A DNA stretch of 64,000 nucleotides from Ligula intestinalis (lineage: Eukaryota > Platyhelminthes > Cestoda > Diphyllobothriidea > Diphyllobothriidae): NCBI GenBank assembly GCA_036362985.1, contig JAYGXS010000005.1, positions 392,325 through 456,324 of the forward strand, written 5' to 3'. Position 1 is the stretch's first letter. Every line of letters starts with the position of its first letter. This document shows, piece after piece, positions 1 to 64,000 of this stretch. The translations under genes and the position numbers were made by a program. The notes beneath the pieces are model-generated. The model was given only the letters and a program-made list of their open reading frames with translations. It was not told where the DNA came from and did not search any database.

Positions 1-1308
1 GGAACCACTCGTCAAGCTATCCCAACAGCACCACTGACTTCAAACGCTTGCAATCTCCCCTTACCGCAACAGGGTTTTTTATGTCCCCCCTTTGGCGCTG
101 GTTTATTCAGACCAATGGGAGCCCACAGGACCTGTCTCCTGGAATCCTATAAAACCAGACCCGTGCCTGTTTGACCGATTCCCTTTGCTCTTGACTTGGA
201 ATGTCCATTGTTAAGTAACGTACATCCTTGAGAGTTGTTATCACTGGTTTTGGCGTACGCGTGATTGCTGGATACAGTCCGAGAAAGCAAGGGATGAAAC
301 AAGCCATGTAACACGTTGTCTATTGAGCCAATCAGCTCCTCTCCTTAAATAGTCGCCGGTATTATTGGCTGTTGACTCAGTGCATTAATGTAGCTAGAAA
401 TTCAAATTATTGATTGATTGTCTAGCACGATGCGTTTGCTCACGCGTAGGCCGTTCGATAGTCTGTTGTGTTCGGGGCTACATGCTGCGTCTATGCTAGC
501 TGTTGGGTCTTTGCTAAAAAGAACGACTGCCAAAGACCAATATTGAGGGTGATGGACCGACTGCTAAAAAGTGGGGGCGGGGAACAGTCGACAGCCTTAA
601 GGTGAAGTTTTCTGGTAACCTTTGCCAAACTTGTATTTATTCACAAGATTTTCGTAGTGTTGTTTGTACGTAACCTTTTTGGCTGCAATTGTTGTGCATT
701 TCTGTACCTTGCAAGTATAACTGTTCGTACGAGTTGGTGTACGAATTGTTACGTGCAAGATTTCAACTGGTGGGAATTACCTTTTCAATAGGGGACATCT
801 TGTTCCCATTGTGTTTCTTCACTAAAATTGGGGCGAAACTGCTCAGCTGAAGTTGCTGGTACAACGCTAAACCAGGCTCCGGTACAAGAAAACGTCTGTG
901 AGTGACGCTCACGCATCCATAAAACGTGTGACCAGAGCCGGGGGAGCAAGAGAAAACGGCCATGCTTATTCAATGGCTGACGAGTTTCCCAGTTTACACG
1001 TTAGGAACAAGGAGAGGAATATCGGCAAGCATTTGTACCGAAATTCGTATGGTACCAGTGCATTGTGGTGGTTCTAGGTTGCCAGCGAGAGCGGCGACTG
1101 CTAAACTAGCAATGGGCGGCAAAGCAGGAAAGTTGTAGCTTCGGGGATGCAATCTCTTCCAGCCTGGCAATTATTGAGTGCTTACAATGAAAGGCCGCTT
1201 TTGGCGCCTTTTCACCTAAAGCACACTCTCAGATCAGTTAGCAGTCATGCCAAAGAAGTCCCATCGCACCACGTTCGCACGTTAGAAAAGGTGGTGGAAA
1301 TGTAGTTA
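1..1308. other. No recognised gene
   Basis: I find no conserved coding segment, RNA gene or known element on either strand. Only short open frames without recognisable motifs occur. Confidence 0.5.
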
Positions 1309-2263
1309 TTCATGTTTCACCAATAGAGGATAGGGAACGGATATATGGGATTTTTTAGGTTAGACCAATCCCTCCGCCAAAGCTGGCATATAAACCAATT
1401 CAAGTGTCAGAGGTACAGACCTAAAATGGAAAAATGTAGAAGGAAACTAAGAATATATCCAGTGAATCACCCGTCTGTAAAATTCTGATGATCTCGATGT
1501 GATCCACGAGTGGTCATTAGAGATCAAGATACTGGTAAACGTGACCAAATCGAACTTGTTTATAATGGGTAGGGAGCGGTGTAACGGACCAAACCTGAAC
1601 CGAACCCTGTTTTCTTGTTTTAATCATGGTTTTACTGTGACCGGTCCTTTTTTCCCTAGAACAGTGATCTGATTGGACCAGGAGAACACACACGTGACGA
1701 CCTGAAGTTCCGATAAGTCCGAACCGAGATCCCTTCCGACCCTCTCGCTTACCGTTTACCGTATCTCCTTTACCGTTCCCGCTTCCGTTACCGTTCCCAT
1801 TACCGATACCCTTCCTTGTACCAGTACAATATACATTTATATATCCTCGTCTCCCCCTTTTATTACGTTATGAGTTCTACCTCTAACTCGCTCACATCAG
1901 CGTTGGATGAGATCGATGGACCTCTCGGTAGTGTATTCGACGAGACGCTATTCGTCGAACCAAGGCCGAGAGTACCGATAACCTCTGGTCCCCACCGATT
2001 GGACGCATTCGACTCGGCCGTTACAGCGGGACCACCCACCCTATACAATGGGTAACATGACACTGGCCACTGTTAGGAGTAATCGCGACTTGGGCGTTAT
2101 CATCCAGGACGACCTCAAGATCAAGAACAATCAACTTTAGCGAGACGCAAGGGGCTAGCGCTACTTTGGACGTTCAAAAGAGCATTCACGTCCTGGTCCA
2201 TGCAGATATTCCGTAAGCTCATGGTCACGTTTATTTGAGCGATCATGGAGTATGCACTTTTTA
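1309..2263 (-). mobile_element. CR1/jockey-like LINE remnant with an inverted internal segment
   Basis: Two pieces of the LINE family also present at 40625-48993 lie here in opposite orientation. Bases 1309-1423 match that element's 3' UTR in minus orientation. Bases 1487-1575 and 2026-2263 match its reverse transcriptase thumb region in plus orientation (the second part translates as MTLATVRSNRDLGVIIQDD). The plus piece is split by a 446-bp solo LTR at 1580-2025. Read on the minus strand, an inverted internal segment is followed by a sense 3' end, the layout left by twin priming. About 415 bp of the element between the two pieces is missing. No intact frame remains. Confidence 0.75.
1580..2025. 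mobile_element. Solo LTR, 446 bp, with 4-bp target duplication
   Basis: The insert begins TGTAACGG and ends CCGTTACA, a perfect 8-bp inverted terminal pair. It is flanked on both sides by GCGG (1576-1579 and 2026-2029). It interrupts LINE sequence that is continuous in the related copy at 41188-41500, so the boundaries are well defined. Inside are a run of TTACCGTT-like units (about 1748-1812) and a TATATA-type stretch near 1836. No internal retroelement genes are present, as expected for recombination between two LTRs. The parent family is not otherwise seen in the window; it is not the Gypsy LTR of 17975 or 41881. Confidence 0.8.
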
Positions 2264-2485
2264 TTCCTCATCATCTAACGCAATTTCCCCTTATTTATGC
2301 TTCAATTTCGCACGGAAAGTAATAAGTTTCCCTCAAATGTTGTTTTTTTTGCACCGAGGCACGCATTATATGTGAAGTAGAATAATACAGTACATTCCCA
2401 TGAGTAATTTGGGTCTCGTTCGTTCTTGACCTAGAAAACAAGCTAGTCACATTTGCGCAACACTTCCTCAGAAGCCCAAATAATC

Positions 2486-2886
2486 ATGGCAAAACACCAT
2501 CCCGATCTTATCTTCTGTCGGAAACAACCTGGCGTTTGTAAGTGGCTGCTAATATTTTGTTACTTTCTCCAGCTATTGGCCGTCTTTGTGAAAAGTGCGA
2601 CGGAAAGTGCGTGATATGTGACTCGTATGTTCGTCCGTGCACACTCGTTAGAATATGTGACGAATGTAATTATGGTTCCTATCAAGGCCGTTGTGTCATT
2701 TGTGGTGGTCCTGGAGTCTCGGATGCTTACTACTGTAGACAGTGCACTATCATGGAAAAAGATGTACCTTCCCCTTTTTGGCTCATGCAAATTTAGCGAG
2801 ATGGTTGTCCCAAAATTGTCAATCTAGGCAGCGCTAAAACAGATTTGTTCTATGAACGGAAAAAATACGGGTTTAAGAAAAGATGA
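2486..2886 (+). CDS. PHF5A: PHF5A, SF3b complex subunit (three exons)
   Basis: Coding exons are 2486-2537, 2573-2763 and 2797-2886, giving 110 aa. PHF5A is a nuclear subunit of the U2 snRNP SF3b complex, which helps recognise the branch point in pre-mRNA splicing. The protein starts [14 protein letters not shown] and ends KKYGFKKR. Its many CxxC pairs ([23 protein letters not shown]) are the zinc ligands of the knotted fold, and all are present. Length and sequence agree with animal PHF5A over the whole protein. Introns of 35 nt (2538-2572, GTAAGT...CTCCAG) and 33 nt (2764-2796, GTACCT...TTTAG) restore the frame exactly. Residue 18 is Ser where most animals have Ala. A third 36-nt intron-like segment follows the stop. 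A single long frame at 2542-2796 reads through intron 2 and is not the real protein. Confidence 0.97.
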
Positions 2887-2896
2887 CATTGGCTTT

Positions 2897-2932
2897 GTAA
2901 GTAACCGGTTTAACTTATGGCTTTTTCTTTAG
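2897..2932 (+). other. Putative 36-nt intron in the PHF5A 3' UTR
   Basis: Eleven bases after the PHF5A stop codon lies GTAAGTAACC...CTTTAG, with a consensus donor, a pyrimidine-rich 3' part and an AG acceptor. Its size matches the two coding introns (35 and 33 nt). Splicing is inferred from sequence only. Confidence 0.6.
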
Positions 2933-3899
2933 GCTGTGCGTCTTTAAGACCCCTTCCCAACTAAGACTGCATGCTTGGGAGCTGCGCTTGCCTTCTTACG
3001 CTTTGAAAGGACGAAAGCGCCCCACAACTGCTTTATTTTTTACAAATACTTGAAGTCGCTCAGCAGTTACGTGTGAAGAGTTTCTAACTTCCTAGACTTT
3101 GCCATTTTTAAACCGCCAGCTTTGTTTTTCACTTGTGTTCCACCCGCGAGCTCTCTAGAAGTGTAATTTTTTGATTGCGTTCTTTTATCTGCCTTTCGTA
3201 CCCATGATTTCCAATCGTCTCTGGTATTGTCGTCAGCTCCACAGGAGGTATTATTTTTAATATGATCCGTGATAGTCATGTCTGGTCGATGGTGTGCCGT
3301 TCCATTCAGTAATTTCGTTATTATCGGTTGCTAGGCCCAAAAACCACTGACTTCTCAATACTTCTGTCACATTTAGATCAGTTTTGTCATGTGTAGATAC
3401 CAGTGCTTGCTAAGGGGGACTAAAACTTTGAAGACGACCCTTCTCACTCCTGTTACTCGAAGTGATTTGTAGGATTACTATTATCTCAATGACAGACGTT
3501 ATGCGTAGCTGTGGCCGTTGCGGAGTCACTTTATTTGACGAATTTAAGGCACGAATAAAAATTAATTGAGCATATCGCTATCGAACTGTTAATCCTAATG
3601 CTGCTTGCCATCACGCTTGACGATGTTTCTGACTGGTAAAATGTGTTCCAGCGAAGTGTTTCCGAACCCTTCTGTTCACTGTCAGTCACGCTTTATTATC
3701 ATTTGTGTCTTCACTCTCCTTTATACTCCTTACCTCGATGTTTTTTCATCTATCTGGCCGCACGCCTCCTCCAGACTGTTGGGCGAAAATATCAACACGT
3801 AAGTTCCTGACGTACTTGGACGTGTTGGTCATAGCTTGCAAATGTAAGCTTTTCAACTGATGGAGTAAGTCACCTTATTCATGAATATACACTAGGCAG
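2933..3899. other. No recognised gene
   Basis: This holds the PHF5A 3' flank. A possible polyadenylation hexamer AATAAA occurs at about 3555, which is far from the stop codon. A 70-codon minus-strand frame at 3067-3279 is charged and unlike any family I know. Confidence 0.4.
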
Positions 3900-6175
3900 A
3901 TCTTTTCTCAAACAACACTCCTTATGCTTTTGCGAATGCGATCATGACTTATCTAGCCCGCCTAGATGATGTGCCGTATAGCACTTTTCCACGCGTGTCG
4001 ATCCGTGTCAGCAGACCTGGACTGTACGATCCATTTGACGGCAGTAACACGGTTCGTGAAGTTGATAACGAAAAACGTGTCCAAGCCACCTCTGTCCTCC
4101 TTTCTGAATGGCCTAAGACGTACTTGCGATTTTGTCGCAGCGATTGTGGACTGCCTCATTTAAGACCAAGTCGGTGTACTTCACTCAAAGGATGGTCCTC
4201 GAGCAGTAGTGGTCAAAAGCCTTCATATTCCGCGCGCATAGCCCAGTGTTGGCAGCCATATGAAAGAACAGGTGCGTGGTACACGCGGACCTTCGCAGCA
4301 ATATAGATATCGTTTCGGGCCATCGGCACATTTGTAGGCTGGAGAAGGCTCCTTGAGCTGCATCGATTCGGGAGATAGTGTCATATTTACTCTGTCCATT
4401 CGGCAGCAATCTCGCTCCCAGGTACTTGAAGTTGTCTACTTAACTAAGTGGACCTCTCGAGGAGTGCTTTTTCTTGGACATGGATGCAGCATGAAAACAT
4501 CTATTTCCAGCGTTTGTGGACAAACCGATCAATTAAGCGACATCGTTCACTCATTGTACCGCAGACTGTAGATTGCCAACGCTTTATTTTAGTAAAGCGA
4601 TATCCTTGGTATGGTCAGGCTAAAAATATGCCTCAGCTCCAGTCATCAGGAACGGCCTCGTCTTCGTGTTTGTCTAATCACCTCATGAAGCCAGGGTGCC
4701 AGCTTCGACATAAGATCTGTAAACTTAAACGAGTATAGCGTCCTCTCCAGGCGCCTTATTGTTGCACAGCCCTTTTCTGCCTTGAACGATTTACCTTTCA
4801 GAAGGCGGGACGCATAACACTGGATAAGTGAGAAGGGGAGGAGACTCCGCTGTAGATGGGAGCAAGGGAATGCTGGGCTCCGTATCGAAGGTGCTCGAAG
4901 TGCTCACGCCGGCGTTTGACTTCGGTCATGTTGTAAGTAATTAAGCCGTTATTCACGTCAAGATCTGAGTCACTCAGTGAAAGGAACTTACCACTCATTT
5001 TGTGAATAATTTGGTAACATTTCCGAGCATCACTAATGTTCGAGGTCTACTCTATGGAGGTCGCTAGTTCTGTCCAATATTTCTTCCAGTGCCCTCTGGC
5101 CGATTTTTCCGTCACCTTTCTTAATTGGAGAAAAGAACCATAATTATGGCACCTAGCTCGAGCTATATTAGTAGACAACTGCAGGGCTCTTTCGTTGATC
5201 CAATCACTGCGACGTCGCTGGGTGTATCCGAAAATCTTTTCGGCTACCCTATAGACTAAAGTTTCCAGTAATAGTCATTGGATATTCTCTTCTCCGTCGG
5301 CTCTTGTCGTGAAGCAGGATCGAATTTCTCAGCTTAGGGCCTTGGCAGTACTGGGTTGCCGAATTTTAGCAATATCGAGGCGCCTAGTGCATGGTATTTT
5401 GATCGCGGAAGAGAGGTGAGCTTTCCAGCGTGTATGAACGAGAACGTGATCAGACCTATGGACATTACCAGTCTTAGCGCCGCGCAGCGATCTGCTATCA
5501 TGAATCTGCCCGTGGGATCTTGAGCCGACTAAAATTTCGTCAGTTTGACTTGCCGTATCGCTATCAAGTACCAGGTGTTTGTTTTGGTGCTGGAAGCACG
5601 TTTTCGTAACAAACATTTGGTTCTGCGCAGCAATCATTCACCATTCTTACGTCAAGAACCAAGCCCAAAGCAGCCGATAAGATGATTGTTTGTGGAGTCA
5701 CCAGGGCCGGTCCGGCCATACAAGTCCCCGGCAACAGTCGGCAAATCGCGGCGAGATAGCCTTCCAACTAATGCCTGTAGCTGCGAGTAAAACATCTTAT
5801 TTTGCTGATCGGCAGCGGAGGTTTGTATGTACGTGGCAAAGACAGATGTTTGTGAGTTGACTCTTCAGGTGCACGTAGGCCATCCGCTCAGTGACTCGTT
5901 TCCTGAAAGTAGTGAGAAAGAAATTGTCATAACATGTCTATCGGAGGAGTCACGCGATTTATTGTGGTATGAAGTATGAGTTAGCTCTGGGGACCTTTAT
6001 TTCCTGAGTGCCTGAGTCGGGAATTTGAACTTCGGACAAACAGCAGACACCTGCACTTCACTGAAAAAGGCTGGGTCAGGCTTGGGGTACCAGGGGCCAG
6101 GAACGTTTGCATATTATAGGTTCCAATACAAAGTGTCCGAATCAGGTTGAGTAATCCACCTCGCCTACTACTTTC
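3900..6175 (-). mobile_element. RTE-like LINE copy, degenerate, polymerase core deleted
   Basis: One minus-strand non-LTR element can be followed from its endonuclease N-terminus (about 6150) to its C-terminus (about 3953), with many frameshifts and stops. Endonuclease pieces: TYNMQTFLAPG near 6120, ERMAYVHLKSQLTNI near 5860, and the SDH motif in HRSDHVLVHTRW (5329-5637 frame). A linker follows (KYWTELATSIE, KCYQIIHKMSGK, about 5100-4980). The reverse transcriptase N-terminus NNKAPGED is at about 4690. The sequence then jumps to the segment just after the catalytic YADD (KDIALLK, about 4600), so the palm with motifs A-C is lost. The thumb reads VDNFKYLGARLLPNGQSK (about 4440-4380), and the C-terminus ends DTDRHAWKSAIRHII at 3962. 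It cannot encode an active enzyme. Confidence 0.85.
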
Positions 6176-8147
6176 TCGCACCATAAGACCAGTGTAGCGG
6201 AGCACCTTGGTTCCCGCGGACACCGTGGCATTAATTATAGTGCCGTTATTGAAAAAAAGTTTTCTATGAAGTATCTTGGGGATTGAGTACGAGAGGATCA
6301 CCAAGAGCCGATTTGATTTTCTGTTCGAGGTTGTCTCCTCTAGCGCTTTGACTCAATAGTCTAACCACAAGGCAGCGGTGGCAAGCGGACTTATTGAATG
6401 GTGGTTCACAGTCACCATGTCACAGTGCTGTTGTCAACCTTTAAGACATTTTATAGGCTTGCCCGACCTCAGCTCACTGGAAGTACACGAAAAGTCATAT
6501 TATGTTATTACTTTTAGTACCTTCATAAGTCTTGTGCATTTCTGACTGTTGACAAGGAATTCTCGAGAAGACACACTGGTAACCAGAAATTGGTTGAACG
6601 TGTTGTATCGTCAATATTGACCATTTTTAAAAATCTTTCTTGCTTAAGGACTTTAGTAAGCTCTGTTCGGAGTTTACTCTCGTGTAAAACCTCCGAGCAT
6701 ATTCACCTTTATGTTCTTTAAAAACTATTTCACCACATTCTCCCCTAACGGAGGGTAGGGCACCGCTTTTTCCATTGCCTTTGTTGTCTACCTTTATCGC
6801 CTTATCGAGCTTTAGGGCTACGAATTCCAGAAGCAGGTACATCGGACAAGGTTCTCATCTCAAATTTGCAGGTTATGTCCACTGTAGGACAGAAAGCCGG
6901 TAATTTTCAAAATGACTCAATAAAAGCATATGCCCTGCGCGTTTAATTGTTCATGAAGGGTTTATTTATAAGCTAAGACACCGCACGATGTGCCCCTGGC
7001 GAAAGTCACAGGTGTTTTGAAGTACTGCGATAAATAAATTTGGTGGTGCGCGAATCATTTAAGCGAACTTGGGTGGCGCCGGGTGAATAAACAGTACGCG
7101 GAATCTAGTGTTTATTCATGATAGAAATAACCGCTCACTCTGTCCCAGGAATGCGCAGTGATAGTTTATAGTACTTACATTAGGTACTCATCCCAGTGGT
7201 ATGATTGAGTCCAAGCAGCTGAAGATGCAGGCCGGTACATCAGCTGGCAAAGAGTGAGTTCTCCGCTTAGGATTCTCAAACCCTATATAAACGGTTGCAA
7301 CAAATGCTTTATGCAGCAGCAGCTAGAATACCAGCTCGGAGAAGCGGGAGCAACTATCAGCTACCACTCCTCGGGAACACGCCTTCTAGTGCGTCCTGAG
7401 ATTTTGAAAGTCTATAGGTTAATCAGTGTATTTTCTGTCTACTGCAATTCGCCACAACGCCGTCTACTTATCACCGGTTGCCCGAATAAAGTTGAAGGAG
7501 GAAACTATCCTATGCGACCCTCACGCAACTAATCTCCGTGTTATGCTTTGATGCGAGACCTTTGCACCAAATCCTGGGTTTTCTTTGATGGTATTTTCCC
7601 TCTGGGACCAAGCGGTGTAGCAAATTGTCTCTGCGGTCTCCTAGTGTTGGCCGACATCTTGCATGCATCCCCAATAAGTCACGAGTTATCATAAGCAGGC
7701 TGCACATTCTCATCCTGTATTACTCCGTAAATGCCGCCCTCCTTGCTATGTATACGAAAATTTTGCTACGCACCTCGTACTCCGGTAATTATAAACTAAA
7801 TCGCTGATGTCTGACAGCTTATACGTCCAGTGGTATCTGCAACTGCATTTTTGGGACTTCAAAGTAGATGAGGAGGGAGGCAGGTAAACGAATCAGCCGT
7901 TATTTCCGGATGATGAATTTAGGCTCATGGAAGTAATCTTTCTCGCTCGGTGTTTACGCCCACAAGGTTTCTACTTAGAAAAACGACTTAAGGTGTCAAC
8001 TTATCAGGTGTTATTTTGAAATAGAGCAATTAGAACAGGCTAGATTTCAAACGACGAATGCACGGAAAGCTAGAAATAACAAAATAATCTCAATGCAAAA
8101 ATCATGTTAAAGCACAATACACAAAACTAGGGGGCGAGAAAGTTCGT
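6176..8147. other. No recognised gene
   Basis: Intergenic stretch between the RTE-like LINE and the 3' end of PPOX. I recognise no coding segment or element; the frames at 6627-6842, 7254-7532 and 7510-7713 carry no known motif. I could not find a clear AATAAA hexamer for PPOX in the first 150 bp after its stop. Confidence 0.4.
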
Positions 8148-11100
8148 TCACAAAGAAGCTGTCTCTTCGGAGGGCGTTGTCTGGCATACGTTAAGGACAG
8201 CCCTGACAGAACTTGTCACGCAGTCACCCACACCAACACCGTCAAAAGAGGAACCCACAAGGTGCAGGGCGCGACGTCCACCGCAACCACGGGCCTTTAT
8301 GGCCTCTTCGATGGCCCGCCTGACGCGGCGTATATTTTGTGTATGACCCACGGGGTAGTTGGGAATAGCGTGCGACCAAATTCCCACCAGGCTCCTCGCC
8401 GAGCAGGGCACGTTTAGGCCCATATGCGTCCGCACGCCCTCAAGGGCCAGCCGAAGCAGTTCCTCCCTGATGGGCGCTGCCAGGTGGAAGGGTGCCGCTG
8501 TGGTGGAAGCGGTGAGCCACTCGGCGCGCGGCTGCAACATGACGGTGAAACGCGTGCAATTTCGTCCACCAGGACCGCTTAGGTGTGGGAACACAGAACT
8601 GTCATAGACAATGCCTAGCACAGGGCCGCACTCTGAGCGCGGCACCAGATGACCGAAAGCAGGTTGGTGGGGCTTCACGGATGGCTGACCAAGGTCTCCA
8701 TCAAATTCGAGGGCCACCACGGCGATGCTGGCGGACGGCAGGGTGGAGGGGCGAAGGAGTGTGAGGGCGTCACTTTCCGCTGGCAGGAGAGCGGCCTTTT
8801 CTAGAAGTGTGCCGCAGGTGGAGGCCGGCGCGCAAAGAAAGACGGAGTCGGCTTCCTCATGTCGGTACAGCGAACCGTCACCTTCGTGTAGATGAAGCTG
8901 GTAATGAGAAGAAAGCATTATAAACAGGTGGAAGAACACGGCTTAGTGCTGACTGTCAGGAAGAAAGCATTCTGAAGACAAAACAGACTTTTTCGTGTGA
9001 TATAAGGTTAGCTGAAGAAGAATAGGGTTAACCAAGCGTTAAATTGATTATTACAAGCACGTCACAGCCATACACGGGTCGCCGGGCTTTTAAGAGGATA
9101 GCTTGTGAAAACTCCGTCAGAGACATTACCACAGCCACCAACAAGCAAGGAAGTATAGGGGTTGTGTTGATAGTGCTGCCATAACAAAGTCAAGTCACTT
9201 ACTTCGAAGCGCAAACCCACCATCAAAGGAATCCCCACTCCGAGATGAGCTACTGGTAACAAGAGTTGACTACTCGCTTATGATTATCTCATTAAAAGTA
9301 GACATCGCTGTGGGATGGAGCGGTTAACTGCGGACGCTCGCCGCAACAACCATGTTCACCCCTCTGGTCTGCGTAGCTTTTGTTTGCACTGCACACACGT
9401 GGAGAAGGAGGCAGGGGTTGCTTCGACAGTCTGCTATCACTAAAATAATTTACGCGCAACCCACTATCCATGTGCCCACCTTGGTGGGGAGTGCACGGAC
9501 ACTGCTAAGAACACCCGGAGGAGACACAATCTTTCCCTCTATTATAAACTTCGTCAGACCTTTTAAGAAATCTGTGGCAAAGTGTCATAATGAATAACTA
9601 GTGCTAATTTCTGCATTAAAAAACAGTTTCTATTATCCGAAATTTGGACACGGGTTCAGACTAAATTGTTCTCTTCTCTCTGTCCATGAACAATAATTTA
9701 GGAGTAACGTTAGGTCAAGTACATCGAACCTTGTATATGCTCGTTTTACTACAAGAGTCTGTCCGCTAGTCCCAACGGTTATAGATGCCAGATATAGCCA
9801 ATTTGCATTAGAAATCCAATCCCATCAATAAGGAGCGGTGCTAGCTGCCCTTAAGTGACGTCAGCAAGAGGTCACGACTACATGTGTCAAAGAGGTGGTC
9901 GGTTGCGACTGTCCGATCGTTATGATTAACTCAGTCGAGTGTCCGCAAGCCAGTGTGTAGGTTTAAGTCGCTTTGCAGTGGCAGCCTATATGCGTGGGGG
10001 TAGGGCTGGTTGAAGAGCAGTATTGGCTCTGCCGGGGACAATGGATATTGACCACTATTTCTCGTAGATAATCGCTTGCCGACGGCGGTTACTACCAGAA
10101 GAAGGAGCAACCTCAATGGGATCGGCGCTAGTAGTCATTGTTTGTTACTACTGTTGTTACATAAGCAGGCAGTTATGTGTTGGGAATGTGCCGATTCCCA
10201 CGATCACTCAGTTAACAGAAAAGCCCGAATGTAACTCCATGCCGCTGTCACGAGAGCGCACAGTGGCTATAGATTTTTCGTCATAGCGGATTGGTCCCCG
10301 GTTGCTGACGCCTGCTGATGGAGCGGACTGGATAAATACTCCCCAGCCTTATCTAGGAGTGACTTACATTTTGCCTTGACTTGCTCTGTGTGAATAAACT
10401 TCTTCTCCTGGCCGATTGACTTCTCTCTTGCTCTCTCTCTCGTGCTGGCGTTCGGGACGACAGTCGAGCTAGCTCAGCGTTCGTGTTAATAAAAAGTGCC
10501 AGGCGCGAGTCATAACAATGTGGGATTCGAATAAAGAAAGGTAGACACTTATCACCTGACCAAATCAATAAAGCACCAAAAATAGGTCGTGAAGCTGGAA
10601 GAGTAAATCCGCGCCACTTTACAAGGCACAGATGGCATCGGTATTTCAGTGTGGCATCAAGCAAGATGCCCTGATAACTACCAATTTTCAGCATATATTA
10701 GAGAAAGAGGAAAACACAGTGATATGCGATCGAACGAACAAGCGTACGCGCGTGTTAGAGAACTGACCTCGAACTGTCCATTCTTGCAGTCAATACTGGA
10801 AACTGTGGCACCGGATCGCAGTGAAACGTTGGGCGCTTCGCGGAGGTGGTCCACTAGAGCCCGGGTCAGGGTCTGCATGCCTGTGCGAAAGTTGAGTATT
10901 CGCGGGCCCCGGGGAACCTTCAAGCCTGTTGGTTTTGGCAGGAAAGTATCAACTTCCGGGGGCAGACCATCAGACCGGAGTCCGACGGCGCCGAGCAGCA
11001 TCTCCTTGATAGCTCCAAGTAAGATGTTAGGACCGCTGGCGTCCCATTTGACCAACTACAGCAGAGAAAAGCGCAGAATTATACGATGCATGTAGAGAGA

Positions 11101-14100
11101 TGTGTACTTCTTCTAAACCAAGTAGAATGAACAGTTTTCGTAGATACCGCGAACATACAGGGTTGAGACAATATGTATAACAAGCTAATATCCATAAGGG
11201 AGGCTTGAGCATCTTAAGCTCCCAGGCCAAAAAATGCTGCATTCCTATAATGTATGTGTTGTGGAAGACGCTGGTTTGAATTTGTGCTTTGTACGTAATA
11301 ATGTATAAATGACCCCATAGAGATCGCTCTGCAGCCGTAAGGTAACAGTGATCAAAGAAACGTGCTACTGCACATTTAGATTTCGTTCTTATCTCCTTAG
11401 TATGCAAACAGTACGGCATCCGCAGTCCCAATTATAAACAGCATAATCAATGTTTCAGCTTAAGCACAACGAAGGGGACTTGAGTACCTCACGGAAAATT
11501 ATGTTTCTCTGGCATCCTTATCACAAACGCTTTATAATATATGCCAGCACAAACCGAATAAGCAGGCCAAGGGGAAAAATCAATAAATGAAACTGAAACC
11601 GTAGAAAAGGGGGACCGCGCAGATTATACATTTCTAGGACAAATATGAGCGACAGACTCTACGTGAGTTGCATGTCGGAAACCACAGTATGACTCACATT
11701 AAACAGGTAACTCTGAAATTATGGCATCTTCGGATTATTCATTAGGAACTGCGGCTTGCGCGGTCGTGAAGCTAAAAAAAACCACCCTAAGTACCACCGA
11801 TGCCACAGAAAGGAGTGGCGACATCGTCAAGGAGTTCAGATGGATTTCGTTTGACCGTTATTAAGCTGGGCATTCTTGTTAGGACCAACTCCAGTAACCG
11901 CACTCACACGCCGACCTGATAACTCGTCCCAAGCGTGCGTGATGGTATCGCACAAGCTGCTGGCGGCATTAGGGCTCAGCCAAACCATTTGCATAAGTCG
12001 GAAAGCCATTCGGCATGCTACCCATTCAAGGACACCATCGGACTGTTTTGATTGCATTCCGACCTTGCACGCACCCATATGCTCCTCTTTGACCTTAAAA
12101 ATGTTATAATATGTACGTTAATACACTTCCCTCCTGGCGTCCTTGCTGATATATTCTCGTTTGTGGATTCCAAGGAGACTTTGTTGAACGTCGAACATCT
12201 AGGCTTGCGGCAAGCTTATAAGAATTCTCGACCCATGGTCAAAGTGACTGGAAGTTTTTTAAGGTTTTAGAACAAAGCTGGTGCCACATTAAATAAGAAA
12301 GAAGAGGTCAGATAAGTATGTGACCCCCCCCCTATGGAGATCGTGATAGAAAACGACGACCAGGTTACATTCTCCTTGTTTCAATAATTGTCACAAATTG
12401 GCGAGAAGGCAGGTAAGTTCACTACCACTTTGCCCTGACAGAACGTTTCGTTGGTACATGGAAGGCGAACAGTCATCTTCGCGGTCAAGAGCGTTCCGGA
12501 ACCGAACCCCTTATGAATGACTACAGTATTTGTAACCAGAGGTCAGAATTTTCCAACCGCTGAAACACTATTTTCAGAAAGTTAGAGGATAGGAAATATG
12601 TTTGTCTGTAATTACAGACTCAGAGAGAAGCCGTGGGTAGTAGGTATCATTGAAAGTTCAGGGGAGTAGTACTTCAGGGGGAATCAGTAACTGGAAGAGG
12701 CAAAAGGCCTGCAAACCAGCCCCTACGCATGGCTTTACCATAGAAGGCCAAATAGCACTCAGCTTTGAGGGTTCTGATTCCCAACATTAACAGTCATTCA
12801 ACACCATTTGCAGGGGATCGAATCCCTAAAAGCGGAAGTTGTTATGGAAGACAGAAACAAAATGTAGTCCCGACCTAAAATGAAAGGAACATGTGTTTAA
12901 GCAGACCACACCGGCTGTAAAATCCTCGTGCAGGCGTGGTGACTGCTCATGAGCATTTTCCAATGGCTGGCTGACAAAAAAGCCGGGGATTTTTTCACAA
13001 CCATCATGCCAGGGTTCAGTACTGTTAGGAGTCGAGCGCTTCACACATTGTACTACTTATTGTGGCCAGATAAAAAGGTTACTCGGGGAGTCCATCCATC
13101 GGAATATAACAAGGTAGTTCAATCCAAATCAGTTAACATGACCTACAACGTCCTGTCTGACTGTGCCATTCCTGAAGTCATTAACAATGAGGTTTTACGG
13201 CAAACTTTATAAAAACTCCTAATTCTAAGTTGTCAAGTATCCAGCGTAGAGAAGAAGGTAGGTGAGTTACGTAGAAACGTGAATCTCGCCCGGTCAGGGC
13301 GTCGTGTGAACGAGTGTCACATGACGTCGTATTATTCACGTGTGTACGCATGAGAAGTACAATCAAGAGAGCGATTGGACGAAGCTATACGTATGACTCT
13401 TGACCCTGTTCATGAGGGAGAGGGTCGATCAACAGTTGAACACATGCTTGGATGAAATCAAAAACACAGGGAGAGAAATTAACAAAGGATTTGTTCGATT
13501 TTTAGCTTAAATGGAGAACTATCGCTCTGATCACTATTACACGTCGTACTGGGAAGAGCGCTTCTGTCACCGGCTCTCTTGTGACATTGGACTGATATCT
13601 CAGGGGAGGGGTGCCCGGCTGGGATTCCTCTGATGGGAATCTGTTTGCTATCTGGTGAGGAAACAAACAGGTAGTTGCTTCACAATGAAAGTCCATCCAG
13701 AAAGCTTAGTTCGTTTTGGCGAGCGGTTAACTGGTGACCACACCAGTCGCAATGTTTACTTTACCTGTTATCTGAGTCTCCAGCTATCCATTTGCTAGAG
13801 CAGAAGGTGTCTGTTTACCGCAAAATATTGAAGTGTGTCAAAAGAACTGTGCCTTCGACTACCTTGAGGACTATCAGAAGAGTGTTGAAAACATCTACAA
13901 CCAGATTTGCACTACAGAAAACGTACATTAAGGTGTAAGAAAAAGTACACGATATCGAGGTTTACATTTTAGGATAGCCTGGGTCTCCCTTAGCAGATCG
14001 AGTGGCGGGTGATAATGTTCAGTCAAAACGTGCAAGGAAAAACGTTGGGCTCTTGACTTAACGAATAGAATTGTGGATAAGTCTTCTCTTCGGCGAACAT

Positions 14101-17100
14101 ACGCGTTTTCTTCACGAGCTCCTGTAATTGGGAGGTAAAGACCGACCCCTGTGCATTTACTCTTGCCCTTGTTTCTAAAGAACAGGATACACTGGCCGAG
14201 CAACGAAGCACCTGGAAAAGAGGGTACGTGAACACGTACCACCCTGGTTAAGAAAAGATGAAACTAGATCGATCGCGAGCTCTATTCTCGTACACCTTGT
14301 CGACATGAATCATCGAGTTCATTCTAAAGAACCATTTCAAGTTATCTACTGGACACCAGCTAACATTTCCAAGAGCCTACGCTAACGGGCGCTAGCAATA
14401 GCCGAGACAGCGGTTATATGGCTAGCGACTCCAATCCTGTGCTGTCAGAAGACGCTAATACAGGCACTGTTACTTCTGTAAGAGGCCAATTATTGTAAAC
14501 AACGAAAGGTGCTACTATAGAGTGATCCCTACCTCCTTGTTTTGTTCCTACGCCAGCATACCCTTCAAGATTTTAAAGAGTTTTGTGTTGCCGTTACGTA
14601 CAATGAAGAAGCGGTATCACTGTATCTCTTCCGGCATAGTATCTTAGTAGTAGCAAGTGCGATCAGCCGAATATGGAGGTCGGTGGACATAATGTATCTG
14701 TAAAGAGGTGCAGAAGAAGGGGGGCAAATGTTTCCATTATTTTGGTTTGACTGCAAGATTCCATTGTAATTCAAGGGCCTGTAAACTTTAAGAGCTATTT
14801 TATCCCCGGAGCAACAGAATGCCACTGAAAGAAGTACTAAATCTTACTGGTAGGTCTGGTTCAATTACTGCTGAGAAGTTTTCTCCGAAGAGTAGAACTG
14901 AATGGAACACTGAAAAAATCCTATTCAAATAGACGAAACCAGATTTGCAGGCTATCGCAATTACAATCATGGCCATCCTTTGGTTGGAGATGCATCTGCC
15001 GAAGGAAACGACGACGATTCAGCACATAATTAGTGGAACCACGGCTTGCACATAGTACACGATTCCTTGGATTATGTCGGGGTACTGTTATTATTTACTT
15101 CTGTCTATCGAAGCGAGATGAATCACATTGATCTCTATAATTGAATTTGACGTAGAAGCAAGTTTAAAAATACGTTCTTACGAATGGTCAACTGATCGAC
15201 GAATCAATAAGGCTGGGCGCGATCAATCAGTAGGGCAATTAAGTTAGCCCGAATTCTGCTGTGCACAGCCAGCAAATCTAGAAGACTTGTTTAGACAGCA
15301 AGAATGAGAATTGGAAGAAAAATCTCTGAGTTCTAGAGAATTTACTTCAAGGACACTTGAATGAACACTGCTGGTGTGTCTTGAAAGTAAATGAAGATCA
15401 CTTGGTAGCAATTGTATGCGATAGCCTTCCAAGGCACGATCGTCAACTCGCTATGATAGACTTACAGTAGTAGAACAAAAGGCTTGCTGCGAGTTCGATG
15501 GACCGGTGATGTTCACGAAAAAGAATGTGCCGGTATAGGGAAAGACTTGTCGATCTGTCCGATTAGTAAGAAAGGGCGAAAAATTCTTCCATTATCATGA
15601 TTCGAACAGAACACTCCATTATAATTTGAGGCTCTGAGATATTTTAAAATCAGTTTAGCTCTGGGACAACACACTGCTACTGAACGAAGTGTCGAAGCTT
15701 ACTAAGAGATTACTGTTTCAACTACCGTCAGTAAGTCTGCTCCGGAAAGGGATCTGTCGCTAGGAAGGGAAGGTTGAATGGAACAGGAGATAATCCAATA
15801 CAAATCGACCAGTTCAGATTTGTAGGGCGCAGTAAACACAATCGTGATCGTCTTTTCGATGGAGATGCACCGGCTGAGGATAACGATGGTGATTAGGTTT
15901 AGGATTACCTGAATCACGGCTTACGCACTGATGGTCTTTACGTTGTGTACCGATATTAGGTACCTTTGCATACACGAGCGAGAAGTTTATCTCTATAACT
16001 GAACCCGAAGTACAAACGGGTCCAGCAATGCATTCAGACAAATGGCCAACTTGTCGGTGACCTAATGAAGCTGAGTGCTATCACAAAGCTGTCAATCATC
16101 AAGAATATAGGTTCGCAAACACTGCAAACTGAAAGGACTTAGTTAGATAACAAGATTCCGACGTTGAAGAGTTAAACAGCATTTTCATCAGGAGCATTTG
16201 AATGCACACCGCTGACCTGTTTTGAAAGGAGATGAAAAGCACTTTGTAGCAATCCCACGTAATAGAACTGAAGTATTTGTTGCTTAACTATTTTTACTTT
16301 AGTCCATTTTAATTTTCGTATGTAGACAGAAGGGTAGACATCCTGCTATAGTAGCCCTCATAAAAAGTCATTGAAGTGACAAGCTGTAGATTATGCACTG
16401 AAAGATACTAGGGAAGGACTCAATGGGAGGGGAATTTTGATTTCGAAGAAACTAGTCTTAATGCTTGTAAAATATCGCATCATTTCGCAAATCCGCATAT
16501 AGGGCTACAAGACTGAGTGCAGGTATTCCTGGGTTGTCGACAGAGGTCCTGATTTCACGTATCCTCTAGATCAAGAGGCAACAACTGCTACGATTTAAAA
16601 TATCTACACCACCCTGTATGGCGGTCAGGTGGCAGAAAGCAACCAACTTCGCGACCTCAGGGTCGGTTGTCATCTTACAATCTCCCTATACGTGAAAAAA
16701 CACAAAGCTACAGAACCGGCACTTATTGGGGCGCTCGTCCGACGCAGAACACCAACTCGACCACATCCACCTTCGTAGTGAGAGCATAAAGTACTGACTG
16801 CACTTCCAATTTTGCTATCCGGCCATAAAAATCAGCTGGAATCTTTGGCTGGAAAAAAATGCGAGTAATGCTTAAGTACTGTCTGAAACGCACTTTTTTT
16901 CTATAAGATTTTAGACAGAATTCAAGATGTTTTGGCTTCAATGCTTGCCAGGCAGCTTAACGTATGGACCAAGCACAGCACAAACCTCCACTTAAAAGAA
17001 CCGATTCTGGTGTTTTGTCTCTGTGATGAAGACAGCTCGCACCTGACAACTTTATAATTACGTAACGACAGCATCCGGGGCATGATTAATTGGACCGACT

Positions 17101-19497
17101 TGAGACAGTGTCGACCCCGTGTAAGTTTCGAAACTCACAATGTGGTTGCTTCATAAACTGCTTTCGAACTGCAGCCCTAACCAGGAGAACGCACCCTTGG
17201 GGATTAATGACCGTCGAATTGAGGAAGTTAACAGTTTCAAACAGCTTGGGACAAGACTACTGTCTAATGGACAGAGTAACGACAGCATTGTCTCCCGACG
17301 GCTCGCGGGTTGCGGAACGCAGTTATACTGCCCTCGATTTGGCTCCGCTACGTCCCTGGAGGCGTCGAAGGAAGCAAAGCAAGACCAGGCTAGACACGCA
17401 GTCCCTAAAGACACAACAGTATTTATTGGATCTTCGATATTGGGTCTCCGTCGCTGCAGAAGGGAATGGGTCAGGCTGCCCCGATCCGCGTGTTGGCACG
17501 TAAAAATGTTCAATACATGGCATTATCGAGGTCGGGGAGATCAAGCATGATTATTGCCGTATCAGGTACAAGTACTATTGGAAATTCACTCTCAGAAAAG
17601 CACGGTTAAAGAATAACGCGCTGAATATTTGTCTATAGGAATTCAAGCCCCCACTTTTGAACTTGCATATAGGGTGTGGCTTTTTGTATCCTTTCTATTC
17701 CTTTTTATCTACTTCTGAACGTACATATAGGGTGTGTTCTTTTCTAAAGTAACACTGTATACGTCTTTATATCACTACGAAGATGACTTCTACTATTTAA
17801 AAAATACAGCGGTAAATGTGGATCACATGGAATAGCTTAAACTTAGTGAGAATAAGCCTGCAGAGACTAAGTTACACGAAACACTATGACGTCTAAAAAT
17901 TCCTTATCATCACAGACTCTTGTAAGATGGACAATCCGTTTATTTAGATACTGCAAGATGATACTTATGTACTGTCGTGTTAATAGTAATCTGACACTCG
18001 TTCACCTCTATCCTCTCACGCTTGTTGATTAACATTCATTCCTACCTTATCATACTCGTTGATTACCGTTCACCCCTACCTTCTTACACTCGTTGATTAA
18101 CATTCACCCCTGCCCCCTTACGAACGCTTGATTTTTGCCTATATATTCCTAACCACTCTTCATCCCTTTTCAGTTCATGTACAACAATTATAAGATGAGT
18201 AAAGCCCAATTCTAGAGTACTCGACTCCTCATTCTCCTCGACTGTTCGGTTATTGCGTACTGAATAACTCGACTTTATCCCAATCACGACATGTACATCA
18301 CTGCAAGAACCAGTAATCGGTTTAGGTAGAGAACGCGAAATTCAGCGAAACGAAACAGGGGTATCTTTGCCAGGTTTTACTCAGGGGACGGGCAATATCT
18401 AATAGGAGGGCGACCACGAGTTAACGCGTAACATCCCAAGCACGGTCGCAAGCCCACTTGAGTGGTATTTTCAGTCGTAAAACATACCCTAAAGTGTCCG
18501 CCAGCATTTCAACAGTTTTGGGAAATAGTGGGACGGCCACTACTACGGATCGCCTCGTGCTAAATTTCAGTGGATGGCATACTCCCGCATCCTACCTTTA
18601 ACCCCCCCCCCCCACTCTCCTAACAATATAGCTAAATCTGCATCTAGTGTACGACTGTCTACAGCATGGGATCCACATTCCATATTGTGCTGCACAATTA
18701 GCAAATTTAGTTTTATCGAAAAAGCAGTTCTCAATCATCAGCCGCCCTCATACAGGGGTTGATGTCTGAAAATAGCCCGGTAGTATGAAGATTCCGACGC
18801 CTCAGTGAGTGAGTGCTTCGTTACGGGGGACATAAACGGAAAGGCACGTCTCCTAGAGTTATAAAGCCGCAAAGGATAGCAACAGCCATGTAACGAATGA
18901 CAAAAATATCAGGAGAAGAATGAACCCCAGAACAAATGTGAAACGTACTTGAGGTAGCAAAGCTGACACGCTGATATTACGTGAGTCTGCAGCACAGATA
19001 CCGCGCACCAGAGCACTGCCAAGGTATTCAGCAAATTCATCATCGAAGCGAGTGCGCAGGAATTCGTCAACCGACATGTCCGTGTCTGGTGACAGACTGG
19101 GAGGGCCTCGAGAACAGGCCCGTCGAATTAGTAGGCCTAGGGGGGAACGTGTGAAGGGCCGCTGGGCAGTGAGGGCAGCTACGCGGAGGGGACGCGTGGC
19201 CCCTGCAGCATAGATCAGGCGCTGGGAGGGTGGCAACCAAACTACCTCCTGCTGCAAGCCCAGGCTGTGGATGAGGCGGAATAAGGGACTGGCGCCGGTA
19301 ACACGAACAGAGTGTGGTCCTAAATCCTGATAGGAGCCGGACTGGGGATACTGGACGGTTTTAACGTAACCACCAAACTCACTGGAGGCTTCGTAGAGGG
19401 AGACCCGAGTCACCAGACTGGCTGGTAGTTTGGAGAGCATGTAGGCCGTGGAGAGGCCCGAAACACCGCCCCCAACGACCACGCATCGTAGCGCCAT
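8148..19497 (-). CDS. PPOX: Protoporphyrinogen oxidase (three exons, complete)
   Basis: Exons on the minus strand are 19497-18949, 11055-10768 and 8897-8148: 183 + 96 + 249 codons, 528 aa. PPOX is the FAD enzyme of the mitochondrial inner membrane that oxidises protoporphyrinogen IX to protoporphyrin IX, the penultimate step of haem synthesis. Exon 1 opens with the dinucleotide-binding motif VVVGGGVSGLSTAY and has YEASSEFGGYVKTV and DLGPHSVRVTG. Exon 2 carries RILNFRTGMQTLTRAL. Exon 3 has FGHLVPRSECGPVLGIVYDS and the C-terminal FAD-binding HLVGSSFDGVGVGDCV. All junctions are phase 0 with GT donors (GTACGT, GTCAGT) and pyrimidine-AG acceptors (CTGTAG, TACCAG), and the joined protein follows animal PPOX throughout (human is 477 aa). 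The start is the first ATG after an in-frame TGA about 21 bp upstream. No stop or frameshift is seen. Confidence 0.93.
8898..10767 (-). other. PPOX intron 2
   Basis: An intron of 1870 bp with a GTCAGT donor and TTACCAG acceptor on the minus strand. I recognise no gene in it. Near 10500-10580 a short stretch (GGGATTCGAA then CTTATCACCTGACC) resembles an antisense tRNA T-arm and D-arm, possibly old SINE debris. Confidence 0.75.
11056..13979 (-). other. PPOX intron 1, 3' part: nothing recognised
   Basis: This is part of the 7.9-kb first intron (11056-18948). Open frames at 11027-11431 (minus), 11876-12109 and 12949-13212 (plus) show no motif I can place. The rest of the intron holds the elements listed separately. 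Confidence 0.5.
13980..14490 (+). mobile_element. Penelope-like element fragment (GIY-YIG end)
   Basis: This is homologous to the Penelope-like copy at 38460-38850. The plus strand reads as GYTGRATKHLEKRVREHVPPWL and then SILVHLVDMNHRVHSKEPFQVIYWTPANISKSLR, interrupted by stops. The first segment corresponds to the GIY-YIG nuclease core of this family. No reverse transcriptase part is present, so it is a 5'-truncated, dead copy in PPOX intron 1. Confidence 0.75.
14700..16290. repeat. Diverged tandem duplication, two units about 0.7 kb
   Basis: Unit 1 (about 14720-15440) and unit 2 (about 15565-16280) are direct repeats offset by about 843 bp. Paired landmarks are TCCATTAT (14737/15580), the ACTGAA(A/C)GAAGT block (about 14825/15680), GGAGATGCA (14987/15862) and the terminal ACTT(G/T)GTAGCAAT (15400/16242). 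Similarity is patchy with many indels, so the duplication is old. Neither unit has a coding frame that I recognise. It could also be two adjacent copies of an unknown non-autonomous element. Confidence 0.55.
16291..17094. other. No recognised gene (PPOX intron 1)
   Basis: I see no coding or RNA feature here. The 72-codon minus frame at 16723-16941 has no known motif. Confidence 0.4.
17095..17560 (+). mobile_element. RTE-like LINE C-terminal fragment
   Basis: The plus-strand translation gives the thumb motif RIEEVNSFKQLGTRLLSNGQ, then after a deletion LAPLRPWRRRRKQSKTRLDT and finally GLRRCRREWVRLPRSAC. These are three blocks of the same RTE-like family as 3900-6175 (compare VDNFKYLGARLLPNGQSK there). 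The blocks lie in two frames and are separated by deletions, so this is a non-functional fragment in PPOX intron 1. Confidence 0.8.
17975..18291 (+). mobile_element. Solo LTR of the self-priming Gypsy family
   Basis: This LTR starts TGTCGTG and ends CACGACA (7-bp inverted ends) and is flanked by a perfect 5-bp duplication TGTAC (17970-17974 and 18292-18296). It is clearly homologous to the two LTRs of the Gypsy element at 41881-46118. Its U3 part contains three to four tandem units of about 35 bp built on ACTCGTTGATTAACATTCA. The putative transcript start region TTATAAGATGAGTAAA is at 18188-18203. No internal genes remain, so it is a recombination product lying in PPOX intron 1. Confidence 0.9.
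18292..18948. other. No recognised gene (PPOX intron 1, 5' part)
   Basis: This contains a C12 homopolymer at 18602-18613. Nothing else was recognised. Confidence 0.4.
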
Positions 19498-21229
19498 ACA
19501 GGCTCGGGATGAGTGTCAAGGATGGAAGGAGGCTTGCGTCTGAAATATTTTATAAACAACAATGTGAAGCATATTTAATACCATTTAATAAGTCCTCCTG
19601 ACTAAATATGGAGTGCGACCAAACATCCGGCCCTTAGTATAAAAAAGCACTTATGTCCTAAAATTCTTAACAATAAACCATATTAAACATAGGCCTGTTC
19701 AAATGCGCGGTCCTTATAACAATTGACTACAACGATCGCGTAATAAGTAGCAAAACATACTTTACAATAAAAAAGCCAAAATTTTCCAGCGTGCGCCTTA
19801 CCCCGCAGACCGCCAACTTCAGACGCCTATACATCAGAGCCCTAGCGAGGAACATACTAGCCGTGACTCATCAAAACTGCAATGTAGTATAACAGAGTAC
19901 AGTGATATTTCTACTCATTACAGACAGCTTCGGCAAAGACCCTCTGCAGCAAAAAGAAGCCAACTGCTGTCGAAGCGCTATTATTTCCAGCACACTCCTT
20001 GGTCTACTGAAACCATATTACTTACAAAAATTTACTAAAATGGTTACCTCGTCAGTGGCAGCAATCTAATAAATCAGGTGAAGCTTGTTTTGATCAGGCT
20101 TCCAAAGGTATTCATTATGTCGCGAGATAGAAGGCAAACGAACTTAAGGAAAGCGGGTGTTGTATGATCCAATTTTCGAAGTGTGACGAATAAGCAAAGG
20201 AGACTATGACATTTTGCATTGCTTTTAGGGCGGAAAATCAAGATGGTTCTATTAGTTAAGAATTTTATTTAACAATTAGGCTGGATGCTTTACCAATTAA
20301 GGTACACGATCAAAAATGTGTCATTGTTATATGGGGACAAAACAGTCAAGCGGAGGTAGTATTAGTATTTGCATTACCTTGGCTGACCCAAATTTACTTC
20401 AAACGAAAGGTAAGACAAAAATTACGATGCACAAGTTACTAAGTTCTGCGTGATACCTTCGTTTTAAAAGTGTCTTTTGTACAACCCTCCACTTTTAACC
20501 TACCACCGCAGCTTCATTACTAACTGTGCAACATTTCATTGTTGGATAATAGAAATTAACACTGATTCAGCAAAAAAAACAATTTTGGTCTGGTAGTGAT
20601 TCAGAAGTCCAATCTCAGGTCGTCCTCCGAACGCAAGCCAATTTGCATTTGCATTGTCTGATGTAATGTCCAGATTACAGAAGCGTTTATCGTCTAAGTT
20701 AAAATTACATCCTACTCTAGCCGTACTAAAGATCCTATGAGGAATTTCGCAAGGCCTCGCGTTCTAATGTATTGTAGATAAGGCTCTCACAAGTGGTGTC
20801 GGCTGTGTACAAACACCACAAATTTCATAAGAATAGTATAAACCCATATCCTGTATTATTGATTTCTAGCCAATGGGAAGCGAATATTTAAATAACACTT
20901 GCGCAATTCGTACTCCTGTACACCCATTCTCCATATCTGTTTGAATATACCAGCATTATTTCAGTAGCGCGCACAGCCACGCTACCGACTCTAAGCTGAC
21001 GATAATTAACTAACATAAGGCGCTCTGGTATATACATAATTACGTACAGATGGAAACCTGTGTGTATGCCCCCAAAATGAAAGTAGCTTCCTCAATGTAA
21101 CTGAATATCTTGCTAAACTGCCTGTAACAATATTCCAAAATGAAAGCAAACAACAACATTGTCATCAATCTGAACCAGTTCAGTCGTTTCAGCCATAGTC
21201 AGTCAATATTATTGGCATCATCGATTTTC
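19498..21229. other. PPOX upstream region, no recognised gene
   Basis: AT-rich sequence upstream of the PPOX start. The promoter should lie here, but I cannot point to a TATA box or start site with confidence. No coding segment was recognised. Confidence 0.4.
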
Positions 21230-23390
21230 CCTTAGAATTAATTCGTAAGCAGACAATTCGCCCAAAAACTCGTACTTTTCGGGGACTGAGAGTATTCCAA
21301 ACTCAGTTATCAAGAGAGTGGTGAGCTTCCCCGACTGCTTAGTCATCTATTTTCAGTCTATCTTCCAAACGGTTTCATCCCTGACTCATGAAAGGCATAT
21401 AATATTCTTCCTGTCCACAAGTCAGAATCTCGTTCGGGTGGAAATAATTACTGAGGAGTTCAGAAAACCCCGGCTCTAGAAAAACTCATCGAATAAAAAT
21501 TGTTTTTAATAAAATTCTCGACTTTTGCTTAGAAAATAAGCTTGTAAACGCCTTGCAGCATGGGCTTCTACCTGAAAGATGAGTTGAAACGTGGCATTTC
21601 GCTTTTCTTAACGACGTAAATTCCTTTTGTAATGAGCAACAATCAGTAGTTTTTATCTACTTTCATTGTCGCAAAGCATTCAACAAGGTACTGCACAGAC
21701 GTCATTTAGTATGACTGGAAGCCCTCGGCCTCTCCTTATCGACTTCATTGGTTCCTACTTGTCTAATCGCAGCCAGAATATCTAAGAAGGTGATAGCTAC
21801 TCGACGTCTCAGCTGATCACGAGCGACGTTTTTTAAGGCAGGGTTTGAGGTCTCCTCCTTTTCATTCGTTACATAAGTCATGGAGTTTTCTCCATCCAAG
21901 TTTAATTTCAGGTGTTCGGCTCTGCCAAGCTTCCTGGACCCCTAGTCTTTCAAAATAATCCACTTTAGAACAATCAACCACAAGCGACTTAGGTCTAAGT
22001 TGCAAGAATAAACTGACATTTTCGCATCATGTATATCCAGTTTTTGCAAAGGCTGCACAGATATGTGTTTCTAAATCAAATAATTTCTTTCTTCCGGAAA
22101 TAAAGCCTAAGATGTACTGCATGCTTGTTCTTGCCATCCTCAAATACTGCTGTCTGATAAACGCGTGTGACCACAGTAAGATTTAAATTCTTAGAGTTTT
22201 TATTGGAAAACCAATTGTTTTCTTCCTGGATCCAGTATCTTTTATACGGACAGATGCCAGCTAGTGTAGAATATATTTTTGTGGATCAGAAAACTCGAAT
22301 TCAGTTTGTGCTTTCTGTTTCACGTTACCTATACCCTAATCTCCCAAGAAATGCTCTGAGTGTAGAAGATCGACTTTAGGCCGCTCAAAATTCCTCTACG
22401 ATTATTTCGTCACCCCTTAGCTCCACATCTAACCGTTTTCGTTTTTATGCTTTCATTTGGAATAAGCTTTCACTCAAAAATGGGTTGTCGCACACGCTAG
22501 CGGATTTCAAAACCAAATTACGTAAACATTTAACTTCGGAAGATATAAAGTCCTTATTGTCCGTTTCCTTCAGAAACACGCAACTGTGGACTTCGAAAAG
22601 GGTCTCCTGACATTTGAGGTAGTTTCCTTGATATTAAAATGTTTTCTAAGTAGGTTTGCATTATCCTCTACGGAGTTCATCTTCGCAGTCGTTTTCGTTC
22701 CCTCCTCTCTTCAACCACTATCGCCAACTGTTGAGAATTTTGATACGTTCCTTCGTTTTGCAGACCTGACAATGGTCGTCGCAGACTCTGTTGGTCATTA
22801 TGGTGGGCTTGTGTTTTCGCCTGCTTGTCGGTGGACTTTGCGGTCCGCTAGTCCGCCCCTCCGGAGTTTCGGCGATGATCGCGTGACCTCTACTGGCCTC
22901 CCTTCGCTTCGAGCGTGTTGTCCGCGGTGAGCTCCCCATGTCTCATCTCCTCGATGATATTGAACAGTAGGCCTGGCTGCTATACGATCTTTTCCGCACA
23001 ACAAGGAACGTTACAAACTCTCACACGTCATATTCAAAATCACGAGCCTATTCCACTGCACCGTATCGAGCTAGCTATGAATTTTTTAGAGAAACAGTTT
23101 TTCTTCAATACTTCGTTGCAAATGGGCGCTCGCTGAACTCTAGCCCCACTTTTGTTGTAGGAGATTTTTTACTGCTTCTTTCTGAGTTCCCCATATTTTC
23201 GGAGGATTTTTGACTATTGATTTAAACGATGAACCGCTTTCAAATACGTGTTACATTTTTCTGTCTAACAAACTACTCATTTTTTCTTTGTTTGTACAAG
23301 TCATCACATAGAGCATTAATTTGCATTTTTTTCCGACAGCACAATGTTTGCAATGAAAGGACCGCCTGAGCCCAAAAAAATAATTTATTA
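21230..23390 (+). mobile_element. Degenerate LINE remnant (RT and 3' end)
   Basis: Plus-strand reading gives broken reverse transcriptase blocks: NSVIKRVVSFPDCL near 21310, a QHG block near 21555, VVFIYFHCRKAFNKVLHRRH near 21650 (equivalent to the motif A region FIDFxKAFDxVxH), and thumb-like sequence around 22000-22150. The segment 22430-22620 is closely related to 33130-33300 (shared ACTTCGGAAGATATAAAGTC), which places both in one family. The 3' end near 23340-23390 resembles 34020-34070. There are many stops and frameshifts. Confidence 0.65.
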
Positions 23391-24072
23391 ACTTTTGTCA
23401 GTCGCAAGCGAGTTACCTGCAAGGACCTTGAAAGCACAGTATTCGTTTGTACCTATTTTACTCCAGCCCAGTAAAACACTACAAAATGAATAATATTATT
23501 TGCTCAAAATGTTCAATAAACGCGCAAGCATGGCCAACCAGTTATCCTTATTTTCTTGAAAAGCTTTGGACTAATCAGGCGCCATACAAGCTTGTCGTTA
23601 ATATGACCTCAACAGCGCTGGAATTTTTATCACCGAGGATATCATTATTCAGCCTCATACGAAGGTCTCCGCGGTCTAACCTACTTGGCAATCTGCGTAC
23701 CGTGATTACCCCGCTAGTTATCTTATCAGCCAGACCTGACGGCCTAAATATTCACCATTGGTTTGACCCAAAGTGGACTATTGACGATCTGGACGGATGC
23801 CTCTGTTTTTCCAGTTCCGTTGGCGGACTCTGCAAACAGCATGGTGATGATCCTTGGAACCTTTGCAATGTCCCCCTCCCGCTAAAACACCCTTTTTTCT
23901 CCTCAATCCCACGCATTCCTCCCACAAGAGCGACAGTTTTTCTCCTAAAAATCACTGAGGAGTTTTGCACTGTCTGCTCCTATTTTCATCCTATGACATA
24001 GGACAACTGGCCTCGCCAACAGTCTAAGAAAAAAATTTTCTGCTTCCACTGCACCTATGTACAAATAGGGCA

Positions 24073-24200
24073 CTCAAAGGAATTTTTTCTACATATCCCT
24101 CAATATACTGATACAGAATGAATTCGTCCTCAATACATTACCTGCAACTGTCTCTATCAGTATCAGTATATTGAGGGTAGGTAGGAAAAATTCCTTTTTA
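24073..24200. repeat. Inner palindrome with about 40-bp stem
   Basis: AAAGGAATTTTTTCTAC...CTCAATATACTGATAC (24076-24114) pairs with GTATCAGTATATTGAG...GAAAAATTCCTTTT (about 24158-24198), leaving a loop of about 43 nt. It sits at the centre of the larger inverted repeat. Confidence 0.8.
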
Positions 24201-24310
24201 ATAATAATATGTTTATTATGCCAGTTTACAGGCAATTGTAAAGAGTTGGTAATGCGCCTCTTGGGCGCCTTCCAACATCTCGAAGACCGGAAAAAAACCT
24301 AAAACAAACT
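24197..24310 (-). mobile_element. 3' tail of a CR1-like LINE
   Basis: This segment is the reverse complement of the 3' UTR of the LINE ending at 56583, sharing CCTGTAAACTGGCATAATAA followed by ATTATTATT. It is a severely 5'-truncated copy of about 110 bp, located between the arms of the inverted repeat. Confidence 0.85.
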
Positions 24311-24901
24311 CCCTATGTTGCAGCCAGTATTGGTTTTGTTTCAGGTTTTTTGTTTTGTCAATACTTTGAGTGCCCTATTTGTACATATGTGCAGTGGTAG
24401 CAAAAAATTTGTTGCTAAGACTGTTGGCGAGGCCAGCTGTCCTGTGTAATAGGATGAAAATAGGAGCAGACAGTGAAAAAACTCCTCAGGGATTTTTAGG
24501 AGAAAAACTGTCGCCCTTGTGGGGGTAATGCGTGGGATTTTGGAGAAAAAGGGAGTTCCCACTGGGGGGGGGATTTCAAAGGTTCCCAGGATCATCACCG
24601 TGTGGATGCCACGTCCTGATTCTTCCTTGCTGATTGCAGAGTCCGCCAACGGAACTGAAAAAAGAGAGGCATCCGTCCAGATCGTCGACAGTCCGCTTTG
24701 GGTCGAACCAAGGGTGAATGTTTAGGCCGTCAGGTCTGGCTGATCAGATCGCAAGCGGTGTAATCACGGTACGCAGATAGCCAAATAGGGTAGACCGCGG
24801 AGACCTTCACATGAGGCTATGCGTGGGAGGATGTTATAAATAGCAAACGTGAATGGATATAAAAACTAATGCTACTGAAAAAAATGGAAGTAGTATTATC
24901 G

Positions 24902-27710
24902 TTATTGCAAATTGTCTGTTACGATCCATCGTGCACTGCTATATCGATCCAGTTTTCGCTTAAAACCCTCTAGCGATTCCGACATAACAACGTCCTGAGG
25001 AAGCGCATTCCACGCTCCGACCACCCTTTTTGAAAAGAAGTGTTTCCGAGCGTCCAGCCTGTCCCCTGTCACCTTTAATTTGAGGGGATGACCCCTCAGA
25101 TTCGTGGTCATTGCTAATCCGAAAAAATCCCCTGTTATAAGACAGCAGTCTTGAAGACGTAATACGCGGAATGCTAGAATCAGGTCCCCCCGAAGCTGCC
25201 TGTAGCGCAAAGGGAAGAGGTTGAGATTCAACAGCCGTGTTTCATAAGGCTGCGAGCTCTGCCCAATAACAAGTTTGGTTGCGCGCCGTTGTACCTTTTC
25301 CAAGATGTTGATGTCTTTCCTGGCCCAGGGTCTCCAAGCTTGGATAGCGGATTCTAGGTGCGGTCGTACGAAGGTTCCGAAGACTTTTGTGAAGCACTCT
25401 TCATTGAAGGTAGAAAAAGCTCGTTTGACGAGGTATAGGATCGACATCGCGGACTTGGCTACCTTTGTGCAATTCAGGGAGGGTTTAAGCGAGGGCGTGA
25501 TCCAGACTCCCAAGTCTTTCTGGGCGTTCACTTCCTTTAATGGTATGTCATTCAGTCGGTAAGCCGTGCCGTTTGAAGAACCGGATTTGCCAACTCGAAT
25601 GGTAGTGCACTTGCTCTCATTGAACGGTAAAAGCCAGTCCGCCGACCATTTTTGAAGTCTATTTAAATTTTCCTGTAAGTGCACTTCGTCAGCCGCAGTT
25701 CGAATTACGCTCCAAAGTTTTATATAATCGGCAAACATGGCGATGCCGCAATCCAGTTCGCGGACACAGTCGTTGATGTAGATAACAAACAAGATAGGGC
25801 CGAGAACGGAGCCTTGGGAAACACCACTCTCAACCTCAACCTTGGCTGACTGTTTGTCGCTGATGTGGACAGTTTGCGAGCGACCGATTAGGAAGCTTTT
25901 TATCCACGTAAGGATCCTACCCCTTACTCCTATGCGGCTGACTTTATAAAGGAGGCGGTGGTGCGGCACGCTATCGAAAGCCTTTTTAAAAGTCAATATA
26001 GACAGAATGCACTGAGTTTCCACTATCGACTGCCTCAGTCCACCGTTCTAAACAGTACAGCAAGTTTGTAACGCAGGACCTACCTTTACGATAACCATGT
26101 TGAGCATCCGATAGCAGGTGGTTTTGTTCCAGGAACAGCATAAGTTGTTGCTTGATAATTTTTTCCATGATTTTGCAACAGATTGCAATAAGGCTGACTG
26201 GTCGGTAGTTATTCGCTGAGACCCGGCTTCCCCTTGTATAGCGGTGTAATCCTCGCGGATTTCCAATCTACTGGTAGGCGCCCAGTTTCGAAGGAGGTTT
26301 GGAAGAGCATAGAGAGTGGTTTGGCCAACTCATTGGCGAGCTCCTTCAAAATTTTGGCTGGTACGTTGTCCGGACCTAGTGACTTAGATTCTTTCAGGCT
26401 TAAGAGTTCCTTTAGAACAACAGCCTCGGGGAATTGGACAGTCTCAAGTATTGTATCCGCTTCGGTGTCGTCGGTGGGGTGATCGTGTGCCGTTTCCTTT
26501 GTGAAGACTGATCGGAAAAATTTCGAAAGATGATCAGCCTTTGCTTCATCATCTATCAAGTCTCCTCCCTCAGCGGTCCTCAGCAGGGGTATCGGATCCT
26601 TGTTTTTGGTACTCTGCCTGAGGTAACTGTAAAACAGTTTGGGGTTCACTGTGGCCCAGTTTAGCAAGTCTGCTTCGAAAGCCCGTCTTGTTTTGAGGAT
26701 AAGACCCTTGACCAGGTTTCTCTGAGTTTTGTAGGCACTGACAGATGCAGGAGTCCTGTCTGCTAGCATTTTTTTCCACAGCTTCCGCTTTTTGTTCACT
26801 TCTATTTTTAAGGCCTGCGTAAGCCTTCGCGGTCTAGTGTTCACCTTTTTTCGTGAAATTGGACAGTGGTTGTCGATGAGTCTGTGCAGCGTGTTCCTGA
26901 ACGCTTCCCAGTTCGCAGTTATGTTTCCAGAAAATAGAGGTTCCTAATCAGCGCGCGTGAGTTCGGTCTTCATTCGATCGAAATCGCCTCGCCAAATATT
27001 TCGTCTGGCTGTTGAGGGTCTCTCCGGTATTGAAAATAACGAGTACTCGCATAGCAGTACAACATGGTCGCTTTTACCTAGTGGTGGGAGACATGACACT
27101 TTGATGCTGTCCTGCGATTTCGTGAGAACGAGGTCCAGACAGTTGGACTGTTGGCCATCGCGCATCCTTGTCGGAAAAGTGACGTGTTGCGTGAGAAATA
27201 ACTTCAGATTAATGCTCAGAAGGCAGCTGTCGAAGGTTAGATCGGAGCTATGTGCGCAGGCCGCACCCCAGTCGATGTGAGGCCCGTTAAAGTCCCCCAC
27301 AATCAGAATTTCCGATCGTGCAGTAATTTTTTCCAGCTCCTCTAGCAAGGAGGCATCCACTACGGGCTCTCTTCTCGGTGGTCGCCGTATCATTAAAAAA
27401 TCGAGGTTGGGTGCACCTGGTACTTTAATGGACAGCCAGATGGCCTCGGAAGTACACGCCAGTTTATCCGTTTTGTCTAAAACTGTGAGTCCATTTTTCA
27501 CGTATGTTGCTACGCCACCGCCTTGACGACCTTCTCTGTCTTTTCTGAATAGTTGATAGCCAGGCATGGATACCTCGCCGTCGGCTACCTGTTCAGACAG
27601 CCAAGTTTCCGTTATTGAAACTATATCTGGTGATAATTCAAAGGCATGAATCTTCAGCTCGTCAAGCTTTGAAAGCATACTCTGTGCATTTGTGTACATG
27701 AAAGTTAACT
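24902..27710 (-). pseudogene. LINE ORF2: endonuclease and reverse transcriptase, broken
   Basis: The endonuclease has MYTNAQSMLSKLDELK, ITETWL, the core IVGDFNGPHIDWG and KSDHVVLL, so all catalytic blocks are visible. The RT domain has SLGPDNVPAKILKELANE, AQHGYRKGRSC, the motif A region VYIDF then KKAFDSVPHHRL, and GVSQGSVLGPILFVIYIND. Its catalytic FADD is FADY here (MFADYIKLWS, about 25720), a loss of a metal-binding aspartate. The thumb and C-terminus run from LEKVQRRATKLVIGQ to the stop at 24902. Breaks: an in-frame TAG at 26944-26946 and frameshifts near 26210-26260, 26050-26150 and 26000. ORF2 normally nicks target DNA and copies the element RNA there; this copy cannot. Confidence 0.9.
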
Positions 27711-27755
27711 TTTTGTTTGCTCGAGAATTGGTTACAGTCAGGCTCTCCCCGCCCC

Positions 27756-28532
27756 TTACCGGGTCGACTGTGCGGTCATCTGGGGAGGATCGTTCTCGGG
27801 GGAGAACAATGGACGCCTAGATGGAATGAGCTTGGCGTCTTGGCTTCTTGTCATGACCACTTTCAGAGGTCTGGGATGTGCCGTTCTAGTTGGGCTCTCA
27901 GGCCGTTTGCCAAGGCGGGAGGCCTTTTCGCACTCTAATGGTACATTGGGTCCCATAATTTTGTTCATAAGTGCATGGAAGAGCTGGACATCTGCGGAAT
28001 GCCGGTCCATGGGAGTGGCTGCGGTTGATTCCGTTAATCCCTGTATTATGATGCTGGCTTCTCTCTTAGTGCCATTTTTCGTGCCTACGACACTGTCGCT
28101 TGCTTGCTCGTTAACAGCTCTTGTGCTGCTATTTTGACCATCTTGTGTGCGACCGGACTCTATGGTTGATGTAATGCCCTCAGTTTCTACTGTGGGCTTC
28201 AGGCTCGGGCCTGCGGCACTGTCACCCACTTTCTGGTTAATCACAGTACTGGCAGTGGATTCCGGTAGACCTTGTATTACGAAACTTTTGCCCCTATCGG
28301 TGACTTTCTGCGTCCCCTCTACGCCGTCGGTCACTTCTTGGTGCAACGCTTTCGTGTTTTCCTTCGCGTCTTTGCTGACGGCAGCCTGTAATTTACGTGG
28401 CGAACGAATCGTGTTTTTGTTGTTTACGGCGAGATTGTTTAAACTCGCCTCAGCGGTGGCTGATTGGTCTACTGTGGGGGCCTTAACCTTAAGTATGGGC
28501 ACCCTGGTATCTGTCTCCACGGCAGCCTGCAC
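27756..28532 (-). CDS. LINE ORF1-like protein with internal duplications
   Basis: An open frame of 258 codons upstream of the endonuclease. ORF1 proteins of such LINEs bind element RNA. The C-terminal block ASRLGKRPESP...HPRPLKVVMTRSQDAK corresponds to the RPRPLKV block of the ORF1s at 53680 and 57420. The N-terminal part is unusual: VIQGLPESTASTVINQKV (about residue 90) recurs as IIIQGLTESTAATPMDRH (about residue 160), and a LQAAV block is also repeated (MQAAVETD / KLQAAVSKD). The frame ends shortly after KVVM and lacks the second half of the domain seen in the other copies, so it is probably truncated by a frameshift. Confidence 0.7.
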   Translation of the reverse strand: MQAAVETDTRVPILKVKAPTVDQSATAEASLNNLAVNNKNTIRSPRKLQAAVSKDAKENTKALHQEVTDGVEGTQKVTDRGKSFVIQGLPESTASTVINQKVGDSAAGPSLKPTVETEGITSTIESGRTQDGQNSSTRAVNEQASDSVVGTKNGTKREASIIIQGLTESTAATPMDRHSADVQLFHALMNKIMGPNVPLECEKASRLGKRPESPTRTAHPRPLKVVMTRSQDAKLIPSRRPLFSPENDPPQMTAQSTR

Positions 28533-28560
28533 TTTACGGTGAGATCGTTTAAACTCGTCT

Positions 28561-29039
28561 GATTTTTAATTCGGGTGAAGTCCTGAAATGAAAGGCCAAT
28601 AAATTTTTCCGTTCTAGCGATTGGTATCGATTTCTTCGGGGCTGCTTGCTGGATTTCGTCTCTTCGCTTTTAGAGAGGAATTTTAAATAATTTAGGCCAA
28701 AATCTCGGTTGGAGTTCTCACCGGGAGAACTGGCCGTGTAAAATCATTGAAATATTTTAGATTTATTGCTACTTGCTAAAAGTGATTATTGCGTTCACTT
28801 CCTTTTATTTGAGGAACAGGGATATTTCTATTTTTAAACTCCCTATTTCCACAGAGTTACCGAACTTTTACCCAGCGATATGTTTGCCAGGTCCGGTAAG
28901 TGAACTGGTGCATCGAAGAAGGTAAATAGTAAGACCGACATTAAGTGATCTGTCTTCATGACCCATCCACATATATCTCTGGTGTGGTGCATGTCATTAA
29001 GACCAAGGTGTGTGGTGCATGTTTGAACTGTTTAGCTTT
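28561..29039. other. No recognised gene
   Basis: The 5' flank of the minus-strand LINE. Nothing was recognised. Confidence 0.4.
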
Positions 29040-29760
29040 CTGTTTAGGAGTTGACATCAGCTTTGCCAGCGGCTGATTCGATCTGAAAGGACTTGGTCTA
29101 TTTGATGCACACTATTGCAAATGCGGTTGAATGGCAGGTCCAGGAGACCGAATTTCTCGATCCAGTCGAGGCCAAGTAGGTTAAGGTACGGACGCTTCTT
29201 GACATAGTATTTTCCTTTGACTTGACTGCCATCAAAAGAAACGTTACATTTAAGCTCACTCGTGAGTCGGAGAAATCCTCCGGACACATTCACAGCCTTT
29301 TTGTCCGATGTGAGCATCGGAGGCTGTCCAAGTGTATTTAGAGATAAGAGTGACGTCTGAGGTTGTGTGAAACTGGAGGAGTACAGGCTTGCCATTGATG
29401 TCAACCGTAAGATACTTCCCCTGTGCCTCGAATTCAGTCTTGAACGGGGCTAGAATTGAGCGAGACTGTTGAATGGTGTTTACGACCCCTCGTCTTCATC
29501 TTGTTCGCCCTTGATTTGCGGGATTGGTCGGCCGAACAGTAGTCTCCATTATGTCTTCGTTTATTGTATTTCTGAAAAACTTTCTTCTTAAAATGGACAG
29601 AAACGAACGAAATGACAGTCACCCCACTGCCAGCACGCTGATGAGGGCTTTCTGAGTATGGGCCCTTGGGACTTCTGTGGAGACGTTGAACACTGGTGGC
29701 GCCAACCGAGTAATTGGGTTGCTCCACGATGGCATAATCATGCTGGAGGTTCTTGAGTCA
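29040..29760 (-). pseudogene. CsRn1-like Gypsy protease fragment
   Basis: The minus strand encodes an aspartic protease region in two frames: KYLTVDINGKPVLLQFHTTSDVTL (about 29430-29350, with the catalytic D-T/S-G region degenerated to TTSD), then ending YVKKRPYLNLLGLDWIEKFG and FNRIC (29404-29057 frame). The LLGLDWI ending is characteristic of Gypsy elements of the CsRn1 group known from flukes. Neither RT nor LTR is seen beside it, so it is an isolated broken fragment. Confidence 0.7.
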
Positions 29761-29904
29761 TTGACACTCAGCAGTCAACGTCTGCAGGGTTGGCTTTGGC
29801 TCCTGTCCAATTTTTGAGGGCAGACGGGTCCCGAATTCAATATCTCGAGTTGACTGTATAGCGCTCACAAAGATGAGGCACTTGAATTGGTCAAGTAGAG
29901 GGAG

Positions 29905-30735
29905 ATATAAGACGAAAAATACTCCCAAATACTACAAGATGATATAGACCGGCTGCACTCTTGTGGTAACAGTTGGTCTATGAGCTTCAACTCCAAAAAT
30001 GTGAAGTAATGCACATGTTATCAGCAAGACGATGCAGAACTGCATTCTCTTGACATTATATCTTGGGAGACTAAATATTTGAAACCGTGAGTGTACAAAG
30101 AGACCTTGGTGTACTTGTTAAAGACGACATAAGTGCCACCACACAGTGCTCCAAAGCCGCAGCGAGAGCAATGTTGGTCATGCGCGCCATGAGGAAAACG
30201 TTTGTTAACGTGAATACAGATATCTTCGGCAGAGTATATGGAACTTTCGTACAGCCGCATCTGCAAGATGAGATACAGGATTGGTGGCCTTGGCCTCAAA
30301 AAGAAATAGGGATCCTTGAAGGCGTCCAACGAAGTTCTACTTAGGTTGTCCCTGAACTTAAGCAGTGCACATACAACAACGTTTGACTGCTTTCAATCTC
30401 TTTCCCTGTTATTATAGTCAAGACAGAGATTACATTATAGCAACGTTTCAGTTACTAAAGGGAACTGGTCTGGACGTCCCGTGGGAAAATCTCTTTCAAA
30501 TGGCCCCAAGGAGGACCCTCAGAAAACATATATATGTTTATCATGCCAGTTTACAGGCATGACTGCCAGTTTTCGATGGAATTACGGCGAACAAACCAAC
30601 GTTCATCCTTCTTCTCACAAAGGGTCATTCAACGGTGGAACTCCTTGACAGAGTTTGTTGAGCATTCACCCACTGTAAAAGTCTTCAAGAGACGTTTGGA
30701 CAATCATCTGTTTAAGCCAAGACCTATCTAACCTA
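29905..30735 (+). pseudogene. LINE ORF2 C-terminus remnant
   Basis: The plus strand reads from the end of the RT palm to the ORF2 C-terminus: LQDDIDRLHS near 29935, SVQRDLGVLVKDDISATTQCS at 30090, VYGTFVQPHLQDEIQDWWPW at 30240 and SSFFSQRVIQRWNSLTEFVE at 30600-30660. The last block is the usual C-terminal signature of CR1/jockey ORF2. Frame breaks fall near 30090, 30345 and 30560; the last is caused by a 31-nt insert. A tail-like AATAAATATTG occurs near 31225. Confidence 0.82.
30530..30560 (-). mobile_element. 31-nt micro-insertion matching a LINE 3' tail
   Basis: The LINE coding sequence should read ...AAACAT-GACTGCCAG (K-H-D-C-Q). Between them lie 31 nt containing TGTTTATCATGCCAGTTTAC, which matches the 3' end of the LINE family at 56540-56575 (reverse strand) with one difference. 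The insert ends with a repeat of CAT and causes a frameshift. It looks like an extremely 5'-truncated retrotransposition. Confidence 0.6.
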
Positions 30736-32189
30736 ATGACTACAAAATCATACTACTCGCTTGAATTCAATAGAGTTGTTATTTACACTAAATGTGTCAA
30801 TACGAATATTTCATACTGGATATACAGTAAACATTTTGCACGCTGCTATTCCGCATACGCCTCACCTTATCAACCCTTCATGTTCCCAAAATATTTTTTC
30901 TGCACTTTTGCTCATTGAAAGCGATCTGTAACAATTTTTTGTATTGTTCACTACAATTTATGCATTCCCGTTCCGCTTCAATGGAGTTTTTAAAGGCTTC
31001 GGTCCTTGACTCCAAATACACTGACTGAGGTTATTCATTCAAACTACGTGATCAGGGGCTTGGCTAAGTACACGAAAGTTTGCCTTTTATAATGGAGTGG
31101 TCAAATCTTTGAAGGCTCGGCCCGTGGATGTTGTCATCTCCGCTTCCGTTTAAGTCTGTAAGAAGATTGCTATAGCAGTGCTCACTCTAGCACCAGCTGG
31201 CCGCTGTAGGCTTACTGCAGGCAAAATAAATATTGTATTCTTGTTGTGTTACTTGCTTCGTTTGAGTAATATATATTTCTAAAGTTACTCTCTGTACAAA
31301 ATTAATACCATATGCACGCAGCTCACTTATCTCGACCACCAACGGATAGTTGCGATCGTAGCGGTTTCTCCTGTTTTCGTCGCGTTGAGCACAGTTTCGG
31401 AACTCGGCAAGGGTGTGTCATTGTCGCAGCTCCGACACCTCGAAGATCTTGAGACCTCTACGACACCTTTCTCCCTCTTCCTGCAACTATACGGCCGTTA
31501 TCTGTGATAGGCTCCTCTGCCCACCTTGGCATTCTCATCAGCATGATGCGCTTATTTCGTGTACACTCCCTCCTGTGAGCGACAGTTTTTTTTCTTTAAA
31601 ATCTCAAAACCGCATTTAAAACCTCTATAGCCTGCGAGAACTGCGCACATTTTTTTCCACGGTTGACTCATTTTTTTGATTCTATTCCATCTACTCGGTT
31701 GTGTCAATTGCGTCACCTATGAGCCGAGTTATAATGATAACATGCTTATACTACTTGCAATGAGTGGGTGGTAATGCATATGCACTATTTCCCACTGAGT
31801 AACGGCTGCTAACTTTTTGTCCACAATCATGTGAACAACCACTTTTTGAATTTTTCTAGTATATTGATACATTTTCCGTCCCTAGATCACCAATAGGGAG
31901 CTCAAATGAGTTGGCCTATCTTTCACTGAATAAATCTGAACTTAACTGAAATAGAGTGATATTCCCAGATTTGGCACGTGCATACTTTACTAAACAAAGA
32001 ATTTCTGATATTGTAAGAGCCAGCTCTGGATGCTTCCTGTGTAGAGTGATATCAGAGGGTGAACTAACTACATTTACTGTACACATTATTCCAAATCTAC
32101 ATTTCTTATCAATACACGTGTTTTCAATTTCAATATATTTAAGACAAGAGGCCCAAGGCCTGGAGGAGTCTCTTCAAAGATAGTTCAAG
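30736..32189. other. No recognised gene
   Basis: Probably LINE 3' UTR debris up to about 31245, then unrecognised sequence. A tail-like GAATAAATCTGAACTTAACTG occurs near 31930. Confidence 0.4.
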
Positions 32190-32475
32190 ACAGAATAATA
32201 AACTCAAACAGGACGGCGGTCCTCGAAAGGAAGTGGGAACCACTGACTGGTTGAGTAGATGTTGTCATCCACGGCCATTAGAAGAAAGGCATCAAGGCGT
32301 CTTTCGAAACTGGGAACCGACATTGCTTGGACAATATCCTCACTCAGGGATTTCCAATCTTTGATGACCCGACCGGAAAACCGGTAATTCTTAGGCAGAT
32401 GGTCTGAACGTTGCTGGACTAGGCGAAAAGAGCGGCCTCGGGTGCCAGCGTCGTAATTTCGAATAATGATCCAAT
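32190..32475 (-). pseudogene. LINE ORF2 C-terminus remnant
   Basis: The minus strand reads without a break from about 32470 to a TGA at 32204-32206: GRSFRLVQQRSDHLPKNYRF, then SGRVIKDWKSLSEDIVQAMS and PSFERRLDAFLL. This is the conserved C-terminal block of CR1/jockey-type ORF2 (FFSxRVxxxWNxLP pattern). Only about 90 codons are left; everything upstream is missing. Confidence 0.75.
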
Positions 32476-32499
32476 CCTACCCTGGGTACAGGCTCAACT

Positions 32500-34075
32500 T
32501 CGAGCTCTCGCTTTCGAGATGATGCCCGATGTTATATGCAAAGCAGAATCTTGGACACATCCAATCATTTATGCCTCCTCCCTTATCATAGACGAGTATG
32601 ATTTCTATCGTCACGATCGCATTTATAAGCGGGGTGGTGGTTGTCTTCTCTATATTAGAACGTCATTTAGGCACCTTCCGTTTTATCTAAATAGCACGTC
32701 TTCTCTGAAAATTACTGTTTCGCTTCTATTATCCTGTCGCCCCGGCAGAAGGCGATTATCGAATGTGTATATAATCCTCCTAACTCATCATCTGAAGAAG
32801 ATGCAAATTTGTGTGAAATATTCAAGTTTATTTCAGAATCCACTTTGGAAGTTAAAATTATTGCTGGAGATTTTAATTTTCCTGAAATCAACTGGCTTTC
32901 AAACTATTGTACACCTAGATTTCAGCCTTTCCTAGACACCATTAATTTTTCTAACTGGTCTCAACTGGTTAGTTCCCCAACAAGACAAAATAATATCCTA
33001 GATCTGATTTTCACAAATATTATTGCCACTCTCTTCGTCGATTTTAAGCAGGCCATCTTCCAAAGTGATCACACATTAATTCAATGTTGCCTCACTCTTT
33101 GCCTTCAAATATCCCTTCCTCTGGAATAACATTCCCCTCGAAATTAGGCTGTCGTCTAACTTAGCAGTTTTTAAAGTCAAATTACGTAAACACTTAACTT
33201 CGGAAGATATAAAGTCCTTGTTATCCGTCTCCTTCCCAAACACACAACTTTTGGACTTTGAAAAGGGTCCCCCTGCTATCTGAGGTGGTTATTTTTAGAT
33301 CCATTTTTTTCCAAACATGTCTATTTCTTCCTCCTTTGAGTGAGATTTGCAACGATGTTTCGTCCACTTCCCTGTCCAGTCATCATTGCCGTTTTCTCCA
33401 TTCTCCGTTTTACAACCCTGACGATAGGCTTTATGGTCTTTAGTCATGGTCGTGGCGGTCCTGCTATTTTCGCCATCTCATCGCTAAACTCCGCAGTCTA
33501 CAAGGTCACATCTCCGGCGTTTCGTTGATTACCAGGTGACCTCTGCCGTTCACTCTCTTGTCGACCCTGTTGTCCGCGATGGCCTCCTGCGGTCTCACCT
33601 CCCTGATGGTTGATCATGAAGCCAGTTGGGCGGTGTAACAATGGTGAACAACAGCCTCTGCTGTTATACGATTTCTCCAATTACAAGAAGCGTTTCCAAC
33701 CCTCATTCGTTCTCATCAACAGTCCTGTCTCATTTGCACTTCAATCAATCCTCTCAATCAACCCCTTGAATTTTGTTGAAGCAGTTTTTTCTCCTACGTT
33801 TTGTTTTTTTAAGCGGGGTTTCACTGAACTCCGCCCCAGTTTAAATGGTAGAAGTTTTTTTCACTGCTTCCTCCTTAGTTCACCATGCGTTGACTACTAT
33901 TTTAAAACGACGATATGTTGGTGAATATGAATTAATCTACTAACACTACTAAACGCTACCGCTGTCTTTGTGGTTGTTTCATGGAGAGCAGCATTTATCA
34001 AATTTATATTTATTTTTCCACAGCACTAAGTTGGCAATGATGAGGCCCTCCGGGCCTAAAATAGAAAATTTATTT
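32500..34075 (+). mobile_element. LINE copy with endonuclease joined to its 3' end
   Basis: Endonuclease blocks on the plus strand are CKAESW (TETW equivalent, about 32540), RGGGCLLYIRTSFR (32635), IIAGDFNFPEINWLSNY (about 32855) and QSDHTLIQC (33063). Soon after (about 33110) the sequence matches the C-terminal/3' UTR segment also found at 22430-22620, so the whole reverse transcriptase is deleted. The 3' end runs to a TTTA repeat at about 34070. Frame shifts occur between 32780 and 32830. Confidence 0.8.
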
Positions 34076-34092
34076 ATTTATTTATTTATTTG
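34066..34092. repeat. TTTA simple repeat between two LINE tails
   Basis: About six TTTA units form the shared end of the plus-strand LINE (3' end before it) and the minus-strand LINE (3' end after it). Confidence 0.85.
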
Positions 34093-36055
34093 AGCACAAC
34101 CAAGCGGAACAAAAAATTAGATCCGCTCGACGTCGCCGATACTCCAAGGAAAACAATTTTAAACTGCGAACACGTGCTTCATAGGGAAGTCCGCGGAGTT
34201 GTGGGATCATCCTAGAACCCAGTCGTTGCACCGATTCAAGTGCGAGCATTTCTCCTGCGTAGCAATGAAAGTAGGCCGGGCCCGCGAACTCGACGACAGA
34301 TGGAGAACAGCTTTTTTTAATATGGTGGGAGACCACAGAGAGAAAGTCCTTCTCAACAACCATAAGCACCGAAGCCCAGCCGCACGAATTTTGGCTGTGT
34401 GACAGTTTGTTTTCAAATTGTCTTGTATCATGACTCCGAGGTCGTGGAATTCCGTGACTTGTCGGAGTGGGACACAATTGAGCGAGTATGGTGAGACGAC
34501 CTCAGTAGATCCAATTGTCATGAAGGCCGATTTCGCAGCATTGACCTGCAATTGGTTAGATGAAGCCCAAGAGGCTAACTGGATAAGGTCCTGTTGCAGG
34601 GCGATTATGTGGTTGGCACCTGTGACATCACGCTATATTTTCAGGTCATTGGCGTACAATACGAACGGAGAGGAAACGCATTGTTTCAGATCCTGAACGT
34701 AGATGGTGAACAAGGTGGGGCCAAGAATGGATCCTTGCGGAACCCCAGATGATGTGACCTCGGCAGGAGACAATACACCTCCGACACTGACACTCCAAGT
34801 CCTATCTCAAATATGACCGGATCCAGTTCAGAATGTTGCCACCAATACCAAGGGATGCTAACTTGTTCACGATCAGTTGGTGGGAAACCCGGTCAAACGC
34901 TTTACTGAAGTCGATAAATACCACATGCGTTGGGCAACCCCTATCTTTCGATTCGGCCCAAGACTCACGGGCAAATAAAAGGTTGGTGGCACAAGATTTT
35001 CCGCGCGTGAAACCGTATTGCTCTAGAATCCAACCGTTGGTTTGGTCCAGGAAATAGTCGATCTCTTGTTTCAAGAGAGTTTCGAGAATCTTCACTAAAA
35101 CCGAGGTGTGAATTACTGGCCTATAATTGGAGGGAAGCGATTTATCACCGGATTTATAAAAGGGCTTCACGGCTTCCAATCTTGAGTAAGAGTGCTCGTA
35201 CTGATGGACGTTTGAAAAATATCCATAACAAGTGGAGCAATGATATCTGCCAGATGCTTCAGTATAAGTGGGTGCAAATTCTCCGGTCCAGGTGAGGTCA
35301 AGGATTTAAGTGCAGTCAAAATACGGATAACCTTTTCTACCGAGAACTCAATGTCCGTTAAAATCTTAGGGCTCTGAGATGGGAGGGACATTGGGGTTAT
35401 TGTTTGCTGCTGGTTAGCATGTACACCCCGGTATTGTGATGCCAAGGCCTGCGCTTTCTCCCCGTCCGATAGCATGCGCTGACCATCCGCTGCAATTAGC
35501 TCTGGGATTCCAGGTTGAGCTCTGCAACAACGGTTGATATAGGCGTGGAACCGTTTTGGCTGAGAGGCGGAGACTTCCAGTATGGTATCTTCGTAATCCC
35601 TTTTACCTTGCCTTATAACGGCATGGCATTCATTACGCACTCGTTTAGAGCGGTCAAATGCAGATTGCCTACCGAGTAAACGAAACGCTTTCCACGCTCG
35701 GTCGCGCTTTCGCAATAAGCCTTGAGCTGTTCGGCCGATCCAGGGTGGAAATAGCCGGGATGAGCCAGGGACAGACATTGGAGTAAACTCTGCGACAAGT
35801 GCAATAACGTTAGATTTCAACAGAGCCCATTTTTCCTCTACAGAGGCAGCGGTAGGCACCTCCCATAGTAAAAGTGGAGCAGCTTGACGCATGTCGTTAA
35901 AGTCCGTACGCCAAACATTTGGCCATGGTGGTCTGCGGGGTCTAACTGTTGGTTGTGAAAGTAGATAGTGCGCGGAAACGATGCAATGCTCACCAGTGGC
36001 CAGTGGGTTCGAGATGATGACATTCGAAATTTCATTATGCTGGTTAGTTAAGATT
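34082..36055 (-). pseudogene. CR1/jockey-like LINE ORF2, 5'-truncated
   Basis: The element starts within the endonuclease (NEISNVIISNPLATGEHCIV, about 36040), continues through the linker (35892-35167: RLFPPWIGRTAQGLLRKRD) and RT N-terminus (LKSLTSPGPENLHPLILKHL). RT core: YRPVIHTSVLVKILE, QYGFTRGKSCATNLLF, motif A HVVFIDFSKAFDRVSHQ. The catalytic box is YAND instead of YADD (VLYANDLKI, about 34655). The thumb runs to the C-terminus (34551-34207 and 34477-34082). Frameshifts lie near 35170, 34800 and 34480, and there is a possible stop near 34640. The 3' tail is an AAAT repeat. This family differs from the neighbouring plus-strand LINE. Confidence 0.88.
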
Positions 36056-36249
36056 TAATCCAAACACGAAGATAAGAAATGTAGCACTATGTAGTATGTA
36101 TTGCTATGTAGTACTATCAATAGCCGTTATTGTCCTTGAAGAAAACATTCGATCGGGGGCTTAAATGAGAAAAGACGCGACCCGCTGCTCACATTGTTTC
36201 TGCGACGATGGAATCTGGATTGCAATTTCTGTAATCAGTCCGGAGGTAT

Positions 36250-36595
36250 GGCCCAGTAGTCGCCTGCATTCCCTCGGATGTCGATGGGGGAATCCGGGGA
36301 TTATGCTGGCAAGGGTATTCAGTGGCCTGGAAGGAATACCATATCAGGGTCGCCGAGAAAGTTCTCATATCTTTCCGCTCTCTTAAAGGCAATATGAGCA
36401 GATAAGATAATGGCCTTCAAACTCTTCAGAGGAGTAGACTGTGACAAACTAGAAGTGCGGGCCAACTTCATATCCCATCGCATGTTTGAAGATTGAAACA
36501 AACTACGCCTTCCGTTGTCCTTGCTCGAAGCGTGCACACTTTTAAAAGAATACTGGATAAATTTTTACTTGACGGCCATACATTTAGTAGACACG
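36250..36595 (+). pseudogene. LINE ORF2 C-terminus remnant
   Basis: Plus-strand pieces in shifting frames: VFSGLEGIPYQGRRESSHIF (about 36316), MAFKLFRGVDCDKLEVRANF (about 36412), ISHRMFED then NKLRLPLSLLEA, and SVHTFKRILDKFLLDG (about 36530). The order matches the C-terminal third of CR1/jockey ORF2. It is heavily mutated. Confidence 0.65.
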
Positions 36596-36680
36596 AATGA
36601 TTGATATGAAACATATGCAGGATTTGCCAAGATTTATCTGTAAGCAGGCTTCTGAAGGGCTCTGTCAATAAATCAATCAC

Positions 36681-36684
36681 AAAA
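36681..36684 (-). terminator. Pol III terminator of the tRNA
   Basis: TTTT on the minus strand starts three bases after the tRNA 3' end. Confidence 0.7.
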
Positions 36685-36687
36685 GCA

Positions 36688-36759
36688 GCCCCCGGTGGGA
36701 TTCGAACCCACAACCTTCTGGGTAGAAACCAGACGCGCTATCCATTGCGCCACGGAGGC
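36688..36759 (-). tRNA. tRNA-Arg (anticodon TCT), intronless
   Basis: Seventy-two nt with a full cloverleaf. Acceptor GCCTCCG pairs with CGGGGGC (one T-G pair). D-arm GCGC-AATGGATA-GCGC. Anticodon arm TCTGG-TTTCTAC-CCAGA with TCT at positions 34-36, so it reads AGA codons. Variable loop AGGTT. T-arm GTGGG-TTCGAAT-CCCAC. Box A (TGGCGCAATGG) and box B (GGTTCGAATCC) are consensus, and a TTTT terminator follows. All stems are intact, so it is probably a functional gene rather than a SINE head, although single tRNA copies among repeats can be inactive. Confidence 0.93.
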
Positions 36760-36944
36760 ATCGAATTTTTAACAGTCACATTAAAATAAACCAATCTTTT
36801 ATGATGTCCTTAGTCAATTATAAATCTTTTTTTAGGACTCAGCAAAAATGTTCACTTTGCAGGAAATACACAAATATTCCAAAATTCACACTCTCCTGGC
36901 TATAAATGTTTTTGCCAAAAGGCATGTGCTGTGACTTGTGTGGT

Positions 36945-37140
36945 ATCAGTCAAGAACTGCGTGGCTAGCACGTCATCGGCCACTGCAGAAGTGATGGGCA
37001 AGGCAATCGTAAATGAGCCAAAGTTTTATAAGAAAGGGAAATGTGGAAGCTGGAAAATTAATTGGCAGAAATTAAGCGCCACAATTCTTACAAATACGTG
37101 CTCCGACAAACCTTTCTCTTATTTCAGCCCGGATGAAGTT
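36945..37140 (+). repeat. Dispersed repeat, copy 1
   Basis: This is homologous in direct orientation to 50270-50445. Shared blocks are CATCGGCCAC(T/C)GCAGA(A/T)GTGATGGGC, AAGTTTTATAAGAAAG and GGAAGCTGGAAAATTA. It contains a 70-codon frame, but the frame is not kept in the second copy. The element class is unknown. Confidence 0.8.
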
Positions 37141-38094
37141 TAGGACGCACGTAAGTTCATATTACCGTATGTTCTGCTTGTTGCAAAATACGATGCATGT
37201 CAGCTATTGACACACTTATAGGAATATATTACTATAATTTACTATCTGCTAGGCTTTAGAAGTATAATTAATCGAGTAAGCACACCTAGCAGTGGTATAT
37301 TACCGCTATCAGCAGTATCATAGCCCAAAGTTGGTTATGACTGCCCTGCCAGCACAATCCCCGTTTAGCACGGCCTAGGGAGGGGGTTAAACGGGGATGC
37401 ACCCATATCTAGGACGGGGCTGCAGACGGGGATTTCAACCCGTTTAGCCCCGTCTTGGAAAAAAATTGGGCAGAATGCCATCTTATCCTTATCCTTTTAA
37501 TCCCCATATCCCTCGACCCCCTAAACCCCAAATTGGTTTTTTCGTGAAAGCAAAAGGCACGCAGTTTTTGATATGGAAAATGTATTGAAAGAAAACATGA
37601 ATTCGTAGAAAATGATAAGTACATAAATTTTTTCAACGTTCGAACAATTTTCATAGTTCATTGAGGGAAGGATCGTCATACTTCGGATTACTTTCTTCAA
37701 GTATGGAGGGCTTTTGATACCCTGAAGTACTTGCTCCCGATTCATCAAGATTTGCCGGTTCCTACAATAACAGAAAACCCAATATTAGATGCGTAGAGTC
37801 ATTATTGATAACAAGTATTTCAAAATCAAATCAACTGAACAAGGAAGATATGCAAGAACGATGATACTTACCGTGTCCTCAGAATTTAGTAATTCCAGGA
37901 ACCCCCCGTGGACAACATTCCTCCGCTTCCCTTGCACCCCACCATAGCGGTCACGAGACCCGTGGAATTATTCAATTATGGTGTTGCGGACAACTTTTTC
38001 ATCAACTGTGCGCAAGTCCCGATGTTGTCGGACGGCCTCTGAACGTCGTGACAGAAATGTAAACCTAGACCACCTATCCTACGCAGGGTTTTCC
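37141..38094. other. Non-coding stretch with palindromes
   Basis: Nested G/C-rich palindromes at 37362-37460 are listed separately. No coding segment was recognised up to the Penelope fragment. Confidence 0.4.
37362..37460. repeat. Pair of G/C-rich palindromes
   Basis: CCCCGTTTA...TAAACGGGG (37362-37399) forms a 9-bp stem. It is followed by GACGGGGCT...AGCCCCGTC (37413-37455), another 9-bp stem with an inner ACGGG/CCCGT pair. A related C-rich stretch occurs at 49238-49290. Confidence 0.75.
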
Positions 38095-38945
38095 GAAAGA
38101 AAACCTGGACAGGACAATACACTAACTTCCACAGTTTTGTCCCCCTCAATAAAAAACGAAATCTGGTCCAAGGATAAGCAGCTAGAATACGACAGATCTG
38201 TTCTCCTGAAACTGTCGAAGCAGAACTCCAACAGCTGCAGCATACACTAATTGAAAATGGATACCCGGAAAGGTTCATCCGCAGAAATATTGGTGAACGC
38301 GCCAAAAAGCCTGTCACCTTAACTGCAGAAAAGAAAGACGTGTTCATAAGACTGCCTTTCTTTGGCGATGCAACCAGCGAGCTGGTCAGACGACGCTTGA
38401 GGACTGCAATCACAAACGCTTTCCCAGCGGCAAACTTACGGGCGCTCTTCACGAACTCTCCCCTCCTACAATTGGGAGGTAAAGACAAACTCCCTTTGAA
38501 GGCCACATCAATGTGCATTTACTCTTTCACTTGCTCCTGTGGAGCGGGATACATCGGCCATACAACGAGGCGTCTCGAAAAGAGGGTACGTGAGCACATA
38601 CCGACCTGGCTAAGTAAAGGTGAAACTAGATCGATCTCGAGTGCTATTCTCGCACATCTAGTCGATACGAACCATCGAGTCGATACTAACGAAGCCTTTC
38701 AGGTGGTCTACAGGACACCATCTAATTTTACCAAAGGCCTACGCCAACGAATGCTTGCAACAGCCGAAGCAGTAGCTATAAGGCTAGCAAATCCAGTGCT
38801 GTGTTGTCAGAAGACTCTGACACAAGCTCTGTCACTTCCATGGCCTAAACCGACACCAGGTGGTGATAGGATTTCGCCCCTACCAACAAGTGACAATCCC
38901 TCAACCAACACGCTGACATGGCCTACATGCACAAACTGACGTAGT
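38095..38945 (+). pseudogene. Penelope-like element, thumb and GIY-YIG nuclease end
   Basis: The plus strand begins in the RT thumb (TWTGQYTNFHSFVPLNKKRN near 38103, then CSPETVEAELQQLQHTLIEN near 38200) and continues as one open frame from about 38185 to 38939. The nuclease domain is CIYSFTCSCGAGYIGHTTRR then LEKRVREH (about 38514-38600), with the paired tyrosine/glycine signature and catalytic arginine of the GIY-YIG fold. Penelope-like elements couple such a nuclease to a telomerase-like RT. The RT palm is missing, so this is a 5'-truncated copy, but the nuclease frame itself is open. It is related to the fragment at 13980-14490. Confidence 0.85.
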
Positions 38946-39416
38946 CCGCGTTGGCCAAATAGCGCCCGTGTTAGATAGTTATTGATTTTTCTACCCATTC
39001 AAACTTTTATTGTTATGTACAGCATTAATTTCCCTTGCAAATGTTTGGTCTGATGAAGAGTTGCTGAAAACAATTGTTTGCCAAAAAAACTGACTTCTAA
39101 TATTAACCATGGGAATGTTTGCGGAACTTACATAATCCAAAGATCCCGCGGTGTTCAACAATTGTCGACCAAGAGCAGCTTAACGCTTGTTAAACAGGGG
39201 ATGAAAGCCGTAGATAACATAAAAATGATTATAAAGATCACAGTTAATGAAATGAGGTAAAACCACGGGGCCTGTGTACAGTAACAAAAAATGCCAAAAC
39301 TCGGCAGCCTTTCAAAACTTGAGATGGTCCAGCTATTTACATTTTCGTGCAAATTCGGCCGGTAGGCATCGACTACAAGTGTCAATAAGTGTATTTACTT
39401 CAATTAAATGGTGCCC
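38946..39416. other. No recognised gene
   Basis: Probably the Penelope 3' flank, then unrecognised sequence up to the broken 3' end of the CACTA gene. Confidence 0.4.
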
Positions 39417-40536
39417 TTATTTCCAAGTATAGAGAAGCTTTCTCATGACACCGAGGCAGACCAGGTGCATGAAATCAAGCGGAAATGATCCCACCATGTC
39501 AACGGGTAGGTCCTCAAAAGGGGACCTACCTTTGTGGTGACCTTTCTGTTTCCGCGCACGGAAGGTATCATCATCTTTCAAGCGACCACCAAAGGTGAGA
39601 AATACCATCCTACTGCTAGTGGACTTCCCGCTGTGACAAAACCTAAAATTTTAGGTGTAAGTGTTGCGTAAACTCATACCTGTCACATCCAAAAGAGCCA
39701 TTGTGGGCTGAAACTTGTTTCACATAAGACCGAGCTGGAGTGTCACAGACAACATTGTCCATAACAACCCCAACAACGCCATTTGCACTTTCCGTTGGTA
39801 GGCCAAACAATAAAAGTTCTTTCAGCTCCAACACGCAGTCTTCCAGAAACAGCTGCATAGGGTCCGGCTTACTCCAACCGCAGAAAACGCCAACAACAAA
39901 AGGTTGCGAAACAAATGGACGGCTACTGCGACAGATCATGGGCCAAGCACATTTCCCTAAGGCATTTAAAAGCCGTAATCCATCTATGTGAAGCTGAACC
40001 CCTACCTGGGGAATAACAGTTTTCTGCCGTTTACGCAGTATATGTATGAGGCCATCACTTAGGCCCACATGAACATAGTCCTCATTATTTAGGGGCTTCC
40101 TTATGCACGACCGAGGGGTATCCAAAAACGTCCTGGTATCCTTCGGAAATTCGGGGATGGTTGTCCCCTGGAAGGCACGTAGCGTATCGACCAGGTCTCT
40201 CAAAGATGCGACGAGTAATTTCCGACGCGTGCAAAACGCTCTAATTGCATGTAGAAACGAGCCATCAGCCGTGGATGTGGGCTTATCAAGGTCTCCTGAA
40301 TCTTAATTAAGTATATGACTTCAACACCAAAAATACCCACCAGAAGGTATAGCTGCGGTGAGTACAGGCATCTCTGGTTCCGGATCCGACGATTCCCGAG
40401 ATTCATCGGCAACAACAGCAGACGTTGATGGCACCATTGTCACCTCATCTGGAAAAGCCTCGTGATATGCCCGTTTTCTACGCTGGATGCGCTTATAAAT
40501 GGTGCTCCGATGGTATCCGAGGTAGATGTGCTCCAT
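39417..40536 (-). CDS. CACTA (En/Spm) transposase, 5' part, with mini-introns
   Basis: Exons on the minus strand are about 40536-40341, 40295-39680 and 39642-39417. The two introns, 45 nt (40296-40340, GTGGGT...TTCAG) and 37 nt (39643-39679, GTATGAG...TTTTAG), restore one continuous frame. Residues include a helical N-terminus (YHRSTIYKRIQRRKRAYHEA), VQLHIDGLRLLNALGKCAWP, FCGWSKPDPMQLFLEDCVLE, CDTPARSYVKQVSAHNGSFG, then across intron 2 into GCDR/FCHSGK and FPLDFMHLVCLGVMRKLLYT. This is the pattern of tnp2-type CACTA transposases; animal members include the schistosome SmTRC1 family. The enzyme cuts and pastes the element DNA. The frame stops at TWK shortly after MHLVCLGVMRKLL, where family members continue for several hundred residues, so the 3' half is lost. 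No CACTA terminal repeat was found. Confidence 0.82.
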
Positions 40537-40739
40537 ATTTATAAATAACAGATGCTAAACAACATAAAAATGAGACATTTCTCTACTACGACCACGGCCT
40601 TTGGTTAAAGAAACGAACTAGCCAATTCATGTTTCATCAGTAGAGGGTAAGGAACGGATCCGTGGGCAAGCCTTCTTTTCAGTCAAAGGACAAGTGGGAG
40701 TTTTCAGGTTAGACCAATCCCCCCGCCAAAGCAGGGGCA

Positions 40740-41880
40740 CTCCTGTGAACGGTACAGATCATGTTTCAAATAGGGCATCGTATTTCTTATTGAATGGAGC
40801 AATTGTGTCGGCAGCAACAACGTCGGGGGGAGATTGTTCCATGCATTCACAGCGCGCCTTGAGTCGGTAGACGTGCGGGAGGCCATCTGTCCGTTGTACC
40901 ACCAGGTTGAAGCAGTGTTCTCGAGTGGGCATGTCAACGGCTAGTTTGAAGTACTCTGCGACCTCCGGTATGTCGCCGCAGACGATCACTTTGTACATCA
41001 TGATTTGGTCGCCTCTGGAGCGTCGAAATTCGAGGGTTCACAGGTCCAGTGCTTTACAACGCTCCGGATAGGTCAGCCTTCTCACTTCGGGCACCATTCT
41101 TGACCCTAGTCGTTGAACATATTCTATGTCAGTCATTTCGCTCTTCGTACACGGAAACCAAGCGGACGATCCATACTCCATGATCGCTCAAATAAACGTG
41201 ACCATGAGTTTACGGAATATCTGCATGGACCAGGACGTGAATGCTCTTTTGAACATCCAAAGTAGCGCTAGCCCCTTGCGTCTCGCCAAAGTTGATTGTT
41301 CTCGGGTCTTGAGGTCGTCCTGGATGATAACGCCCAAGTCTCGAGTACTCCTAACAGCGGCCAGTGTCATGTTTCCCATTGTATAGAACGGGTGGTCCCA
41401 GTCCCTCCCAATTATAAACAAGTTCGATTTGGTCACGTTTACCGGTATCTTGATCTCTAATGACAACTCGTGGATCACATCGAGATCATTTTGGAAAGTC
41501 ATTGTGTCTTCCGCGTTGCGTATGAGACGCCATACCTTGAGGTCGTCCGCGAAAAGAAGGCATGGGGATGCAAGTCTTGATGGGATATTCGCGGCGTATA
41601 TTGAAAACAGTCTGGGACCCAGCATCGGCCCTTGTGGTACTCCACTACGAGCCTCAAAAGCCGAGGAACACCCTTCGCCAACTCTGACCCCGCATTGTTC
41701 ACCGAATAGATACCCCTTGATCGATTTGATGACAGTTCTAGGTACCGGCGTGTTACTGAGTTTGTTTAGGAGAAGCACGTGATCGACTTTATCAAACGTC
41801 TTGCTAAGATCGATTAAGACTGCATGAACCGGCAGTCTTTTTTTGGCTTTGCACCAGGCTTCACGTGCCACCATGATGTT
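40740..41880 (-). pseudogene. LINE ORF2, 3' half (RT core to C-terminus)
   Basis: The long frame 41919-41188 begins inside the LTR; true LINE sequence starts at 41880. It has motif A AVLIDLSKTFDKVDHVLL, SGVPQGPMLGPRLFSIYAAN, an intact catalytic FADD in LLFADDLKVWRLIRN, and the thumb AVRSTRDLGVIIQDDLK. It stops at 41188 (FI then TGA). Downstream the 41001-40759 frame carries a C-terminal segment (LAVDMPTREHCFNLVVQRTD). It is the continuation of the 5' half at 46119-47690. Confidence 0.88.
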
Positions 41881-41962
41881 TGTGGTTGTAGTGTTAATAC
41901 TAATCTGACACTCGTTCACCCCCTTTTCCGCTCATTCCTGTTGATTAACATTCATCCCTACC

Positions 41963-42036
41963 AATACAAGCGAACATCCGTGTCCCAGGAAGCAATTGAG
42001 AAGAAGAAGAAGACTCAATCGAGTCTTCTTCTTCTC
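41963..42036. repeat. 74-bp insert ending in a 16-bp hairpin
   Basis: The insert is flanked by 13-bp direct repeats. Its last part is a palindrome: GAGAAGAAGAAGACTC pairs with GAGTCTTCTTCTTCTC (41998-42036, with three extra bases in the left arm). Confidence 0.8.
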
Positions 42037-42079
42037 ATTCATCCCTACCTTATCACACTCGTTGATTACCGTTACACGG

Positions 42080-42086
42080 TATTTAA
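42080..42086 (+). promoter_or_regulatory. TATA-like box of the 5' LTR
   Basis: TATTTAA lies 36 bp upstream of TTATAAGATG. The same spacing is kept in the 3' LTR (45979 and 46015). Confidence 0.55.
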
Positions 42087-42220
42087 CCTACTCAGTGTAT
42101 GTTCGTGTACGACAATTATAAGATGAGTAGAGCCCAATTCTACGGTACTCGACTTCTAATTCTTCTCGACTGTTCGGCTATTGCGTACTGAATAACTCGA
42201 CTATATTCCAATCACGAAAA

Positions 42221-42236
42221 TTTACTCATCTTATAA
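42221..42236 (+). promoter_or_regulatory. Putative self-priming primer binding site
   Basis: TTTACTCATCTTATAA begins one base after the 5' LTR. Its reverse complement TTATAAGATGAGTAAA is present in the 3' LTR (46015-46030) and solo LTR (18188-18203) without mismatch, and in the 5' LTR with one mismatch. The site does not begin with TGG as tRNA-primed sites usually do. Orientation is right for a primer 3' end next to U5. This matches the self-priming design of Tf1-type elements. Confidence 0.7.
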
Positions 42237-42242
42237 CTCAGA

Positions 42243-43010
42243 ATGGATCGGCTCCTCAAACCAGAACGATTTGATGTGGATCCGAATGCTCCGGACGCTT
42301 CCAAACAATGGAATTACTGGTTCTGCACATTCGAGAACTTTATGACAAATATCGAAAGCTTAAAGCCAAACAAATTGAGTGTCCTGACCAACTACGCCTC
42401 TTCGACCGTTTGGGAGTATATCAACGAATGCACCGCTTACGAAGATGCTATTAAGGCGCTGAAGGAGATATATTCAACACCTAAAAACGAGATCTTCGCC
42501 CGCCACCTTCTGCCGACCTGTAAACAAGAGGGTAGACAAACTCTCGATCAGTTTGCTCACAAACTGAAGTCTCTGGCTAAAGACTCTGAGTTCAAAGCAG
42601 TTACTGCACAACAAAACCGCGATAACGCCATTAGAGATGCCTTTATTAGTGGTCTTTTATCAAACCAAATTTGATAAAGACTGCTGGACCAGAAAACCCT
42701 GGATTTTCAAACAGCATTCGATCGAGCAAGATCTCTGGAATTGGCCGAAAAACAGTCTTTATCCTTTCAAAATCCTCCAACAACCTCATTCAATGTCACC
42801 ACTGAGGTGTGCGAAACTCCGTGCAGTCCTAACAAATCTGCGGACATCACAGCTTCCAGTTCGTCGTAAAATGAATGTTTCTTTTGTGGGTACGACAAAC
42901 ACCCTCGTTCGAAGTATCCCGCACGCGACGTGTTGTGCAAAGGATGCGGCAAAAAGGAACACTTCCAAAAGGTTTGTATGACATCGCGAAACAGAAGGAT
43001 CCTTTCCTCT
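42243..43010 (+). pseudogene. Gypsy gag with zinc knuckles, nonsense-mutated
   Basis: The frame starts MDRLLKPERFDVDPN seven bases after the primer site and reads as a capsid-like region (WNYWFCTFENFMTNIE, EGRQTLDQFAHKLKSLAKDS). It meets TGA TAA at 42672-42677 and TAA at 42867-42869 but continues in the same frame through RLLDQKTLDFQTAFDRARSL to two zinc knuckles. The first (CFFCGYDKHPRSKY) has lost its last cysteine; the second (CKGCGKKEHFQKVC) is a complete CX2CX4HX4C. Gag packages element RNA into particles. The first two stops look like C-to-T changes of CGA and CAA. Confidence 0.85.
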
Positions 43011-43029
43011 ACCCACCCCACTATTTCCG

Positions 43030-45840
43030 CCATCGCATCGGCTACTGCAACAGACTACAGATCAATGGGGCCAACTTCGAAGCCTTAATAGACACAGGTA
43101 GTTCGGAGAGCTACGTCTCTTCCTCGGTAGTACTCAAAAATGATTGGAAAATCCACCACTCTCGCACCAAAATGTATATGGCCACTACCACTAACGAGCG
43201 CCACACAGGGACACGTTTTCGTCTCCATTAAATACAAAGGTGCCGTCTACAAAAAGTTCAGGCTATCGATCTTGCCAAATTTATGTGCCGACATATTACT
43301 TGGCCATGACTTTCTTCGCTTACATAGAAGCATCGAAATTCCTTTTGGTGGACCTAAATTTACATTCTCACCCTGTTCTATTGCTTCCACGTGCGTCGAA
43401 CCTCCCTGTTTATTTCCTAATCTAACCCCGGACTGTAAGCCAATCGCAACAAAATCTCGTCGACACACTAACGTTGATGAAAGGTTTATTCAGGAATAAA
43501 TTCGTCATCTTTTGGCTGATGGAGTAATTGAGCCTTCTTCCTCCCCCTGGCGAGCCCAAGTCCTGGTGGTAGCCACTGAAAATCACAAAAGGCGAATGGT
43601 TGTTGATTATAGCCAGACGATCAACAAATACACTCTACTCGATGCCTATCCATCTCCCAAGATAGACGAAATGATTGAAAATATTGCCAACTACGACACC
43701 TATAGCATTCTTGACCTCAAGAGCGCGTATCACCAGATACCTATCTGGGCAGACGAAAGACCATACACTGCCTTCGAAGCTTGTGGACGTTTGTATCAAT
43801 TTTGTCGAATCCCGTTTGGGGTCACCAACGGAGTTGCCTGTTTTTGATGAACCACTGATGATATAATTACACGCGAACACCTGAAGGATGTGTTTGTTTA
43901 TGTAGACAATATCACCATTTGTGGAAACGGCATCACAGAACACAATTTAAACCTTCAAAAATTCCTCGACGTTGCTGCAAAATATAGACTAACTTTCAAT
44001 AAAGCAAAAAGCGTCGTTTCTCATCAAATAAAGCTTCTTCGTTACGAAGTGTCCAAAGGTAACATCAGACCGGATCCAGATCGTCTGAAACCCTTGCGTG
44101 AGATGGCTGCTCCAAACGATATAAAGTCACAGCAACGAGCCGTTGGATTGTTCGCTTACTATTCGCAATGGATATCCCACTTTTCAGATAAGATCCATCT
44201 GCTTATCCACAACAAAACTTTTCCTCTACCACCAGAAGTACTTGAAACATTTGAAGCACTTAAGGAAGAACTTGCGAAATCCACGATCGCTACCATCCAA
44301 TATAATATCCCACTGGTTGTTGAGACTGACGCTTCAGACGTCGCCATTGCTGCCACACTGAACCAGAATGGTAGACCAGTAGCATTTTTTGCGTAGTTTA
44401 TCACCAAACGAGCGTCACCATTCTGCGGTCGAGAAAGAAGCGTATGCCGTAGTGGAATCCATACATAAATGGAAACATTTTCGTCTCTGCAATCATTTTA
44501 AACTAATTACAGATCAACGTTCTGTTGCTTTTATCTATGGTAATCAACAAAAAGGGAAGGTGAAGAATGCGAAAATTGAACGCTGGAGATTGGAATTATC
44601 GCTATTCAAGTTTGACATTATTTACAGACCTGGCAAAGAAAACCGTGCAGCCGATACCCTTTCCCGTAGTTGTTGTGGGGCCATGCTAACAGATGTCAAT
44701 CTGAAGGAACTACACGCATCTCTGTGCCATCCTGGGATCTCTCGGTTATCACACTTTGTACGAGCTAGAAATCTACCCTTTTCGATGGAAAAGATTCGTA
44801 ATGTTGTTACAAGATGTCCAACGTGTTGTGAAGTCAAACCCCGTTTCTTCAAAACACAAGGTCAGCTAATAAATGCCACTTAACCCTTCGAGCGGCTGTC
44901 ACTCGATTTGAAGGGTCCACTTCCGTCTGTGACCCGCAGTCGTTATCTGCTGACGGTTATTGATGAATACTCCCGTCTTCCGTTTGGATTCGCCTGTTCC
45001 GATCAATCTGCAGAAACCATTATTAAATGTTTATGCCAACTCTTTGCCATCTTCGGTACTCCTTTATATGTACACACCGATCGAAGATCCTCATTTATGT
45101 CGAACGACGTACAACAATTTCTCCATAATAGGGGGGGGGGGCGACGAGTAGGACAACTCCATATAATCCCCAAGGAAGCGGACAAGTTTAAAGTCTGAAC
45201 CAAACGTTGTGGAAGACCATTTTGCTTGCTTTGAAATCTAGAAATTTGCCTGTTACACACTGGGAATCCGTCCTCTTCGACGCTCTACACTCCATCAGGT
45301 AACTTTTATGTACCGCCACTAACGCGACACCCCATGAAAGAATGTTTGCCTATAATCGGAGATCAACCACTGGAACCACTTTTCCTATGTGGCACTCTTC
45401 CCTTGGTCGAGTCCTGTTGAAGAAGAGTAACCAACAGTCCAAATATGACCCGCTCTGTGAGGAAGTTGATCTACTCCAGTGCAACCCTAAGTACGCTCAT
45501 ATACGATTTGACGATGGCAGAGAAGACAGTATCTGTTCGACTACTGACTCCTAGAGGTGAAAAGGATCTCAGTGATCATCATCAGGAGACGGCCACTCCC
45601 TCAGTCGAAAATTCCGTTCCACCTCCGCCTCACCAATCACCCAATGCCGAACTGGAAAACAGCACCGGCTGTACTGACAACCAAGGTGTAACAACGCCTG
45701 ATCATGACCATAATGAAAACGACCCACATGAGCATAACCTGGAGACGTTAATAAAACAACAACAACGCGTCCATCCATACTGCCTTCGCAACCGAGACGC
45801 TTACGATTCATCCCACTCAAACTCTAGAGTAGATTTGTGA
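43030..45840 (+). pseudogene. Gypsy pol: protease, RT, RNase H, integrase
   Basis: Protease: FEALIDTGSSESYVSSSVV (DTG at 43091). RT: GVIEPSSSPWRAQVLVV, KRRMVVDYSQTINKYTLLDA, SILDLKSAYHQIPI (motif A), FCRIPFGVTNGVACF, then the catalytic box as YVDN in place of YVDD (VFVYVDNITICG, about 43895). RNase H: VVETDASDVAIAATLN (44325), ALSR-equivalent AADTLSR at 44650. Integrase: HASLCHPGISRLSHFVRARN with HHCC zinc residues, first Asp in LTVIDEYSRLPF (44960), second in VHTDRRSSFMS (45075), and the third acidic residue lost to a TAA at GQV-stop (45190). A G10 run near 45131 shifts the frame. The C-terminus ends with PYCLRNRDAYDS near 45800. Breaks occur near 43010, 43215, 43500, 43845, 44396 and 44883. 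Confidence 0.9.
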
Positions 45841-45865
45841 ACATTATGCCCCTTTTTTGTTGGCC

Positions 45866-45873
45866 GGGGAGAA
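45866..45873 (+). promoter_or_regulatory. Polypurine tract
   Basis: GGGGAGAA immediately precedes the 3' LTR, the normal priming site for plus-strand DNA of LTR retroelements. Confidence 0.75.
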
Positions 45874-46118
45874 TGTGGTGTTAATACTAATCTGACACTC
45901 GTTCACCCCCTTTCCGCTCATTCTTGTTGAGTAACATTCAGCCCTACCTTATCACACTCGTTGGTTACCGTTACAAGTTATTTAACCTACTCAGTGTACG
46001 TTCGTGTACGACAATTATAAGATGAGTAAAGCCCAATCCTAGGGTACTCGACTTCTAATTCTTCTCGACTGTTCGGCTATTGCGTACTGAATAACTCGAC
46101 TATGTCCCAATCACGACA
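45874..46118 (+). repeat. 3' LTR, 245 bp
   Basis: It starts TGTGGTGTTAATACT and ends CAATCACGACA. It lacks the 74-bp insert of the 5' LTR and carries two U3 units of the ACTCGTTG type. TATA-like box at 45979-45985; predicted start region TTATAAGATGAGTAAA at 46015-46030. Confidence 0.92.
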
Positions 46119-47690
46119 GTGTTACACGATTTGCCCTTAAGAAAGCCATGTTGTTCTGTTGGTAGGATTGTGGCTGGCCCAATGTGAGCATCGATTTCGC
46201 GACAGATTAAGTTTTCGAGTACTTTCACAAACACCGAGGTCAGGCTGACTGGTCGATAATGCTGGGGAAGAAAACGGTCGCCACCCTTGTACCTCGGAGT
46301 TATTATACTCTGTGTCCAGTCATCTGGTACCGTTGCAGTTTCAAGCGTACAGAGAAACAGTGCTTTGATGCTTGGTGCAATTATAGAAGCTAGCTCGCTT
46401 ATTACCCTCCGATTAAGATTGTCGGGTCCAGCAGCCTTAGTAGGTATCAACCTGCTTAGTGCATTCTCCACGTCTTCAATGGTGATTAGCATGCCATTTT
46501 CAGTTTGGTCATGGATCACAAAATCCTCCCTGTCGGGCGCTGGTGGCAAGTAAACAGAAGAGTATTGTTGAGCTAGAAGTTCAGCCATACATAACTCATC
46601 GGTTTAGAGCACACCATCTGTATTGTAGAGACCCTGGATGCCCGGGCTTTCACGACGCTTCCTCTTCAGAAACGAGTAGAATCGATTCGGTTGAAAGTCA
46701 ACGTTTTTCAGCAGATCCTCTTCGTATGCTACTTTTCTTGCCCTCATCATACGTGTGCATTCATCTCTGTGTGCTTTGTATTTTGTTTTTGCTTCGGTAG
46801 TTTTTAGGATCATGAAGGCTTTGTAGGCACGTTTTTTGGCCTTGAACTTGCGTTTTGTCTCACCATTCATCCATGGGGGATGACATGCTGCCCATCCACA
46901 GAGCGTAAAGGGGACAAAATCAGTACAGAGTTGCTCAATATTCCCACGAATCACTCTCCAGCGTTCTAAATCGGCCGAGCTACTCGGTTCCCAGGATAGG
47001 TTCCTAGCGCTCTGTCTCATTTCATCGTAGTCAGTCTTCCAGTATGCGGGTTTGTAGCATCTACGTGGAGTGCTGCGAAGACAGTAGCATGATCATTGGT
47101 GCCTAGGGGTGCGGAGACCCGAGCATCAGATACTTTTGTGTACCCATTTGTGAATATCAAGTCCAGACAGGAAGCCATACCCGAGTCGGCTATCCGCGTA
47201 GGCTGGGCAACATGTTGTACAAGATGGGTTTCGTTTGTCATTTCCAACAACGCGTTCTCCGTTTCAGAGCCAGGACCTTCGATGTTCAGATGAGCCCAGT
47301 TGATATGTAGGCAATTGAAATCACCGACAATACAGACCCGCGACCTTCTGGTATACTTTTTGAGTGTAGTCAACGAGTTTATACCGTCGGCTTGAGGAAA
47401 TCCTATATAAAGCCTACATATAAAACCTATATAAAGCATTCCTATATAAAACCTATGGTTGTGGTTGCACCAGTAGCAGCCTTGACCGACACCCAGAGTT
47501 GTTCAACCCGGTTGTCTTCCGTGCGCGTGCGTTCTAACAGTCTATCAATGAGTCCATCGGTCGCATATAACAAGACACCTCCATGTATCCTATCGTTACG
47601 GTCGCAACGGAATACTCGGTAACCGGGCACATTGATCTCACTATCCGTTACGGATTCAAATAGCCAGGCCTCTGTCACCGCAATAATCGC
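46119..47690 (-). pseudogene. LINE ORF2, 5' half (endonuclease and RT N-terminus)
   Basis: Endonuclease frame 47678-47442 has TEAWL, VPGYRVFRCDRNDRIHGGVL and VSVKAATG. Frame 47439-47017 has VCIVGDFNCLHINWAHLN, ASCLDLIFTNGY and GTNDHATVFA, with the usual SDH altered to NDH. A short tandem of CCTATATAAA units at 47400-47455 has been inserted, giving YIGFICRLYIGF. Linker: HPPWMNGETKRKFKAKKRA. RT start: AAGPDNLNRRVISELASI, HYRPVSLTSVFVKVLENLI and QHGFLKGKSC at 46150. The frame then runs into the Gypsy LTR and continues at 41880. Confidence 0.88.
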
Positions 47691-47699
47691 AGGGCACCT

Positions 47700-48993
47700 T
47701 TGTGCGATAATTACATGTAATTCAGCCAGTTTGTTGAGCAGGCTTTGCGCATTTATCAGTGGAATGTCTATAACTCTATCAGAGCTTCCTGGGCCATTAC
47801 TAGCAAGGGTTTGAAGAGGGGTCTCCTCTTCTGGACAACCCGAAAATTTATTATGCGTAGGTCTTTCTCCCCAGTTGCACGACCTTCTTTGAGTAAATCG
47901 ACAGCTCTGCGTTGTTTTTTCCTGTCTTCAGGGGACAGATCTGCCTGCATCGAGATATTTAAGCCTTCAAGTCTCCAACCACGGGTCAGCAGTGTTTTAG
48001 GGATGTGGTCGGACTTTAAAACCACCGTCAATGGTCTAGGTCGTCTGCCATCTGCCGATTTTGCACCTTGTCTATAAAGGCTTAAAATTGATACCTGTCC
48101 ATCACTTGGGTCCAGCATTTTAAGGGTGATTTTTGTTATTTCTTTAGAGTCGTGTAGCACACGTGTTTCTGCATCTACTCAGTCGGATTCGGGCACATTG
48201 AAGAAAAGAAGCGATTTCTTTCTATCAGTTAGGTCGTTTGTTTTTTTTGACGCCTTAGATGCCGATGCAGAAACCTTCGACGTAGAAGCCTTCGGCAGTT
48301 CGTGTAGCTTGGCCTACTTTTTGCGGGTTTCGGCGTGGTCCACTCCGAATTTTCATCGATTTCTGTAGTAGAAAGCACGAGAGAGGGGTCTCCATTTTCC
48401 AGATTTTCTACTGGCGTCTTCTCCGGTACCGCTATTGTATCTGGTATCGCCGCATCTGAAGTTATCGCATCTTCTTCGAGTGTTTTGCTTTCGTCTGTTC
48501 TATCGGTGGTGGGGGGGTCCGCAGCGTCCTCGCCAAGGATACTACTTTTGCACGCATTACAAAGGGGCACGAGCCCTTCTGAGTCGTAGTTTTTCAAGAC
48601 TTTGTAGACTTCAGGGGCTATTTTTGCGCATTTTACGTGCACCCATCTGTTACATAAAGCGCAGAGCACGGCCTTACTCCTGCCAGTAACATTACTGTTG
48701 CACGTGGGACACTTGGAATTTGTTATGGTTCCAAATAAAACGATACTAATAGAGATTATTTGTATAATAACTACAAAGACTAAAAGTCGTTTCTTCTCTT
48801 GAATAGATCGATTTATAGAAATCTTCCACTTTGTTTCAAATTTGAACCAACTGCGGTCAAGGTAAACTTTGTACACAAATGATGACCCAAAATACATTAA
48901 AAGGTATATAAAAAACAATATATATAACGAACCACAGCTAATTAAAACGCCACAACTAGTAAAGCAGAAGAAAGTCGTAATCACGCAGATCAT
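47700..48993 (-). pseudogene. LINE ORF1 with PHD-like zinc finger
   Basis: Frame 48993-48229 contains CPTCNSNVTGRSKAVLCALC, then NRWVHVKCAKIAPEVYKVLK and PLCNACKS: a PHD-like Cys4-His-Cys3 finger (residues about 95-150), followed by an acidic linker. Its first 70 residues are hydrophobic and are probably not part of the ancestral protein. Frame 48160-47768 has the ORF1 core: RRPRPLTVVLKSDHIPKTLL, LSPEDRKKQRRAVDLLKEGR, GEKDLRIINFRVVQKRRP. The two frames are offset near 48200. Such ORF1s bind RNA or nucleic acid during retrotransposition. Confidence 0.8.
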
Positions 48994-51099
48994 GACGGCA
49001 TGTCAAGGCAAATATTGATCGCCCTGTTAGCTAACTTAAACAAAGCTACCATTTTATCTGTGTCTAATCAATTGATGTACATTATCGAAACATGAGTAAA
49101 ATAACATTAAAAATAAATAAAAATAGCTTCTTTACATTCTAAAATTTTACAATAAATACCTACATAGTCTTCTGGGTCTGTCAACAGCATGCGCTAAATT
49201 TAGGGTAACCGAGTAATACCTATGCCTTAAACATTATCCCCGCTCATCCTCGCCTAGCCCCGCCTACCCCCGTCTCTTTCCCCGTCCTAAGTGGGTATTG
49301 TGCTGGCAAGGTGCGTGTGCAGGCTTATATGTAGTATACTAATTACTGCTCTTAGAAAGTATGATTATTGAAATAAGCACTCCTGACATTGACAGAATCT
49401 TTCTAGCGGCTTTATATTAGCCCGCGTAGTCCACCATTTAGGAAAAACTGACACACTTTTTGGTGACTAGATGAAGGGGGTAAAAACCACCGCAAACATT
49501 GATGTGCTCCGAACCTCAAACATCTGCCTTTCTCGGAATAGCATTAATCCAGGTCCCAACTCCTAGTTGAGAACGAGGGAACAGGAGCACAGCGCTGACT
49601 CTAATTGATGTCATTTCTGGCCAATTATTAGTGTCAGTTATAATACCAGTACTTCTATCACTCTGCTTCGCTTCCATTAAGCAGCGGTGTAAACAGTGGT
49701 AGCAGTAGTTGCAATATCACAGTCGGTCTCTTTGAGTCTTTGTCGACTACTGCTGAGGGTGCGTGAGGGTCGGTAATGTTAACTGCTACTGTCGCTTTAG
49801 ACTAAGTTTGGTGGTGTTTTTGGCTTGCATTGGAACAAGCAGCTTACGCCCGGTAGGTCGATCTAAATAGCACAAACATTGGCGGCTGCGTTAACCAATA
49901 GACGTGCAGCGTGACCGTCCAATATATATTGGCGAGCGTTTTGATGTCTTTTTGTCCTGAAAAACTTCCAACAACTGGAAGAAAACTCATCCAAGGCCTT
50001 ATGTATGTTGAAGCGCGTGTGAGTTGAAAGTGAGCGCGGCGCCTGACGCCACGGACTATACTAAACTAATTCCAGAACGGTAAGTTGGACCTAAGGTAAT
50101 TTGAAGTAAACGACCTCATAACGACCACTTCCATTTTTAATATTGGTTAAAATTATCTAAACTTATATAGTAATGAATACAATGCGCAAAAACTTTGAAA
50201 CGCCTGCTAGTAGGATGGTCGTTCATCCACCTTTTAATGGCTGCACCTTTATCATCCAGTTGTTTTAGATAGTCACTCACCAGCACGCCATCGGCCACCG
50301 CAGATGTGATGGGCGCAGCGATTGTAAATGAACGAAAGTTTTATAAGAAAGAGAAATGCGGAAGCTGGAAAATTATTTGGCCGAAATTAAGTGCTTGATT
50401 TCTTACAAATGCTTAACACAACAAACTTTTATCTCATGTCAGCTGCTACTTAAATGAGTAGACACATTTTAGTGTAATTTTATTGATACTATTACGTCGT
50501 GGTGTTTTTAATACGCAAATTTGAGCGAATGCCGCATTTTGCCTTATGTGGGATTTTTCAACCAGGGGATGAAAGTACCAACACAATGTGAGCTTCTTTG
50601 CTGTTACGTTGTGTCTTAACAGTGTGTCAACGAAATGGCACTGCTATAATTAAACGTAATTATGTCTCGAATGGGGATCTTAGAGCTTGAGTCGACGTGC
50701 CGAAGTCACAAACATAGTTGAATCTGTCACTAAATGATACAGTGAGAAATGGTCATATTAATTCGCGACAGCGGTATTCTTGAGTGATTTTCTTGCGTTG
50801 GAGTTCTGAAACAAAGGCAGTGACGATGGGTTACATGTCAACGGTGAATTTCATCGAAATAGATACGGAAGCAAGTCAGGCTGGTGGACTTTCGTTGTTA
50901 GCTATTGGATTCACTTTCGCAATAACTCCAGCCTCAGAAGACACGACAGGACATTAGTCAAAACGAGCATCATCTCCGTCACTGCCTTCTATCAACAATT
51001 CTCCCGGATTCCAGCTCTCTACAAATGGCTGAGTCGTTTCAATAACCTTTTTCATACAGTTGAACGCTTTATACATATTGCATAGAGCTTAAATATCGT
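48994..51099. other. No recognised gene
   Basis: It contains a C-rich stretch at 49238-49290 and sequence at 49290-49430 that resembles 37190-37360. The second dispersed repeat copy lies at 50270-50445. No coding segment was recognised. Confidence 0.4.
50270..50445 (+). repeat. Dispersed repeat, copy 2
   Basis: Direct-orientation homologue of 36945-37140, with scattered substitutions; the family is unknown. Confidence 0.8.
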
Positions 51100-51120
51100 T
51101 TATCGTCAGTCTGATCTATT

Positions 51121-51615
51121 ATGGGAGACAAAAATAAACGTGAAGATCAGCTTGTAAAAGCTGCGACGCGAGAGAAACTCGAACCCACAACCTGTCGTTC
51201 GTCGGTATCAGTCGTTACCACCACACCATCAGCGTCGACTGTTAACTTTAATTTGATTTGGTTTAAAACCCCTAGTCGCAATTTCGAGGGCAGAAGTCAC
51301 CAGATTGATGCGACGAAATCACCCCACGCTAAAAGGGCTAAAAGTCTCTCGAGTTCAGTAGACTCAATTTACGAACACCAAGTTGAGCGTCTAATCAACT
51401 CCTCCACGAAGACACAGGATGATAGTAATCAAAATCGGTTATTAACAGTCAAAAAGCAATCCACTTTATTATTTGATTCATTAACGGTCTGTTGTGAAAA
51501 GATGGTGACAGAAGAAATTGAAACTATGTGCGATAAGCTTTGGAAGACGGGAAGGAATGTTCGCCAGTGCCTGCATTTGAAATCCCGACATCATCGCAAC
51601 AAGGAAAAAAAGTAA
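51121..51615 (+). CDS. Possible LINE ORF1 N-terminal frame
   Basis: An open frame of 164 codons, basic and rich in Ser and Lys (TKSPHAKRAKSLSSSVDSIY). It resembles the N-terminal parts of the ORF1s at 52192 and 56641 in composition and in the phrase SPxxKRxKS. Its codons 20-40 (EKLEPTTCRSSVSVVTTT) are encoded by sequence that looks like an antisense tRNA. I do not recognise a folded domain, and the link to the LINE downstream is inferred from position. Confidence 0.4.
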   Translation: MGDKNKREDQLVKAATREKLEPTTCRSSVSVVTTTPSASTVNFNLIWFKTPSRNFEGRSHQIDATKSPHAKRAKSLSSSVDSIYEHQVERLINSSTKTQDDSNQNRLLTVKKQSTLLFDSLTVCCEKMVTEEIETMCDKLWKTGRNVRQCLHLKSRHHRNKEKK

Positions 51616-51715
51616 CGCCACCGCTCGGAATCGAACCTTGGATCCCCCGCGTATAAGTTTGAAATTGTTTGCGAATTTCAAGTCTCTCGAGCTTACGTGT
51701 TTTTAGTCTCTATCT
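51615..51715 (-). other. tRNA-Ser-like remnant
   Basis: On the minus strand GGTTCGATTCC is a perfect box B, followed 14 nt later by a run of seven T. Upstream, GACTTGAAATT resembles the anticodon arm of tRNA-Ser(TGA), and a GCGGGGG stretch could be a long variable arm. The T-stem is not well paired, so it is a degenerate tRNA or SINE fragment. Confidence 0.35.
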
Positions 51716-51984
51716 CAGTATAGAAGACACGCTTCTTGGAAATTATTCAAGAATTGACTATATATTTCCAAAGTTTGGAATTTTCTACGTGGAAATCTGA
51801 ATCCGGTCGCTCTGAAAAATTCCTCCGCTGTGAATTATTTCCACAGTTCGGAAATTGCTTCTTGGACGTGTCGATTTTGTGAAAAACTCCTCTGTGCCAC
51901 AAAAATCTGCACATCTCCGAATTTCACGCCGAGGCTGAGTCCTTATATCACTGTGTTGTTATATGCCTTATCCTAATATTGTCA

Positions 51985-52042
51985 TAATATTTAGGATAAT
52001 AGTGACTCTCACGTTAGGATAAAAGTGACTCTCACGTTATTC
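51985..52042. repeat. Short tandem repeat, 25-bp unit twice
   Basis: AGTGACTCTCACGTTAGGAT and AGTGACTCTCACGTTATTCC are adjacent copies of a 25-bp unit. Confidence 0.7.
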
Positions 52043-52191
52043 CTAAGGAAATCGTTAACCAAACACATTTCATTGTATTTGTCAGGAACTCAATATTTTA
52101 CTCTGACTTGCTGTAACCTGCTTGTCTCAGTAAACTTGCACTATCTGGCCAATCGATCTTCTCCCCGCCTCACTCCTACGGGCTCTTTGAT

Positions 52192-53944
52192 TTGGCTTCC
52201 GACTTAGTTGGCAGTATCACACGCAGGTCGCAACACAAAAAAATCTTACATAACATGGAGACTTTAGATGCTACAAGTCCGTTAACACGAAACGTTTCGC
52301 CTCCGCCGGATCTCGAACCCGGGTCGCCAAATCTGGTTATTAGCGGTGTTAGCACCTCAGGCAGCCCGGCCACTTCGACACGGGCCCTTGACAACCATGT
52401 TAAGATACGACCAGAAAGTAACTGCCGATATGGCCACTTAGATAATTTTATAAATTCTCCACCTCCCGCAAAACGGCCAAGATGTCTACTAAGTTTACCG
52501 AAGTTAGACTGTGAGGACTTCGTCCTCCGCCAGGAGTTTTCGGAGATGAAGCAGGAACTTTACCACGAGGTAAATAAAATGAAACAAGAGATAGCCCATC
52601 TAAAAACGCATATTTCTTATACAGTGGTTAAAACAGCCCTTGTCAGCCAAAAACCGGGGATAAATAAAAGTACATATGCTCAGATAGCCTCGGCCGGTAA
52701 ACCTGAAACTCGCATATCATCTGCCAAACCAAGTAAACCAGCGGACGTCTCACTCGATCGCAAAGAAACTAAAATAAATCCGCAGTTTATGCCATCGTTA
52801 CTCGGTTCAGGCAGCACTTACAATGATCTGCATTTGCGTCCTAGCGTCACATCGTTGCTTGATGATGCACTAGAAAGTGACGATACAGAGGTCGATAAGA
52901 TCATGAAGCAAAAAAAAGCATAGGGCTAGAAAGGCTCGAAAGTCTAAATGGGCCAGGAATGCGCAGTCAGCTAACCCAAAAACCGGCACATCAGGACCCA
53001 TCAAACCTTTAGTACCGGATACAGATGGCCGCTTGGTCGGAACACGTGAGCTCGCAACAGATGCACCAGTGAGTCACAAGCAGAATATAGTTGTAAAAGG
53101 GGCTCCAGAGATAGGGTCAACAATTGCACAAGAACGAGTTGACGCTGATATTGACTTGGATTTGGACATGTCTGTCGACACGCCTGAAACCTGCATATCG
53201 GATCATGTGTCAAGCCCACGGGCTGTACCATCGTCACTCGGCTTAAGCGACACTAGCGATTATCGGGATTTGCATCCTAGCACCACATCGTTGCTCGACT
53301 CTGCACAAGAAAGCGATGACCAAGAGTTTGACAAGATCATAACTCAAAAGAGGCATAAGCCTTAGAAAGCCAAACGGTTCACGGGTTTGCATTCAGCTTA
53401 CCCAATAGCCAGTACATCAGAACCGTGTGTACCGGATACAATTGCTCCCTCGGCTGAAACACGTGAGCTTGCAACATATGCCCCATTGAGTCGCAAGCAG
53501 AAAATAGTTGTAAAGGGGGCCCCAGAGTCAGAGTCGTCAATTGCACAAGAACGAATTGACCATGATGTGGGTCATATGCGAGTGTACGCCAAACCGTTGC
53601 TAAAACCAGGCGAGTCTTTCCGCATTCTTAAGGCATTTCGAATAGGGAAGGCTCCAACAGCTCCAGAATCAACTTCTCGGCCACGACCTCTAAAAGTTAT
53701 TTTAGAAACTGAAGCACAGGTGAAACTCTTGCTAGAGCGCAAACCATCCTTACGGAGTCTGCATTCGCAAGTTTTATTTCAGCCGGATTTCGAGTTGAAA
53801 GAGCGGAGAAAGATGAGACAGCTAATAATAGAGCTGGAAAAACGGAGAACCAATGGTGAGACAAATCTCAAAATAAGAGAGGGAAAAATAGTTCAGGTCA
53901 AAAGGACATCGCTCTGGTCGAAGCCGGTAACAGTGACGGCCTAG
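52192..53944 (+). pseudogene. LINE ORF1 with internal tandem duplication
   Basis: Frame 52192-52923 has an N-terminal region, a coiled-coil-like stretch (FSEMKQELYHEVNKMKQEIA) and SLLDDALESDDTEVDKIMKQ. A one-base slip in an A8 run at 52910 ends it; the other frame continues. Frames 53033-53365 and 53387-53944 repeat this region: RELATDAPVSHKQNIVVKGA and RELATYAPLSRKQKIVVKGA lie 422 bp apart. The C-terminal ORF1 core follows: FRIGKAPTAPE, RPRPLKVILETEAQVKLLLE, FELKERRKMRQLIIELEKRR, GETNLKIREGKIV, ending at 53944. ORF1 normally coats the element RNA. This copy has a frameshift and a TAG at 53363-53365. Confidence 0.8.
52801..53660. repeat. Tandem duplication of about 430 bp within LINE ORF1
   Basis: Unit 1 about 52801-53235, unit 2 about 53238-53660. 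Paired blocks are ACATCGTTGCT (52849/53286), GTACCGGATACA (53013/53431) and CACGTGAGCT (53043/53461). The units are clearly diverged. Confidence 0.85.
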
Positions 53945-53982
53945 CTGTCCCGCCACCGAAACCTCAGACATGCCCTCTTAAA

Positions 53983-56463
53983 TTGGTCGTTTTAAATGCC
54001 AGGTCACTGATTAATAAAATGCCTCTGCTCCAGACTATGGTTTTCGTCAACCGCCCAGACATTGTTATGGTAACTGAGACATGGGCATCGGCCTCTGTAG
54101 CTGACTCAGAACTCTCTGTTCTAGGCTATTCATGCGTTCGGAACGATCGAAACAATGGCCGTGGCGGAGGAAGCTGCATCTATATTAAGCAGCCACTTGC
54201 ATTTCTCCCGTTGGACTATCCACAATTCACAGCGGTGGAGGAGAGCTGCTGGCTACGAGTTGTTCTAAAAAACAAATACTCCTTACTTGTTGGCTGTGTT
54301 TATCGCCCACCTTATGCCAATGCAGACTACGATCTTTGTCTCTCGCAGGCATTTCATGCCGCAGCTGACTTGAATCTTAAGTATTGCTTGATTGCAGGCG
54401 ATTTTAACCTTCCTGACGTGCAATGGTTTCCACCATCCGGTCCTTCAAAGTTCGAGAACTTACTTGAGGCAATAGATATCGGCATGTGGGATCAGGTAGT
54501 CGATTTTCCCACTCGACGAGCAAACATACTCAACCTAATTTTTTGTAGGGGATGCGAACCACTTCCAGTGTCATCCTTAGACGCACTTGGGAGTTCAGAC
54601 CATCTTACAGTTGTTAGTGAACTAGAACTGGAGGCGGATAAAACATTTTCCAAAAAGTATAGTCTTTATCATGACTTCCGATCAGCAAACACGGCTGACC
54701 TACTGGCACATCTAAACGCTCTCGACTGGTCTGAATTTTTCCAATGTTTGGATGTAAATGTTTGTATAAATGCACTGTACAAAGTGTTGGATCCACTCAT
54801 CCTCCACTTTGTCCCCCGTAAGAAAGTAATACATGTCAAGGATGAAGTGTACCTTCTTCTGTCTTTCCGTCGTAGGTTGCGTAAACTCTCTCGTCGTTTG
54901 CATCGGCAGAACGATACTTCCGTTCTGCCCTTGATCACACTGATCTTTGAGCAGGCTAAGAAGCTTTCCGAAGAAAAGCAGATAGTCGATGAGGCTCACT
55001 TCGCTGAAAATCCTTCCCTTAATGTTGCGAAACTCTTTTCGCGTACAGTAAAAGCGCAGAGGAAAACGCAACCCCCCATACTTCAAGATGCTTTAGGAAA
55101 CCCCATAGCTGACGCTAAGTTGACCACCGATAGCTTCAATGCGTTCCTATCCAAAACGTTTAGTGAAAGCTCGTTCGCTGCACCTCCGGTTATCCAGGCT
55201 TGGACGGGTGCCATACTCGAAACCATAAGTTTTACCGTCTGGGATGTGACTGTAGCCATTCGTCGTTATCGTCAATCCTATAGTCCAGGACCAGATGGCG
55301 TCCCAGTTAGCCTTCTAAAAGCTGAAGCGAATGATATCTTTCCGTCTATTATTTGTAAGGTATTTAATCTTGCTCTTGAGAGCGAAACCTTTCCTTCGTT
55401 GTGGAAGGAATCGCATATAATGCCTATTCGCAAGTATGGCCGATCGACCTCATTCGACAACTTTAGGCCAATAAATACACTTCCCGCAGCCTCGAAGATC
55501 TTGGAGACCTTAATCAAAGAAAAGGTGATGCGTCACTTGACAGATAACAACCTGCTCAATACAGCTCAACATGGCTTTATCGAGAAACGATCTTGTGACA
55601 CCTGTCAGCTCTCTTTCTTTGATTATGTGCTGCAATCTAGAGACAGCAGTTTTGCCACTTATAGCGTCGATTTTGATTTTACTAAAGCCTTTGGTCGGAT
55701 CGATCATAACCTCCTCCTTCTGAAACTAGCCTCCTTCGGCATAGGAAGCAAGCCACTGAACTTCATACCTTCCTATTTGGGTGCTCGCACACAACGAGTA
55801 AAAATTTCCAATGTTATCTCCAACCCCACGCATGTGAGGAGTGGAGTTATACAGGGTAGTGTACAGGGTCCGCTCCTATTTTGCCTGTTTTTCAACGACG
55901 TTTCAGATTGTTTTCAGTATGGCAGACCCTTCATGTACGCTGATGATTTAAAAGTCGCGTATCGATATAAACCGGCAGATCGCAACATCGTGCTCGAGCT
56001 GATAAAAAAGGATCTTCAGGCCTTCGCCCAGTGGTGTTGCACATGGCGCCTCACCCTTTCATGGCACAAATGTTCCGTTATGGTTGTTGGCGACGATCAT
56101 CAACCGGAATTAAGCATTGACGGCCACGAATTAAATGTCCCAGGAGTTATCAAGGATTTGGGCATATCCTACTCTAATAGTCTCAATTTGTCAGAGCACT
56201 GTGCCCTGATAGTCTCGAAAGCACGCCGAACCACCGGATTTATCCTTAGAAATTTTAAGACTTTAAAGGTTAGAACTAGCCATTATAATATGTACGTCAG
56301 ACCTAGTCTTGAATACTGCTCGCCCCTATTCAGTCTTCTGCGCACTAGTGAACGGAAGAACATAGAATCGGTGCAGCACTTCTTCACTAGAAGAGTTTTC
56401 ACTACAGAACACCGTAACTTAACCTACCAACAAAGGTGCGAACTTATAAAGCTAGAAGACTGA
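53983..56463 (+). CDS. LINE ORF2, 826 aa: endonuclease and reverse transcriptase
   Basis: One unbroken frame. The APE-type endonuclease occupies residues 1-210: VVLNARSLINKM, IVMVTETWASA, RGGGSCIYIKQP, VGCVYRPPY, CLIAGDFNLPDVQW and GSSDHLTVVS. The usual NxLDLI block reads ILNLIF, so one conserved aspartate is Asn. The RT spans about residues 420-700: YSPGPDGVPVSLLKAEAN, FDNFRPINTLPAASKILE, AQHGFIEKRSCDTCQ, motif A TYSVDFDFTKAFGRID, SGVIQGSVQGPLLFCLFFND and an intact YADD (FMYADDLKVAYRY). The C-terminus ends QRCELIKLED. The frame is open for about 60 bp upstream of the listed TTG and has no clear ATG, so the true start is unsettled; ORF1 ends at 53944, overlapping this open region. ORF2 nicks DNA and copies the element RNA. 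The RT half could still be functional. Confidence 0.92.
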   Translation: MVVLNARSLINKMPLLQTMVFVNRPDIVMVTETWASASVADSELSVLGYSCVRNDRNNGRGGGSCIYIKQPLAFLPLDYPQFTAVEESCWLRVVLKNKYSLLVGCVYRPPYANADYDLCLSQAFHAAADLNLKYCLIAGDFNLPDVQWFPPSGPSKFENLLEAIDIGMWDQVVDFPTRRANILNLIFCRGCEPLPVSSLDALGSSDHLTVVSELELEADKTFSKKYSLYHDFRSANTADLLAHLNALDWSEFFQCLDVNVCINALYKVLDPLILHFVPRKKVIHVKDEVYLLLSFRRRLRKLSRRLHRQNDTSVLPLITLIFEQAKKLSEEKQIVDEAHFAENPSLNVAKLFSRTVKAQRKTQPPILQDALGNPIADAKLTTDSFNAFLSKTFSESSFAAPPVIQAWTGAILETISFTVWDVTVAIRRYRQSYSPGPDGVPVSLLKAEANDIFPSIICKVFNLALESETFPSLWKESHIMPIRKYGRSTSFDNFRPINTLPAASKILETLIKEKVMRHLTDNNLLNTAQHGFIEKRSCDTCQLSFFDYVLQSRDSSFATYSVDFDFTKAFGRIDHNLLLLKLASFGIGSKPLNFIPSYLGARTQRVKISNVISNPTHVRSGVIQGSVQGPLLFCLFFNDVSDCFQYGRPFMYADDLKVAYRYKPADRNIVLELIKKDLQAFAQWCCTWRLTLSWHKCSVMVVGDDHQPELSIDGHELNVPGVIKDLGISYSNSLNLSEHCALIVSKARRTTGFILRNFKTLKVRTSHYNMYVRPSLEYCSPLFSLLRTSERKNIESVQHFFTRRVFTTEHRNLTYQQRCELIKLED

Positions 56464-56640
56464 GAACACTGTTTGTTTTAGGTTTTTTACGGTCTTCGAG
56501 ATGTTGGAAGGCGGCCAAGAGGTGCATTACCAACTCTTTACAATTGCCTGTAAACTGGCATAATAAACATATTATTATTATTAGAAGTCGAACGCCTACC
56601 TTTCTTCGCCATCACAGGATGCTTCGATAGTTTCCAAATT

Positions 56641-57684
56641 TTGCTACTAAGTATTGAAACTCGATCTAGAGGTTCTTTGAAATCTCCTCCTCCCAAGAGA
56701 ACTAAAAGTCGTAAAAGTTTAAGGGATGTAACTCATGAAGATGAAGCCTCCGTATCATATTTTACATTTTTGAACAAATGTACGAATCTTGAGAAGGTGG
56801 TTAATAGTTTTAGAGTGGAGATGGAGGAGCTGAATTTTTTTTCTTTATTTCTCCCTCGCGAGGAGAAACCGGCGATGCGTGAACTTGAGCGAGGAATACT
56901 AACCTACAGAGAGGCAACATCCCTCGCCGAAGTGTCTACGCACAAAAATGATCCGGCAGCCAGGGTGCTTGACGGAGTTGGTAGTCTGCCATGGACAGGG
57001 GAAACGGTCAACCCACTGGCTTCCAAGAGAACGAAGAAGCGCTCTCGGGCTCCCAAAAAGGCCAACCAAGCCCAAGTGCTAATATAAGTTGGCCGAGATT
57101 GAGCACGAGCCAAACAAAAAGGGTACCTTCGCAGGCCAAAACGAACAGGAGCGCTGAACCTCGAAGCGAATCTGTCCTAACAAACCCTAGAGAAGCAGAA
57201 GGGGACGACAGTCGGAAGGTGGGTACCACTCGTATAAACTGCATAGTCATTAAAGGCATGACAGAAGGTACTTACGATACCCCGAAATCAAGATTAGAAG
57301 AGGACGAGAAGTTAGTTAAAGAATATCTGAAATTCCTCCTAAAGGGTAAGGAGAAAGTCGAAGCTCTAAAGGCATTCCGAATGGGCCGTATAACAGACTC
57401 AAAAGATGAACAGCGCCAACCAAGACCGTTAAAAGGTTGTTCTGAAGAGTGAGGCTGAGGTCCAGCTATTGTTAAGCAGAAAACCAATACTTAGATACTC
57501 ACACCCGACGGTTTTATTTCAGCGAGATTTTTCCCCCGCGGAGCGGGAGAAATGGAGATTGCTAAAAGTAGAACTCCACAGGAGATGCGAACTCGGCGAG
57601 AGCAATCTTCGAATTCTGAACAGAGAGATCGTCCATGTCCCGAGGTCACTCCTCTGGAGAAAGCCGATAACACTAAAAGCCTAG
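56641..57684 (+). pseudogene. LINE ORF1, frameshifted
   Basis: Frame 56641-57087 has a basic start (SPPPKRTKSRKSLRDVTHED) and a helical middle (YFTFLNKCTNLEKVVNSFRV). Frame 56991-57452 carries NCIVIKGMTEGTYDTPKSRL (compare IQGLPEST in the ORF1 at 28250), ALKAFRMGRITDSKDE and RPLK. One extra G after RPLKV's AAA at about 57433 shifts the frame; the 57469-57684 frame completes the core with LLSRKPILRYSHPTVLFQRD, REKWRLLKVELHRRC and GESNLRILNREIV. It is therefore a complete but twice-shifted RNA-binding ORF1. Confidence 0.82.
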
Positions 57685-57689
57685 TCTGG

Positions 57690-60610
57690 ATAGACAACAG
57701 TCCATGTCCATCAGCACCGACAGCTCCCTGCATGCAATCTCACGCAAGAGGCAACCACCTGCATAAAGTGGTGAATAATTCTAAATTGAGCTTTCTTTAC
57801 ACTAATGCCCAAAGTCTTCCCTCAAAAATTGATGAACTCAAGGCAGTACTTTCGGAGCGGATACCTGATGTAGTTGCCATAACGGAAACCTGTCTAAAAA
57901 CAGAAATCGCATATTCAGAGATTTCGATTCCAGCATACCAGCTTTTCCGCAAAGACCGCCAAAACCGACAAGGAGGTGGGGTTGTCGTGTATGTCAGAAC
58001 TGAAATCTCTGTTGTAGAAAGAGTACACACTGTAGCCCTGGAGTATGAGTCGATCTGGTTAAAGATCAAGAAGGCGAATTCCCAGAACCTTGAATTCCTG
58101 GCCGTTTACCGGCCACCAAACATTTTGAGTGGAGCCAACGACTCGCTCCTTGGTCTGGTGAAAGAAGCTGCTAGCCACCAGGGGATTCTCATCGGTGGTG
58201 ACTTCAACGCCCCTGCAATTGAATGGAACAACCTGACAGTTGAGGCGGCGTCAACTTCCTTTAGTTCCAAATCAATGGATCTCACGCTTGACCTATCTCT
58301 AGTTCAGAACGTTAAGGGCATAACCAGATTTCGAGAAAACCAGCGGGCTACTTGTTTGGATCTCATTTTCACGAAGATTTCATCCTACATAGATGAAGTG
58401 CATTCAAGTGCTCCGCTCGGTAAGAGTGACCATACGACGCTAATGTGAAATTACTCACTCCATACTCAACGGCTGAGGAAAACGGAGGACCAGCCAAACA
58501 TATGGAAGGCAGATCTCACTTCAATGAAGAATGCCTTATCGTCCGTGAATTGGGACTGCCTACTCAAGAGGGATCCGGGGGAGGATTGGATATCACTCAA
58601 GAGGGTTGCATTAGGTCTGCTTAAGCGCTTTTGTCCGGTGAAGGTACACAAGACGACTAGTCATCCTGCCTGGTTGACGAGAGACCTTAACAAGCAACTG
58701 AAGAAGACGAATAGGAAATGGAAGTTATTCAGGAAAACTGGGTCGCCAGTACACCTCGAGGAATTCCGACGCCAAAGAAATGCAGTAAAAAATCAATTCG
58801 ACAGGCCAGGAAAAACTATGAATCAAAAATCCTCCAACAGGCCGAAGAAAAGCCCAAAATTCTATTCCGCTATATTAACAGTAGATTAAAAAACAAGGAT
58901 CCTGTCGCAGTACTTAAGAATGATGATGGCGGAGAAGTCGTTGAGAATGACGAGAAAGCCGAGTACTGTAGCCGGTTCTTTGCCTCGGTATTCACTGGGG
59001 AAACCGAGCTTCATTTTGATAATGCCAACAGTGCTGTTGCAGACGCCGGTCCAGCACTTCATTCTCTACTATTTCCAGCATCTGTAGTTGAGAGGGAGCT
59101 GCAGAGCCTCAAAGAAGCAAAGTCATCCGGTCTAGACAATATAGCAGCCAAGTTCTTGAAAGAATTGACAAGCTAAATCTCAGAGCCCCTAGCACATATC
59201 TTTCGTTCTTCATTTGGACTAGGAAAACTGCCATCTGAATGGAAAATGGCAAATATTTACCCGATATACAAGGGTGGAGCCCGAACGAAGGTCAACAATT
59301 ACCGGCTCGTCAGCCTAACTTGCATTTGCTGTAAGGTGATGGAAACGATAATTAAGAAGACGACAATGGAGTTCTTGGAGGAGAACAACCTACTGTCAGG
59401 GCTCCAACATGGCTTCAGAAAGAACCATTCTTGCCTTTCCAGCCTTCTACTCTCCACTGAGCAGTGGACCCGCGCACTAGATGAAGATGGTAAGGTTGAC
59501 GTCATCTATACGGACTTCAAGAAGGCATTCGACAGCGTCCCACATAAGCGTCTAATGTATAAATTGTCAGAAATTGGCAAAAGAGGAAACCTGCTGGCAT
59601 GGATCACAGATTTTCTCACAGGGCGATCGCAAACTGTGTGCATCGGTGACTCAAAGTCTAGCCCTACATCTGTTCTGAGTGGCGTCCCCCAAGGCTCTGT
59701 CTTAGGGCCACTGCTCTTCCTTATCTATATCAACGACTGTGTCAACGACCTGGGTTGCAGTGCTATCATGTTTGCCGACGACGTCAAACTCTGGAGAGCC
59801 ATCAGGTCTGACGCCGATAGGAAAGCGCTTCAAGAGAGTCTTAATCGACTTAGCTGCTGATCTGTTCGTTGGCTTTTAAACTTCAACATTAGTAAGTGTG
59901 TGGTTTTAAGACTCCGTACTAGAAGGACTGATGAGGAGAACGATGCCTTCCAATACCTCCTCGATGGGCACCCGCTTTCAAATGTGAACGAACAAAAGGA
60001 TCTCGGTGTTCTAATAAATTCCTCACTCAAACCATCTACTCAGTGTGTAAAGGCAGCTAAACGCGCGATGCAGGTGCTGTTTGCGATTAGGCGGGGATTC
60101 GTCAACATTGACAAGGAGCTCTTCAGGAAAACCTACGGAGCGTTTGTTCGGTCCCACTTGGAGTATGCTGTCAAGGCCTGGCGTCCGTGGTTCAAGAAAA
60201 ATTACCTGCACCTGGAACGAGCGCAGGCGAGGGCAACGAAGATGGTCAAGAATCTTGGTCATCTGCCTTATGAAGACAGACTGATCGAACTTGATCTTTT
60301 CCCTCTCAATTATAGGCAACTCCGCGGGGACCTCATACAAACCTACCGTACTGTTAGAGGCCAAGACTCCGCCCTAGAATTTGATGATTTCTTCGAATTG
60401 GCTCGAACTTACCATCTGCGAGGTCATCCTTTTAAACTACAGAGGAAACCGGCCCGTATCGGCGTTCGATGAAACGCCTTCTCTCAGAGAGTCATTGGAG
60501 CGTGGAACGGACTCCCGGAAAAAGTGGTCCTCTCAGATACTGTTGACATTTGTAAACACAAACTTGATTCTCGTTTGTTGAGAAACTGTGGCAGATATAA
60601 TGAACAAAGT
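57690..60610 (+). pseudogene. LINE ORF2, complete length, few breaks
   Basis: Endonuclease (57780-58448): LSFLYTNAQSLPSKIDELKA, VAITETCL, RQGGGVVVYVR, AVYRPPN, LIGGDFNAPAIEWN, CLDLIFTK and KSDHTTLM; all catalytic blocks are present. RT (about 59090-59830): SGLDNIAAKFLKELTS, QHGFRKNHSCLSSLLL, motif A VIYTDFKKAFDSVPHKRLMY, GVPQGSVLGPLLFLIYIND and intact FADD (MFADDVKLWRAI). Thumb and C-terminus: LERAQARATKMVKNLGHLPY, LFPLNYRQLRGDLI, AFSQRVIGAWNGLPEKVV. The breaks are four in-frame stops (58446, 59174, 59858 and 60470) and one frameshift in an A-rich run near 58790. It was probably active not long ago. Confidence 0.9.
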
Positions 60611-60790
60611 GTCAGTAGCAGCACCTTGCGACTGGCTCACACTTATCACTGATGTTAAGCCTACATTTGTACATTTGTATTATGTACTATTGTTACGGTG
60701 GACCTATTATGTGATTTTGGTTTTGAATAGGGAGCTCAAGGGCGAAAGCCTTCTTCCCTTAATAAAGTGACTTAAAGAGTTGATTTGCAG

Positions 60791-61734
60791 GAAGTAGCTC
60801 AAGAGAAAAGATGCGATCATTGGAACATGAAGTTTACCGACCTAATATGTCCGTTAAAAGTCACTCCATCGATGGGGAATGGGGCGGTGGCTCTTGAGTC
60901 CTTGCGCTGCTGAAAATTCAGGCTTGTAAAATCCTCAATATAGCATTCTTCTTCTTTCTCTCTCTAAAAAAATGTCTGGTACTTATAACTTGGTCGTTCA
61001 CATAAAATGACTAGTATATTTAAACGTCCTAGAAAGGGCAGAATTGCAACATGGAATGTAATTAGTAGTGAGCGCCAGTATTTAATGAAGTAAAGAAAAT
61101 CATGCGTACTGCTGTAGCTCTCCCTGAGAAAATAGAAAAATTTGATATACCTCCGATGTGCGTCCACTCAATGAAGATATGCCAAACGTGTGTTATTTCC
61201 TCGCTATCAAGGCGATATACTCTTACAACTAGAAGGTGAGATTGGCATCTCCGCACATAGCGATAACGGTCAGCGCAAAAGTATTGTAAAGGTCAAAGCT
61301 GTATCAACAAATCAGGTTACTCAGTTGCCACAGGTGTTACTCTATCAACAACGCAACAAGGATGCTTGACGCCCACTTCCTCAATAGCAAACAAACGTGT
61401 TGAGCCCGACCTCAAAGGACATCATAATGCGATCCCGCGACATAGCGAATATGTTACTTTGCTCTAGGCCTTCTCTCTAGGAGATTTCGACGTCCTGCGT
61501 GAGTTTCCATCACCAAGTCCTCTTGAAGTCGTTCATGAAAACGAAACACGGACAACATACCTTTTTGGAGAAAAAAATTATTCTTTGGCATTCAAAGTGC
61601 GAAATTTTTTTCAGTCAAATATCAAACCAGTGGACAGATCGAAACAGCTTGGCAAATAACTAAAAGGGAGGGACGGTTTAAAATAAGTCAAGCCAAACTA
61701 ATAAAAGCCAGAAGATCGTTCCTACCGAGAGGAT
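60791..61734. other. No recognised gene
   Basis: Sequence between two retroelements; no motif recognised on either strand. Confidence 0.4.
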
Positions 61735-62260
61735 GGGTACTTATGATAGTACACGCAAAGGTGTGGATCCCGTCTAATAAAGTGAATGTACTCGAAAATG
61801 CAATCGATGAACACTTGATGGATTTAATTGCTCTGACTGAAATATGACCTTCTTAAGCTACTGAAGAACATGATGTACCTATCGGAGGTTACCAAGACGT
61901 CAGAAGAGGTAGAAGCTGTCGATGATGATAAGGAGTAGGCAAATCAACATTACCAACAAACACAAGGGGACTGAAATATCAATCTCCGGCTCATTAGCCT
62001 TCATCAGCCAGTCATATCCAACCTCACGTGCGGCATTATCGGAGGTTCGACCTTTGGATCAGAAGTCTAACGTTCTAACTGGGTGATGCTCAAGCTAAGA
62101 TAAGGCATGACGGAAGAGAGAGTTCCATTAGCGATCGCTGAAACTTCATCAACGGATGCGGAGTCGTGCTTTATGTTAATAGCAAAGCAAGTGCACTCGT
62201 CGAGCACCAACGAAAAACAGAGGAAGGGGAATTTTTAATCTTGATTATTTCTGACATGTA
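61735..62260 (+). pseudogene. LINE endonuclease N-terminal fragment
   Basis: The plus strand reads SNKVNVLENAIDEHLMDLIA then LTEI (TETW equivalent, about 61830), HDVPIGGYQDVRRGRS (about 61870) and, after about 180 bp of foreign sequence, CGVVLYVNSKASALVEHQRK (about 62160-62215). This is the first third of a non-LTR endonuclease. Catalytic blocks beyond this point are missing. Confidence 0.7.
62036..62096 (-). other. Degenerate tRNA-Arg(TCT)-like sequence, probable SINE head
   Basis: On the minus strand TAGCTTGAGCATCACCCAGT resembles a box A/D-arm, TTAGACTTCTGATCCAA an anticodon arm with TCT in a 7-nt loop, and AAAGGTCGAACCTCC a damaged T-arm. It lies within about 170 bp that interrupts LINE endonuclease sequence, as a tRNA-derived SINE would. 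No acceptor stem can be formed. Confidence 0.5.
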
Positions 62261-62559
62261 CGCTCTGTCAGTAGCATTTGCAGTCGCCAACTGCTCCAAA
62301 ACCAGACTGTTGGACATGATGACTTTGCCTTAACCGAAATAGAAAAGACTCGCTCAAACAAGAATGCTGTCACGCGTAGAAGGCTTTCACAACTTCACCG
62401 TTGACTAGCAGGTTTGAAATATGTTAGGGTCTCCAGCCCTATTCGATAATTCTATTAACGACTAAGTCCTTTGGAAATAATAATTCTTATTTTGTGAATT
62501 TTTGAGGCTGGTTTCATAGCCCGTCGTCGGTCAAATGGGAGTTATGCGAAGACAGATAA

Positions 62560-63389
62560 TTCAATGGTTTGGCCGACGTTTCGTAGTGGTCAAGTGGTTG
62601 TTTTAAAGCTTAAATTTCTAACTCAGGACTCTTCAATGACCGTCAACTCAGCTGAACAGCTGATACAAAAGCTGCAGGGTATTCGACTAACACATGAGGA
62701 AGTGAAGGTATTTTTCGATATGACCCCACTTTTTACCTCGAAACCACGACATATTGCAGTTGAAACTATCCAACTCCTGTTAGAAGAGAACTACAACGAG
62801 ACGAACACGAGGCTCAAAATAAGGCATCTCACTGGACTCCTGAAACAGTGCTTGAGCACCTTTTTTTAACTTCAATGGAACGGTGCATGAACAAGGAAAA
62901 GGTTCACCAATGGGTTTGCCGTTGTCCGGCCTGATTGCTGAAGTGGTATCACAACGACTGGAAGCACTGGATTTCGACCACTATCGACCACGATTGTGGG
63001 TCCGGTATGCTGGTGACACGTTTGTCATCATTAGTCAAGACAGGATTGGAGATTTCACAGTGAATCTGAACTCGACCTTCTCCGACATCCACTTCATGCT
63101 GGAGGAAGAAAAAGGCCGCCAGTTGCCGTTCCTCGACGTGCTCATGTGCGAAAATGCTGGTGGAGAACTCAAAACAACAGTTCATTGGAAGGTGACAAAT
63201 ACCTCTCGCATTCTGAGTTACCTCAGCAACCATTCCGTCTCGCACAAACGCAGCTGCGTGCGAACGCTATACAGCCGCGTAGAAACCCACTGCGGCGAAC
63301 CAGCCGACAAGAAGGCCGAGGTCCAGTTTCTGCGGAAACTTTTCACAATGAATGGTTATCCTGGCGCATTTGGTGAAAAAGGCAGGTGA
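62560..63389 (+). pseudogene. Penelope-like reverse transcriptase, broken
   Basis: Frame 62564-62869: FFDMTPLFTSKPRHIAVETI, corresponding to motif A (FDVTSLFT-type). Frame 62883-63389: GKGSPMGLPLSGLIAEVVSQ (motif B) and RLWVRYAGDTFVIIS, where the catalytic YVDD is YAGD, then LEEEKGRQLPFLDVLMC and the thumb HWKVTNTSRILSYLSNHSVS. These are the telomerase-like RT blocks of Penelope-like elements. A frameshift near 62870 and loss of a catalytic aspartate make it inactive. The part before motif A is missing or unrecognisable. Confidence 0.88.
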
Positions 63390-63399
63390 GGAGCCAAAC

Positions 63400-63971
63400 A
63401 AAGAAAACCAGAACTGACGCACTCGCGAGCAATACCTTATCTTGCTGGTGTATCCGAAGAATTCGGTCGACTGGTGAGCGAGTTAGGGATTGCTGCCGCA
63501 CACAGAGCGGAAGCAAAAGTCCGCAGACAACTTGCGCGGCCTAAGGACCCAGTACCCGTTAACCAAAAGTTCGTTGTCATTTACTACATCGACTATATTT
63601 GTGGTCAAGCCAATTATGTTGGTGGAACCGGCAAATGGGTTCTCACGAGAATGCAGCAGCATGAACTCGCCGTGCGACGGAAGGACAAGAATTCCTTGGT
63701 AGCCACCAATGCATCAACGCCAAGGCACGGCTTCGACTTCGAACGCGTGCGAATACTAAGTCAGTCAGACGACCGAACTTCTGGCCTACTGCAGGATGCA
63801 TGGCATTCACGCACGGATTCAATTAACAGACACATTGGTCTTCTTGATGACTTCTTCGTAATGTCATCCTACGGAGAATTGTCGATGTTGGTATTGTTGG
63901 TGAATGGCATATGCGACAGATTGGCCGCATTTGACAAATATTGGGATGGTGACATGTTGTGGATAAAATAA
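63400..63971 (+). pseudogene. Penelope-like GIY-YIG nuclease domain
   Basis: It continues the preceding RT after a TGA at 63387-63389 and about 80 bp. FVVIYYIDYICGQANYVGGT and GKWVLTRMQQHELAVRRKDK hold the GIY-YIG signature and the catalytic arginine; VATNASTPRHGFDFERVRIL is the next conserved block (H-x-F region). The frame ends at 63971. Compared with the 38.5-kb copy this is a different Penelope lineage, with the nuclease of the CxxxNYVGxTG type. Confidence 0.88.
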
Positions 63972-64000
63972 CATGTTTTCGTTCATTTAAAAAGGTAGCA

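Follow-up and report, generated by a model that had tools for sequence, protein, structure and literature searches.

A degenerate Ty3/Gypsy element in the tapeworm Ligula intestinalis belongs to a family that probably primes its own reverse transcription

Introduction

A 64-kb stretch of the Ligula intestinalis genome (hereafter the window, meaning the whole stretch that was analysed) contains a decayed Ty3/Gypsy element in which a segment of the long terminal repeats (LTRs) is complementary to the bases that follow the 5' LTR, at the place of the primer binding site (PBS). Does this element descend from a family that primes its own reverse transcription? An earlier note on this DNA, made from the letters of the window, had proposed that it does, with the 5' region of the RNA pairing with the site beside U5, in the manner of Tf1. 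We examined this proposal in the window, in the other copies of the family in the genome, and in distant relatives, and we put at about 0.88 the probability that the window element is a degenerate copy of a Ty3/Gypsy family with self-primed, Tf1-like reverse transcription.

According to the available parts of three sources, self-priming has been reported for Tf1/sushi elements of yeast and vertebrates and predicted for the Tcn1-like chromoviruses and for the TAR copia lineage of plants (PMC6317226, PMC4600332, PMC7175516). The Tf1 primer is described as the first 11 bases of the RNA (PMC7175516), and cleavage by RNase H as the step that makes it (PMC7175516, PMC4600332). For SM-Tcn1 and Skipper, the available parts of the relevant papers report that no LTR complementarity was found (PMC2864245, PMC5006619).

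The element and its surroundings

The element spans positions 41887-46118 (4232 bp), and its features lie on the plus strand. The 5' LTR (41887-42219, 333 bp) was delimited by LTR alignment, termini, and repeats, and the 3' LTR (45874-46118, 245 bp) by LTR alignment and termini. The target site duplication (TSD) reads GTGGT at 41882-41886 and GTGTT at 46119-46123, with one mismatch. A solo LTR of the same family at 17973-18291, also on the plus strand, has a perfect 5-bp TSD (TGTAC/TGTAC). The LTRs of the family have the termini TGTNGTG...CACGAMA; the 5' LTR of the window element ends in AA, and its 3' LTR and the solo LTR end in CA. The insertion is not young: its 5' and 3' LTRs are identical at 231 of 245 aligned positions, and their alignment contains 88 gap columns.

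Between the LTRs we found the first part of gag, an open reading frame interrupted by a stop (42243-42674), which matches Retrotrans_gag below the Pfam cut-off and has 41 homologous proteins. It is followed by the reverse transcriptase (RT) and the start of RNase H, in pieces (43500-44396; RVT_1, RT_RNaseH_2, RT_RNaseH), and by RNase H, an integrase zinc finger below cut-off and the integrase core, also in pieces (44383-45198; RT_RNaseH, Integrase_H2C2, rve). The end of the polypurine tract, GGGGAGAA, was recognised by its sequence at 45866-45873, before the 3' LTR. The LTR pair, the TG...CA ends, the TSD, the polypurine tract, gag, and the position of RT-RNase H before the integrase place the element in Ty3/Gypsy. 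Two pieces of its RT are 86% and 80% identical to one protein of Spirometra erinaceieuropaei, which agrees with a flatworm as host, probably a diphyllobothriid-like tapeworm.

The Gypsy element is inserted in a reverse transcriptase gene on the minus strand, which we take to be a non-LTR element. RVT_1 matches of this gene flank the insertion at 41188-41931 (E 3e-15) and 46100-46603 (E 6e-4, below cut-off), and pieces of it are present as inverted copies, 92-98% alike, at 1488-2254 and 41172-41489, around 39 kb apart. The extra sequence of the 5' LTR, which neither the 3' LTR nor the solo LTR has, contains a palindrome at 41998-42036 (GAAGAAGAAG; GAGAAGAAGAAGAAGACTC / GAGTCTTCTTCTTCTC). Elsewhere in the window, a fold-back structure at 23651-24818 resembles a foldback element, with nested inverted arms of 194, 96, and 117 nt (90, 83, and 91% complementary); a piece of 105 nt from its centre (24199-24303) recurs inverted at 56476-56580 (94%). 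A tRNA-Arg (tct) gene lies at 36687-36759 on the minus strand and was also found in the covariance model search of the whole genome.

A self-complementary primer binding site in the window

The putative PBS, TTTACTCATCTTATAA, lies at 42221-42236, one nucleotide past the end of the 5' LTR. This spacer (42220) is an A in 60 of the 67 family copies described below. The complement of the site occurs without mismatch in the 3' LTR (46015-46030) and in the solo LTR (18188-18203), and with one mismatch, near the 3' end, in the 5' LTR (42116-42131). We refer to these places as primer segments. The coordinates and mismatch counts given by the earlier note are correct, as is its remark that the site lacks a TGG start: the PBS begins with TTT.

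When up to three mismatches are allowed, the PBS and the three primer segments are the only matches in the 64 kb, where dinucleotide shuffles give a mean of 0.79 matches and a maximum of 3. The longest exact complement of the 18 nt starting at 42221 is 14 nt in the 5' LTR and 16 nt in both the 3' LTR and the solo LTR. We also compared 46,198 random 18-mers of the window with the 5' LTR; a single one matched over at least 13 nt (it reached 14) and none over 16. The complementarity is therefore real and beyond chance. Its first sighting in one degenerate copy could have pointed to an accident or to an assembly artefact of that copy. We rejected this explanation on the match counts against shuffles and random 18-mers, and it is refuted by the copy data, which comprise dozens of copies on many contigs plus two other sources; its probability is close to nil.

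Pairing and covariation across the family

We searched the assembly (644 Mb, 2377 contigs) for further copies. The DNA search with the LTR/PBS region gave 100 matches and the gag search 122, often with several pieces per copy. The resulting alignment has 99 rows: the window, 28 of 30 loci from the LTR/PBS search (the other two are the window itself), 30 loci from the gag search, and 40 hand-picked places from the gag search, most of them divergent. Dropping 23 duplicates left 76 distinct rows, and removing nine with more than two gaps in the 16 paired positions left 67 usable copies.

Primer segment and PBS pair at all 16 positions in 23 of these copies, at 15 or more in 38, at 14 or more in 48, and at 12 or more in 59. 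In 11 of the 67, pairing extends to 18 of 18 positions, i.e. AATTATAAGATGAGTAAA. Pairing falls below 12 of 16 in the remaining eight (L068, L071, L074, L077, L079, L086, L091, and L092). Except for L079, which is discussed below, the poorly pairing or gapped copies look old or misaligned. Own-copy pairing averages 13.985 of 16, compared with 13.01 (sd 0.109) when the PBSs are shuffled among copies, and none of 20,000 shuffles reaches the observed value, in a comparison that ignores the kinship of the copies. In the correct register 87.8% of the pairs are Watson-Crick, against 24-39% in eight shifted registers.

We then considered the changes along a tree of 61 copies, made from positions outside primer and PBS. 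Six of the 67 were omitted from it (four pairing at fewer than 9 of 16 positions, and the flipped copies L044 and L059, see below). Nine double changes that keep the pairing fall on the same branch, compared with one in each of five cyclically shifted registers. Four of the nine are at position 14. At position 5, which also separates the two main subfamilies, both sides change, never on one branch. The main natural double variant is TTGTAAGATGAATAAA / TTTATTCATCTTACAA, found for example in L069. In the 40 picked loci, most of which are divergent, we also scanned the region near the gag start blindly for its best inverted match. This match was the primer:PBS pair in 23 of them, a count that excludes L089, whose best inverted match lies elsewhere, and the pair beat the best of 20 shuffles in 15 of the 40. 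Copies without complementarity, which the earlier note had named as evidence that would speak against it, are thus a minority, and the covariation of primer site and LTR that it had called for is present. On this evidence from sequence comparison, the self-complementary PBS is a trait of the family.

tRNA priming as an alternative

Could a tRNA prime instead, with its 3' end or with an internal stretch as in copia's half-tRNA, the complementarity to the LTR being incidental? Flatworm Gypsy elements have been described with tRNA primers. In the available parts of the respective sources, PwRn1/CsRn1-like elements have a tRNA-Trp primer and a 4-bp TSD (PMC2582038), lennie has a tRNA-Leu primer (PMC4558846), and Saci2-like families have primer types for Leu, Gly, and Lys tRNAs with 4-bp TSDs (PMC12471100); in the main text of the latter the term "self-prim" does not occur. 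However, the PBS of the window family starts with TTT and not with TGG. The genome search yielded at least 42 tRNA genes, and we compared 36 of them (29 distinct), an incomplete set comprising Lys, Thr, Ala, Cys, Arg, and Met tRNAs, one gene without an assigned type, and two that went unrecognised by ARAGORN. Among these 36 genes no tRNA fits as the would-be primer, and the better-matching tRNA that could have overturned the earlier note did not appear in this incomplete set. The best match was no better than that of shuffled primers, 49 of 200 shuffles equalling or beating it.

The same comparison does recognise a tRNA-type site in L079 (G000:C3:11299020-11300070), a distant gag relative with 29% identity, whose site TGGCGCCC... 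(TGGCGCCCAAC) fits tRNA-Lys over 8 contiguous nt. By this site, L079 offers, within one genome, a tRNA-primed counterpart to the family. Nor does a tRNA primer explain the changes that match between LTR and PBS or the different pairs of the two relatives described next. Given the start of the PBS, the comparison with the incomplete tRNA set, and the covariation, we rejected tRNA priming, which we consider highly improbable.

Relatives with the same layout and different letters

A gag profile search of prokaryote genome contigs returned two contaminant contigs, JAAESD010000556.1 (L001) and JABSRZ010000027.1 (L002). Both are filed under bacterial metagenome bins, and both carry Gypsy elements that are of animal origin by their relatives. 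In both, the end of pol, one LTR, and the start of gag are consecutive, as in a collapsed or circular assembly. In L001, a primer TATTGTTGATTAAA at 372-385 matches a PBS TTTAATCAACAATA at 437-450 with a score of 14 (best of 20 shuffles, 10), and in L002 a primer TAATGTAATAAAA at 3275-3287 matches a PBS TTTTATTACATTA at 3338-3350 with a score of 13 (best of 20 shuffles, 11). The PBS again lies one base past the end of the LTR (ACA), as in the window family, and the boundary GAA/TGT between polypurine tract and LTR is common to the window element, L001, and L002. By sequence, the two relatives have the layout of the window family with different letters, over 14 and 13 nt. In all three lineages at least 10 nt of the 5' LTR are complementary to a site 0-5 bp after the LTR, the minimum of 10 bp for self-priming being taken from the available part of PMC6317226.

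The RT pieces of L001 and L002 are 59% and 61% identical to that of the window, and a protease was detected in L001 with Pfam. The RT-RNase H region of L001 is 81% identical to a protein of the sea anemone Actinostola, and identities range from 51 to 92% among the best 120 of 1614 matches, where the named relatives include proteins from corals, a mollusc, a spider, a nematode, and flatworms. Some of these animal relatives are named as retrovirus-related Pol polyproteins of transposon opus or 17.6 (Trichonephila, Clonorchis, Plakobranchus, Trichinella) and others carry different names (Actinostola, Oculina, Paramuricea, Spirometra); both groups are known here from their proteins alone. Searches of IMG/VR with gag, integrase, and RT profiles gave no further relatives. 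A second RT-bearing contig piece from the metagenome bin of L001 (L141) shows no repeated LTR in the 3324 bases that were covered, and was set aside.

Putative RNA start

The earlier note had placed the 5' end of the RNA at TTATAAG, from its distance to a TATTTAA motif. In the 5' and the 3' LTR alike, this motif does start 36 bp ahead of TTATAAG. Among 31 distinct upstream sequences, each made of an intact primer motif and the 70 bases before it, TATTTAA at 34 nt before AATTATAAG occurs only in the two LTRs of the window element, and this part of the proposal is not supported. In 21 of the 31 there is a TATATAA-like motif 46-47 nt before AATTATAAG, and in 23 an initiator-like T(T/C)AGTT whose first base lies 16 nt before it; eight of the 31 have none of the listed promoter motifs. 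The A of the initiator-like motif lies around 32 bp after the TATA motif, which is the usual spacing from TATA to start. The RNA may therefore start around 14 nt upstream of the primer in most copies, which would leave a short 5' overhang.

Predicted folding and the proposed priming step

Eight leaders, chosen among well-pairing copies, were folded. The primer:PBS helix is part of the minimum free energy structure in all eight, complete in seven and with 15 of 16 pairs in L025. Its mean pair probability is 0.93-0.98, except for a moderate 0.61 in L002, and the folding z-scores are -3.48 for the window, -5.06 for L001, and -5.05 for L002. The predicted hairpin closes a loop of around 90 nt in the window family and around 50 nt in L001 and L002.

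Directly 3' of the primer there is a possible small hairpin GCCC...GGGT (42132-42146 in the window, where one change weakens it). In the predicted folds it forms as GCCC/GGGT in L007, L010, and L015, with three pairs in the window, as GCCTA/TAGGT in L001, and as TGG/CCA in L002; it is absent from those of L025 and L069. If G-U is counted as a pair, 39 of the 67 copies can form all four GCCC/GGGT pairs. The start of this hairpin may be the point of RNase H cleavage.

Pairing of the same letters could also take place in trans, the primer coming from the R copy at the 3' end of the RNA or from a second genomic RNA rather than from the folded 5' end of the same molecule. If R starts at or before the primer, these letters recur near the 3' end, and sequence alone cannot tell cis from trans. 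The short cis loop and its stable predicted fold argue against this possibility, and we regard it as unlikely.

The last six bases of the primer resemble a poly(A) signal in 53 of the 67 copies (AGTAAA in 35, AATAAA in 16, ATTAAA in 2). In the window, the primer segment of the 3' LTR ends in AGTAAA and that of the 5' LTR in AGTAGA. The primer of L001 ends in ATTAAA, and L002 has AATAAA one base inward. From what is generally known of such signals, these hexamers may be working poly(A) signals. Since this hexamer forms the 3' end of the primer, pairing with the PBS may mask the signal at the 5' end of the RNA, while the copy at the 3' end stays active. One could go further and suppose that the helix is a structural RNA element, serving packaging, dimerisation, or the masking of the poly(A) signal, and has no part in priming. 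The recurrence of the hexamer, which L001 and L002 have at the corresponding place, and the strong folding would suit such a role. Yet in the window family, L001, and L002 alike, one arm of the helix lies exactly at the place of a PBS, a single base past the LTR, where we saw no TGG-type site. As a structural helix would not need the position of a PBS, this explanation is less apt, and we judge it very unlikely.

Self-priming in cis is thus the reading we prefer. Its core is the LTR stretch of 16-18 nt that complements the site one base after the 5' LTR. In the proposed mechanism, folding of the RNA would bring (AA)TTATAAGATGAGTAAA, which lies close to the 5' end, into a helix with the PBS, and the RNase H of the element would cut the RNA after ...AAA. 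The freed 3' OH beside U5 would then prime minus-strand strong-stop DNA, giving a minus-strand 5' end in which RNA ...GAUGAGUAAA is joined to U5 DNA. The rest of R would guide the first strand transfer, and copying of the attached RNA primer would re-create the PBS. The pairing across copies, the double changes matched by branch, the two relatives with other letters, and the RNA folding all support the central proposal of the earlier note, that the 5' region of the RNA pairs with the site beside U5 as in Tf1.

Copies with a flipped U5

In three copies the end of the LTR is inverted directly behind the primer. In L044 (G000:C10:11619759-11619793) and L059 (G000:C125:13460-13494) the whole U5 and the spacer are flipped between an intact primer and the PBS. 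In L142 (G000:C2:88627226-88627260) the primer is followed by 12 nt, made up of the spacer and the flipped LTR end, and then by gag, with a short microhomology at the junction. A genome-wide search for such junctions, with up to three mismatches, found these three, and a control with the reversed pattern found none. L044 and L059 differ at 6 of 89 U5 positions and in the ends of their PBSs, which suggests that they arose by separate events.

Such copies are possible by-products of a misfired self-primed transfer. The minus strand, whose 3' end at the PBS has the sequence of the primer, could pair by that end with R' at its own 5' end. Extension would first copy U5, the spacer, and the RNA primer still attached, and would proceed from there on R of the plus-strand strong stop. 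The flips fit this model and are not proof of it, because chromosomal recombination between the inverted arms would give the same structure in L044 and L059.

Comparison with known systems

The family shares with the Tf1/sushi elements of fungi and vertebrates (including Tj1 and Tcn1-like elements), as these are described in the available parts of the literature, a segment at or near the 5' end of the RNA that complements a PBS right after the 5' LTR. The differences are a paired length of 13-18 nt against 11 in Tf1, a primer that ends in a poly(A)-signal-like hexamer, an RNA start that may lie around 14 nt upstream, and invertebrate animal hosts. With Pfam, no chromodomain or Tf2-1-type domain was found at E 0.1 in the C-terminal pieces of L002 and of L001, the latter truncated where its contig ends, nor at E 0.01 in positions 45421-45840 of the window. 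Because no chromodomain was detected, we did not file the family in Tf1/sushi. By its sequence it appears to work like Tf1/sushi, from which it is set apart by domain content and not by an RT tree. The TAR lineage of plants likewise has a 5' LTR complementary to a site 0-5 bp after the LTR, as described in the available part of PMC6317226, but belongs to another superfamily (Ty1/copia) and another host kingdom.

Among flatworm elements, the Saci2/lennie-like Ty3/Gypsy elements of tapeworms share the kind of host and TGT...ACA LTRs. They have Gag-Pol in one frame, and in the window family open frames of up to 1199 aa were found at gag. The tRNA-type PBS and 4-bp TSD of that clade are lacking in the window family, which has instead a self-complementary PBS and 5-bp TSDs (two examples); these features, and not an RT tree, set it apart. 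The CsRn1/PwRn1 elements of trematodes and insects are also Ty3/Gypsy, with flatworms among their hosts, but carry a PBS for tRNA-Trp (TGG...), where that of the window family starts with TTT. Among the open-access papers listed by our searches, we found no description of a self-primed Gypsy element from a flatworm, a schistosome, Hydra, or another invertebrate, nor of an element with inverted U5; within that scope, the earlier note was right that no flatworm Gypsy had been described this way.

Implications

What we describe looks like a known kind of mechanism in an apparently new lineage. Peculiar to this lineage are the longer primer, the poly(A)-like hexamer at the primer end, a possible 5' overhang, and the flipped-U5 copies. 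A broader reading would combine three ideas, namely that self-priming is both ancestral and general in a large non-chromoviral Gypsy lineage of animals (cnidarians, molluscs, arthropods, nematodes, and flatworms), that the primer helix acts as a poly(A) switch, and that the flipped-U5 copies are genomic fossils of priming. We advance this combination tentatively, and think it somewhat less probable than its contrary.

Self-priming would free the element from the tRNA pool of its host and, by inference, from silencing by tRNA fragments. If a further animal lineage, one in which no chromodomain was detected, is shown to use self-priming, the mechanism would have arisen, or been kept, more than once. 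Annotation that looks for tRNA primer sites alone would miss or mislabel such elements. The natural double mutants and the possible misfired products make the mechanism testable in living animals.
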